Source: Erysipelotrichaceae bacterium 7770_A6 (GTDB lineage Bacteria; Bacillota_I; Bacilli_A; Erysipelotrichales; Erysipelotrichaceae). From it: 46,126 bases of DNA. Below the pieces are notes generated by a model. The model saw only the letters and a program-made list of their open reading frames with translations. It searched no databases and was not told where the DNA came from. The DNA lies in assembly GCA_014610835.1 (NCBI GenBank), contig QQXM01000036.1, positions 1 through 46,126 on the forward strand. Reading direction: 5' to 3'. Shown piece after piece: positions 1 to 46,126 of the stretch. How positions within the stretch are numbered: position 1 is the first letter of the stretch; each line of letters opens with the position of its first letter. A program made the position numbers and the translations under genes.

Positions 1-1
1 T

Positions 2-62
2 TGAGGTGTTGAAATTCTTTCAATTCCTCATGTTATTTGAAAATCAATTTCTTGACACCTCA
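2..62. repeat. 8-bp inverted repeat enclosing two small hairpins at the window edge
   Basis: TGAGGTGT (2-9) is matched by ACACCTCA (55-62). Between them lie TTGAAA/TTTCAA (9-14 with 18-23) and GAAA/TTTC around 40-51. Together they could fold as a small multibranched element. It lies beyond the oppF terminator, so it belongs to whatever lies left of the window. No gene is visible in 1-121, and the arrangement could be chance in AT-rich DNA. Confidence 0.25.
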
Positions 63-81
63 TCCAATTTTGGAGCGCCAC

Positions 82-114
82 AAAAAAAGATCCGTACAAA
101 TCATACGAATCTTT
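82..114 (-). terminator. Rho-independent terminator of the opp operon
   Basis: Read on the minus strand, a 10-bp stem (104-113 with 87-96, one G-U pair) is followed by a run of T at 82-88. It starts 8 bp after the oppF stop codon and closes the oppABCDF transcript. Confidence 0.85.
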
Positions 115-121
115 CATTTCT

Positions 122-1051
122 TTATTTCGTCCATCTAGCAAATTCTTCATCTGTTGCTAATACAATATGTGTATCTGTCAATTTGTGCTGCACACCCTTA
201 GTATAATCCACACCTTCTTTTTCCTTGTCATATGTAATCGCAACACGATTCTTTTCAACGATTGGATTTGGATGAGGAATCGCAGATAGAAGAGATTTTG
301 TATATGGATGAATTGGATTTGTAAAAATTTCATCCGTAGTACCTGTTTCAACGATATGTCCAAGATGCATAATACCAATACGATCGGAAATATACTTTAC
401 CATGGATAAGTCATGTGCAATAAACAAATACGTTGTTCCTAATTCTTCCTGCAGATCTTTCATCAAGTTAACAACCTGTGCCTGAATAGAAACATCTAAT
501 GCAGAAATACATTCATCCGCAATGACTAATTTTGGATTCATAACAAGCGCTCTAGCTATACCAACACGTTGTCTTTGACCGCCTGAGAACTGTGATGGGA
601 AACGAGTTGCCTGTTCTTTTGAAAGGCCAACTTTTTCTAGAATTGCATATACTTTTTCATCCACTTCTTTTTGAGAAGAACATACATGATGAATCTCAAG
701 TCCCTGTGCAATAATTTCCTTTACTTTCTTTCTAGGATTTAAACATGCCATAGGATCCTGGAAAATCATCTGCATATTTGTTCTAAGATAGCTGGCATCT
801 TCTTTACTCAATTTTTTAGAAATATCTCTTCCATCAAAGATAATCTTGCCATCTGTAGGATCATACAGACGAATAATACTACGACCAGTTGTAGATTTAC
901 CAGAACCAGACTCACCAACAAGACCATAAGTTTCTCCTTCATAAATATCGAAAGAAATACCATCCACAGCTTTAGTTGTAAATGTTCTGGAAATCTTAAA
1001 ATACTGCTTCAAATTTTCTACGTGAAGTAGAGGTTTCTTTGCTTCGCTCAT
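122..1051 (-). CDS. oppF: Oligopeptide ABC transporter ATP-binding protein OppF
   Basis: One of the two cytoplasmic ATPases that drive oligopeptide import with OppB and OppC. 309 aa. Walker [10 protein letters not shown] is at 46-54, the Q-loop glutamine at 98, the signature FSGGQRQ at 155-161, Walker B LVIADE at 175-180 with a D-loop SALD at 183-186, and the H-loop histidine at 213. A C-terminal segment containing [12 protein letters not shown] is the oligopeptide/dipeptide ATPase extension. After the Walker B glutamate the usual proline is a cysteine (DECISALD), a tolerated variant. The ATG overlaps the oppD stop as ATGA, and an AGGAGG lies upstream inside oppD, so translation is probably coupled. 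The substrate (oligopeptide rather than dipeptide or nickel) is inferred from family resemblance. Confidence 0.92.
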
Positions 1052-2145
1052 GCTAATCCTGCCTCCTTCTTCATTTTCACTATTTTTTCCTGCAGATCCT
1101 TTGGAAGCTCTACTTTAGGAGCTCTTGGATCACATAGCCAGGATGCAACTCTATGCTGACCGCCAACATCGAACATTGGTGGTTCTAATTCAAAATCAAT
1201 ATTTAATGCATATGGATTTCTAGGGGCAAATGCATCACCTTTGATTCTGTTTGTTAAATCAGGTGGTGAACCAGCAATTGCAAACAATCTTTCACTGCTT
1301 GTATCTGTATCAGGCATAGAAGCAAGTAATCCCCAGGTATATGGATGTCTTGGATCATAGAAGATTTCGTTGACTCTGCCCTTTTCTACAATTCTGCCTG
1401 CATACATAACAGCGACATAGTCTGCAACTTTCGCAACAACACCTAAGTCATGTGTAATATAAATAACAGAAATACCTTTTTCATCCTGGATGCTCTTGAT
1501 TAATTCAATAATTTTTGCCTGAATTGTTACGTCTAATGCTGTTGTAGGTTCATCACAAATCAAGATATCAGGATCACAGGCTAATGCAATCGCAATAACA
1601 ACTCTTTGTCTCATACCACCAGAAAGTTCATGAGGATACTGCTTCATTCTCTTTTCTGGATTTTCAATACCAACCTTTGTTAAAAGATCCAATGCATGTT
1701 GTCTTGCCTCTTCTTTAGTCATATGACGATGCTCAATCATTGGTTCCATGATTTGTTTAGCAATTGTCATTGTAGGATCTAATGAAGTCATTGGATCCTG
1801 GAATACCATCGCAATCTTTCTTCCACAGAACTCATAACGAATCTGCTTCTGAGACATCTTTGTAAGATCCGCTGTTTTCTCATTGCCATTTTCATCTTTA
1901 TAGAAAAGTGTAATTTCGCCTGAATCAATAATACCGTTGGAATCTAGAATACCCATAATTGTTTTACAGGTAACGGATTTACCTGAACCAGATTCACCAA
2001 CGATGGCAATTGTTTCTCCTTTAAATAAATCCAGACGAACACCACGTATAGCATTTACAACGCCATAGTTTGTCTTAAATGAAATATTTAAATCACGAAT
2101 AGAGAGAACTCTATCTTTTTTATCACGTTTTACTGACTGTACCAT
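1048..2145 (-). CDS. oppD: Oligopeptide ABC transporter ATP-binding protein OppD
   Basis: Partner ATPase of OppF. The start chosen is the ATG at 2145, because a strong AGGAGG lies six bases upstream; an in-frame start further up (2187) would run into oppC and has no ribosome site. That gives 365 aa. Walker A GESGSGKS is at 50-57, followed by the family insertion before FQDPMTSLDP, the signature LSGGMRQR and Walker B ILICDEPTTALD. The C-terminal oligopeptide-transporter extension runs through HPYTWGLLASMP to the end. It sits 10 bp after oppC and shares ATGA with oppF. Confidence 0.92.
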   Translation of the reverse strand: MVQSVKRDKKDRVLSIRDLNISFKTNYGVVNAIRGVRLDLFKGETIAIVGESGSGKSVTCKTIMGILDSNGIIDSGEITLFYKDENGNEKTADLTKMSQKQIRYEFCGRKIAMVFQDPMTSLDPTMTIAKQIMEPMIEHRHMTKEEARQHALDLLTKVGIENPEKRMKQYPHELSGGMRQRVVIAIALACDPDILICDEPTTALDVTIQAKIIELIKSIQDEKGISVIYITHDLGVVAKVADYVAVMYAGRIVEKGRVNEIFYDPRHPYTWGLLASMPDTDTSSERLFAIAGSPPDLTNRIKGDAFAPRNPYALNIDFELEPPMFDVGGQHRVASWLCDPRAPKVELPKDLQEKIVKMKKEAGLA

Positions 2146-2155
2146 AGAATCCTCC

Positions 2156-3172
2156 TTACTTATTCTGCATCTTTGGATCAAATGCATCTCTCAATCCATC
2201 TGCTAAAAGGTTGAAGCTTAACATTAACAATGCAAGTACTACAACTGGAATCATTAACATATGAGGATATGTAATCATAGAGTTGTATCCTGAAGAAATT
2301 AATGAACCAAGGGAAGCTGTTGGTTCAGGAACACCGACACCAACGAAAGAAAGATAAGCTTCTGTAAAAATTGCATTTGGAATAGAGAACATAGATTCAA
2401 TAATGATCTGTCCAAAAATATTTGGAAGAATTTCTTTAAAGATGATATAGAAATCCTTTGCACCCAATGTTTTAGCCGCTAGAACATATTCCTGTTCTTT
2501 TACTTTCAATACCTGTGCACGCGTAATGCGCTCCATACCAATCCATCCGGTAATCATTAACGCAAAGATAATAGAAGTAACACCTGGCTTTAATACAAGT
2601 CCAAACAAGACGACAATAACAAGTGTTGGAATACCATTTAAGATTTCAGCAATTCTTTGCATGATCATATCAACTGCACCACCAAAGAAACCAGAAATCA
2701 AACCATAGATCATACCAATACAAACATCAATCAATACAGCAACTAATGCAATCATTAATGAAATTCTTGTTCCAGACCATACACGTGTAAACAAGTCACG
2801 TCCTAAAGCATCTGTACCAAACCAGTAATATACATCCTGAAATCCTTTTGCAACATACTGGTTTTCACCATTTCTCATACCATCAAAAATACCGAGCTTT
2901 TCAAGACCAGGAATACGAGGTACAAGATTTGCATGTTCTGTAATAATGGACTTGAATGTATGTTCATTCAGACCAGGTCCAATGATTGCCATGATTGTAA
3001 TTAAAACGATGATAACTGCAGCAATTAAAGCACCTTTATTTTTTTTGAAGTTTGTCCATACATCTTTTGCATAGGAAGTAGCGACAAAGTTTTTATCCAT
3101 TAACTTATCATTAGAATCATGGGCTAATTTAAAATCATCTTCGCTGAATTCATAATTCAAATTCTGACTCAT
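2156..3172 (-). CDS. oppC: Oligopeptide ABC transporter permease OppC
   Basis: Inner permease half of the importer, 338 aa. A cytoplasmic N-terminal stretch leads to a first membrane segment (ALIAAVIIVLITIMAIIGP). A large extracytoplasmic loop with the OppC-type FGTDALGRDLFTRV motif follows, then the binding-protein-dependent permease domain. The EAA-type loop that contacts the ATPases is visible as EYVLAAKTLGAKDFYIIFKE. The start follows GGAGG, 8 bases upstream. The gene begins 2 bp after the oppB stop, so the two permeases are almost certainly translated together. Confidence 0.92.
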   Translation of the reverse strand: MSQNLNYEFSEDDFKLAHDSNDKLMDKNFVATSYAKDVWTNFKKNKGALIAAVIIVLITIMAIIGPGLNEHTFKSIITEHANLVPRIPGLEKLGIFDGMRNGENQYVAKGFQDVYYWFGTDALGRDLFTRVWSGTRISLMIALVAVLIDVCIGMIYGLISGFFGGAVDMIMQRIAEILNGIPTLVIVVLFGLVLKPGVTSIIFALMITGWIGMERITRAQVLKVKEQEYVLAAKTLGAKDFYIIFKEILPNIFGQIIIESMFSIPNAIFTEAYLSFVGVGVPEPTASLGSLISSGYNSMITYPHMLMIPVVVLALLMLSFNLLADGLRDAFDPKMQNK

Positions 3173-3174
3173 AA

Positions 3175-4113
3175 TTACTTACCTCCTTCTTTAGCAACAC
3201 GGATTCTAGGGTCAATCACACCATAGAGAACATCTACAACAAAGATTGCAACGATATACATCAATGAATATACAAACGCACAGGCAATGGTTACGTTATA
3301 GTCGTTACTTTGAATTGCGGTAATCAATAGTGTACCAAGACCTGGAATACCAAATACTTTTTCAACAACACTGGAACCAGTTAATAAACCAACAAGAATT
3401 GGACCCATAATTGTAACAATTGGAATCAATGAGTTTCTCATTGCGTGTTTCAAAATAACTTTATAGTCTTTCAAACCTTTTGATTTTACAAGAAGAATAT
3501 AATCGGAATTCAATACATCCAGCATTTCACTTCTTGTAAATCGAGCAATATTTGCCGTTGGAGAAAAACTTAATGCAATTGCAGGAAGAACTAAAGATTT
3601 TCCTTGTTGCGCTGCATTATATAAAATTGGGAATAATCCTAACTTATATGCAATAAAGTAACAGAGAAGCAATGCAAATACATATGAAGGAACAGATACA
3701 CCAACAACAGAAATTGTTGAACATAATGTGTCAATCCATGTATTGTGATTCAATGCAGCTAGAATTCCTAAGATCAAGCCAAGAATTGTACCAATAATCA
3801 TTGCCATAAAACCAAGTTTGACAGAAATCCATAAACGACTGGAAATCATTGAACTTACAGAGAAGTCTTTATTGATTGCATAAGATACACCAAAGTCACC
3901 CGTTAACATATTCTTGAGATAAGTGATGAATCTTGTCAAGAATGGCTGATCTAGGCCATACTTTGCATATAGTAAAGCTTTTTGTGCTTCTGTAAGCTTT
4001 TCATCGTTAAATGGAGATCCTGGCATCAAGTCCATCATGACAAACAAGACAAGAAGAATAACGAGTAAAGTTGCTAATGATATCAATAAACGTTTTCCAA
4101 TATATTTTTTCAT
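3175..4113 (-). CDS. oppB: Oligopeptide ABC transporter permease OppB
   Basis: Other permease half, 312 aa. The N-terminal anchor (LLISLATLLVILLVLFVMMDLMPG) and the following GSPF are typical of OppB/DppB. The permease domain carries the coupling loop (DYILLVKSKGLKDYKVILKH) and the late motif VEKVFGIPGLG. An AGAAAGGGG site lies upstream of the ATG. It is separated from oppA by a strong stem-loop, which should make its expression lower than that of the binding protein. Confidence 0.92.
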   Translation of the reverse strand: MKKYIGKRLLISLATLLVILLVLFVMMDLMPGSPFNDEKLTEAQKALLYAKYGLDQPFLTRFITYLKNMLTGDFGVSYAINKDFSVSSMISSRLWISVKLGFMAMIIGTILGLILGILAALNHNTWIDTLCSTISVVGVSVPSYVFALLLCYFIAYKLGLFPILYNAAQQGKSLVLPAIALSFSPTANIARFTRSEMLDVLNSDYILLVKSKGLKDYKVILKHAMRNSLIPIVTIMGPILVGLLTGSSVVEKVFGIPGLGTLLITAIQSNDYNVTIACAFVYSLMYIVAIFVVDVLYGVIDPRIRVAKEGGK

Positions 4114-4128
4114 GTAAATCCCCTTTCT

Positions 4129-4162
4129 AAAAAACTATAAGGGTGAGCTTCTCACCCTTATA
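4129..4162 (-). terminator. Intercistronic stem-loop between oppA and oppB, probably a partial terminator
   Basis: A perfect 12-bp inverted repeat (4151-4162 with 4136-4147, 3-nt loop) is followed on the minus strand by G and six T (4129-4134). It begins 11 bp after the oppA stop and ends just before the oppB ribosome site. No promoter is obvious between it and oppB. The likely role is attenuation and 3-prime protection of oppA mRNA, giving excess binding protein over permease. That is a common arrangement in importer operons. Confidence 0.8.
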
Positions 4163-4173
4163 ATTATGTGTTA

Positions 4174-5775
4174 TTAAGCAGCTAATTTCATATGACGATA
4201 GCTATCAACACCAGCACCATGATACTGGATACCTGTTAATTTTGTATTCTGAAGGGCTGTATTACCAGCCTGATATAGTGGAATGATTGCTGTATCTTCA
4301 TTGACAAGAACTTTTTCAGCTTCAGCAAAGTCTTCCCATCTCTTTGTAGAATCAGTAGCATCTGTTGTAAGAGCCTTTTCGATTAAAGAATCATACTTTT
4401 CAGATTCATAGTGACCATAGTTGTTAGAAGCGCCTGTTACGAACAGATCCATGTATGTCTGTGGGTCAGCATAGTCAGGTCCCCATCTATGTAAAGCTAC
4501 GTCATAGTTATCATTCTGCATATCCTGTAGTCTGCTCTTCTTTGGTTCACACTTAGCTTCTGTTGTGAATCCAGCCTTTTCAAGAGCATTCATAACGTAT
4601 GCAGCACAGTTTTTACTTACATCAGCATCTTCATAAAGAACTTCTAGAGTTACAGAATCAACGCCTAATTCCTTGCATCCAGCTTCAAACGCTTCCTTAG
4701 CCTTTGCTTCGTCGTATCCAGGAACAACTGTTCCAGAGATACTTCTGAAATCTTTACCATCAGCATTTGCTGTTGTGGACTTTGTTACGATACCTTCAAG
4801 TGGTGTAGAACCATCCTTGAGTACAGAAGTACATAATTCATCAGTATTGATTGCATATGCAATAGCCTTACGGATATTGTTGTTAGCTAAAGCTTCGTTA
4901 TGGAAGTTAAGTGATAAATACCAGGAATAACCAGTCAAAGATGTAACGACATCTTCCTTGCCAGCATAGTCATCAATGACTTCACTTGTCAGCTTAACAT
5001 AGTCAATGTTGCCTGCCTGGTAGTCTAAGATTGCTGATTGACCTTGTACAAGTATCCAGTTAGCTTCATCAACATTTTCAGCGTAGCTAGCTGCATCCCA
5101 GTACTGATCATTCTTTACAAACTTCCATGATGTACTTGGTGTCCATTCAGTTAATGTATATGGGCCACAATATAACATGTTGTCAGTTGTTAATGCATAC
5201 TGATCACCTTGTTCTTCAACAAACTTTTCATTTAATGGGAAAAGTGATGGAAATGCACATAATGATAAGAAGAAATCACATGGCTTGCTTAATGTAACCT
5301 TGAAAGTCTGATCATCTTCAGCTGTCCAATCCTTAATGTTTGTTGTATTGGATTCTGCATTTTTATCAATCAAGAATGCATAGTCACTGGCAGTTTCTGG
5401 ATCAATTAATCTGTTCCATGCATAGACGAAGTCATTGGCTGTTAATGCTGTACCATCAGACCACTTTGCATCTTTTCTGATATGGAATGTATATTCCAGT
5501 CCATCACTGCTGACATCCCAGCTTTCAGCTAAATCTGATACTGGAACATTCTTTTCATCCAGCTGTGTTAAACCAGCTTCACACATTGTTAATGCGATGA
5601 ATGATGTACCATCAGTAGATGTTGATGAGTTCATACTCAAAATGTCTGTATCTGTTGCAATTGTTACAGATTTACCAGCTGTTCCTCCGCTAGTGTTTGC
5701 CGTAGAAGCAGCACCGCCAGAAGAACATCCAGCGAGCATAGCCAGTGCTACAGCACTTACCAATAATTTCTTCAT
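4174..5775 (-). CDS. oppA: Oligopeptide-binding lipoprotein OppA
   Basis: Surface-anchored peptide receptor of the Opp importer, 533 aa, extracytoplasmic solute-binding family 5. The signal peptide MKKLLVSAVALAMLAGC gives a lipobox with the lipidated cysteine at 17, then a Ser/Gly/Thr-rich linker. The mature protein has the family hallmarks LAESWDVSSDGLEYTFHIRKD and KWSDGTALTANDFVYAWNRL. It is first in the operon, downstream of a near-consensus promoter with palindromic elements. GGAGAG lies upstream of the ATG. Confidence 0.93.
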   Translation of the reverse strand: MKKLLVSAVALAMLAGCSSGGAASTANTSGGTAGKSVTIATDTDILSMNSSTSTDGTSFIALTMCEAGLTQLDEKNVPVSDLAESWDVSSDGLEYTFHIRKDAKWSDGTALTANDFVYAWNRLIDPETASDYAFLIDKNAESNTTNIKDWTAEDDQTFKVTLSKPCDFFLSLCAFPSLFPLNEKFVEEQGDQYALTTDNMLYCGPYTLTEWTPSTSWKFVKNDQYWDAASYAENVDEANWILVQGQSAILDYQAGNIDYVKLTSEVIDDYAGKEDVVTSLTGYSWYLSLNFHNEALANNNIRKAIAYAINTDELCTSVLKDGSTPLEGIVTKSTTANADGKDFRSISGTVVPGYDEAKAKEAFEAGCKELGVDSVTLEVLYEDADVSKNCAAYVMNALEKAGFTTEAKCEPKKSRLQDMQNDNYDVALHRWGPDYADPQTYMDLFVTGASNNYGHYESEKYDSLIEKALTTDATDSTKRWEDFAEAEKVLVNEDTAIIPLYQAGNTALQNTKLTGIQYHGAGVDSYRHMKLAA

Positions 5776-5796
5776 AATTTCTCTCCTTTTTTTGTT

Positions 5797-5811
5797 CGTA
5801 TTTAAAATACG
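5797..5811. promoter_or_regulatory. 15-bp palindrome at the opp transcription start
   Basis: CGTATTT and AAATACG form a near-perfect palindrome around one central base. It lies 5 bp downstream of the opp -10 element, so it should overlap the start of transcription. That is a typical repressor operator position. No regulator is identified. Confidence 0.5.
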
Positions 5812-5816
5812 TTTCT

Positions 5817-5845
5817 ATTCTAAACACAGTTGTATCTATTTGCAA
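5817..5845 (-). promoter_or_regulatory. Sigma-A type promoter of the opp operon
   Basis: Minus-strand -35 TTGCAA (5840-5845), a 17-bp spacer, and -10 TAGAAT (5817-5822). It lies about 40 bp upstream of the oppA start. It is the best -35/-10 pair in this intergenic region. Confidence 0.75.
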
Positions 5846-5850
5846 TACAA

Positions 5851-5870
5851 AAGTGAAATTATTTTCACTT
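5851..5870. promoter_or_regulatory. Inverted repeat AAGTGAAA-4-TTTCACTT upstream of the opp -35
   Basis: Eight-base perfect arms (5851-5858, 5863-5870) lie 5 bp upstream of the -35 element. The position fits an activator or a second repressor site. The match to any named operator is not clear to me. Confidence 0.45.
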
Positions 5871-5922
5871 AATTGTAAGATTTTGCTAAGATATTTACAT
5901 TTCATTTTCAAAAATAGCAATT

Positions 5923-5945
5923 AAAAAATCCGCTTATTTAGCGGA
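5923..5945 (-). terminator. Terminator of the nusB-xerD operon, overlapping the xerD stop
   Basis: Minus strand: TCCGCT (5940-5945) pairs with AGCGGA (5929-5934), with a 5-nt loop, then six T (5923-5928). The TAA of xerD lies within the hairpin. Confidence 0.8.
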
Positions 5946-6860
5946 CTTTTTGCCATTGAATGAAAGTTTTTCATTCAAAATATCAGAATGAAACTTTTCA
6001 TATGCATCAAACATCTGTTTGTTTGTAACATGTGTATAGATTTCTGTTGTAGAGATATCAGAATGTCCAAGCATTTCCTGAATACTCCTTAAATCAGCAC
6101 CACCCTGCAGCATATGTGTTGCATAGCTATGTCTTAATTTATGTGGCGTAATGTGTTTATGAAAATCCAATTCGATGCATTTTTTCTGTAGAAGCACTTC
6201 TACATGCTTGCTTGTTACTTTTTTTCCTTTATTCGTAATAAAGAATAGATTTGTTTTGTTTTTTAAGAAATTAGTACGAATCACATCTCGATATTCTTTA
6301 TAAAAAGAAATGGAATGACTTGGAATGGGAACAATTCTTTCTTTGTCCCCTTTTCCTAAAACTCTTAATTTTCTTGAATCAAGATCAACACGATTCATTG
6401 TTAAAGTTACCGCTTCACTAACACGCAGCCCACAGTCATAAATCATCTGTAATATTGCGTGATCAAGATACTGTTCAGGAATATGGTCATCAAAAGAATC
6501 CATTAAGCGATTGATTTCTTCTATTGTACAGAACACAGGAAGACGTGCACTGTTCTTATACACTTCTATATTTTTACTAGGATCTTCTTCATCAAACATA
6601 AAAGCAAGATCTTGATGAAACGAGCGGATAGAAGCACTCATACGAACCATAGAAGAAGATGCCTTCGTTTTACTTTGTTCAACAATAAAATTTTGAATAT
6701 CCTGCAGTTTTACATCTTTTGTATCATGGATATGATTCATCTGAAGATATGCAATATATTGCTTCAGATCTCTTTCATATGACTGGATCGTTCTTTCACT
6801 TTTCCCTTCGTTGATTCTAAGATGCATCAAATATTGATGATATGCCTCTTCCAAATTCAT
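5934..6860 (-). CDS. xerD: Tyrosine recombinase XerD-like
   Basis: Site-specific recombinase that resolves chromosome dimers at dif. 308 aa, with the usual N-terminal SAM-like core-binding domain (1-100) and C-terminal catalytic domain. Catalytic residues are visible: R146 (CGLRVSEA), K170 (LGKGDKE), H240 and R243 (HKLRH), H266 (LGHSD) and the nucleophile Y275 (EIYTHV). It is the last gene of a long repair/isoprenoid operon and overlaps the dinB stop as ATGA. In Firmicutes this place is usually XerD. XerC, or a family integrase, cannot be fully excluded by sequence reading, but there are no phage genes nearby. Confidence 0.88.
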   Translation of the reverse strand: MNLEEAYHQYLMHLRINEGKSERTIQSYERDLKQYIAYLQMNHIHDTKDVKLQDIQNFIVEQSKTKASSSMVRMSASIRSFHQDLAFMFDEEDPSKNIEVYKNSARLPVFCTIEEINRLMDSFDDHIPEQYLDHAILQMIYDCGLRVSEAVTLTMNRVDLDSRKLRVLGKGDKERIVPIPSHSISFYKEYRDVIRTNFLKNKTNLFFITNKGKKVTSKHVEVLLQKKCIELDFHKHITPHKLRHSYATHMLQGGADLRSIQEMLGHSDISTTEIYTHVTNKQMFDAYEKFHSDILNEKLSFNGKKSAK

Positions 6861-8026
6861 TTATCATTCTCCAGAAGAGAACTAGCTCTTACAAATGCCT
6901 GTGTTCCTAATTGATGATTTAAATCATGGAGGATCTCTGTTGTAGATTCTTCTTCTGGTGCATCAAATAATGATACTTGTTTCGTAAGAAATTCTTCACT
7001 GGCAAAATCACTGACAGATACTCCAATCAAACGTACTGCTTCCTCTTCTTCATAGGAAGAATCAAAAAGAATCATTGCCTGAACAAACAAGTCATCACTT
7101 GTCCAGATTGGTGCTGATAGTTTCTTACTCTTGTTTGCATTTCTAAAATCATAGTAGCAGATACGCATGGATACATGATACCCCGCTTTGTGTGCTTTTT
7201 TTAAACGTTTCGATAGACGCCTGCATAACGTTCTAATCAAGCCACGCAGCTCATCATAATCCGTTACATCTTCCAGTAAAGTTTCTGAAATTCCCATGCT
7301 TTTAGAGTCATAGTCTGTCATTAGTGTACGATCATCATAGCCATTGGCACGTTTGATCATACTCTCAATATTTTTTCCTAAAACAGGCTTCAAAGCATTT
7401 AGATCCTGATATGTTGCAAGATCTTTAATTGTATGAATATTCAGATCTTCCATTAATGGAACTGTTCTTTTGCCAATTCCCTGCATTTCCTTGATTGGCA
7501 AAGGCCACATTTTTTCCGGAACATCACGAATACGCAAAACAGTAATTCCCATTGGTTTTTTCATATCACTTGCCATTTTTGCTAAAAACATGTTTGGTCC
7601 AATTCCAATGGAACAGCGTAAGCCGGTTTCCTCTAGAACTCTTCTTTGAATTTCAAAGGCAACATCTAATGGTTTTGGATATCTACAGATAACATCTGTC
7701 ATATCCGCATAGCATTCATCAATTGATGCCTTTTCAACCAGATCAGTATAGGAATGGATAATCTGCATAAACTGATGAGACATGTCAGAATAAAAGGCAT
7801 AATGGCCATTGACTATAACCAGATCTTTACATAATTTTTCAGCCTGCTGCATTGGCATTGCACTGTGAATTCCATATTTACGTGCTTCATAGTTCGCAGT
7901 CGAAATCACACTTCTTCTGGATTTTCCACCAACGACAAGTGGTTTTCCTTTCAATGAAGGATCCAGCAGTTCTTCACAAGAAGCAAAGAATGCATTCAAA
8001 TCAATATGAAAATATACTCTGCTCAT
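6857..8026 (-). CDS. dinB: DNA polymerase IV (DinB), Y-family translesion polymerase
   Basis: Error-prone lesion-bypass polymerase, 389 aa. The first metal-binding motif HIDLNAFFASCE carries D9, with F13 in the steric-gate position. The second motif SIDECYADMTD carries D103 and E104. The little-finger domain follows, and a clamp-binding motif QVSLF is at 350-354, leaving a 35-residue tail. It overlaps recN upstream and xerD downstream by ATGA on each side, so it is translationally linked to recombination genes. No LexA-type box is obvious because it has no promoter of its own. Confidence 0.92.
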   Translation of the reverse strand: MSRVYFHIDLNAFFASCEELLDPSLKGKPLVVGGKSRRSVISTANYEARKYGIHSAMPMQQAEKLCKDLVIVNGHYAFYSDMSHQFMQIIHSYTDLVEKASIDECYADMTDVICRYPKPLDVAFEIQRRVLEETGLRCSIGIGPNMFLAKMASDMKKPMGITVLRIRDVPEKMWPLPIKEMQGIGKRTVPLMEDLNIHTIKDLATYQDLNALKPVLGKNIESMIKRANGYDDRTLMTDYDSKSMGISETLLEDVTDYDELRGLIRTLCRRLSKRLKKAHKAGYHVSMRICYYDFRNANKSKKLSAPIWTSDDLFVQAMILFDSSYEEEEAVRLIGVSVSDFASEEFLTKQVSLFDAPEEESTTEILHDLNHQLGTQAFVRASSLLENDK

Positions 8027-9666
8027 TGCTGGTTCCTTTGGTACAGTTCACTAGCTGCCTTTAAAGAAGCTTTTGTGACTTCTCCAGAAGCAATCAAAGC
8101 AAGCTGTTCAATTGTTTCTTTTTTATTGAGACGTTTCACGCTGGAATGTGTTGCGCCATCAGTATCCGTTTTGGATACAAAATAGTTCTGATCTGCACAT
8201 GAAGCAACCTGCGCAAGATGCGTTACAGAAAATACTTGTGTAGATTTGGACAAAAGCTTCATCTTCTTCCCAATACTGCTTGCTACAGGTCCAGATACGC
8301 CCGTATCGATTTCATCGAAGATGACTGTTGAAATACCTTGTAAATGTGTAAAAATAATTTTCAAGCCTAGCATCAGACGGCTCAACTCACCACCAGAAGC
8401 AGTTTTTGCTAACGGTTTAGGATCTTCTCCCTGGTTCATGCTGATTAAAAATTCAACATGATCATCTCCATAAAGAGATGGTTCAGAATCTGTAAATGAC
8501 GTTACAAATCTAGCATTCGGAAGCATTAAGTCATTCAGATGAGATTGAATTTCTTCATCCAGGCGGTGTGATTCCTTCTTTCTAAATGCAGATAGTTTAC
8601 ATGCATGTAAATGATACACATCATATGCTTTCTGTATCTTCGCATTTAACGCATCTAAGTATTCCTGACGGTGTGTAATGCTGTCTACCTGATTCTGTAA
8701 TTCTTCTTTTTTATCTAGAATATCTTGAATTGTTCTTCCGTATTTTCTTTTTAAACGCTGTATTTCAAAAAGTCTTTCTTCCATCGTATTGATGTCTTCT
8801 TCACTCATATCCATTCCATCCAGATAGGAATGCAGCTGCTGCATCGCGTCATCGATTGCATAGTAGGAATCATTGACTGTAGTCTGAATTGCTTCTAAAG
8901 ATGCGTCTGTTTTTAAAGAAGAAATCTGTTTGTTAAAATCATACAGATCACTTGATAAATGATCATCATACAAAGTAAAAATAGAATTCAATTTATCTAA
9001 TGAATCTTTAATCAGTTTGTACTGTTTTTCGTTTTTTTCTAATTCTTCATCTTCGCCGATTTTCAGTTTTGCATCTTCAATTTCTTTGATTTGATACATG
9101 AAGAATTCAGCATCATTTTCATTATATGTTTCTTGTTCTGCCTTTTGTTTTTCTTTGCGTAAAGCATCATATGTCATATAGGCATCTTTTACGTTGTTTA
9201 AAAGATCATCATCTTTAAGATATTCATCCAATAAATGAATATGACGACCTGTATTTAAAAGATAGGCAGTATCACGCTGACCATGAATATCAATCTGATT
9301 GAGCAGAATATCTTTCATTAAACTTGACGTAACAACTCTATGATCAATTCTCGCAACACTTTTGCCATTTGCATGGATCTCACGTGTAAATGTTGTCTCA
9401 TCATTTACATCAAAGCCGCTTTCTTCCATAGCTTTACATGCATGTGGATCAGAATGTAAATCAAACGTTGCTTCAATGATTGCTCTGTCTTTTCCTTTTG
9501 CAATCAAAGTGCTTGAAGCACGCGTTAAAGACAAGGTACTGATTGCATCAATTAAAATAGATTTACCAGCCCCTGTTTCACCTGTAAACGCACTAAAGCC
9601 ACTTTCGAAGTCAAGATTGATTTCATCAATTAAAATAAAGTTTTGAATGTAAAGATGTTTTAACAT
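8023..9666 (-). CDS. recN: DNA repair protein RecN
   Basis: SMC-like ATPase of double-strand-break repair, 547 aa, close to the usual length. Walker A GETGAGKS is at 29-36. Two long Glu/Lys-rich coiled-coil arms occupy roughly 150-370, the signature ASGGELSRLMLGLK follows, and Walker B ends in FDEID (451-454). The N-terminus MLKHLYIQNFILIDE matches the family start, yet no Shine-Dalgarno sequence is seen in the AT-rich gap after dxs (9 bp). Translation therefore may depend on coupling. It ends in a TGA that overlaps the dinB ATG. Confidence 0.92.
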   Translation of the reverse strand: MLKHLYIQNFILIDEINLDFESGFSAFTGETGAGKSILIDAISTLSLTRASSTLIAKGKDRAIIEATFDLHSDPHACKAMEESGFDVNDETTFTREIHANGKSVARIDHRVVTSSLMKDILLNQIDIHGQRDTAYLLNTGRHIHLLDEYLKDDDLLNNVKDAYMTYDALRKEKQKAEQETYNENDAEFFMYQIKEIEDAKLKIGEDEELEKNEKQYKLIKDSLDKLNSIFTLYDDHLSSDLYDFNKQISSLKTDASLEAIQTTVNDSYYAIDDAMQQLHSYLDGMDMSEEDINTMEERLFEIQRLKRKYGRTIQDILDKKEELQNQVDSITHRQEYLDALNAKIQKAYDVYHLHACKLSAFRKKESHRLDEEIQSHLNDLMLPNARFVTSFTDSEPSLYGDDHVEFLISMNQGEDPKPLAKTASGGELSRLMLGLKIIFTHLQGISTVIFDEIDTGVSGPVASSIGKKMKLLSKSTQVFSVTHLAQVASCADQNYFVSKTDTDGATHSSVKRLNKKETIEQLALIASGEVTKASLKAASELYQRNQQ

Positions 9667-9675
9667 AACAATTTA

Positions 9676-11538
9676 TTATTTCAGATACGAAAGAATACAA
9701 TTCATTACAGTATTCATATCGATCCCTAGATCCTTTCTGAGCAGTCTTTCACTACCTTGCTCAATATAATCATCTGGAATTCCAAATCTCTTTAATGAGA
9801 TAGATACATGATTGTCATTACACCATTCAAGTATCATACTGCCAAGACCATGTTCTAAAGCATCTGATTCATAACAGATAAAATGCATATCTCGATTTGT
9901 GAATTCTTTTAAAACAGTTTCATCTAACGGCTTAAAGTAGCGACAGTTAATGACAGTCACTGGAAGTTCATTGACACTCACTTTATTCAAGAATTTGTCA
10001 ACTGCTTCTCCATACGTAAAGATGCATACCTGATTCTCTTTTTTATCATTGAAAACTTCCCAGCTTCCTACCGGAATCATTTTATAAGCATGCGTTTCAG
10101 CAATCTTTGTATATCCCTTTGGATAACGGAAAGCAAACGGATGATTTTGAGAGAAAGCAGTGTAAATCAGATTTTCGATTTCTTCAGCATCTTTTCCCTG
10201 TGCAATGATCATATTTGGAATACCACTCAATAATCCAATATCATAGATGCCATGGTGTGTTTCGCCATCTCCGCCAACAAGACCAACGTGATCAATTCCA
10301 ATCACAACAGGCAGATCCATTCTCGCAATATCATGATTGATCTGATCATATGCTCTTTGCAGGAATGAAGAATAAACACAGAGATACGGATGCTTCCCAC
10401 TGATTGCTAAACCAGCAGCAAACGTTGCGGCATGTTCTTCCGCAATGCCTGTATCAAAAGAACGTTCTGGAAATTCCGCAAAGAATTCCTGTAAAGAAGA
10501 TCCATTGATCATTGCTGGTGTCAAGGCAACAATATCTTTGCTTTCTTCTGCTAATTTTCTAACTGTATTAGATGCAATATAGGAATAGGCAGCCTGCCCT
10601 TCTGGACAGTGGTGCAGTGCTTTTCCTGTTTCAACATTGAACGGACCAACACCATGCCACTTGCCTTCATAGTCATTTTCACAAGGTTCATAACCCTTGC
10701 CTTTTTTCGTCATGACATGAACAACAATTGGTCCATCATGATCTTTTACCGCTTCAAACACCTGAATCAGATCATGAAGGTTATGTCCATCAATCGGCCC
10801 AATATAGTCAATATTAAAATCACCAAAGATTCCCTTCTTGACAATCTGTTTTTTGATTACATCTCTAATATTCTTTAAACTGATATATACCTGCTGACCA
10901 AATCCACTTGTACGAAGAGATTTCTTCATAGCTTTCTTTAAATTCATATATCCAGTAGAAGAACGCAAATGAGAAAAAGCATGTGTTAATGCACCAACAT
11001 TTTTAGAAATCGACATATTATTGTCATTAAAAACAATAATCATCTTTCTTTGCTCATCACCGATTTCATTTAATGCCTCCATGGACATGCCACTGCTTAA
11101 AGCCCCATCACCAATCACTGGAATGACTTCATATGATTCATGATTTAAATCTCTAGCAATTGCCATACCTAAAGAAGCAGAAAGAGACGTGGAACTATGA
11201 CCAGCTTCCCAGCAATCGTAGATACTTTCTTTTCTTTTCTGAAATCCAGACAAGCCATGATATTGTCTTAATAGTGGAAACTGTGCTGCACGTCCTGTCA
11301 AAATCTTATGTGTATAACATTGATGTCCTACATCAAAAAATATTTTATCTTCAGGCGCATTAAAAACATAATGTAAAGCAATTGTCAGCTCTACAACACC
11401 AAGATTGCTTGCTAAATGTCCTCCTGTTTTTGAAATACTTTGAATTAGAAACTGTCTAATTTCCCCACTCAGCTGTTCTAATTCATCAATACTCATGGAT
11501 TTTAGAAATTCAGGATTTTGAATACTTTTTAAATCCAT
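9676..11538 (-). CDS. dxs: 1-deoxy-D-xylulose-5-phosphate synthase
   Basis: Condenses pyruvate and glyceraldehyde-3-phosphate to DXP, the entry step of the MEP isoprenoid pathway, with thiamine diphosphate. The ATG at 11538 is chosen because the resulting N-terminus MDLKSIQNPEFLKSMSIDEL aligns with the Bacillus enzyme. A TTG start 33 bp upstream would overlap ispA. 620 aa, usual length. H41 (TGGHLAS), the ThDP motif GDGA (143-146) through NDNN (171-174), and the transketolase catalytic glutamate in GIAEEHA are visible. It directly follows ispA, so an early and a late isoprenoid step are co-transcribed. Confidence 0.93.
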   Translation of the reverse strand: MDLKSIQNPEFLKSMSIDELEQLSGEIRQFLIQSISKTGGHLASNLGVVELTIALHYVFNAPEDKIFFDVGHQCYTHKILTGRAAQFPLLRQYHGLSGFQKRKESIYDCWEAGHSSTSLSASLGMAIARDLNHESYEVIPVIGDGALSSGMSMEALNEIGDEQRKMIIVFNDNNMSISKNVGALTHAFSHLRSSTGYMNLKKAMKKSLRTSGFGQQVYISLKNIRDVIKKQIVKKGIFGDFNIDYIGPIDGHNLHDLIQVFEAVKDHDGPIVVHVMTKKGKGYEPCENDYEGKWHGVGPFNVETGKALHHCPEGQAAYSYIASNTVRKLAEESKDIVALTPAMINGSSLQEFFAEFPERSFDTGIAEEHAATFAAGLAISGKHPYLCVYSSFLQRAYDQINHDIARMDLPVVIGIDHVGLVGGDGETHHGIYDIGLLSGIPNMIIAQGKDAEEIENLIYTAFSQNHPFAFRYPKGYTKIAETHAYKMIPVGSWEVFNDKKENQVCIFTYGEAVDKFLNKVSVNELPVTVINCRYFKPLDETVLKEFTNRDMHFICYESDALEHGLGSMILEWCNDNHVSISLKRFGIPDDYIEQGSERLLRKDLGIDMNTVMNCILSYLK

Positions 11539-11551
11539 ATTTACTGCCCAT

Positions 11552-12403
11552 CTACTTTCTACGTTTTTCAATACTTTCGATAAATGAAATTAATTTTTCT
11601 CCATTAAAGTCATGCATTTCAGAAATGCTTTGCTTAACTTTTTCATATTCAGAAATCATGAGTTCTTTACTTTGTTCTAAGCCAAGTAATGATACACTTG
11701 TTTTTTTATCATTTTTTTCATCAGAATTGCTTTTTCCAAATTCTTCACTGGATAATTCTACATCTAAAATATCATCCTGGATCTGGAATGCAAGTCCTAA
11801 TGAAATACCAATCTCATGCCACTGTCTAACTGTTTCATCATTCTTGCCAGCTAGAAGTGCTCCCATCATTAAAGGCGCACTCAATAGACATCCTGTCTTA
11901 TATTTATGTACTTTTCTAACATAGTCCCAGTCACTTGTATTAGATTCATTCATATCAAGATCCTGCCCAAGGACCATCCCATTGCTTCCAGCACATTGTG
12001 CAAGTACTTGAATACATTTTACAACGATGGAAGGATCTGCAGTACTCGAAGAAGCTACATCAAATGCATATGTCAGCAATCCATCTCCAGCCAAGATTGC
12101 AGTTGCTTCATCAAACTGTTTATGACAGGTTAATCTACCACGACGCAAATCATCATTGTCCATTGCTGGAAGATCATCATGAATCAAAGAATATGTATGA
12201 ATCATTTCAATGGCACATGCAAATTCATCCGCAACACTTTCAAGCAATCCATACCCTTTCACCACTTCATACAAAAGATTTGGACGAACTCTTTTTCCTG
12301 GAGCAATCAATGAATAACGCATTGCTTCTTTTACTTTAGAATCAGCCAATTCATCGATTTTTTCTTCAAGAACCTTCTCAATTCTCATCATCTTCATCAC
12401 CAT
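11552..12403 (-). CDS. ispA: Polyprenyl (farnesyl/geranyl) diphosphate synthase
   Basis: Trans-prenyl transferase that makes farnesyl-PP for undecaprenol and quinone-type lipids. 283 aa. The first Asp-rich motif is DDLPAMD at 76-82, with the short-chain spacing. Upstream are GKRVRP at 36-41 and EMIHTYSLIHDD. The second motif DDILD is at 210-214. The start is ambiguous between clustered ATGs at 12403, 12397 and 12391-12388, because the gene begins inside xseB and lacks a clean ribosome site. It ends with TAG, one of the clear uses of that codon as a stop in this window. Confidence 0.9.
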   Translation of the reverse strand: MVMKMMRIEKVLEEKIDELADSKVKEAMRYSLIAPGKRVRPNLLYEVVKGYGLLESVADEFACAIEMIHTYSLIHDDLPAMDNDDLRRGRLTCHKQFDEATAILAGDGLLTYAFDVASSSTADPSIVVKCIQVLAQCAGSNGMVLGQDLDMNESNTSDWDYVRKVHKYKTGCLLSAPLMMGALLAGKNDETVRQWHEIGISLGLAFQIQDDILDVELSSEEFGKSNSDEKNDKKTSVSLLGLEQSKELMISEYEKVKQSISEMHDFNGEKLISFIESIEKRRK

Positions 12404-12593
12404 TTTCTTTCAATAAAGTATCAATCTGACTTTCATACGTCTTTAATTTTTCATCACAGTTTTTTACTAGTTTTAAACCTTCTTCAAATAAAGCAATTGT
12501 TTCATCCAATGGTTTATCATTTGATTCAAGATCAGAAACAATTTTTTCTAGACGTTCCATTGATTCTTCAAATGTTTTTTCTTTACCTGCCAT
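12378..12593 (-). CDS. xseB: Exodeoxyribonuclease VII small subunit
   Basis: Small helical subunit that binds the C-terminal helix of XseA. 71 aa from the ATG at 12593, which is preceded by TTGAGGATATTAAAC; an upstream TTG start is less likely. The family pattern TFEESMERLEKIVSDLES and the acidic tail are typical. It overlaps xseA by 11 bp and ispA by 26 bp. Confidence 0.9.
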   Translation of the reverse strand: MAGKEKTFEESMERLEKIVSDLESNDKPLDETIALFEEGLKLVKNCDEKLKTYESQIDTLLKENGDEDDEN

Positions 12594-13980
12594 GTTTAAT
12601 ATCCTCAACTTTCGTTAAAACCATGCCTTTTGACAAGCGAATTGTCAGTTCATCATTTATATTCAAATCATCTGCATCTGTAATGACTTTATTATTTTTG
12701 TAAGTAACACTATACCCTCTAGATAACACTTTCAATGGTGAATAGGCATCGAGCAGCTTAACCATTCTTTCTAAATCATTATGGTAACGTGTAGAATTAA
12801 GCTGCATCGAAGATTTCAACGATTCTTCCTGTATAGAAAGAAAATGTTTATTACGATCCAGTTGACGATGCATATTCACAACAAGCTGTGCCTGCTGGTT
12901 TTGGATTTCACTGCGTATTTCATTAGAAGATGCAACCATCTTTTGATGAAACAAGGAAGTCATACGATCCAATGCACTTTTTCTTTCTCTTAAAGAGGAA
13001 GGATAGCGCATGAGTCTTTCCTGTGTATACTGCAGCATCACAATCTTTTCATTCAATAGCTTCTTAGGATTTTTCAATACAGAAGACGCTGCCAAGCGAA
13101 GCAGTTGCTGCTGTTTTCTTTCTTCACACGCTTTTACAGCGTTTACCATGCGAATTTGAAAGGAAGAAAGCGTTGCCTTGACATCTACAATATTTGGTGT
13201 CGATACTTCAACTGCACCTGTTGGTGTATTGGCACGTTTATCACTGACATAATCAACAAGGGTTGTATCTGTTTCATGTCCAATACCAGTTACAATTGGC
13301 GTATGCATTGCATAAATTGTACGTGCCAGTGCTTCATCATTAAAACACCAGAGATCTTCTAACGATCCACCGCCACGTGCTAAAATCACAAGTTCATGAT
13401 TTCCTTCATCCGCACGCTTTAAAGCATCTATGATTTTAGGAGAAGCCTGTGTGCCTTGTACAGGGCATGGATATTCATGAATCTTTGCAATTGGCCAACG
13501 TTTGCGGAAAGTAATCAGTACATCTTCTCTAGCAGCTGTATTACTTCCTGTAACTAATGCAATATCCATTGGATATTCTGGCAGTTGTTTTTTATGTGAT
13601 TCTTCAAATAAACCTTCCTGAAAAAGCTGCTTCTTCATCTGTTCCAGCTTTAAATACAATTCACCAATTCCACTCGGCTGCATTGAACTTGCAACCATCT
13701 GCATGCTTCCCATGCTTTCATAGACACTGACATCACCAATTAAAATAACTTTATCACCGTTTTTAGGCTGAAAAGTTACTTTTTTATTCTGGTAGGCAAA
13801 CATCACACATGTTAAAGAAGCTTTCCCATCTTTCAAAGAAAAATACCAGTGCTGTGAATTAGGGATGCGAAGATTGGAAATCTCACCCTCGATCATGACA
13901 CCTCTAAGAACGGGATCAGATTCCATGGATTCTTTAATATAACGTACCAGCCTGCTAACCGGAACTACTCTACGGCTCAT
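12583..13980 (-). CDS. xseA: Exodeoxyribonuclease VII large subunit
   Basis: Catalytic subunit of the single-strand exonuclease VII, 465 aa. An N-terminal OB-fold (about 1-100) with EGEISNLRIPNSQHWYFSLKD leads into the catalytic domain: ALVTGSNTAAREDVL at 141-155 and RGGGSLEDLW at 202-211. A long coiled-coil region (about 280-430) ends in SPLKVLSRGYSV. It overlaps nusB as ATGA. Confidence 0.93.
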   Translation of the reverse strand: MSRRVVPVSRLVRYIKESMESDPVLRGVMIEGEISNLRIPNSQHWYFSLKDGKASLTCVMFAYQNKKVTFQPKNGDKVILIGDVSVYESMGSMQMVASSMQPSGIGELYLKLEQMKKQLFQEGLFEESHKKQLPEYPMDIALVTGSNTAAREDVLITFRKRWPIAKIHEYPCPVQGTQASPKIIDALKRADEGNHELVILARGGGSLEDLWCFNDEALARTIYAMHTPIVTGIGHETDTTLVDYVSDKRANTPTGAVEVSTPNIVDVKATLSSFQIRMVNAVKACEERKQQQLLRLAASSVLKNPKKLLNEKIVMLQYTQERLMRYPSSLRERKSALDRMTSLFHQKMVASSNEIRSEIQNQQAQLVVNMHRQLDRNKHFLSIQEESLKSSMQLNSTRYHNDLERMVKLLDAYSPLKVLSRGYSVTYKNNKVITDADDLNINDELTIRLSKGMVLTKVEDIKHGR

Positions 13981-14357
13981 ATTACATCCAGAATTCGATT
14001 AATGAGTTTGTATGTATCTTCATCGCAATATTTCTTAGCGAGTTCTACAGACTCATTAATAATGACTGCAGCTTCAACTTCCTTTAAGTCAAACTCTGCA
14101 CAGCCATTGATCAGAATTGCTTTTTCGATTGCACCCAGGCGATCGTAAGACCATCCTTTTTTAATTACTTCATTGATATATTCCTTGTATTTTTCTTCGT
14201 TGTCAATCGCTGTATGAATGACTTTTACAAAGTATTCTGGAATATCTTTCTGTTCCATTTCGAATGCATCTTCAATGAGTTGCTTTGTATCACGTTTTAC
14301 CAATAGATACTGATATACAGTAATCATTGCTTTTTCTCTTAGTTCACTTCTATTCAT
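13977..14357 (-). CDS. nusB: Transcription antitermination factor NusB
   Basis: All-helical RNA-binding protein that works with NusE in rRNA antitermination, 126 aa. Family elements are an N-terminal RxxA-type start (RSELREKAMITVYQYLL), W/DRLGAIEKAILINGCAEF, and the closing IINESVELAKKYCDEDTYKLINRILD. Two adjacent ATGs are possible. The second (14357) is chosen because GAGG lies six bases upstream of it and only three from the first. It is first in the eight-gene operon that runs to xerD. Confidence 0.9.
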   Translation of the reverse strand: MNRSELREKAMITVYQYLLVKRDTKQLIEDAFEMEQKDIPEYFVKVIHTAIDNEEKYKEYINEVIKKGWSYDRLGAIEKAILINGCAEFDLKEVEAAVIINESVELAKKYCDEDTYKLINRILDVI

Positions 14358-14377
14358 CATTTACCTCTTTGGTATTT

Positions 14378-14386
14378 ATTTTATCA
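14378..14386 (-). promoter_or_regulatory. Extended -10 promoter of the nusB-xerD operon
   Basis: Minus-strand TGATAAAAT (TGn plus TAAAAT at 14378-14383), about 20 bp upstream of nusB. No good -35 is visible, as expected for an extended -10 promoter. Confidence 0.5.
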
Positions 14387-14394
14387 TGAAACGC

Positions 14395-14423
14395 TTGTAA
14401 ATGTGTATTGAGTTGATTGTATT
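14395..14423 (+). promoter_or_regulatory. Possible promoter of the DUF5662 gene
   Basis: TTGTAA (14395-14400), a 17-bp spacer, TGTATT (14418-14423). It would place the transcription start about 10 bp before the chosen ATG. The boxes are imperfect. Confidence 0.35.
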
Positions 14424-14439
14424 TCAAGGTTGTTCTAAA

Positions 14440-15030
14440 ATGGAAGGCATGCAGAAGAATACGATTGATGAACCATATTTAAAACGTTTATCTGCGCATC
14501 TGCGCACGATCAATGAACATCGCTATCAGGTAATGAAGAACTGCTTTGCCTGTGGTCTATACAGACAAGGATTAACACACGATCTTTCTAAATATTCCTT
14601 CAGTGAATTCCATGAATCTGTAAAGTATTTTCAAGGTACGCGGTCTCCCTACGCTTATGAAAAGGAACACTTTGGTTATGCAGCTGGATGGCTGCATCAT
14701 AAAGGCAGAAACAAACACCATTGGGAATACTGGTATGATGTCATAAACGGTAAATGGCAGCCTCTAGAAATGCCATTTAACTATTTCGTTGAAATGGTCT
14801 GTGATCGTGTTGCCGCATGCAGGATTTATCAGAAAGAAAAATACACAAAAGAAAGTGCATTGAATTATTATCTGACAAGAAATGATTCTCTTTATATGCA
14901 TCCTGCAACAAATGCACGTCTCAAATATGTTCTTGAACAAATTGCGTCCAGAGGTGAAGATGCAGTATTTCAAGAGCTAAAACAACAAGTGAAACAATGG
15001 AAAAAAGATGGAACTGTCCCTACACTGTAA
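14440..15030 (+). CDS. DUF5662 family protein, HD-like metal-binding candidate
   Basis: 196 aa from the ATG at 14440, which has AAGG ten bases upstream. An in-frame ATG at 14401 has no ribosome site. The protein is rich in histidine motifs arranged like a small HD-type hydrolase: HDLSKY at 47-52, HHKGRNKHHWEYW at 86-98, and an aspartate in EMVCDRVAA at 122. These resemble the DUF5662 family, whose members are small and helical and whose biochemistry I do not know. It has no signal or membrane segment. It is divergent from nusB and convergent with guaB, with its own terminator, so it is probably a single-gene unit. The hydrolase idea is inference. Confidence 0.75.
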   Translation: MEGMQKNTIDEPYLKRLSAHLRTINEHRYQVMKNCFACGLYRQGLTHDLSKYSFSEFHESVKYFQGTRSPYAYEKEHFGYAAGWLHHKGRNKHHWEYWYDVINGKWQPLEMPFNYFVEMVCDRVAACRIYQKEKYTKESALNYYLTRNDSLYMHPATNARLKYVLEQIASRGEDAVFQELKQQVKQWKKDGTVPTL

Positions 15031-15042
15031 CAGTTCCTTTTT
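15010..15042 (+). terminator. Terminator of the DUF5662 gene
   Basis: GGAACTGT (15010-15017) pairs with ACAGTTCC (15030-15037), followed by TTTTT. The gene's TAA is inside the hairpin. Confidence 0.75.
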
Positions 15043-15047
15043 CATTT

Positions 15048-15079
15048 AAAAAACTGTTAGAAATTGAATTCTAACAGTT
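15048..15079 (-). terminator. Terminator of guaB
   Basis: Minus strand: a perfect 11-bp stem (15069-15079 with 15052-15062, 6-nt loop), then six T (15048-15053). It begins 7 bp after the guaB stop. Confidence 0.85.
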
Positions 15080-15086
15080 CATTTGA

Positions 15087-16595
15087 TTATTGATTGTATG
15101 AGGAGTCGTTATGCTTAACCTGTACGTCGTGTGCACCACCTTCAACAATAGAAGTAGATGATACAAGTGTCAGCTTTGCCTTATCCTGCAATTCAGGAAT
15201 CGTCAAAGCACCGCAGTTGCACATTGTAGACTTGATCTTCAATGTTGTCATTGCAACGTTTTCCTTCAATGGACCAGCATAAGGAACATAGGAGTCAACA
15301 CCTTCTTCAAAAGAAAGCTTCTTGCCTTGACCAAGGTCATATCTGCCCCAGTTACGTGCTCTTGCACTTCCTTCACCCCAATATTCTTTTACTGTATTTC
15401 CATTTACTACAAGCTTCTGACCAGGAGCTTCTTCAAAGCGAGAGAAATATCTGCCTAACATAACAAAGTCAGCACCCATAGCTAATGCAAGAGTAATATG
15501 ATAGTCATAAACGATACCGCCATCAGAACAGATAGGTACATATACACCTGTTTCTTCAAAATACTTATCTCTTTCCTGTGCTACGTCAATGACTGCAGTT
15601 GCCTGACCTCTGCCAATACCCTTTGTTTCTCTAGTGATACAGATAGAACCGCCACCGATACCAATCTTGATAAAGTCAGCACCAGCATCAGCTAGATATC
15701 TGAATCCTTCACCATCAACAACGTTACCAGCACCAATCTTTACAGAATCGCCATACTTTTCACGAACCCACTTGATTGTATTTGCCTGCCATACAGAATA
15801 GCCTTCACTTGAGTCAATCACTAAACAGTCAACACCAGCTTCAACCAATGCTGGAATTCTCTGTTCATAGTCTCTAGAGTTGATACCTGCACCGACCATG
15901 AGTCTCTTTTCTTCATCAAGTAATTCATTTGGGAATTCCTTATGTGCATCATAGTCCTTACGGAATACCATGTATAGTAAATGATCGTTATCATCTACAA
16001 TTGGTAATGTATTGAGCTTATGATCCCAGATTAAATCATTTGCTTCTGATAATGTTGTATTCTTGTTTCCTACAACAAGCTTTTCTCTTGGTGTCATGAA
16101 TGTAGATACTTTTTCATCTCCACTCATTCTTGATACACGGTAATCTCTAGATGTTACGATACCAAGTAACTTACCACAACTTGTTCCATCATCCGTAACT
16201 GCCATTGTTGAATGACCTGTTTCTTCAACAAGTTTTAATACATCGTTCAATGTAGCATCTTCTTTCAAGTTTGAATCACTTACTACAAATCCAGCCTTAT
16301 AATTCTTTACACGAGCAACCATTGCTGCCTGAGATTCAATAGACTGAGATCCAAAAATAAAGGACATACCGCCTTCTTTTGCTAATGCAATTCCGAGTCT
16401 ATCTCCAGATACAGACTGCATAACTGCAGAAATCATTGGAATATTTAACGTAATTGCTGGTTTTTCACCTTTCTTGTATTTTACAAGTGGTGTTTTTAAA
16501 GTGACATTGTCAGGTGTGTTTTCACTGCCTGTAAAACCAGGAATCAACAAATATTCACTGAATGTGTGTGATGGTTCGTTGTAGTACTTTGCCAT
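15087..16595 (-). CDS. guaB: IMP dehydrogenase of the Tritrichomonas foetus-like type
   Basis: Oxidises IMP to XMP with NAD, the committing step of GMP synthesis. 502 aa from the ATG at 16595; a TTG four codons upstream sits on the Shine-Dalgarno and is rejected. It has a TIM barrel with two CBS domains inserted (about 105-220). The catalytic cysteine is C319 in [12 protein letters not shown], the NAD-site aspartate is D261, and the flap Arg-Tyr pair is R418-Y419 in NWGRYD. The sequence [20 protein letters not shown] and the whole barrel resemble, from memory, the IMPDH of the protist T. foetus, including identical residue numbers. The common bacterial GuaB has a different active-site loop. 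It has its own promoter and terminator. Confidence 0.93.
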
Positions 16596-16628
16596 GTTAA
16601 ATATCAACCCTCCTAAATATTTTAAGCA

Positions 16629-16657
16629 ATTATAGTAAATTAAAGTGATGAAGTAAA
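16629..16657 (-). promoter_or_regulatory. Promoter of guaB
   Basis: Minus strand TTTACT (16652-16657), 17-bp spacer, TATAAT (16629-16634), followed by an AGGAGG about 13 bases before the ATG. No guanine riboswitch-like structure fits in the very short leader. Confidence 0.65.
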
Positions 16658-16664
16658 GGTGTCA

Positions 16665-16673
16665 TGGTATAAT
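16665..16673 (+). promoter_or_regulatory. Extended -10 promoter of proS
   Basis: TGGTATAAT (TG at 16665-16666, TATAAT 16668-16673) lies about 26 bp upstream of the ATG, with GGAG in between. The -35 region is poor. Confidence 0.6.
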
Positions 16674-16699
16674 TTTTAGCGAGAAACGGAGAATTTAGT

Positions 16700-18388
16700 A
16701 TGAAGTTAAAAAATAGTTTCTTTTATACACTAAGAGAAAACGTAAAGGATGAAGATTCAGTATCAAGTAATATGCTTGTTAGAGCAGGTTATATTAAGAA
16801 AAGCTCTGCAGGTGTATATATGATGATGCCTCTTGGCTTAAGAGTCATGAACAAGATTGAAAACATCATCAGAGATGAAATGGATAAGGCAGACTGTCAG
16901 GAATTAATGATGCCGGCTTTGATTCCTGAAGATGTATATATTGCCAGTGGTAGAAGAAGTGGATTTGGTGCATCCATGTTCTCTTTGAAGGACCGCAAAG
17001 GACAGAATTATGTTTTAGGTCCAACACATGAAGAATTATTTGCACAGGCTGCTAAAATGAAAATCAGATCTTATAAAGATATGCCATTTTCTATCTATCA
17101 GATGCAGACAAAGTTCAGAGATGAACCAAGACCTAGATACGGTTTGATTCGTACACGAGAATTCATTATGAAGGATGCCTATACATTTGATAAAGATGAA
17201 GCCGGATTAGATGTTGCTTACAAGAAGCAGTTCAATGCCTTATAGAATATCATGGATCGTCTGCATCTGGATTATAGAATTGTTAAAGCAGATACAGGTA
17301 TCATGGGTGGTCTATTATCTGAAGAATTCCAGGCAATTACACCTCTTGGAGAAGATATTCTAGTATTGTGTGATTCTTGTGAATTCTCAAGCAATATTGA
17401 AGTTGCTGCATGTGTTCCACAAAAACCAGCTGAAGCTGAAACAGAACTTGAAATGGAACTTGTTGAAACACCTGATTCTAGAACAATTGAAGAAGTTGTT
17501 GAAACGCTCAACAAGCCAGTAAACAAGTTTGTTAAGACATTGATCTATAACGTTGATGGCAAGGCTGTCGCTGTTATGGTTCGTGGTGATCGTGAAGTTA
17601 ACGAAACAAAGCTTAGAAAGCTGTTTAACGCAACAGAAGTTGAACTTGCTGATGTAACAATGGTTAAGGAAGCAACTGGCGCTGAAATCGGCTTTGCAGG
17701 ACCTGTAGGCATTCACTGCACACTTGTTGCCGATGAAGAAGTAACTTATATGCAGAACTTTGTTGTTGGTGCAAACAAGACAGGCTATCATTATACAAAT
17801 GTCAATCAGAAAGATTTCAAGATTGATATTGTAGCTGATGTTAGAAACATCATGGAAGGTGATACATGTCCTTGCTGTGGCGGCAAGATTGAATTTAAGC
17901 ATGGCATTGAAGTTGGTAATACATTCAAGCTAGGCACAAAGTATTCTAAGGCTATGGGCTTGCAGTATCTTGATTCTAATAACCAGCTGCAGGATGTCTG
18001 GATGGGATCCTATGGTATTGGTCCTGCTAGAGCAATGGCTGCACTTTGTGAACAGAACGTTGATGAAAATGGTATTAACTGGCCTAAGGAAATTGCTCCT
18101 TACCAGGTAGCTATTGTTATTATTTCCATGAAGGATGAACAGCAGGTATTGAAAGCTAACGAAATCTATGAAGCATTAAAGGCAAAAGGCATTGATGTTA
18201 TACTAGATGACCGTGATGAAAGACCTGGTGTTAAATTCAAGGATATGGAACTCATTGGTATTCCTTTCCGTATTACTGTTGGTAAAGGCATTAAAGATGG
18301 TAATGTTGAATGGAAAGCAAGAACAAACGATAAAGAAGACGTATCTATAGAAGAAATTGTAGAAAAAGCATTAGACGCACTGAAATAA
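16700..18388 (+). CDS. proS: Prolyl-tRNA synthetase with one in-frame TAG codon
   Basis: Charges tRNA-Pro. The single frame from 16700 to 18388 encodes 562 codons, the full length of a bacterial-type ProRS, but codon 182 (17243-17245) is TAG. The first segment (181 codons) carries class II motif 1 and motif 2 (FRDEPRPRYGLIRTREFIMKDAY). The second segment resumes in the same frame. It contains the editing-type insertion domain (about 240-400, with VRGDREVNETKLRKLF), a CPCCGG pair, motif 3 in MGSYGIGPARAMAA, and the anticodon-binding domain with DDRDERPGVKFKDMELIG. Apart from the stop nothing is decayed. An ATG at 17252 could restart translation but has no ribosome site. A real mutation, a sequencing error or readthrough cannot be separated here. 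Confidence 0.9.
17243..17245 (+). other. In-frame TAG in proS
   Basis: The reading around it is AAT GCC TTA TAG AAT ATC ATG. Family alignment expects an Ala-Tyr-x-Asn-Ile run here. One substitution (for example AAG or CAG to TAG) would explain it. Alternatively, one inserted T plus one lost A in neighbouring short runs would restore Ala-Tyr-Arg-Asn-Ile. Confidence 0.9.
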
Positions 18389-18404
18389 TATATTTCTATA
18401 CCAC

Positions 18405-18456
18405 AAAAAAACTATGAAGATTTGATTATCTATCATTCTTCATAGTTTTCTTTTTT
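18405..18456. terminator. Bidirectional terminator between proS and the histidine kinase gene
   Basis: Perfect 13-bp stem (18408-18420 with 18437-18449) and a 16-nt loop. It has a T-rich tail on the plus strand (18446-18457) and an A run at 18405-18411 that serves the minus strand. It stops both convergent transcripts. Confidence 0.85.
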
Positions 18457-19794
18457 TCAGCATGGAATATCTATAGAAATACTAAATACATCTTTATCGA
18501 GATTGTAATAACATGTTCCCTGGTGCAGTTTGATCACTCTTTTTGCACTTTCTAAACCAATATGATTGCTTTCTGTCTGCACATCTGTTGTTCTAACAGT
18601 ATTCTGCATCGAAAGCTTTAGGTGGTGATCTTCATACACGCATTGAATATGAACGGGCTGTTTTTTATCTGCATATTTATATATATTAGAAATCAGATTA
18701 TTCACTACCCTTTTCATCATTTCAAGATTGATAGAAATTTCAGCATCATCATTTGATACATTATATTCCACAAGAAATTCTTCCATCTGCAGATATTCAA
18801 TCTGATATTTTATATATTCAATAAATGAAAGCAGTGATACTGTTTCCAGCTTAATACAATCTGTTGTATCAAATACGGTTGCATATTCAAATGTTTTATC
18901 CGCAAGTACACGAATATGTTTTACATTCTCCAGGCAATTATCTAAATACTGTCGTTTTGTTTCTTCGTCCTTGAATTTATTCAAACGAAGAATTTCCAGA
19001 TATCCCTGCAAAACAGTCAATGGTGTTCTTAAGTCATGTGACATTGTTGTAATCAATTTATGATTGGCATCTCTTGCTTCCTTTTCTTTTTGAATATTCG
19101 TATCTAATGTTTCCCGCAAATGATTTAAACCAGATGCCAAAGCTGTTAATTCATCATGACTTTGTTCTTTGACATTTGTCTGTAAATCCCCTGATTCAAT
19201 CGTTTCTACGCTATTCTGCAGGTATTTGATATATTTAACTTTACGATGCATAAATAACAATGCCGGTAAAATACAGACAAGAATGGAAATCATCAAAGAA
19301 ATATAAAAATAATGCGTCGAATATTTCAATCCATGCAGATCATTCACCACAAGCACTGCCTGCCCATCCTTGAAATCTATTTTCTTTGCCAATTGATTGT
19401 TATAGATTGCCGTCTCAAAATCAGATTGTACATAATACAATTTTAAAGTCAGGTATTCTGCAAAATCATATGGTTCTTCTAAAATGGACGCAAAACTGCC
19501 TTCTATATAATCCCCAGAACGATATTCATACAGCCACATGGACGTATATTGATCATGTTGATCCATCAATTTTTTAATACCAGCAATATCATCAATGGAA
19601 ATCGTTTTTGCCTTTTCTTGTATCTCTTTTGCTTTTGCTTCTGGATCAAATTTAATGATACTGATATGATGTAGAAACTGATAGTAGGATAAAGAGTTTG
19701 CACGCATCATTGCATATGTCGCAAATCCAAGCATTCCAGAAAAACATGTAATCAAAAACAATTTCATAGATAAGGAAAAATGCTTTTTATTCAC
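18457..19794 (-). CDS. Membrane sensor histidine kinase
   Basis: 445 aa from the GTG at 19794, which has AAAGGGG seven bases upstream and overlaps the response-regulator stop by 8 bp. A longer frame would start deep inside the regulator. Architecture: membrane segment 11-31, extracytoplasmic sensor of about 130 residues, membrane segment 162-183, HAMP about 184-235, then the dimerisation domain with phospho-acceptor H253 in MSHDLRTPLT. A GHKL ATPase domain follows, with the N-box NNLISNIYKYADK. The classical DxGxG box is replaced by an NT...GLESAKR type stretch, as in some Agr-like kinases. It forms a pair with the upstream regulator. The signal is not evident; the sensor has no recognised fold. 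Confidence 0.87.
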   Translation of the reverse strand: MNKKHFSLSMKLFLITCFSGMLGFATYAMMRANSLSYYQFLHHISIIKFDPEAKAKEIQEKAKTISIDDIAGIKKLMDQHDQYTSMWLYEYRSGDYIEGSFASILEEPYDFAEYLTLKLYYVQSDFETAIYNNQLAKKIDFKDGQAVLVVNDLHGLKYSTHYFYISLMISILVCILPALLFMHRKVKYIKYLQNSVETIESGDLQTNVKEQSHDELTALASGLNHLRETLDTNIQKEKEARDANHKLITTMSHDLRTPLTVLQGYLEILRLNKFKDEETKRQYLDNCLENVKHIRVLADKTFEYATVFDTTDCIKLETVSLLSFIEYIKYQIEYLQMEEFLVEYNVSNDDAEISINLEMMKRVVNNLISNIYKYADKKQPVHIQCVYEDHHLKLSMQNTVRTTDVQTESNHIGLESAKRVIKLHQGTCYYNLDKDVFSISIDIPC

Positions 19795-20488
19795 TGTAAT
19801 ACCCCTTTCCCCATGATGTTTTGATGACTGTTGGATAAGATGGATCATCTTCTATCTTTTTTCTTAAGTTACGAATATGAACCATTACCGTATTATTTGC
19901 GCCATAGTAATATTTTTCCTGCCAGATATTTTCATAGATTTCTGCTAAAGAATATACCGTATTTTTATGCTGTGCAAAAAACAAAAGAATCTGGTATTCA
20001 ATATCCGTCAACAGAATTTCTTTCCCATCTTTAAATGCTGTTTTTAAGTTCGTATCCAGTTTTAACTTGCCAATATTTAAAACAGATTCTTGTTTTATTG
20101 AATGGTCTTTTCCCTGATAAATATGATATCTTCTTAACAATGCTTTCACACGTGAATTTAATTCAGTATATGAAAATGGTTTTGTTAAATAATCATCTCC
20201 ACCACTTGAAAAAGCAAGTGTTTTATCAGAATCCTGTCCCTTTGCGGAAAGAAATAATACTGGTGCATTTGTTACTTCACGCAATTTCGCACATAATTGA
20301 TACCCATCCATTCCTGGCATCATAATATCTAAAATAATTAAATCAATGGAGGCATCAATCTGTTCTAAAGCTTCTTCTGCATTCTTTGCTTCTAGTATTG
20401 TATATCCTTCAGAAGATAGTAATACGTTTACAACTTCTCTAATTTCCGGATTGTCATCTATGACAATAATTTTTTCACTCATTTCCAT
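19787..20488 (-). CDS. OmpR-family response regulator
   Basis: 233 aa. The ATG at 20488 is chosen because GGAAAGG is six bases upstream, whereas the earlier ATG abuts it. The receiver domain has D11-D12, phospho-acceptor D54 (LIILDIMMPGMDG), S81 and K103 (YLTKPFS). A winged-helix DNA-binding domain follows, ending in VIKTSWGKGYYSE. Such regulators bind tandem direct repeats with 10-11 bp period, and a repeat of that type lies in the shared upstream region next to gtrA. The kinase gene follows with an 8-bp overlap. Confidence 0.92.
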   Translation of the reverse strand: MEMSEKIIVIDDNPEIREVVNVLLSSEGYTILEAKNAEEALEQIDASIDLIILDIMMPGMDGYQLCAKLREVTNAPVLFLSAKGQDSDKTLAFSSGGDDYLTKPFSYTELNSRVKALLRRYHIYQGKDHSIKQESVLNIGKLKLDTNLKTAFKDGKEILLTDIEYQILLFFAQHKNTVYSLAEIYENIWQEKYYYGANNTVMVHIRNLRKKIEDDPSYPTVIKTSWGKGYYSE

Positions 20489-20556
20489 AATCATCCTTTC
20501 CTGTTACACAATTGTAATATTGATTGTTGTACGTATCGTGAAAAACATTTTTTTGT

Positions 20557-20587
20557 ATTTTAACACGATATTGAAATCATGGTTCAA
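20557..20587 (-). promoter_or_regulatory. Possible promoter of the two-component operon
   Basis: Extended -10 TGTTAAAAT (TAAAAT at 20557-20562) with TTGAAC (20582-20587) at a long 19-bp spacing. ATCGTG (20535-20540) and CACGAT (20564-20569) flank the -10 as an inverted repeat. An imperfect inverted repeat CATGG/CCATG lies nearby (about 20577-20598). Confidence 0.4.
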
Positions 20588-20628
20588 AAGAATCCATGAA
20601 TAGAATAGCGTCAACATATTCAAATAAG

Positions 20629-20665
20629 TCTTAATCTTTCTTAATCCAGCAATTCCAAGTATACT
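20629..20665 (+). promoter_or_regulatory. Tandem TCTTAATC repeat and -10 of the gtrA promoter
   Basis: TCTTAATC occurs at 20629-20636 and again at 20639-20646, exactly 10 bp apart. A -10 element TATACT is at 20660-20665. The -35 position (20637-20642, TTTCTT) is poor and is overlapped by the repeat. This is how OmpR/PhoB-type activators sit on their promoters. Confidence 0.5.
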
Positions 20666-20691
20666 GAAATAGCTGAAAGAAGAAAATCAAG

Positions 20692-21051
20692 ATGGAATTT
20701 ATCAAATATACAATTGCTGGTGTAGTTACAACACTGATGAATTATGTCATATATAGTGCAGGCTTATATTTTCATATGAACTATCTAATCGCGAATACAA
20801 TTGCCTGGTGTTTTGCGGTGCTTTTTTCATACTTCATGAATCGAAACATTGTTTTCCAATCAAAGAACAATTCTAGAAAAGAAATGATTCTTTTTGTTAC
20901 TTTACGATTTTTAACTTTACTAGTTGAAAATGTTTGTCTATGGATTTTCATTGACTATTTACATTGGAATGCTTCTATCTCTAAAATCATTGTAATGCTG
21001 ATGACTGTCATTGGAAATTATTTCTTCTGTAAATTTTCTATCTTCAAATAA
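20692..21051 (+). CDS. GtrA-family membrane protein
   Basis: 119 aa with four hydrophobic segments (about 5-25, 31-50, 66-90, 97-117), the standard GtrA layout. It opens with MEFIKYTIAGVVTTLMNYVIY and contains the conserved SYFMNRNIVF. GtrA proteins are linked to translocation or handling of lipid-linked sugars for cell-surface glycosylation, but no glycosyltransferase gene is adjacent. AAAGAAG precedes the ATG. It is divergent from an OmpR-type regulator and may be its target. The function of the individual protein is not established. Confidence 0.85.
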   Translation: MEFIKYTIAGVVTTLMNYVIYSAGLYFHMNYLIANTIAWCFAVLFSYFMNRNIVFQSKNNSRKEMILFVTLRFLTLLVENVCLWIFIDYLHWNASISKIIVMLMTVIGNYFFCKFSIFK

Positions 21052-21080
21052 AGAAAACGATGTATCTTTCAACATCGTTA
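21052..21080 (-). terminator. Terminator of the FecBCD-type operon
   Basis: AACGATGT (21056-21063) pairs with ACATCGTT (21072-21079). On the minus strand it is followed by TTTTCTTT. It overlaps the stop of the TM1266-family gene, and may also serve gtrA weakly. Confidence 0.6.
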
Positions 21081-21326
21081 TACTTTTGAATATGCTGCTT
21101 TCACTGTAAGACCGTTTAAATTCCCAAGTTTTCCACACAATGAAGAGATAATATCATTTGGTGCATCAATTGCGATAGAAATCAAAGAAATCTCTCTTTT
21201 TGGATACGGGATTCCCATTCTTCCAATAATATATTTTCCATAATCATGCAAAATTTCATTCATTGTGTTTACCTGCTCACGATCTTCAACAACGATCGCA
21301 ATAACAGCAATTCTAGTTTCTTCCAT
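21078..21326 (-). CDS. TM1266-family putative regulator (ACT/ferredoxin-like fold)
   Basis: 82 aa. The pattern RIAVIAIVVEDREQVNTMNEIL, the central YIIGRMGIPYPKR and the end GKLGNLNGLTVKAAYSK fit the TM1266 family. These are small homologues of NikR/ACT-like domains and are commonly annotated as iron-only hydrogenase system regulators because they sit near hydE/F/G. No hydrogenase maturation gene is in this window. Instead it is the last gene after a metal-chelate-type importer, 11 bp downstream of the ATPase, with AAGGAG before the ATG. A link between this fold and metal uptake is an inference from context. Confidence 0.8.
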   Translation of the reverse strand: MEETRIAVIAIVVEDREQVNTMNEILHDYGKYIIGRMGIPYPKREISLISIAIDAPNDIISSLCGKLGNLNGLTVKAAYSKV

Positions 21327-21337
21327 AGTTACACTCC

Positions 21338-22135
21338 TTATATTGATTTATTTTCGGATACCGCAATCAATGAATGATACGTTTTACCATTCATTTTCTT
21401 TTCAAGTTGAATGACAGGAACATGAAATACACGTGACAGGTTTTCTTCTGTCAAGATCTCATCTGTATTTCCAAAAATAGACGTTCCTTCTTTCGATAAG
21501 AGTAAAGTTTGATCTGCGATATCTAGTGCATGCTGGGGATAATGGGTATTGAATATGATCATCAATCCCTTTTCTTTTGACAAACGTTTCAATAGATCTA
21601 ATACAACAATTTGATTTGCCATATCTAATCCAGTTTCAGCTTCATCTAGAATCAACGCTTTTGGATTTGAACACAAAGCCCTGGCAATATATACAAGCTG
21701 TAATTCACCACCAGAAATTTCATTTATATTCTGTTCTTTTAAATGCTCAATTCCACATAATTGCATTGCTTCTAATGCATATTGCTGATCTGTTTCGTCA
21801 GGAAGTGAAAACATATTTAAATATGGACTTCTTCCAAGTAAAACCGTTTCAAATACAGAACATGGAAATGTAACGGTATGAGATTGTGGAACATAAGATA
21901 CTTGCCGAAAAAACACATTTACTGGAATCGTTGATATATCCTTTCCATCAAAAATTGCTTTTCCTTCTTTCCATTTCAGAAAACCAAGCATACACTTCAA
22001 TAATGTTGTTTTTCCAGCTCCATTTGGTCCAAGGATTGCGAGTATCTTCCCTTCATCGACTGAAAAAGAGATATCATTGAAAACAGGCTTTTCTTTTTTG
22101 TAGAAAAATGAGCCATGTAAAACTTCATACTTCAT
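21338..22135 (-). CDS. FecE/FepC-type ABC transporter ATP-binding protein
   Basis: 265 aa ATPase of a siderophore/haem/cobalamin-type importer. Walker A GPNGAGKTT is at 36-44, followed by SYVPQSHTVTFPCSVFETVLLGR typical of the FecE/BtuD group. The signature is ISGGELQLVYIARAL, Walker B ALILDEAETGLD, and the H-loop is in IIFNTHYP. The DEAETGLD in place of DEPTSHLD is a variant. The ATG overlaps the permease stop as ATGA. The substrate is unknown. Confidence 0.9.
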   Translation of the reverse strand: MKYEVLHGSFFYKKEKPVFNDISFSVDEGKILAILGPNGAGKTTLLKCMLGFLKWKEGKAIFDGKDISTIPVNVFFRQVSYVPQSHTVTFPCSVFETVLLGRSPYLNMFSLPDETDQQYALEAMQLCGIEHLKEQNINEISGGELQLVYIARALCSNPKALILDEAETGLDMANQIVVLDLLKRLSKEKGLMIIFNTHYPQHALDIADQTLLLSKEGTSIFGNTDEILTEENLSRVFHVPVIQLEKKMNGKTYHSLIAVSENKSI

Positions 22136-23127
22136 ATCTCAATTCCTCCTGTTTTTCTTAACAGCAGCAAGAATACGGGAGCACCAATGATTGCGGTCAA
22201 TATACTGACAGGAATTTCTGCCTGGTACATGCATCTGGCAATTGTATCAATTATGAGCATAAACAATGCTCCAAATACAATACATCCAGGAATGACTTTT
22301 GTATGATTGTTTCCAAACAGCATTCTTGAAATATGTGGAATCAGTAATCCAACCCATCCTACAACACCGCACATGCTTACTACAGAAGCAGTAATCAATG
22401 AAGAAGCAACAATCACAATCATTCGATTCTGGCGCACGTTGATTCCTAAAGAAGCAGCCTCTTCCTCTTTCAAACTCAATGCATTCATACGATATCGCAT
22501 CAAATACAATACAACCATACCTAGAACAATCATCGGTACACCTGTATACAAAGAACGTATCGTACTGTTTGAAAAGCTTCCCATCAGCCAGAATGTAATA
22601 ACTGGCAATACATCATTCGGATCCGCAACATACTTAATCAGTGAAACAAGTGCGGAAAACAATGAAGAAACAACCATTCCTGCAAGAATAATCATCATGA
22701 TTTGATTGGCATGCCTGTAACGTGTAAATACAAATACGAGCACTACTGCAAGGATTCCGAAAATCAGTGCTGAAATCTGAATTCCTAATGCATTCAATCC
22801 TAAAAGAATCCCAAGAGCAGCACCAAAACTTGCGCCATTAGCACACCCTAACGTATCTGGTGTAGCTAAAGGATTGGAAAATAACGCCTGAAATGATGCA
22901 CCAGCTGTTGCAAGTCCGCTTCCAACAATCAAAGAAACAAGAATACGTGGAATACGTATGTTAAAAATAACAGTTTCTGCATTTACAAGATCAACTTTCT
23001 GTAATGTCAGTACCTTGATTACATCTTGTAAAGCAATCGTATATTGTCCCAAACATAAAGCAATGAGTGCTAAAAAGAGTGTAGCAATACAGCCTGTAAT
23101 CATACATACACGATACTTTCTATCCAC
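22132..23127 (-). CDS. FecCD-family ABC transporter permease
   Basis: 331 aa, about ten membrane segments. Family hallmarks include RIPRILVSLIVGSGLATAGASFQALFSNPLATPDTLG near the N-terminus, and GVVGWVGLLIPHISRMLFGNNH toward the C-terminus. Two GTGs can start it. The one at 23127 is chosen because GAGGG lies 5 bases upstream. The 23139 GTG would start 4 residues earlier without a good site. Only one permease gene is present, so the transporter would use a homodimer. It lies between the binding lipoprotein (18 bp upstream) and the ATPase. Confidence 0.9.
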   Translation of the reverse strand: MDRKYRVCMITGCIATLFLALIALCLGQYTIALQDVIKVLTLQKVDLVNAETVIFNIRIPRILVSLIVGSGLATAGASFQALFSNPLATPDTLGCANGASFGAALGILLGLNALGIQISALIFGILAVVLVFVFTRYRHANQIMMIILAGMVVSSLFSALVSLIKYVADPNDVLPVITFWLMGSFSNSTIRSLYTGVPMIVLGMVVLYLMRYRMNALSLKEEEAASLGINVRQNRMIVIVASSLITASVVSMCGVVGWVGLLIPHISRMLFGNNHTKVIPGCIVFGALFMLIIDTIARCMYQAEIPVSILTAIIGAPVFLLLLRKTGGIEI

Positions 23128-23145
23128 GTATTCCCTCACTTTCTA

Positions 23146-24276
23146 TTAATTCATAGAACTGTCAGAAGCGTTTGGTGTATACATCTGATCAACCTGTTCA
23201 TCTGTCAATGTTACGCCAAATAAATTCTGATAGTATTCTTTTACATCAGCCTTGACATCCATATCTTTAAACAGTTCTGGATATACAGCCTGTGCAAGCC
23301 ATTCAAGTGTCATTGGTGAATCAACACTTGGTGTATATGTTCTATATGTGCCCAATGGCATTTTATAGACTCTCTTATTCTTAACAGCACTGACATTGGA
23401 CCAGTCATCACTGCCAATTGCATTATTGTAGAGATCATCTGGTTTTGCCTGAGTGAAGTTTGTAATCACAATGACATCCGGATCCCATTCATACACCTGT
23501 TCCATTGTAATCACAGCATTTGTCTTTTCTGCAGGTACATCCTGTGCCACGTTCACTGCACCTACAGCATCACACCACCATTGACCAAAGAACTTGCTGG
23601 AAGAAGTAATCATTGTATTTTCATCATACTGGAACAAGAATAATACTTTCTGCTTTTCTTCAACATTCTTCACTGTATCCTGAATCTTGTTATATGTATC
23701 TGTGGAATACTTCTTGATGAGTTCTTCTCTATTTCCAGCGTGTTCTGAATAGATTTGATCTAATAGATTCATCCATTCATTGAATGTTTCTGTACAGTTG
23801 AATTTCCATTTTGTAGCAGAGAAAGCCACAGCAGTCAATCCAGCATTTTCCAGCTTTTCTAGATCCTGTGTATCACTTGCATTATAGAAAACAACATCTG
23901 GTTTTAAAGCAAGCAGACTTTCAATGTTGACATCATCTCCATCCATGATATCAGTTGTAATATTTGTGATATCTGGATAGAGCTGTGATAAGATACCATT
24001 TTTTGCAGCATTCATACTGCCTGGTTCCATAGCGACAATAGAATCACAGGAATCCAGATATACCGTTAACATGGATGGTAATGGATAGATTCCAAGTACT
24101 GCTACGCGTTTTGGATTTGTTGGAACTTCTACTTCACGATCAGCATGATCTGTAATTGTTACAGTTGATGGCTGTGCAGTTGCAGAAGCAGAAGCGGATG
24201 TGCTTGTCTTTGGTGATGAACAAGAAACAAGCAGTGCTGTCATTGTGAGTGACAAGAATAATTTGAATAGTTTCAT
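23146..24276 (-). CDS. FecB-type substrate-binding lipoprotein
   Basis: 376 aa. The signal peptide ends at LVSC with the lipidated cysteine at 19, followed by a Ser/Ala/Thr-rich linker. The mature part is a periplasmic-binding-protein (PF01497-like) fold: HADREVEVPTNPKRVAVLG, then GDDVNIESLLALKPDVVF and VYEWDPDVIVITNF, typical of iron-siderophore, haem or cobalamin receptors. A ligand cannot be assigned. It is first in the operon, with AGAAAGGAAA before the ATG, and is preceded by an attenuator-like leader. Confidence 0.88.
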   Translation of the reverse strand: MKLFKLFLSLTMTALLVSCSSPKTSTSASASATAQPSTVTITDHADREVEVPTNPKRVAVLGIYPLPSMLTVYLDSCDSIVAMEPGSMNAAKNGILSQLYPDITNITTDIMDGDDVNIESLLALKPDVVFYNASDTQDLEKLENAGLTAVAFSATKWKFNCTETFNEWMNLLDQIYSEHAGNREELIKKYSTDTYNKIQDTVKNVEEKQKVLFLFQYDENTMITSSSKFFGQWWCDAVGAVNVAQDVPAEKTNAVITMEQVYEWDPDVIVITNFTQAKPDDLYNNAIGSDDWSNVSAVKNKRVYKMPLGTYRTYTPSVDSPMTLEWLAQAVYPELFKDMDVKADVKEYYQNLFGVTLTDEQVDQMYTPNASDSSMN

Positions 24277-24315
24277 AAAATTTCCTTTCTCACGATCGGA
24301 ATAAATGAAAATAAA

Positions 24316-24374
24316 ACACCTCTTTTAGATGCAAAGAGGTGTGAATATAAAATCACTTTCATTCACTCTCTTTG
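24316..24374 (-). promoter_or_regulatory. Attenuator-like leader with mutually exclusive hairpins upstream of the FecBCD-type operon
   Basis: In the minus-strand transcript, ACACCTCTTT pairs with AAAGAGGTGT (forward 24333-24342 with 24316-24325, 7-nt loop) and is followed by TTTTATTTT, a plausible terminator 40 nt before the start codon. Its 5-prime arm can instead pair upstream: CAAAGAG-A-GTGAAT (24361-24374) with ATTCAC-AC-CTCTTTG (24332-24346), 13 bp around a small internal loop. The two folds exclude each other, as in riboswitches and attenuators. I do not recognise the upstream part as any known aptamer; no cobalamin box is present. Confidence 0.6.
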
Positions 24375-24406
24375 AACGCAGATTTCTCTTTGTTTTTAGA
24401 TCGCAG
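24367..24406 (-). repeat. Duplicated CAAAGAGA / CTGCG motif in the leader
   Basis: On the forward strand TCTCTTTG occurs at 24367-24374 and 24385-24392, each followed by a CGCAG block (GAACGCAG 24374-24381, GATCGCAG 24399-24406). In the transcript both CAAAGAGA copies can pair with the CTCTTTG of the terminator arm, so they may compete with each other. Confidence 0.5.
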
Positions 24407-24410
24407 TTTT

Positions 24411-24416
24411 ATTATA
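24411..24416 (-). promoter_or_regulatory. Possible -10 element of the FecBCD-type operon
   Basis: Minus-strand TATAAT at 24411-24416. No good -35: that region lies in the thrS terminator. It would give a leader of about 125 nt that contains both hairpins. Confidence 0.4.
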
Positions 24417-24426
24417 CATGACAAAA

Positions 24427-24456
24427 CAAAAAAGAAGAAGTAATTCACTTCTTCTT
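24427..24456 (-). terminator. Terminator of thrS
   Basis: Minus strand: AGAAGAAGT (24447-24455) pairs with ACTTCTTCT (24433-24441), with a 5-nt loop and then a T run (24428-24433). Confidence 0.85.
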
Positions 24457-24461
24457 GTCTT

Positions 24462-26222
24462 TTACTTCTTCGCTGCAATTTCTTCTCTTAATGCTTTATA
24501 GAAATCTTCACATGCAAATGTTGCCTGATCACGAGAACCATATCTTCTAACAGTTAACGCATTGTTTGCTACATCGTTATCACCAACAACGATTTGAATT
24601 GGTGTCTTAGATGTCTGTGCTTCTCTAATACGGTAGCCAAGCTTTTCATTACGGTCATCAAGACTTGCTCTAACACCCATTGCCTTCAAATCAGCAACGA
24701 TCTTGCTTGCATATTCGCTATGTGCTTCAGGAGCAACTGGAATAACAACAACCTGCTTTGGTGACAGCCATAGAGGTAATACACCCTTTGTTTCTTCAAG
24801 CAGGAATGCAATGAAACGATCGAGGGATCCTAAGATAGCACGGTGGATAACAACTGGTCTTTTCTTCTGCTGATCAGAATCAACATATTCGAGTTCAAAT
24901 CTTTCTGGAAGCTGATAGTCTAGCTGAATTGTAGACAGTGTTACGTCATGACCTAAAGCAGAACGTACCTGTACGTCGATCTTTGGACCATAGAAAGCTG
25001 CTTCGCCTTCTGCTTCATAGAAAGGAACTTCCATTTCTTTGAGAACCTTTCTTAATTCAGCTTCACTCTTTTCCCACAGTTCATCATGACCGAAGTATTT
25101 CTCCTTGTTTTCAGGATCTCTTAGTGACAAACGGAAAGAATACTTTTCGAAACCAAAATCCTTATAAACATCAAGAATCAGCTTTGTTACGTCCTTGATT
25201 TCACTTGCAATCTGATCTGGTCTACAGAAGATATGAGAGTCGTTCTGTGTAAATGCACGCGCTCTTTCAATACCAGTTAAAGCGCCACTTGCTTCAAAAC
25301 GGAAGTCATTGGCAATTTCAGCAATTCTTACTGGAAGGTCTCTATAAGAATGCAGCTTGCTCTTGAACATGATCATATGTTCAGGACAGTTCATAGGTCT
25401 TAATGCATAGGCATTTTCAGGATCCTTTTCACTTGTCATAGCTGGGAACATATCATCTTTGTAGTGATCCCAGTGACCAGAAATCTTAAAGAGTTTTGTA
25501 TTGACAACGTTTGGTGTGCATACATGTAAATAGCCTTGTGCAATTTCTTTATCCATGATGTAGTCAGCTAATAATCTTCTGACTGTAAAACCATTAGGAA
25601 GATACATAGGAAGTCCAGCACCAACTGATACTGAGAACATGAACATCTGTAATTCTTTACCAAGTTTTCTATGATCTCTCTGTTTTGCTTCCTCTAGATC
25701 AGCTAAATGTGCTTCTAGTTCTTCAGGTGTTGGAAAGCATACGCCATAGATTCTCTGTAAAACTTTATTATTCTTGTCACCTTTCCAGTATGCACCAGAA
25801 TGTTTGATGAGCTTGAAGTTCTTACAAAGTTTTTCATTGTCTACATGAGGTCCTCTACATAAGTCTGTATAGTCACCTTGTGTATACATAGAAATGTTTG
25901 TACCTTCAGGCATTCTTTCAATCAAGTCAATCTTATATGGATCGTCTTTAAACTGCTGTAATGCTTCTTCCTTAGAAATTTCATGACGAACGATTTTCTT
26001 GCCATCCTTGGCAATCTTCTTCATTTCTTTTTCAATCTTTTTCAGATCGTCATCACCAAGTGTGACATCTCCTAAGTCAACATCATAGTAGAATCCTTCT
26101 TCTACAACTGGTCCTACCCAGAATTTAGCGTTTGGCCAAATGTGCTGGATTGCATGTGCCATCATGTGTGCACATGAATGGTTGAGTGTTTCTAGATCTT
26201 TGTTTTCTGTAAAATTAATCAT
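24462..26222 (-). CDS. thrS: Threonyl-tRNA synthetase lacking the TGS domain
   Basis: Charges tRNA-Thr. 586 aa from the ATG at 26222, which follows AAGGAG at 7 bases. It begins directly with the editing domain: H15 and H19 (NHSCAHMMAH), then C122 and H126 (CRGPH) complete the editing site. The catalytic zinc ligands are C279 (RPMNCPEH), H330 (NDSHIF) and H460 (VVIHRAILG). The anticodon-binding domain follows. The usual ~60-residue N-terminal TGS domain is missing. The upstream sequence is a T-box leader, so it is not hidden by a wrong start. Loss of TGS is, as I recall, also seen in some Mollicutes, which would fit an Erysipelotrichia relative. Confidence 0.94.
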   Translation of the reverse strand: MINFTENKDLETLNHSCAHMMAHAIQHIWPNAKFWVGPVVEEGFYYDVDLGDVTLGDDDLKKIEKEMKKIAKDGKKIVRHEISKEEALQQFKDDPYKIDLIERMPEGTNISMYTQGDYTDLCRGPHVDNEKLCKNFKLIKHSGAYWKGDKNNKVLQRIYGVCFPTPEELEAHLADLEEAKQRDHRKLGKELQMFMFSVSVGAGLPMYLPNGFTVRRLLADYIMDKEIAQGYLHVCTPNVVNTKLFKISGHWDHYKDDMFPAMTSEKDPENAYALRPMNCPEHMIMFKSKLHSYRDLPVRIAEIANDFRFEASGALTGIERARAFTQNDSHIFCRPDQIASEIKDVTKLILDVYKDFGFEKYSFRLSLRDPENKEKYFGHDELWEKSEAELRKVLKEMEVPFYEAEGEAAFYGPKIDVQVRSALGHDVTLSTIQLDYQLPERFELEYVDSDQQKKRPVVIHRAILGSLDRFIAFLLEETKGVLPLWLSPKQVVVIPVAPEAHSEYASKIVADLKAMGVRASLDDRNEKLGYRIREAQTSKTPIQIVVGDNDVANNALTVRRYGSRDQATFACEDFYKALREEIAAKK

Positions 26223-26248
26223 CTCTGTACTCCTTTTCGAGGACAAAT

Positions 26249-26460
26249 AAAAAAGTCCTCTCTACAATAGAAAGGACGCTATATCAGCGCGGTACCACCT
26301 TTATTCCCTTGCGGGCTCTCAAATCCTTAACGCGGAAAACGGTAATCTTTTTCAAGTACTGTTCACAGGGAGTAACCATAACACTCTTCATTTTCTTTTC
26401 ACCAGCCAGAAAACTCTCTACATCCAATGTGCTATGATCATATCCTGATCATTACATTTG
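26249..26460 (-). ncRNA. T-box leader of thrS
   Basis: The T-box AAGGTGGTACCGCG lies at 26288-26301 (minus). Downstream is the terminator GTCCTTTCTA/TAGAGAGGAC (26268-26277 with 26255-26264) and six T (26249-26254). Upstream is a Stem I-like region with AGAGAG near 26410 and GGCTGGTGAA. A candidate specifier is the threonine codon ACT at 26371-26373, before a GTGA. Uncharged tRNA-Thr would stabilise the antiterminator and allow thrS transcription. The specifier assignment is less certain than the T-box itself. A TGATCA hairpin (26435-26451) lies at the 5-prime end. Confidence 0.92.
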
Positions 26461-26465
26461 CTTAA

Positions 26466-26494
26466 ATTTTAGTGATAAATTTCTCTAAAGTCAA
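26466..26494 (-). promoter_or_regulatory. Promoter of thrS
   Basis: Minus strand TTGACT (26489-26494), 17-bp spacer, TAAAAT (26466-26471). It lies within the last codons of the comK-like gene and places the start of the T-box transcript near 26459. Confidence 0.75.
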
Positions 26495-26957
26495 TGACTA
26501 GATCTTTTTTATTTTGCATTACCGTATGAATAAATTGATCACATCGTTTCATTTGTGATTTTACAGTACGATAATCACATGACACCTCATAAGAATATCC
26601 ATTTCCGAAATAAATTCTTGTATGGTTATTTTTTGTCTGTTGAATATTCATGACTTTATTAAAATATACAAATACATTTTCTGGATTGTCTTTCCCACGA
26701 ATTGGAAAATACATATTCATTGTCTGTTCACTGATCAAAATACATGGTTTTTGATGTGCATTTGTTAAATGACAGAATGAATCCATTCTTCCCTGTAGAC
26801 TTGCACCATATTGAATGACAACTTCTTCCAGCCATTGCATGCCACTAAATGGAAACTTTAACGTTTTATCTTTTGAAAATATAAATTCACTGTTGTTGTA
26901 TGAAGAAACAATGAGAAGAGGTCGATATGCTTTAGTCTCTGCAGCAACAGCTTCCAT
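26469..26957 (-). CDS. ComK-like competence transcription factor
   Basis: 162 aa from the ATG at 26957, which overlaps the ridA stop by 26 bp. A GTG 24 bp upstream is possible. The core YGASLQGRMDSFCHLTNAH, then KPCILISEQTMNMYFP and an NVFVYFNKV stretch match in order the ComK pattern (GSSYAGR..., HKPPIMVD, FLFP, ISHVHV). ComK is the DNA-uptake master activator that binds AT-boxes. The C-terminal tail is shorter than the 192-aa Bacillus protein, so it lacks the regulatory tail. No competence genes are adjacent, so a role in competence is inferred from family only. Confidence 0.75.
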   Translation of the reverse strand: MEAVAAETKAYRPLLIVSSYNNSEFIFSKDKTLKFPFSGMQWLEEVVIQYGASLQGRMDSFCHLTNAHQKPCILISEQTMNMYFPIRGKDNPENVFVYFNKVMNIQQTKNNHTRIYFGNGYSYEVSCDYRTVKSQMKRCDQFIHTVMQNKKDLVIDFREIYH

Positions 26958-27384
26958 CACAACACTCTTCCTCTTGTGCACATAGAATTTCTAGTGCTCT
27001 AAAATCAATTGCAACCGCTTCAATTTCAACAAGTGCACCACCTGATAAACCACTCACACTGCATGCACTTCTAGCGGGATATGGTTCTTCAAAATATTCC
27101 TGGTACACTTCATTCATTGCTGAAAAATCATTCATATCTTTCAGAAATACTGTTGTCTTAACAACATATTTCATTTCCATATCTGCTTCTTTTAAAAGTG
27201 CCTTCATATTTTCCAGGCATTGTCTTGTCTGCGCTTTAATATCTCCTGCAATCATTTTTCCAGTTTCAGGATCTAATGGCAATTGCCCTGAAATATACAC
27301 ATTTTCACATGTCTTGATGCATGGAGAATATGGTCCTTTTGCTTTTGGTCCTTTTTTACAGACGATTTTTTGTTTGATACCCAT
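26932..27384 (-). CDS. ridA: RidA-family enamine/imine deaminase with a cysteine-rich tail
   Basis: 150 aa. RidA proteins hydrolyse reactive 2-aminoacrylate-type imines. The core has GPYSPCIK, ISGQLPLDPETGK, and the ligand arginine R105 in PARSAC, the same number as in the E. coli enzyme; the core ends with VEIEAVAIDF. After it comes a 16-residue tail with six cysteines (135, 141, 142, 146-148) that is not part of the family fold. The tail is encoded where the next gene begins. AGAGGAA precedes the ATG and overlaps the orf61 stop. Confidence 0.88.
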   Translation of the reverse strand: MGIKQKIVCKKGPKAKGPYSPCIKTCENVYISGQLPLDPETGKMIAGDIKAQTRQCLENMKALLKEADMEMKYVVKTTVFLKDMNDFSAMNEVYQEYFEEPYPARSACSVSGLSGGALVEIEAVAIDFRALEILCAQEEECCDGSCCCRD

Positions 27385-27386
27385 AT

Positions 27387-27572
27387 CTATTCCTCTTCAC
27401 TTAGATCATCGTCATCATCAGCATCATCCAAAAATGACAGATAGATCTGTTCTCTTTTCTTTGCTAAAGATTCGTGATTCTTGTTAGAAATCAAAAATAA
27501 CAGATAAGCAAACATCATAATGATGGATATCAATACAATCAAACTTAAGTAATCATTCAAATTTTCTAACAT
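27387..27572 (-). CDS. Small membrane protein with an acidic tail, unknown function
   Basis: 61 aa. It has one membrane segment (about 9-29, LSLIVLISIIMMFAYLLFLI), a short Lys/Arg-rich stretch, and a strongly acidic end DDADDDDDLSEEE. GAGG lies eight bases before the ATG, and it is 2 bp from ridA, which supports it as a real gene. Topology is probably N-out, C-in because positive residues follow the segment. It ends with TAG. I do not recognise a family. Confidence 0.6.
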   Translation of the reverse strand: MLENLNDYLSLIVLISIIMMFAYLLFLISNKNHESLAKKREQIYLSFLDDADDDDDLSEEE

Positions 27573-27592
27573 TTCAATTTCCTCTTGAAATC

Positions 27593-27598
27593 ATTATA
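27593..27598 (-). promoter_or_regulatory. -10 element of the orf61-ridA-comK-like operon
   Basis: Minus-strand TATAAT about 20 bp upstream of orf61. No convincing -35. It lies just beyond the trmL stop. Confidence 0.45.
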
Positions 27599-27604
27599 CA
27601 GGAA

Positions 27605-28135
27605 TTATGCATTGGTTGAAGCATTATGCACTCTTTCAAGAAAATCTTCTCCCTTGATAGATTCGTGCTTGCATAGTTCTGGATAATCCAGCTGTCTTAA
27701 AACCTCATAAGAAACCAAAGCAACACAATTAGACAGATTCAAACTTCTTGCTTCCTTGACCATTGGAATTCTCATACATTTATCTAAGTGATCATATAGT
27801 ATATCTTTTGGAATACCTGTACTTTCTTTTCCGAACACGAGATAAATATCACCTTCATCTTTTGTATAGTCAAAAGAATCTGGTGTTTTTAATGCATAGC
27901 GGGAAACAAAGTAAAAACTGCCTTGATTTGTTTTTAAAAATGTTTTCCAGTCTGGATATGTCTTGTAGTCTAATTCTTTTACATAGTCCATACCTGCTCT
28001 TCTTAGATGTTTTTCATCGAGTGAAAAACCTAATGGCTCTATTAAATGCAAACGCATATGAAACGCCATGCATGTACGCATGATATTTCCTGTATTTGCG
28101 GGAATTTCTGGTTCATATAAAACAATATTGATCAT
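27605..28135 (-). CDS. trmL: tRNA (cytidine(34)-2'-O)-methyltransferase TrmL
   Basis: SPOUT-family 2'-O-methyltransferase of the wobble base of certain tRNA-Leu species. 176 aa with YEPEIPANTGNIMRTC (7-22), LVFGKESTGIP (99-109) and IPMVKEARSLNLSN (123-136), the knot motifs. A 20-residue tail extends past the usual end. It overlaps the lit-like gene as ATGA and is last in a seven-gene operon. Confidence 0.9.
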   Translation of the reverse strand: MINIVLYEPEIPANTGNIMRTCMAFHMRLHLIEPLGFSLDEKHLRRAGMDYVKELDYKTYPDWKTFLKTNQGSFYFVSRYALKTPDSFDYTKDEGDIYLVFGKESTGIPKDILYDHLDKCMRIPMVKEARSLNLSNCVALVSYEVLRQLDYPELCKHESIKGEDFLERVHNASTNA

Positions 28136-28815
28136 ACTTTTACCTTCTTATCTAAAGCTCTTAAAACAAAATAAATCACACATACACTGATTACATAGGT
28201 TGCCATGATCAACATGACAAGATCAAAGAAAAATGTTTCTGGAAACATATTGATCATAATAGATGTATTTGGATCAAGGATGAATAAATCATTGTCAAAG
28301 AATAGATAATGAAAATTCATCCAGAAATCATAGAAATCACAAAGTGCATATATCGCAAGCATCGACACAAATAGAACAATCATAAGCAAAGCATATCGAA
28401 TGCCGCTCATATATACATGCATCGCTCCCTTCTTTTCTTTAAGATAAATCAAAACATACAGAACAATACTTGCGACAAACATTCCAATTGCTGCCATCTT
28501 TGCATGCATACAAAGATTTTTAACATCAACCATATGTAATGTTTCTCTTTCATTGAATACTTCTCTTTCCGTATCACATACTGTTGCTTCTACAACAATA
28601 TCATCTCTTTTATTTTCCAGATAATCTAACAATGTATCTGTTGCTTCCATGAGATCTTTATCACTCATTCCAATAACTTCTGCCTGATTCGATTTATTGT
28701 ATTCATATTGATAAAACGAATGATTGAAACTGCACGTAAAAATAATTCCTAATAGAATAGAAATGAGAAATAAAAGTGATGCTATAGTTGATAAAATCTT
28801 AGTGCTTTTGTGCAT
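28132..28815 (-). CDS. Lit-like membrane protein (DUF1461/TIGR01906), lipoprotein transacylase candidate
   Basis: 227 aa, about four membrane segments (about 10-28, 108-126, 140-158, 195-220) with an extracytoplasmic loop between the first two. The loop ends in ERETLHMVDVKNL with H94, and FWMNFHYLFFDN carries H169; the NMFPETFFFD block follows. These are the hallmarks of the TIGR01906/DUF1461 family, which includes Lit. Lit moves an acyl chain to the lipoprotein N-terminus to make lyso-form lipoproteins. Function is by family only. It overlaps rdgB by 17 bp. Confidence 0.8.
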   Translation of the reverse strand: MHKSTKILSTIASLLFLISILLGIIFTCSFNHSFYQYEYNKSNQAEVIGMSDKDLMEATDTLLDYLENKRDDIVVEATVCDTEREVFNERETLHMVDVKNLCMHAKMAAIGMFVASIVLYVLIYLKEKKGAMHVYMSGIRYALLMIVLFVSMLAIYALCDFYDFWMNFHYLFFDNDLFILDPNTSIMINMFPETFFFDLVMLIMATYVISVCVIYFVLRALDKKVKV

Positions 28816-29395
28816 CTAGCCATGCCTCTAACTTACGAACTGCTTTTCCTCTATGAGAAATAGAGTTCTTTTCCTCTTTACTCATTTCTGCCATTGTCTT
28901 ACCAGATGGTGCATAATAGATAATTGGATCATATCCAAAACCATTGCTTCCTTTTGCTTCTAAAGCAACTTCACATTCCACTGTATCTTCAAATACAACA
29001 GGTTCTTCATTGACACGCGTAATTGCAATCGCACATACATAACGACATGTACGATTTTTTTTGTCCTTTAACAAATCTAGTACTTTCTGATTCTTTACAT
29101 CATAGCTTGTATCGTGACCAAGCCATCTTGCACTCATGACACCTGGCTTTTTATCTAAAGCATCGATTTCAAGTCCAGAATCATCTGAAATCGCAGTAAT
29201 GCCATAACGATCAGTGACTGCCTGTGCCTTAATGATTGCATTGTCATGGAAAGTTGTACCAGTTTCTTCTACTTCCGGCATATCTGGAAAATCAGATAAT
29301 GATTTTACTGTATATCCTTCTGGTTCAAGCATTTCTTTAAATTCTTTAATTTTTCCCTGGTTGCCGCTTGCAACAACGATTACTTTATCTTCCAT
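28799..29395 (-). CDS. rdgB: XTP/dITP pyrophosphatase
   Basis: Removes non-canonical purine nucleotides from the pool. 198 aa from the ATG at 29395, with AGGAGA eight bases upstream; a TTG two codons earlier is less likely. Motifs are SGNQGKIKEF (10-19), FHDNAIIKA, DDSGLEIDAL (71-80), GFGYDPI and the closing SHRGKAVRKL. It overlaps the HD-domain gene by 11 bp. Confidence 0.93.
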   Translation of the reverse strand: MEDKVIVVASGNQGKIKEFKEMLEPEGYTVKSLSDFPDMPEVEETGTTFHDNAIIKAQAVTDRYGITAISDDSGLEIDALDKKPGVMSARWLGHDTSYDVKNQKVLDLLKDKKNRTCRYVCAIAITRVNEEPVVFEDTVECEVALEAKGSNGFGYDPIIYYAPSGKTMAEMSKEEKNSISHRGKAVRKLEAWLDAQKH

Positions 29396-30377
29396 TTTCA
29401 AACTCTCCTGTTAATTTCTGATCTTGTGATGCGTTTAGAAATGCATTCACATCGTTTCTCATTTTATCATGATTTTCTAGAATTCGTCCTTTAGATACAA
29501 CAAAAGGATCAATATATCTTTTCTTTGTATGAATGATGATTCCATCTTTACTCTCTATAACATTGCATAAAGAACAATATTGTTTCCATGCCTGTAAATG
29601 TTTGATTTTAGAAATGACAGTCCTTTCATCCTTGTATAGATCTTCATAAGAAATGATATTTGATGTCATACAGTCTTTGATCAAATGTGCGAGGATTTCC
29701 ATCGCATAGCGATCTTGAGAAGAGGAATATACTTTACCACACTGTAATGCAATGGATGTAAAACGATATGCTTTTTCTTCATTTTGAAAGCATAGTTCTT
29801 CTTCTCCAGATTCATTTGTGGCTACAACGATATCATCAAATAATTCTTTCATTTCTTCTTCTGTAGAAAAGCCATAGTTGATACTATTGCCAATGGTATA
29901 TTCAAGTCGATCACTGCTGAGTTTTGGCATATCATTATCCGCAATGGAATACATATGATAATCATAGATTTCTTCAATAGAAATATGATCTTCTTGTAAA
30001 AGATTCATTAAAACAGAATCATTACACAAAATCTCTTTTGTATTTTTTTCTGTAGATTCCTGATGCATGTGATCATGATTCATAAAATCAATTGTATGTG
30101 AAAAGACTGGTGTTGAAATATCATGAAATAAACCAGCCAGTGCCTGTTTCTTATCTCTAGTAAAATGATGAATGATACAGGCAACCCGCAAGGAATGAAT
30201 GAATCTAGAATATGGCTGAATATTCTTGAATAATGGAAGACTTGTTTTTTCTACCCCACAATTCATATCAATATTCTTTAATCTCTGCATCGCCGGTATT
30301 TCACTATATTTCATAATATAGTCAGGAATACTCACTAAATCTGTCATACATTTAAAAATGACCAGTTTTCTGGTCAT
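29385..30377 (-). CDS. HD-superfamily phosphohydrolase
   Basis: 330 aa, soluble. The HD metal site is present: H61 (FIHSLRVA), H85-D86 (LFHDIST) and D156 (SSDRLEYT). The arrangement with a following SHTIDF is like the dNTPase/YdhJ group. The substrate is unknown. It lies next to the XTP/dITP pyrophosphatase gene, which fits nucleotide metabolism but does not prove it. The ATG shares ATGA with the ROK stop, has AAAGG six bases upstream, and is buried in a small hairpin. Confidence 0.85.
   Translation of the reverse strand: MTRKLVIFKCMTDLVSIPDYIMKYSEIPAMQRLKNIDMNCGVEKTSLPLFKNIQPYSRFIHSLRVACIIHHFTRDKKQALAGLFHDISTPVFSHTIDFMNHDHMHQESTEKNTKEILCNDSVLMNLLQEDHISIEEIYDYHMYSIADNDMPKLSSDRLEYTIGNSINYGFSTEEEMKELFDDIVVATNESGEEELCFQNEEKAYRFTSIALQCGKVYSSSQDRYAMEILAHLIKDCMTSNIISYEDLYKDERTVISKIKHLQAWKQYCSLCNVIESKDGIIIHTKKRYIDPFVVSKGRILENHDKMRNDVNAFLNASQDQKLTGEFENGR
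30359..30376 (-). repeat. 7-bp hairpin over the start codon of the HD-domain gene
   Basis: Forward TGACCAG-TTTT-CTGGTCA (30359-30365 with 30370-30376). In the mRNA it pairs the ATGA junction with the next codons, so it could make initiation depend on a ribosome finishing the ROK gene. Confidence 0.5.
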
Positions 30378-31285
30378 ATCTTACCTTTCTTTTCCAATTC
30401 TTTATAGGCATATACAGCACCATATTTTCTAGCATCTTCATGGAACGTTACACCACGGATCACAGGCTGGAAAATATTCTGGTATGAATCATTTGAAAAG
30501 CGCTCATCAATTGCATCTTGAATGATTCGCATAAAAGCTGGTTCATCTGTAATATTTCCAGAAATAACAAATGTAGATGCATCCACGACACATTGGATAT
30601 TGTAAATATAATTGGCAAGTCTTGCGCAATATACTTTGACGCCCTCAATAATATCTTCTTTGCCTTTGCTTAGACCAAACATAATTTTTAAAATATTCAT
30701 ATTTTCATGATGCGTCACTTCTTTTACAACACTGACTAAACCATTCAGCGAACAGCTTAAAGCAAACATATCGGAATTATCTGTAGCTCTTTGCGTACTG
30801 TCTGTCAGGTAAGAGAATTCCCCTGCGCCAAAATGTGCACCATTAAAAATCTTCCCGTCATGAATAATTGCGCCGCCAATGCCTGTTCCAAGAAGCATTA
30901 CCATGACACCTGTATGAACACCTTTCAAAGAACCATAACCAACTTCTGCCAAAGCTGCTGCTTTTGCATCATTTAAAATAATTGTTTTCATACCAGTATA
31001 TTCACTGATTTCCCTTGCCAGCGGTTCATTACGGATAAAGCGATAAATACCTGCGGAATACGCCATGCCGGAATCAGTATCAATAATACCAGGCATAGTG
31101 ATTGCCAAGGAATCAGTTCTTAAACAAAATGAATCTGTAATTTTCTTGATTGTCGTAAAAAGATCTTCTCTACTTGTAAAGGAATTGAGCTGTTCTTTTC
31201 CTGTTTTACATACATCAATTTCTTCACTGATCAAAGCATATCTCAACCAGTTTCTTCCAATATCAATTGTTAAATAGTTTTTCAT
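30374..31285 (-). CDS. ROK-family protein, probable sugar kinase or relative
   Basis: 303 aa from the ATG at 31285; an ATG two codons upstream (31291), sharing the A of the previous gene's TGA, is equally plausible. The N-terminal phosphate loop reads IDIGRNWLRYAL, where ROK kinases have DIGGTxxK. NDAKAAALAEVG carries the catalytic aspartate, and LLGTGIGGAII the second phosphate loop. The zinc motif CxCGxxGCxE is absent; this region reads GAHFGAGEFSYL. It may be a kinase with another specificity or a degenerate regulator. It lies in a nucleotide/repair operon rather than with sugar genes. Confidence 0.8.
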   Translation of the reverse strand: MKNYLTIDIGRNWLRYALISEEIDVCKTGKEQLNSFTSREDLFTTIKKITDSFCLRTDSLAITMPGIIDTDSGMAYSAGIYRFIRNEPLAREISEYTGMKTIILNDAKAAALAEVGYGSLKGVHTGVMVMLLGTGIGGAIIHDGKIFNGAHFGAGEFSYLTDSTQRATDNSDMFALSCSLNGLVSVVKEVTHHENMNILKIMFGLSKGKEDIIEGVKVYCARLANYIYNIQCVVDASTFVISGNITDEPAFMRIIQDAIDERFSNDSYQNIFQPVIRGVTFHEDARKYGAVYAYKELEKKGKI

Positions 31286-31290
31286 ACACA

Positions 31291-31782
31291 TCACATTGAC
31301 AGCCACTTGCTTAAGCTCTTTTTCTTCATTGCATCATAGTATTCTTGACGCATTTTATCATCTAACGCCATCCCTAGAAAACGATCTCTCATGTAGTAAA
31401 CATAATCTGGACCCACATCATAATTGATCATCAAATCTGTTTTATTCTTTGCCTGAATCAATGTCTGCCATGTAATTGCACGATATGCAGGAGAAGTAAT
31501 ATTCTGATTTACATGCTCGATCCACGCAATCATAGCTTTGTAAAAATCAATTTGATGTTCTGTTTCAGTTTTTACTTCAATCAGAGAAATCAATCTTTCT
31601 TCTGCAGAAATCGTTGCATGCCCTCCAATGCGATTTGTAATTGGAGAACGAACGTTTTTGATATTCTGTAAAGTTTCTTCCAGCTCTAATTCACATTTAT
31701 CTCGTTTCGAACGATAGTTGAAATAATTACGGCATTCTTTTTTATATAACTGCAGCCAGTGTGTTTTATCATCATTTGTCAT
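31291..31782 (-). CDS. Small protein of unknown function, phage-regulator-like
   Basis: 163 aa from the ATG at 31782, which overlaps the previous gene by 11 bp; a longer frame from further upstream is unlikely. It is basic and helical. A stretch SPITNRIGGHATIS followed by a charged helix resembles the DUF1492/ArpU-like family of phage late regulators, but the match is only by eye. The C-terminal half contains DVGPDYVYYMRDRFLG. It is second in a seven-gene operon after another small HTH-like gene. No function is assigned. Confidence 0.65.
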   Translation of the reverse strand: MTNDDKTHWLQLYKKECRNYFNYRSKRDKCELELEETLQNIKNVRSPITNRIGGHATISAEERLISLIEVKTETEHQIDFYKAMIAWIEHVNQNITSPAYRAITWQTLIQAKNKTDLMINYDVGPDYVYYMRDRFLGMALDDKMRQEYYDAMKKKSLSKWLSM

Positions 31783-32095
31783 CTTCAAATACCTCGTCAA
31801 TCCACTTGTATAATGCAACCTGCAAAGCTCGACGAGTAATACCATATTGCTCAGCTACTTTCACTTGTGGTGTACCTTCCACACAAAGCAAGTAGATCAT
31901 GACTTTTGCACTTGTACCACACTTTTCTTCAATCACATCAAAAGTCTCTTCCACAAAATCAATATCATCCTGCAGAAACTGATAAAACATATCATCACCT
32001 TCTGCTCGCGTATGATATAAAGACATTGTTGTTTTCTCATTCAAATACACACGACAGCTTGCTTTAAAAGCTGCCCATTTTTCCTTTTTGTTCAT
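31772..32095 (-). CDS. Small HTH-like protein, first gene of the seven-gene operon
   Basis: 107 aa, acidic in the middle. The C-terminal half (VKVAEQYGITRRALQVALYKWIDEVF) reads as a helix-turn-helix of the sigma-region-4 type. It has no ribosome-binding site: the ATG lies only 9 bp after a TATAAT -10 element, so the mRNA may be leaderless. It is paired with another small regulator-like gene. No named family is certain. Confidence 0.65.
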   Translation of the reverse strand: MNKKEKWAAFKASCRVYLNEKTTMSLYHTRAEGDDMFYQFLQDDIDFVEETFDVIEEKCGTSAKVMIYLLCVEGTPQVKVAEQYGITRRALQVALYKWIDEVFEDDK

Positions 32096-32104
32096 ATATT
32101 AATT

Positions 32105-32113
32105 ATTATAGCA
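32105..32113 (-). promoter_or_regulatory. Extended -10 promoter immediately upstream of the 107-aa gene
   Basis: Minus strand TGCTATAAT (TATAAT at 32105-32110). Its spacing to the ATG at 32095 (nine bases) puts the predicted transcription start at or within three bases of the start codon. A TTGCAA lies 15 bp upstream inside the preceding terminator. Confidence 0.6.
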
Positions 32114-32143
32114 AAAAAACATCCATTGCAACTGCATGGATGT
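32113..32143 (-). terminator. Terminator of the recG-rnc-galK-ATPase operon
   Basis: Minus strand ACATCCAT (32136-32143) pairs with ATGGATGT (32119-32126), with a 9-nt loop and then seven T (32113-32119). It begins 8 bp after the ATPase gene stop and directly precedes the next promoter. Confidence 0.85.
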
Positions 32144-32150
32144 AATTTGG

Positions 32151-33650
32151 CTATTTCATAAATGATTTCAAGAATTTTTTAGCAGAGCGAACGCCAAGAT
32201 TGATCAGTTCATTTTCAGCTTTATTTTGAATCTTTTTTGCAATTCTCTTTGATTGATTTGCACGCTGCTTTTCTTCGCGTGCTTCTAATCTCGCAGCTTC
32301 TTTCGCACGTGCTTCTTCAATTTTCGCAATCTTCTTTTCTTCTTCTAAGCGATTTTTTTCTTCCTCTGCTTCTTTTTTGATTTCATCCACTTTTTCAAAA
32401 GCACTTTCTGGATCAATTTCATCCCAGTATTTACTTTTGAGTGGATCATTATTGACAGTTCTAAAGATTGCGGTAACTTCACTTGCCTTCATACTGGAAG
32501 ATGGTGGCAGAATCTTTGTTTCTTCAACAATCGTAGGAGCGCCATCTTCATCTAATACAGATACAAGCGCATGCCCTGTTTTCATCATTGTGATGACTTC
32601 TTCTGTATTTAGTTCTGGATTTTGTCTGAATGCCTGTGCTGCAAGCTTTACATTTTTCATTTCAGAAGGTGTATATGCACGCAGTGCATGCTGGATACGA
32701 TTACTGAGCTGTGCTAAGACAGAATCAGGAATATCTGATGGAGATTGCGTACAGAAGAATACACCAACACCTTTCGAACGAATCAATTTTACAGTCTGTT
32801 CAACCTTATCCAGTAATGCTTTAGGTGCGTGGTCAAACAAGAGATGAGCTTCATCAAAGAAGAATACAATTTCAGGCTGATCTAAGTCACCAACTTCAGG
32901 CAAGTTCTGATACAGTGTATCCAAAAGCCATAACAAAAACGTTGCATACAGGAGCGGATGCTGGAACAGCTTTTCACATTCAAGAATATTCATGACACCA
33001 TTGCCATTTTCTGTCTGTAAAAGATCTTGAATATTCAATCCCGGCATACCAAATAATTTATCACCTTCCTGCTGTTCAAGAACAAGCAGTTTTCTTTGGA
33101 TCGCACCAATAGATTGTTTCGTCACCATTCCATAACTCACAGTAAATGAGGATGCATTCTCACCAACATATGCACACATTGCCTGTAAATCTTTTAAGTC
33201 AATAATGTCAAGATCTTTATCTTCTGCGATTTTAAAGATGATATTTAATACACCTTCCTGTGCATCAGAAAGATCCAAGATTCTACTCAACAGTACAGGA
33301 TCCATTTCCTGCATCACTGCACGCATTGGAAGTCCATTCTTCTTATATACATCGAAGAAACGAACTGGATAGCTCTTCGTTTCAAAACCACTAATTGACA
33401 TTGAATCCAGACGTTCCTGAATACAAGAAAGATTGCCAGGTGTTATCATGCCTGTCAGATCTCCCTTCACATCCGCAATAAATGTAGGTACTCCTGCATC
33501 ACTCAAGCTTTCAGCAATCACTTTTAATGTGACTGTTTTCCCTGTGCCACTTGCTCCTGCAATCAAACCATGACGATTCATTTGATTCAGAAGCATGTAT
33601 ACTTCTTTCTCTTTTGCTTTGCCAAGGAGTATTTTATGATCCTTTAACAT
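32151..33650 (-). CDS. HerA-like helicase/ATPase, DUF853 (YjgR) family
   Basis: 499 aa. Walker A GASGTGKT is at 32-39, Walker B is EIVFFFDEAHLLFD, and a HerA/VirB4-type arginine stretch (SPSDIPDSVLAQLSNRIQHA) follows. A Lys/Glu-rich coiled-coil tail of about 75 residues ends in KKFLKSFMK. DUF853 proteins have no settled function; DNA translocation is inferred from fold. GAGG lies seven bases before the ATG. It ends with TAG. Confidence 0.88.
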   Translation of the reverse strand: MLKDHKILLGKAKEKEVYMLLNQMNRHGLIAGASGTGKTVTLKVIAESLSDAGVPTFIADVKGDLTGMITPGNLSCIQERLDSMSISGFETKSYPVRFFDVYKKNGLPMRAVMQEMDPVLLSRILDLSDAQEGVLNIIFKIAEDKDLDIIDLKDLQAMCAYVGENASSFTVSYGMVTKQSIGAIQRKLLVLEQQEGDKLFGMPGLNIQDLLQTENGNGVMNILECEKLFQHPLLYATFLLWLLDTLYQNLPEVGDLDQPEIVFFFDEAHLLFDHAPKALLDKVEQTVKLIRSKGVGVFFCTQSPSDIPDSVLAQLSNRIQHALRAYTPSEMKNVKLAAQAFRQNPELNTEEVITMMKTGHALVSVLDEDGAPTIVEETKILPPSSSMKASEVTAIFRTVNNDPLKSKYWDEIDPESAFEKVDEIKKEAEEEKNRLEEEKKIAKIEEARAKEAARLEAREEKQRANQSKRIAKKIQNKAENELINLGVRSAKKFLKSFMK

Positions 33651-33665
33651 AACATGACCTCAATA

Positions 33666-34940
33666 TTAAGCTAAGCGAATACCGCCTACATCACGAATAC
33701 GTAAAATATAGCAGCAGTCTTTGCCAAATGTTTTTTCCATTCTTTCAATGAATACTTCTGTTGTATTCTTATTCACAAATGCCTGGATTGTTCCCGCAAA
33801 TCCACCACCATGTACACGGTATGCACCATCTTCATGAATGACAGATTCAGAAATTGCCAAACCAATAGCAACTGCCTGTGATTCAGGCATAGAACCTACA
33901 GAAATATTCTGTAAATACATCCAGCTGGATCTTCCAGATTCTCTAACAAGCTGAAAGAATGTTTTGATATCTTTTTTCTTGAGTGCTTCTGCTTCATCAT
34001 GTGCACGCTGTGTTTCATTTAAGAAATGATATGCACGTAAGAATGCACGGTCTCCACACTGTTCTCTGATTTCTTTCACATGGTCAAACAATTCATCTAG
34101 TGTTGCTTCAGATAATACTTCATGTCCCATCGCTTTAGCAGCAGCTTTCATTTCTAGTGGAACCTTAGAATATTCATCAGACAAGTCCGCATGAGAAGCT
34201 TTCACATCTGTGATGATCAAATCATAGCCATAGTCAGCTGGATCAAAAGGAACCTTTTCAACCACTGGATTTTCAGGATCTTTAAAATCCATTGCAGCAA
34301 AGCTGCCAACAGAACAAGCCATCTGATCAAGCAAGCCACTTGCTTTCATGAAATACACGTTTTCCGCAAACTGACCAATCTTGGCCACGTTTTCTGTAGA
34401 AACTTTTCCTTCGTTGTAAAGATCATTCTGAATTGTACCAAGCAATACTTCGAACGCTGCAGAACTTGACATACCGCCACCATTGATGACATCACTTTCT
34501 GCATAGCACTTAAAGCCGCCCGCATTGTATCCACGCTTGTTTAAACCTGATGCAACACCGCGGATCAAAGCTTCTGTAGAATTCTTTTCTTCTTCATGAA
34601 TTGTGATATCACTGACATCAACTGGCTTTACATTGTAACCTTTTGACGCATATGTAACGATGTTATCGTCTGTTGGGATAACACAGGCTACAACATCTAA
34701 ATTCAATGATGCAGCTAAAACTTTACCTAATTGATGGTCTGTATGGTTTCCACCAACTTCTGTTCTACCTGGTGCAGAATAGATTCTTGCTTCTTCATCT
34801 GAAAAAGCATGCAATGCATTATCTAAAATTGCAGTATATCTTACTTTTTGTGCGTCAAGTGCTTTTTCACCATAAAGTTCAACAAGCTTGTCATCAAGTT
34901 TTCCTTCTTTGATGAATGTTTTGAGTTCTGAAATTTTCAT
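33666..34940 (-). CDS. galK: Galactokinase-like GHMP kinase
   Basis: 424 aa. The galactokinase signature is present as GRTEVGGNHTDH (58-69; the usual form is GRVNLIGEHTDY), then GGGMSSSAAFE for ATP binding and HGGGFAGTIQAF near the end. The variation in the signature leaves room for another hexose specificity. No galT or galE is adjacent. It follows rnc by 17 bp in a repair operon, so its placement is unusual for sugar metabolism. AGGAGA lies ten bases before the ATG. Confidence 0.82.
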   Translation of the reverse strand: MKISELKTFIKEGKLDDKLVELYGEKALDAQKVRYTAILDNALHAFSDEEARIYSAPGRTEVGGNHTDHQLGKVLAASLNLDVVACVIPTDDNIVTYASKGYNVKPVDVSDITIHEEEKNSTEALIRGVASGLNKRGYNAGGFKCYAESDVINGGGMSSSAAFEVLLGTIQNDLYNEGKVSTENVAKIGQFAENVYFMKASGLLDQMACSVGSFAAMDFKDPENPVVEKVPFDPADYGYDLIITDVKASHADLSDEYSKVPLEMKAAAKAMGHEVLSEATLDELFDHVKEIREQCGDRAFLRAYHFLNETQRAHDEAEALKKKDIKTFFQLVRESGRSSWMYLQNISVGSMPESQAVAIGLAISESVIHEDGAYRVHGGGFAGTIQAFVNKNTTEVFIERMEKTFGKDCCYILRIRDVGGIRLA

Positions 34941-34957
34941 GTTCTTTTGTTCTCCTG

Positions 34958-35632
34958 TTATTTTGCTAATTTTTCAAAAGCATCTTTGGCAGCGTTCTGT
35001 TCTGCCTGCTTTTTTGAAACACCCTTACCTGTCCCTAATACAATGTTGTCCATCACGCAGTTCATTACGAATTCAGGTGCATTTGCGGGACCTTTTTCAC
35101 TGACAAGCTTATATGTGACGGTACGTTTTTTATCTGCCTGTACAAATTCCTGCAGTTTGCTTTTATAGTCATGGATCGTACCTACGTCTTCTGGATGCGA
35201 TAAACGTGGAATCAGGCAGTCATTTAAAATATTATCGACTGCTTTCATACCCTGATCTAAGAATAATGCACCAAGAAATGCTTCAAATGCATCCGCAATG
35301 ATTGCATCTTTATTTCTTCCGCCTGTCTTTTCTTCACCAGCACCTAATAAAAGAAAATCATTTAAATGCAGTTCTCTGCCATAGATAGCCAATGCTTTTT
35401 CACAAACAAGCTGTGCACGCAAACGAGACATTTTACCTTCTGATAGATTCAATGGCCAGATTGCTCTACTAGACCACAGCTGAAGTACCGCATCTCCCAT
35501 AAATTCCAGTCTTTCATTATCATGGAATTGCTGGTGTTCATGTGCATAGCTGCTATGCATAAATGCCTGTTCTACCAAAGAAGTATTTTTTACCTGAATA
35601 CCTCTATTTTTCAACCAATCAATAATTGTCAT
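34958..35632 (-). CDS. rnc: Ribonuclease III
   Basis: Double-strand-specific RNase for rRNA processing, 224 aa. The signature NERLEFMGDAVL is at 39-50 and the second metal motif is in DAIIADAFEAFLGALF. A dsRNA-binding domain begins at about 155 (DYKSKLQEFVQ) and ends with KKQAEQNAAKDAFEKL. GAGGGG precedes the ATG by eight bases; recG ends 12 bp upstream. Confidence 0.95.
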   Translation of the reverse strand: MTIIDWLKNRGIQVKNTSLVEQAFMHSSYAHEHQQFHDNERLEFMGDAVLQLWSSRAIWPLNLSEGKMSRLRAQLVCEKALAIYGRELHLNDFLLLGAGEEKTGGRNKDAIIADAFEAFLGALFLDQGMKAVDNILNDCLIPRLSHPEDVGTIHDYKSKLQEFVQADKKRTVTYKLVSEKGPANAPEFVMNCVMDNIVLGTGKGVSKKQAEQNAAKDAFEKLAK

Positions 35633-35644
35633 TTCTTTTTCCCC

Positions 35645-37654
35645 TCAATCTATATACGCACTTTGTGCTCTTCTCTGCTTTACACTTTCTATGATAGAAA
35701 TGTAATCTGTCTGATCACAATGTTCAACGATTAATTTTGCATCTTTTCTACAGACCTCGATCATTTTTGTATCTTCATAAAGATTTCCAAGAATCAGATC
35801 CGGCACACCAGATTGTCTTGTTCCAAGTATATCACCAGGTCCTCTTAGACGTAAATCTTCATACGAGATTTCAAATCCATTCGTTGTTTTCACTAATACA
35901 TTCAATCTTTCTTTTACATCTTCACTTTTGTTATCTGTTAACAGCCAGCATTTTCCAACTGCATTTCCTCTTTGGATACGCCCACGCAGCTGATGCAGCT
36001 GACTAAGTCCAAAGCGATCTGCATCATAAATGATCATTCCAGTTGCATTTACAACATTCATGCCGACTTCTACGACTGTTGTAGAAACAAGTATCTGAAT
36101 TTCATTTTTTGCAAATGCATCCATGACACTTTGCTTTTCATCTGAACTCATCTGCCCATGCAGCATGCCAACCTTTCTAGGATAGAACAGTTTGGATAGA
36201 TTGATATACATCTTATTTACATCACGTGCCTTAAACGCTTCATTTTCATCTACTGCAGCACATATGACATACAGCTGATGTCCTTCTTCTAACAGCGCAT
36301 TCACTTCATCCAGTACAGAACGGAAACTGTTTTCCAGAATCAATTGCGTGAGTGGCTGTTTTCTTCCTGCAGGCATTGTTTCGATCGTACTGACTTTCAT
36401 ATCTGAAAACAAGGAAGCTGCTAAGGTACGTGGAATTGGTGTTGCTGACATCAAAAGAAAATCTGTGTTTTCACCTTTTAAGCGAAGTGCTTTTCTCTGT
36501 TCTACACCAAAACGCTGCTGTTCATCTGCCACAACATAGCCAAGCTTTTTAAAGTGTACATCATCCTGAATCAATGCATGTGTTCCAATCAGAATATCAA
36601 TATCTCCTTCTTCACATCGTCTTAGAATATCTTTTTTTTCTTTCGTATTCATTGCTGAATATAAGACTTCTATAGAAATAGAAGGATCCTTGATCATACT
36701 TTTAAGTGAAGCAAGATGTTGTTTGGCTAAGATTTCTGTCGGTGCTAATAAAGCAGACTGATAACCGCTTAGAAAACATGCATACATGCTGAATGCAGCT
36801 ACGACTGTCTTGCCACATCCGACATCTCCCTGTACGAGGCGGTACATTGGTACATTAGAACGCATGTCATTGATGATGGCATTGAGTGTATCTACCTGAT
36901 CTTTTGTCAAAGAAAAAGGAAGACAAGATATCATTGTTTTTACTTTTGTAATATCAATGTTTTTTGGCTGCTTATATGAAAGCAGACCTTCTTCATCTTT
37001 GTTCAATTCCATCGCAATAAAGAAGCGTAGAAATTCTTCATATTTCAAAGTACGAAATGCCTGTTTCGTATCTTCTAACGACTCTGGAAAATGAATTTTT
37101 CTATAGGCTTCGCTTCTTCGAAGCAAATGATACTTTCGAATCATTTCTTCTGGAACATAGTCAATGATTTCATTCTGTAATACTTCATAGACTGTTTTTA
37201 TCGAAGCACGAATCGTTCTTTGCTGGATGCCTTCTTTGGTTGAATAGACAGGTGTTACTGCTTCATGATCATGAAGTGGCTTTGTATCATAATTCATAGC
37301 AGTCACTTTATGATTTCCCATATAGATTCCTGTAATCGTAATCCTAGAGTTCATTGCAAGCTTTGATGCCCATGGTCGATTGAATATCGTGATCTTTAAT
37401 ACGGTATCTTCATGCATGACTTCAAACTTTGTTGAAGCAAATCTTCCATTGCGGAATGTAATTGCACGAGATATAACTTCCGCTTCAAATGTGACTTTTT
37501 CTTTGATTTTCCATTCAGAAATCGGAGAAGAAGAAATTGTATCAAAACGGTATGGATAATAGGAAAGCAGATCATCTGAATCATATATATGCAGCCGTTG
37601 TAATGCTTCAATTCTTTTCGCTGAAAAATGGAATGATTTATCATGTAGATCCAT
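35645..37654 (-). CDS. recG: ATP-dependent DNA helicase RecG
   Basis: Branch-migration helicase for stalled forks, 669 aa. An N-terminal wedge/OB domain (about 40-125) is followed by the helicase core with Walker A GDVGCGKT (276-283; the usual serine is a cysteine), DEQQRFGVEQ (377-386), SATPIPRTLA, and the C-terminal QLRGRIQRGNAVGKCWL. No Shine-Dalgarno site is seen. The TATAAT lies 6 bp before the ATG, so the mRNA may be leaderless. It is first of the recG-rnc-galK-ATPase operon. Confidence 0.94.
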   Translation of the reverse strand: MDLHDKSFHFSAKRIEALQRLHIYDSDDLLSYYPYRFDTISSSPISEWKIKEKVTFEAEVISRAITFRNGRFASTKFEVMHEDTVLKITIFNRPWASKLAMNSRITITGIYMGNHKVTAMNYDTKPLHDHEAVTPVYSTKEGIQQRTIRASIKTVYEVLQNEIIDYVPEEMIRKYHLLRRSEAYRKIHFPESLEDTKQAFRTLKYEEFLRFFIAMELNKDEEGLLSYKQPKNIDITKVKTMISCLPFSLTKDQVDTLNAIINDMRSNVPMYRLVQGDVGCGKTVVAAFSMYACFLSGYQSALLAPTEILAKQHLASLKSMIKDPSISIEVLYSAMNTKEKKDILRRCEEGDIDILIGTHALIQDDVHFKKLGYVVADEQQRFGVEQRKALRLKGENTDFLLMSATPIPRTLAASLFSDMKVSTIETMPAGRKQPLTQLILENSFRSVLDEVNALLEEGHQLYVICAAVDENEAFKARDVNKMYINLSKLFYPRKVGMLHGQMSSDEKQSVMDAFAKNEIQILVSTTVVEVGMNVVNATGMIIYDADRFGLSQLHQLRGRIQRGNAVGKCWLLTDNKSEDVKERLNVLVKTTNGFEISYEDLRLRGPGDILGTRQSGVPDLILGNLYEDTKMIEVCRKDAKLIVEHCDQTDYISIIESVKQRRAQSAYID

Positions 37655-37660
37655 GTCTCA

Positions 37661-37669
37661 ATTATAGCA
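37661..37669 (-). promoter_or_regulatory. Extended -10 promoter of recG with no room for a leader
   Basis: Minus strand TGCTATAAT (TATAAT at 37661-37666), six bases before the ATG at 37654. The predicted start of transcription falls at the A of the start codon. Confidence 0.65.
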
Positions 37670-37678
37670 TTTCTCATG

Positions 37679-37715
37679 AAAAAAACTTTCTAAGAATTAA
37701 TATTCCTAGAAAGTT
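37679..37715 (-). terminator. Terminator of the GH1 glucosidase gene
   Basis: Minus strand: AACTTTCTA (37707-37715) pairs with TAGAAAGTT (37684-37692), and GAAT/ATTC extends it past one mismatch. Seven T follow (37679-37685). Confidence 0.85.
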
Positions 37716-37734
37716 CGAAAATATTTAAATTTGA

Positions 37735-39272
<1,538 letters not shown>

Positions 39273-39292
39273 AATGCAGCTGAGGTGAATGA

Positions 39293-40837
39293 ATGAGTAT
39301 ACTAGTTGTTGAAAATCTTAGCCACGCCTTTGGTGGCAGAGTAATATTTGAAGATGTATCGTTCCGTTTGAATCGTGGGGAACATGTTGGTCTTGTTGGT
39401 GCAAATGGTGAAGGGAAAAGTACTTTCATGAATATCCTGACAAAAAAACTGGAACCAGAAGAAGGAAAAGTACTCTGGAACAAGCGTGTCAATGTTGGCT
39501 ACCTGGATCAGCATACGGTTTTAGATCCAGCAAAAACGATTCGTGATGTATTAAAGAGTGCATATGATGAATTGTATGACATTGAACAGTCCATTACAGA
39601 TGACTATATGAAAATGGCTGATATGGATGAAAAAGAAATGAATGTATTACTGGAAGATATTGGTGAAAGACAGTCTTATCTTGATCAGCATGATTTCTAC
39701 CTGATTGATTCTAAAATTGATGAAATTTCACGTGCATTCAGTATTGATGCATTAGGTCTTGATACAAATGTTTCTAATTTAAGTGGCGGTCAAAGAACAC
39801 GTATTCTTATGACTAAACTTCTTCTACAAAAACCAGATATTCTTTTACTGGATGAGCCTACAAACTATTTAGATGTGGAACACATTGAATGGTTAAAGAA
39901 TTATTTAATTAACTATGAAAATGCATTTATTCTAATTTCTCATGATGTTCCATTTTTAAATACCTGTATCAATGTTGTATATCACGTTGATGCTCCTTCT
40001 ATTACACGTTATACAGGAAACTATGATAACTTTGTATCTGTATATGAAACAAAGAAAAAACAGCTAGAAGCTGCATATAATCGTCAACAGGCTGAAATTG
40101 AAAAGATGGAAGATTTTATTGCGAGAAATAAGGCAAGAGTCGCTACAAGAGGAATGGCCAACTCTAGAATGAAGCAGCTGAACAAAATGGAACGCATTGA
40201 GTTGAAGAAAGAAAAAATCAAACCTGAATTTGCTTTTCAATATTCTTCTACACCTTCAAAATATTTATTTATCACAAATGATATTGTGATTGGATATGAC
40301 TATCCATTAAGTAAACCAATGACATTTGCATTGGAAAAGAATAAAAAAGTAGCAATTGTTGGTGCAAACGGTATTGGTAAAACAACATTATTAAAGTCAT
40401 TGCTTGGTATCATTGATGTCCTTTCCGGTTCCATTGAACATGGTGAGAATATTGATGCTGGATATTTTGTACAGGAAGAAAAAGCAAGCTCTCAAACATG
40501 TATGCAGGAACTATGGGATACATTCCCTGCATACAGTCAATATGAAGTACGCAGTGCACTTGCAAAGTGTGGTCTAACAACAGAACAGATTGAATCACAG
40601 GTATTTGTATTATCTGGTGGAGAACAGGCAAAGCTTCGTCTTTGCAAGATCATGAATACTCCATGTAATCTTCTCGTATTAGACGAACCTACAAATCATC
40701 TTGATCAAGATGCAAAGGATTCTTTAAAAGAAGCCATTCAAGCATTTAAAGGAACTGTATTACTTGTTTCTCATGAACCATATTTCTATGAAGATATCGT
40801 GGATGAAGTATGGGATATGAGTCAGTATTCTATATAA
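39293..40837 (+). CDS. ABC-F family ribosome-associated ATPase
   Basis: 514 aa with two ATPase domains and no membrane segment. Domain 1 has Walker A GANGEGKST (36-44), LSGGQ (163-167) and LLLDEP (184-189). Domain 2 has GANGIGKTT (357-365), LSGGE (440-444) and LVLDEP (461-466). The charged linker (about 250-310) is the part that reaches the peptidyl-transferase region of the ribosome in translation-factor or antibiotic-resistance ABC-F proteins. It looks like a housekeeping type. Linker length alone does not prove resistance. GAGG lies ahead of the ATG. Confidence 0.9.
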   Translation: MSILVVENLSHAFGGRVIFEDVSFRLNRGEHVGLVGANGEGKSTFMNILTKKLEPEEGKVLWNKRVNVGYLDQHTVLDPAKTIRDVLKSAYDELYDIEQSITDDYMKMADMDEKEMNVLLEDIGERQSYLDQHDFYLIDSKIDEISRAFSIDALGLDTNVSNLSGGQRTRILMTKLLLQKPDILLLDEPTNYLDVEHIEWLKNYLINYENAFILISHDVPFLNTCINVVYHVDAPSITRYTGNYDNFVSVYETKKKQLEAAYNRQQAEIEKMEDFIARNKARVATRGMANSRMKQLNKMERIELKKEKIKPEFAFQYSSTPSKYLFITNDIVIGYDYPLSKPMTFALEKNKKVAIVGANGIGKTTLLKSLLGIIDVLSGSIEHGENIDAGYFVQEEKASSQTCMQELWDTFPAYSQYEVRSALAKCGLTTEQIESQVFVLSGGEQAKLRLCKIMNTPCNLLVLDEPTNHLDQDAKDSLKEAIQAFKGTVLLVSHEPYFYEDIVDEVWDMSQYSI

Positions 40838-40844
40838 CACACAT

Positions 40845-40884
40845 AAAAAATGTCATTTGAGATTTCAAATGACATTTTATTTTG
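40845..40884. terminator. Bidirectional terminator between the ABC-F gene and fakA
   Basis: A perfect 14-bp stem (40847-40860 with 40865-40878) and a 4-nt loop. It has ATTTTATTTTG on the plus strand and six T on the minus strand (40845-40850). It serves both convergent genes. Confidence 0.85.
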
Positions 40885-40885
40885 C

Positions 40886-42499
40886 TTATTCAACACCGAT
40901 AACAAATGAGTACACAGGCTGGCCACCATCTTGTACATCTACATCGACATCATAGTTTTCTTCAATGAATTCTGCCAATGCATCACATTCTTCCTGTGTA
41001 GCATCTTCACCCTTTAATAGAGTTACGATTTCTGAATCTTCGTCCATCATCTTTTCAATCAGCTGTTTAGAAGCAGTCATCTTATCCTTTTCAATGATCA
41101 CGATATCTTTATCAAAGAGTCCCATGTAATCGCCAGCATGGATTTCCTTGCCGTCAATCGAAGTATCCTTGATTGCATATGTAATCTGACCAGTCTTAAC
41201 ATTTGCGATTGCTTCTTCCATTGCTTCCTTGTTTGTTTCTACATCATCTTCTGGATTGAAGTTGATGCAGGCAGATAAGCCCTGTGGTACAGATTTTGTT
41301 GGAAGAACGATGACATCTTTATCTTCTGTAACTGTAGCTGCCTGATTTGCGGCCATAATGATATTTGAGTTATTTGGCAATACAAATACATGCTTTGCAT
41401 TTACCTTTGCGATTGCAGAAGCAATATCTTCTGTGGATGGATTCATTGTCTGGCCACCACTGACAACATAGTCTGTACGATATTCAGTGAATAGCTGTTT
41501 GATACCTTCACCAGCTGCTACCGCAATAATACCGTATTCCTTTGCCTCTCCAACTTCTTCTTCCTTCTCTTCTTCTAACAAGGATGGATTCAAATCATCT
41601 TGAATATTTTCAATCTGAACCTTTTTGAATTCACCATATCGTTCCGCAAGCATTAATACTTCACCTGGTGTCATTGTATGAAGACTTAGAGAAATACCAT
41701 CTTCTTTCACAACAAGCTGCACTTTATTTCCAAGTGCTTCTAATGATTTTCTGAAACGATCTTCATTGAAGCTCTTTGCGTGCTTTGCGTCAAATGTAAG
41801 AATAAATTCACAACGATATCCGCTGGAATGTTCACTCTTTGTTTCTTTCTTTTCTTCATTAACTGTTTCTTCAGTGACTGGATTGCCGTCCAAGAATGCC
41901 TTAAAACCTTCTAAGACCTTGACTAAACCAGCACCGCCAGAGTCAACAACATGTGCTTCCTTTAAAACAGGCAATAATTCAGGTGTTCTTTCAAGAGATG
42001 CATTTGCCTCATCTAATACTGCATTCATGAATTCTTCAATCGAAGCTTCAGGATTTGCATTGATGAATTCTTCACCCTTTGCACTTGCTTCACGAATCAC
42101 AGTTAAAATTGTACCTTCTGTAGGTCTCATAACTGCTTTATATGCAAGTTTGGAACCATTCAACAAAGCTTCAGAGAATTCATTGCTGGATAATTCTGTC
42201 TTTTCGCCAATGTATTGATAAATACCTCTGAAGATCTGAGAAAGAATAACACCAGAGTTTCCTCTAGCACCCATCAATAATCCTCTAGATAATGTCTTAG
42301 CAATTGTTGGTAAAGAATCTGAACCACTCTTTTTTACTTCACTCACACCATTTGTGAATGTTAAAGACATATTTGTACCTGTATCTCCATCAGGTACAGG
42401 GAATACGTTCAATGCATCAACTTCTTTTTTATTTCCATTTAGATTGTTGCATCCACTTTCAAGCATTCCTTTAAATATAATACCGTTAATTTTTTCCAT
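40886..42499 (-). CDS. fakA: FakA-like fatty acid kinase catalytic subunit (DAK2 domain)
   Basis: 537 aa. It phosphorylates exogenous fatty acids bound to FakB, feeding them into phospholipids. The DhaL-like kinase domain carries ALNVFPVPDGDTGTNM (29-44) and GARGNSGVILSQIF. A middle DegV-linked domain and a C-terminal domain (IIAVAAGEGIKQLF) follow. GAGGG is 4-5 bases before the ATG. It follows asp23 by 11 bp, the usual order in Bacillota. FakB is not in the window. Confidence 0.9.
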   Translation of the reverse strand: MEKINGIIFKGMLESGCNNLNGNKKEVDALNVFPVPDGDTGTNMSLTFTNGVSEVKKSGSDSLPTIAKTLSRGLLMGARGNSGVILSQIFRGIYQYIGEKTELSSNEFSEALLNGSKLAYKAVMRPTEGTILTVIREASAKGEEFINANPEASIEEFMNAVLDEANASLERTPELLPVLKEAHVVDSGGAGLVKVLEGFKAFLDGNPVTEETVNEEKKETKSEHSSGYRCEFILTFDAKHAKSFNEDRFRKSLEALGNKVQLVVKEDGISLSLHTMTPGEVLMLAERYGEFKKVQIENIQDDLNPSLLEEEKEEEVGEAKEYGIIAVAAGEGIKQLFTEYRTDYVVSGGQTMNPSTEDIASAIAKVNAKHVFVLPNNSNIIMAANQAATVTEDKDVIVLPTKSVPQGLSACINFNPEDDVETNKEAMEEAIANVKTGQITYAIKDTSIDGKEIHAGDYMGLFDKDIVIIEKDKMTASKQLIEKMMDEDSEIVTLLKGEDATQEECDALAEFIEENYDVDVDVQDGGQPVYSFVIGVE

Positions 42500-42510
42500 G
42501 ACGCCCTCAC

Positions 42511-42870
42511 TCAGTTCATTACACGTACACCCTGAACAAAGACATTCACTGAATGAATATCTTGTGAAAGGGTCTTTTCTAACATATATTTAACTTTCTT
42601 CTGTGCTTCTTTTACAGTTTCTGTAATCTTAATACCAAAAGAAACAATAATGTAAAGATCTACATCAATCATTCCGTCTGTATTTTTGATAACTACACCT
42701 TTAGAATAGTTTTCTTTTTTTAATAATTCAGCCCAGCCATCCTTTAGTACTTGTTTGCTGGCCATTCCTACAACACCATAGCATTCTGTGATAATGCCAC
42801 CTGCAAGAGATGCAATTGCATCAGATGTAATAGAAATATTTCCATAGTTTGTTTTTGTTTCTATTGCCAT
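42511..42870 (-). CDS. Asp23/YloU-family protein
   Basis: 119 aa from the ATG at 42870, with AAGGAG ten bases upstream; a longer frame overlaps the promoter. The sequence YGNISITSDAIASLAGG through SFGIKITETVKEAQKKV is the Asp23 domain (PF03780). These proteins are membrane-surface partners with a role in envelope homeostasis. The arrangement upstream of fakA is the yloU-yloV order. Confidence 0.9.
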   Translation of the reverse strand: MAIETKTNYGNISITSDAIASLAGGIITECYGVVGMASKQVLKDGWAELLKKENYSKGVVIKNTDGMIDVDLYIIVSFGIKITETVKEAQKKVKYMLEKTLSQDIHSVNVFVQGVRVMN

Positions 42871-42895
42871 AGTAAAATAGCTCCTTATCTCAATT

Positions 42896-42901
42896 ATTAT
42901 A
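42896..42901 (-). promoter_or_regulatory. -10 element of the asp23-fakA operon
   Basis: Minus-strand TATAAT about 25 bp upstream of the asp23 start, just after the T run of the previous terminator. No good -35. Confidence 0.5.
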
Positions 42902-42903
42902 AC

Positions 42904-42922
42904 AAAAAACATTCACAGAATG
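42904..42922 (-). terminator. Weak terminator of the divIB/murB/murG transcript
   Basis: Minus strand CATTC (42918-42922) pairs with GAATG (42910-42914), then six T (42904-42909). The stem is only 5 bp, so some readthrough into asp23 is likely. Confidence 0.5.
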
Positions 42923-42930
42923 AACAATTG

Positions 42931-43977
42931 TTATTCAGGCATGTTATTTTCATTCGCATTTTGTTCATTTTCTGCCTGATTATCATTCTGTTCTGGCTCA
43001 TTGCTTACGCCTTCTGGAAGAACAAGACTTCCCGTTGCATAGTAGCCTGCACTATAATTCCTGTTGAAGTTTGGATCAATAACTTCACTGCCATTTTCAT
43101 CTAATGGGATAACGATTGGATTACCATTGCTGTCAACTGCCTGATTTCCATTTTCATCTGTATAGTAATGTTTTGCAACATGGTCTCCATAAATATTTGT
43201 CAATAAATTACCATCAGCATCAGTCCAGTATTCTTGTGAAGAATCTTCAATATTCCATGGACATACAAATGTGTATGCAACGTTTGCTTTTTCATCTGCT
43301 GAAATACATTGTGATTTATCATTCATATTTGCATAGATCATATAGTAATCATTCAGTTTTGATAGATTCTGATAGTTTCCTAAATAATATGAACCATTTC
43401 TCATCTGAATCTTCATCGCTTCATCATCATAGCTTAATGCATATTGAGAGATGTCAGATATATTTTCAATCATGCTTTGATCTACATCTTTAAACGCTTT
43501 ACATAACAGTCTTGTCTGTTCCTTTGTATTAAATCCATGAATCAAAGGTACAGAAGCAATGATATCTAAATACTCACTCTTTAATTTCGCCTTTGTATTA
43601 TCTACAAACAGAATTTCTGCTTCATCAGAATCATAACGATAACCAATCGCTTTCTTTTCCTCGATTGTGATGGAAACAACCTGATTGCTCAGCAAAGTCA
43701 CATCAGCGTCTTCAATCATTGGATCATTCTTTAATTCCATTTCTTTTAAGAATGGAATATTTAAATAGAAAATATTATTTTGATGAATATTAGAGATTTC
43801 TTCTATATATTCTTCATCTAGATAATGTGTTCCTTTCACAACAATTCCAGAGACTCTAGAATATGACGAAAATAAATACAACGACAGTAATAAAGCAACC
43901 GCAGCGAACAATCCCCATTTCAATAAACGTGGTGCACATTCAATCAATGATTTACTTTCTTTATCAGTCTTTTTCAC
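42931..43977 (-). CDS. ftsQ: Cell division protein FtsQ/DivIB with a long C-terminal tail
   Basis: 348 aa from a GTG at 43977; GGAG lies 11 bases upstream, in murB. One membrane segment (about 20-38) is followed by an extracytoplasmic POTRA domain (40-110, ending in VVSITIEEKKAIGYRY) and the beta domain. From about 240 a low-complexity tail follows. It repeats DADGN, DENGN, DSNGN and DENGS and ends in a Glu/Asn-rich stretch (NEPEQNDNQAENEQNANENN). DivIB is a divisome scaffold with FtsL and FtsB. The tail is longer than in the common family members I know. It overlaps murB by 14 bp. Confidence 0.85.
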   Translation of the reverse strand: MKKTDKESKSLIECAPRLLKWGLFAAVALLLSLYLFSSYSRVSGIVVKGTHYLDEEYIEEISNIHQNNIFYLNIPFLKEMELKNDPMIEDADVTLLSNQVVSITIEEKKAIGYRYDSDEAEILFVDNTKAKLKSEYLDIIASVPLIHGFNTKEQTRLLCKAFKDVDQSMIENISDISQYALSYDDEAMKIQMRNGSYYLGNYQNLSKLNDYYMIYANMNDKSQCISADEKANVAYTFVCPWNIEDSSQEYWTDADGNLLTNIYGDHVAKHYYTDENGNQAVDSNGNPIVIPLDENGSEVIDPNFNRNYSAGYYATGSLVLPEGVSNEPEQNDNQAENEQNANENNMPE

Positions 43978-44872
43978 ACCAGTTAAATAACTCCATTTCA
44001 GTTTCTAAAGTAATATCATATTTTTCTTTTACTTTTTGTTGAATTTCACGTACGAGTGTAATGTAGTCTTTCGCTGTAGCATGGCCTTTATTCACAATAA
44101 AATTACAATGCTTATCAGAGACATATGCATCTCCAATCGACTTGCCACGATAGCCAATGCCGTCAATGCATTCCCATGCATTCTTTCCTTCTGGATTTCT
44201 AAAGACAGAACCACAGCTTGGAAATTCCAATGGCTGAGATGAAAGTCTTCTTTGCTTTCGATCTTCCATCAGCTGTTCAATCTTATTTGGATCTTCATCT
44301 TTTAAACGCATTCTGCATCCCGCAATAATCCAGTCACTATGCTTCTGGAAAATACTTGTACGATAAGAGAAATCACATTCTTCAACAGGCATCCATTCCA
44401 GTTTTCCATTGCGATATACAAATACTTCTTCTACGATATCAGCCATACTGCTTTTATATGCACCAGCATTCATAAAGATTGCGCCACCAATCGTACCAGG
44501 AATACCACTTGCCCACTCTAGACCACTTAAGCCATTTTTCATTGCCTGATATGCTAAAGCAATCGTGGAACATCCAGCCTGCACCGTAACCATATCATCT
44601 GTAAAATAGGCTTTGTTGAAATGACGATCTAAACGAATGATTACTCCATAGTAATCATCATCACTGCAAAGTAGATCACTGCCTTTTCCAATCATTTTAA
44701 ATGGAATATTTCTAAGCTTTAACAGTCTTAGAACACCATCTAAAGCAATATCACTGTTTGGATAAACGACATACTTTGCGTATCCACCAATACGTAAAGT
44801 TGTCATAGAAGACAAAGGCATATTGACTTCAGTTTCACAAATATCATTTAATTCATCTATCAATTCACGCAT
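43964..44872 (-). CDS. murB: UDP-N-acetylenolpyruvoylglucosamine reductase
   Basis: Reduces UDP-GlcNAc-enolpyruvate to UDP-MurNAc with FAD and NADPH. 302 aa, type II. FAD-binding parts are TTLRIGGYAKYVVYP and GKGSDLLCS (62-70). LEWASGIPGTIGGAIFMNAG, SYRTSIF (R171) and the proton donor S222 in SCGSVFRNP are visible. GGAGG lies 9 bases before the ATG, inside murG, and the genes overlap by 8 bp. The order murG-murB-ftsQ is the usual dcw order. Confidence 0.94.
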   Translation of the reverse strand: MRELIDELNDICETEVNMPLSSMTTLRIGGYAKYVVYPNSDIALDGVLRLLKLRNIPFKMIGKGSDLLCSDDDYYGVIIRLDRHFNKAYFTDDMVTVQAGCSTIALAYQAMKNGLSGLEWASGIPGTIGGAIFMNAGAYKSSMADIVEEVFVYRNGKLEWMPVEECDFSYRTSIFQKHSDWIIAGCRMRLKDEDPNKIEQLMEDRKQRRLSSQPLEFPSCGSVFRNPEGKNAWECIDGIGYRGKSIGDAYVSDKHCNFIVNKGHATAKDYITLVREIQQKVKEKYDITLETEMELFNWCEKD

Positions 44873-45938
44873 TCACAATTTCCTCCATCCACGCAATCAT
44901 TTGATCCGCAGCATCTCTTTTTCCCTGCATATAAGCATTTTTCTTTAATGCATCTCTTTTTTTCTCATTATGCATTAAAAAGTTCACTGTGTCTGCCAGC
45001 TTGGCAGCAGTCAGATTCTTTTCTTCTATCATCAAAGCAGCACCTTTTTTAACAAGTTCTTCTGCATTGTAGAACTGATGATTATTTGGAACATATGGAG
45101 ATGGAATGAGAATGGATGCACAACCAATTGCACCAATTTCACACATCGTTGTTGCCCCAGCTCTTAATACTGCAAGTGAACAGCCTTTCAGCATTGTTTT
45201 TCCATCAACATAATCAACGATTTTTACATGATCATTGCTTTCAAAAGTGAATGTATAATCATTACTTTTACCACTCGCAATCACCACCTGAAAATCATCT
45301 TCAAATAGAGGACAAGCTTCATCTAATACTTTTGATACAGAAGCAGATCCTAATGAACCCATCATACATACAACAAATGGTTTAGCAGCATCCAGCCCAA
45401 TATCTGACAGGCAAGATGGATCAAATGTTGTATTTGCAGCAAGTGTCGCCTGTGGATTACCTAACAGTCTTTGTTTTTCTTTAGGCATTTGTGACAGGTT
45501 TGCTTCATAGCAGGAAACAATCGCATCAACATATTTACTTAAAAACTTGTTTGCTTTTCCAGCATAGCTGTTCTGTTCATGAATCATTGTTTTAATACCC
45601 ATTTTATGAGCAGCCATAATCAAAGGAACAGAAATATAATTTCCAAAGCCAATACAGATATCTGGACGCTCCTGTTTTAAAATTTCACGTGCCTGCTTAT
45701 ATGCAGACAATAAAGAAATCATCGATTTAGCCTTGTTAAGAAAATCACCATTTCCACTTTTCATATCTAAGCCATAGAACCTGTATCCAAGTTGCGGAAT
45801 GACTGTAGATTCCATACGATCATTCGATCCAAAGAATAGTATTTCACTCTCTGGCTGTTTTTGTTTCAATACTTCTGCAAGTGCAGTTGCAGGATATATA
45901 TGTCCGCCAGTTCCACCGGCAGCAATCATTACTTTCAT
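44865..45938 (-). CDS. murG: MurG, lipid II-forming N-acetylglucosaminyltransferase
   Basis: Adds GlcNAc to lipid I at the inner face of the membrane. 357 aa, GT-B fold. The N-terminal motif GGTGGHIYPA is at 8-17; HEQNSYAGKANK and the UDP-binding LRAGATTMCEI are seen further on. It is the first of the murG-murB-ftsQ group in this window, with its own extended -10 promoter. GGAG is 13 bases before the ATG. Confidence 0.94.
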   Translation of the reverse strand: MKVMIAAGGTGGHIYPATALAEVLKQKQPESEILFFGSNDRMESTVIPQLGYRFYGLDMKSGNGDFLNKAKSMISLLSAYKQAREILKQERPDICIGFGNYISVPLIMAAHKMGIKTMIHEQNSYAGKANKFLSKYVDAIVSCYEANLSQMPKEKQRLLGNPQATLAANTTFDPSCLSDIGLDAAKPFVVCMMGSLGSASVSKVLDEACPLFEDDFQVVIASGKSNDYTFTFESNDHVKIVDYVDGKTMLKGCSLAVLRAGATTMCEIGAIGCASILIPSPYVPNNHQFYNAEELVKKGAALMIEEKNLTAAKLADTVNFLMHNEKKRDALKKNAYMQGKRDAADQMIAWMEEIVNA

Positions 45939-45968
45939 ATTTTTTTGTTATCTCCAAATTCTCTAACT

Positions 45969-45979
45969 ATTTTACCATA
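45969..45979 (-). promoter_or_regulatory. Extended -10 promoter of murG
   Basis: Minus strand TGGTAAAAT (TAAAAT at 45969-45974), about 30 bp upstream of murG. No good -35. The 45980-46126 region to the window end holds only AT-rich DNA with no gene I can support. Confidence 0.5.
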
Positions 45980-46126
45980 AAACATTATGAAGTATTCCAC
46001 TCCAATAAAAAAGCAGGTGTTTCAAAAAAAAATATATAAAGAAATTAAAGATCCTTCATACATAGTTGTGGGTAAAAATAAAAGTAGATGCTTTAAGTGA
46101 AGAGAGAATGCTTCAATCAAACATCT

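Follow-up and report, generated by a model that had tools for sequence, protein, structure and literature searches.

What does the noncoding leader between thrS and a FecB-type importer operon of Erysipelotrichaceae bacterium 7770_A6 respond to, and is it a switch at all? A preliminary description of the window (the whole analysed stretch of 46,126 nucleotides; contig QQXM01000036.1, assembly GCA_014610835.1) had proposed an attenuator in which a terminator and an antiterminator compete for one arm. Here we find that copies of this RNA in related genomes share one gene network, which therefore makes it a candidate orphan riboswitch, or a protein-bound attenuator, of [FeFe]-hydrogenase assembly. 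Among anaerobic gut bacteria [FeFe]-hydrogenase is the main enzyme of hydrogen formation, and to our knowledge no riboswitch has been assigned to it.

A leader with two competing structures

Folding and a pattern scan agree on the proposed terminator, and folding also gives the antiterminator that shares its arm (Table 1). The scan returned 3 terminator-like sites against a shuffle mean of 0.1, and the terminator hairpin folded alone reaches -13.8 kcal/mol (z -6.1). In the rival structure, CAAAGAG (24374-24368) is paired to CTCTTTG (24332-24338), and pairing of 24366-24361 with 24341-24346 lengthens the helix. None of 200 shuffles folds as well as the full leader (z -3.65). Stepwise folding of the growing transcript yields a hairpin, P2, then P2 with the antiterminator, which is the minimum-free-energy structure until the terminator 3' arm has been made, and then the terminator; compared as end states in the window, the terminator is the more stable (-21.6 versus -15.5 kcal/mol).

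The perfect -10 box would place the transcription start near 24404, and the upstream CGCAG copy (24402-24406) coincides with this expected start point. A start downstream of 24374, which had been named as incompatible with such a leader, is thus not suggested by the sequence. Most of 42 leaders have a -10-like box at a distance of 7-11 nt 5' of the core, which puts the expected transcription start at the edge of the RNA.

The repeated motifs lie where they had been described, in two copies each: TCTCTTTG at 24367-24374 and 24385-24392, and CGCAG at 24377-24381 and 24402-24406. They are not a clean tandem duplication, because the spacing of TCTCTTTG and CGCAG differs between the copies. The idea that both CAAAGAGA copies form rival antiterminators did not hold: the first is locked in P2, with no evident partner in the terminator among the relatives inspected, and the second is the antiterminator strand. 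Their resemblance follows from the family consensus, in which AAAGA is conserved within P2 and RAAGAG 3' of it.

Table 1. Positions and supporting evidence of the leader and its neighbouring genes in the window
Feature	Coordinates	Strand	Basis or remark
Leader	between thrS and FecB-type operon	-	holds terminator and rival antiterminator
-10 promoter box TATAAT	24411-24416	-	perfect match, 8 nt 5' of core
Conserved 37-nt core of the RNA family	24366-24402	-	model R1, 45.7 bits (scored as a member of its training set); model R3, 40 bits
P2 hairpin AAC-AA-AGA[GAAA]UCU-GC-GUU	24375-24394	-	unaided RNAfold and covariation; includes first CAAAGAGA copy
Conserved RAAGAG strand (here AAAGAG)	24368-24373	-	also antiterminator 5' strand
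Antiterminator (P3) 5' arm CAAAGAG-A-GUGAAU	24361-24374	-	folding and family-level support; includes second CAAAGAGA copy
Antiterminator (P3) 3' arm	24332-24346	-	folding; overlaps terminator 5' arm
Intrinsic terminator hairpin	24316-24342	-	10 bp, U-rich tail; folding and pattern scan
U-rich tail of terminator	24308-24315	-	pattern scan
Separate terminator after thrS	24432-24456	-	pattern scan
thrS, upstream neighbour	24462-26246	-	ORF; identified by sequence, not family scan
FecB-type substrate-binding lipoprotein, predicted first gene controlled	23146-24276	-	PF01497
FecCD-type permease	22132-23139	-	PF01032
ABC ATPase	21338-22135	-	PF00005
TM1266-like iron-only hydrogenase system putative regulator, 82 aa	21078-21326	-	TIGR03959 above cut-off; matches PDB 2nzc

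A conserved core and its covariation

The core consists of P2 with a conserved internal loop, followed by the RAAGAG strand. Aligned leaders gave the consensus YGA, P2 5' strand, RA, AGA, loop, UCU, GA, P2 3' strand and RAAGAG, with one A and one G of the last strand invariant across 33 sequences. An exact 13-mer search returned chiefly chance matches in coding DNA, so relatives were sought with covariance models instead (R1, R2 and R3, built from 11, 27 and 33 cores); their E-values are rough, and most family sequences come from metagenome-assembled genomes.

Seven of seven P2 pairs changed on both sides among the 33 sequences, with 93.5% of cells paired against at most 46.5% in slid controls. 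R1, trained on leaders of the genus only, matched Clostridia loci with compensatorily rewritten P2 strands, for example CACG/CGTG against CCGC/GCGG. The P2 of the window itself is weak (3+3 bp, -2.1 kcal/mol), and its internal loop is GC where most family members have GA. A further helix, P1a (AUCU with AGAU), suggested by RNAalifold on the Lachnospiraceae subset, was 68.2% paired over the 33 sequences, the same as shuffles, and was rejected; it is nevertheless present in the predicted fold of the window. One variant (L157:1712-1797) carries a long insertion that lengthens the P2 hairpin loop.

As the preliminary description had held, no known riboswitch signature is present: the window matched no Rfam 15 family at its gathering threshold, and the cobalamin models gave no match in the leader. 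Lax Rfam 15 scans of four leaders, with E up to 10, returned sub-threshold noise only. A T-box leader was considered because thrS adjoins the RNA, as it does directly upstream in several relatives too; the T-box model gave no match, and the RNA follows thrS rather than preceding it.

Alternative pairings in relatives

An intrinsic terminator lies 3' of the core in 53 of 57 leaders, some of these terminators having been placed by hand where the scan chose a wrong or padded hairpin. When terminators were reassigned among the 53 leaders, in permutations that ignore relatedness, the strand 3' of P2 (P3 arm) paired better with its own terminator (-457.9 against -391 ± 17 permuted; 1 of 5,000 as good), as did the bases 5' of P2 (P1 arm) with their own terminator hairpin (sum -451.8 against -346 ± 15; 0 of 5,000). 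In many relatives these P1 bases pair with the terminator hairpin and close a three-way junction; the P1 of the window did no better than chance. In ten Lachnospiraceae leaders, with the variable linker removed, pairing reaches 90.6% in the junction helices and 98.9% in the terminator, and double changes in antiterminator and terminator fall on shared columns. By the permutations and these double changes, the alternative pairings are conserved in relatives; mutually exclusive and covarying, they bear out a conditional-termination leader.

A convincing terminator is missing from three of the four hydG-associated copies, and the mode of control is therefore not uniform. At L224, L227 and L230, RNA copies lie about 10 nt upstream of the hydG start codon and no convincing terminator was found, an arrangement that suggests control of translation there.

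Genes downstream of the RNA

Whole-genome model searches located the RNA in the genus of the window (Erysipelotrichaceae) and in Lachnospiraceae-type Clostridia, ahead of a single network of genes: hydG, hydE, TM1266-like, nifH/D/K-like, FecBCD, and a second importer beside an [FeFe]-hydrogenase operon. The 70 genomes of the genus gave 30 matches at E ≤ 0.001, 29 of them before network genes and 17 of those 29 outside the training set. The remaining genus match, G022:C12 (29 bits), is probably spurious: the internal loop is missing from its core, and no network gene follows it. In the Lachnospiraceae-type sample, nearly all intergenic matches precede TM1266-like, hydG, hydE, FecCD, nifH-like or binding-protein genes, the remaining matches fall inside ORFs, and the identities of HydG, HydE and TM1266 downstream were confirmed; in one genome (G484) two copies stand 1.6 kb apart in one locus, before TM1266-hydE and before hydG. 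In wide samples of the Bacilli class and phylum nearly all matches were chance or in-frame; another genus of the same family gave the one convincing copy (L250). Weak matches near FecB starts (L182, L171 and L178) were judged to be chance and left out of the counts.

The nearest solved structures to the FecB-type lipoprotein of the window are 4ovk and then HI_1472 (3psa, 3psh), which we take to be the molybdate/tungstate-binding protein MolA; the lipoprotein may carry an oxyanion and not an iron chelate. Among 149 related genomes, a protein search found 14 close FecB orthologues, all within the genus. The leader lies directly 5' of fecB in the window, in G034 (Lactimicrobium massiliense, Erysipelotrichaceae) and in G046; in nine other genomes with a FecB orthologue it precedes a nifH-like gene that opens an operon continuing with two nifD/K-like genes, fecB, permease and ATPase. 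At L031:7757-10948 (minus strand) and similar loci the nifD/K-like genes are small, and hydF, the TM1266 gene and hydE follow in the same operon. Genomes with this L031-type operon are without HydG, and it is possible that the nifH-like and two small nifD/K-like genes substitute for HydG function.

A second arrangement in the genus runs thrS, RNA, TM1266, a binding protein distantly resembling nitrate-transport/NMT1 proteins, permease and an NADH-dependent [FeFe]-hydrogenase operon. At L133, L137 and L134 this second importer (binding protein and permease) adjoins TM1266 and the NADH-dependent [FeFe]-hydrogenase subunits. In most genus genomes with the RNA, the downstream gene set is an importer. 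Of 28 genus genomes with the RNA, 27 carry TM1266, and the one without it breaks off at a contig end (Fisher p 8e-6 for co-occurrence, not corrected for relatedness). The regulon points to [FeFe]-hydrogenase assembly. Of the metal, haem or chelate status suggested earlier as the signal, nothing pointed to haem, and iron would be one possibility among several.

Hydrogenase and maturases in the genus

All 70 genus genomes encode the [FeFe]-hydrogenase large-subunit domain, and 47 of 70 encode TM1266. Of the maturases, HydE was detected in 11 of 70 (E ≤ 1e-60), HydF in 12 of 70 (E ≤ 1e-40) and HydG in 0 of 70 (E ≤ 1e-50), in draft genomes where genes may be distant or missing. At the same cut-offs, HydE, HydF and HydG were not detected in the genome of the window, which is 98% complete. 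That genome has an [FeFe]-hydrogenase-type domain at G000:C215:366-1211, and its 601-aa hydrogenase keeps the TSCCP, MPCxxK and ExMxC H-cluster motifs. A FecB orthologue accompanies HydE in all 11 HydE-carrying genomes; nine of these show the nifH-like leader arrangement, and the other two (G009 and G067) have the nifH-like gene and no RNA.

It is possible, as speculation, that the importers under the RNA in this genus bring in an H-cluster precursor. Such import is chemically thinkable, because a synthetic product of HydE bypasses HydG and HydE in vitro (PMC11736057). Nitrogenase-like enzymes can serve sulfur assimilation (PMC11423573), so a role of the nifH/D/K-like genes at the H-cluster does not necessarily follow.

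Interpretation and alternatives

We consider it probable, at roughly 0.6, that the RNA is a riboswitch: a cis-regulatory family absent from Rfam that controls termination before genes building or supplying [FeFe]-hydrogenase. Its core is conserved with compensatory changes across Erysipelotrichaceae and Lachnospiraceae-type genomes, its expression-platform structures are mutually exclusive, and its gene association is consistent; direct ligand binding, the identity of the ligand and the direction of control we infer. The nascent leader would fold the conserved P2 hairpin, after which the RAAGAG strand and the following bases would pair with the terminator 5' arm (P3, ON); if P3 did not form, the terminator would (OFF). 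This choice would be biased by a ligand bound at the P2/junction region, either a small molecule or an ion, with a link to H-cluster assembly or to what the importers carry. In the window and in the Lachnospiraceae group the conserved RAAGAG strand is built into the antiterminator, which suggests a ligand that turns expression OFF: by holding RAAGAG, it would shift the balance to termination, in line with feedback on synthesis and import. The P1 pairing would suit the reverse, ligand = ON.

Could a protein do the sensing? A regulator, possibly TM1266-like, would then bind P2 with its internal loop and RAAGAG, setting termination as PyrR, TRAP or LicT do. Proteins often bind short hairpins that have a conserved internal loop, and this one could equally be protein-bound. 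TM1266, which often lies directly downstream of the RNA and co-occurs with it as described above, is called a regulator, yet its family model of about 76 residues leaves no room for a separate DNA-binding domain. Set against this are some 20 genus genomes that carry TM1266 without a detected RNA at E ≤ 0.001; we also know of no RNA-binding activity in the TM1266 family, and an attenuator of this kind would still need some sensor. We regard a protein-bound attenuator as unlikely, though to be taken seriously, and favour the riboswitch over it.

The greater stability of the terminator end state in the window would suit a plain constitutive or partial terminator with chance complementarity and no conditional switch. 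The antiterminator pairing, however, shows covariation and specifically fits the terminator of its own leader, and a plain terminator gives the long-range conserved core no reason to exist; we therefore rate it very improbable. A short overlapping ORF can also be traced along the window leader and through the terminator, as ribosome-stalling attenuation of the trp/his type would have it, but across the leaders no ORF with a ribosome-binding site is conserved, and conservation resides in the folded core with its covariation, not in codons, which brings the likelihood of a leader peptide close to negligible.

Within the riboswitch reading, a more specific version strikes us as a long shot: the ligand would be an intermediate or product of H-cluster assembly, and the RNA would control synthesis in organisms with HydG/HydE and import in those without. 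Many gut Erysipelotrichaceae, including the organism of the window, would then get an H-cluster precursor from neighbours through FecBCD or the second importer. By linking hydG, hydE, TM1266, nifH/D/K-like genes and two importers, the RNA defines a regulon, which connects poorly understood genes with H-cluster assembly. A question also becomes concrete, namely the cofactor source of a hydrogenase that has intact [FeFe] motifs and no detectable HydE, HydF or HydG; the ligand would answer part of it.

Comparison with known RNAs

We found no description of a riboswitch before hydG, hydE or TM1266 in the open-licence literature, and papers on new RNAs from 26 and from 50 bacterial genomes do not mention hydrogenase. 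The hya and NiFe-hydrogenase RNA motifs are named for their nearness to hydrogenase genes, a location shared by the RNA here; they concern [NiFe] enzymes, however, and our Rfam scans matched no such family. The PyrR, TRAP and LicT attenuators likewise place a short hairpin, with conserved internal loops, across rival termination structures, but the operon here holds no PyrR, TRAP or BglG-type regulator, the TM1266-like protein being the sole candidate. The nifV riboswitch candidate is also an RNA before a metal-cofactor assembly gene; its description, as a ribosome-binding-site type found only in Geobacter with four representatives (PMC11109978), sets it apart. The terminator-controlled THF-II, guanidine and Na+ riboswitches differ in that the RNA here has no sequence or structure match in Rfam 15, and resemble it in being 5' leaders with a folded conserved core and alternative structures that serve one network of making and importing genes.
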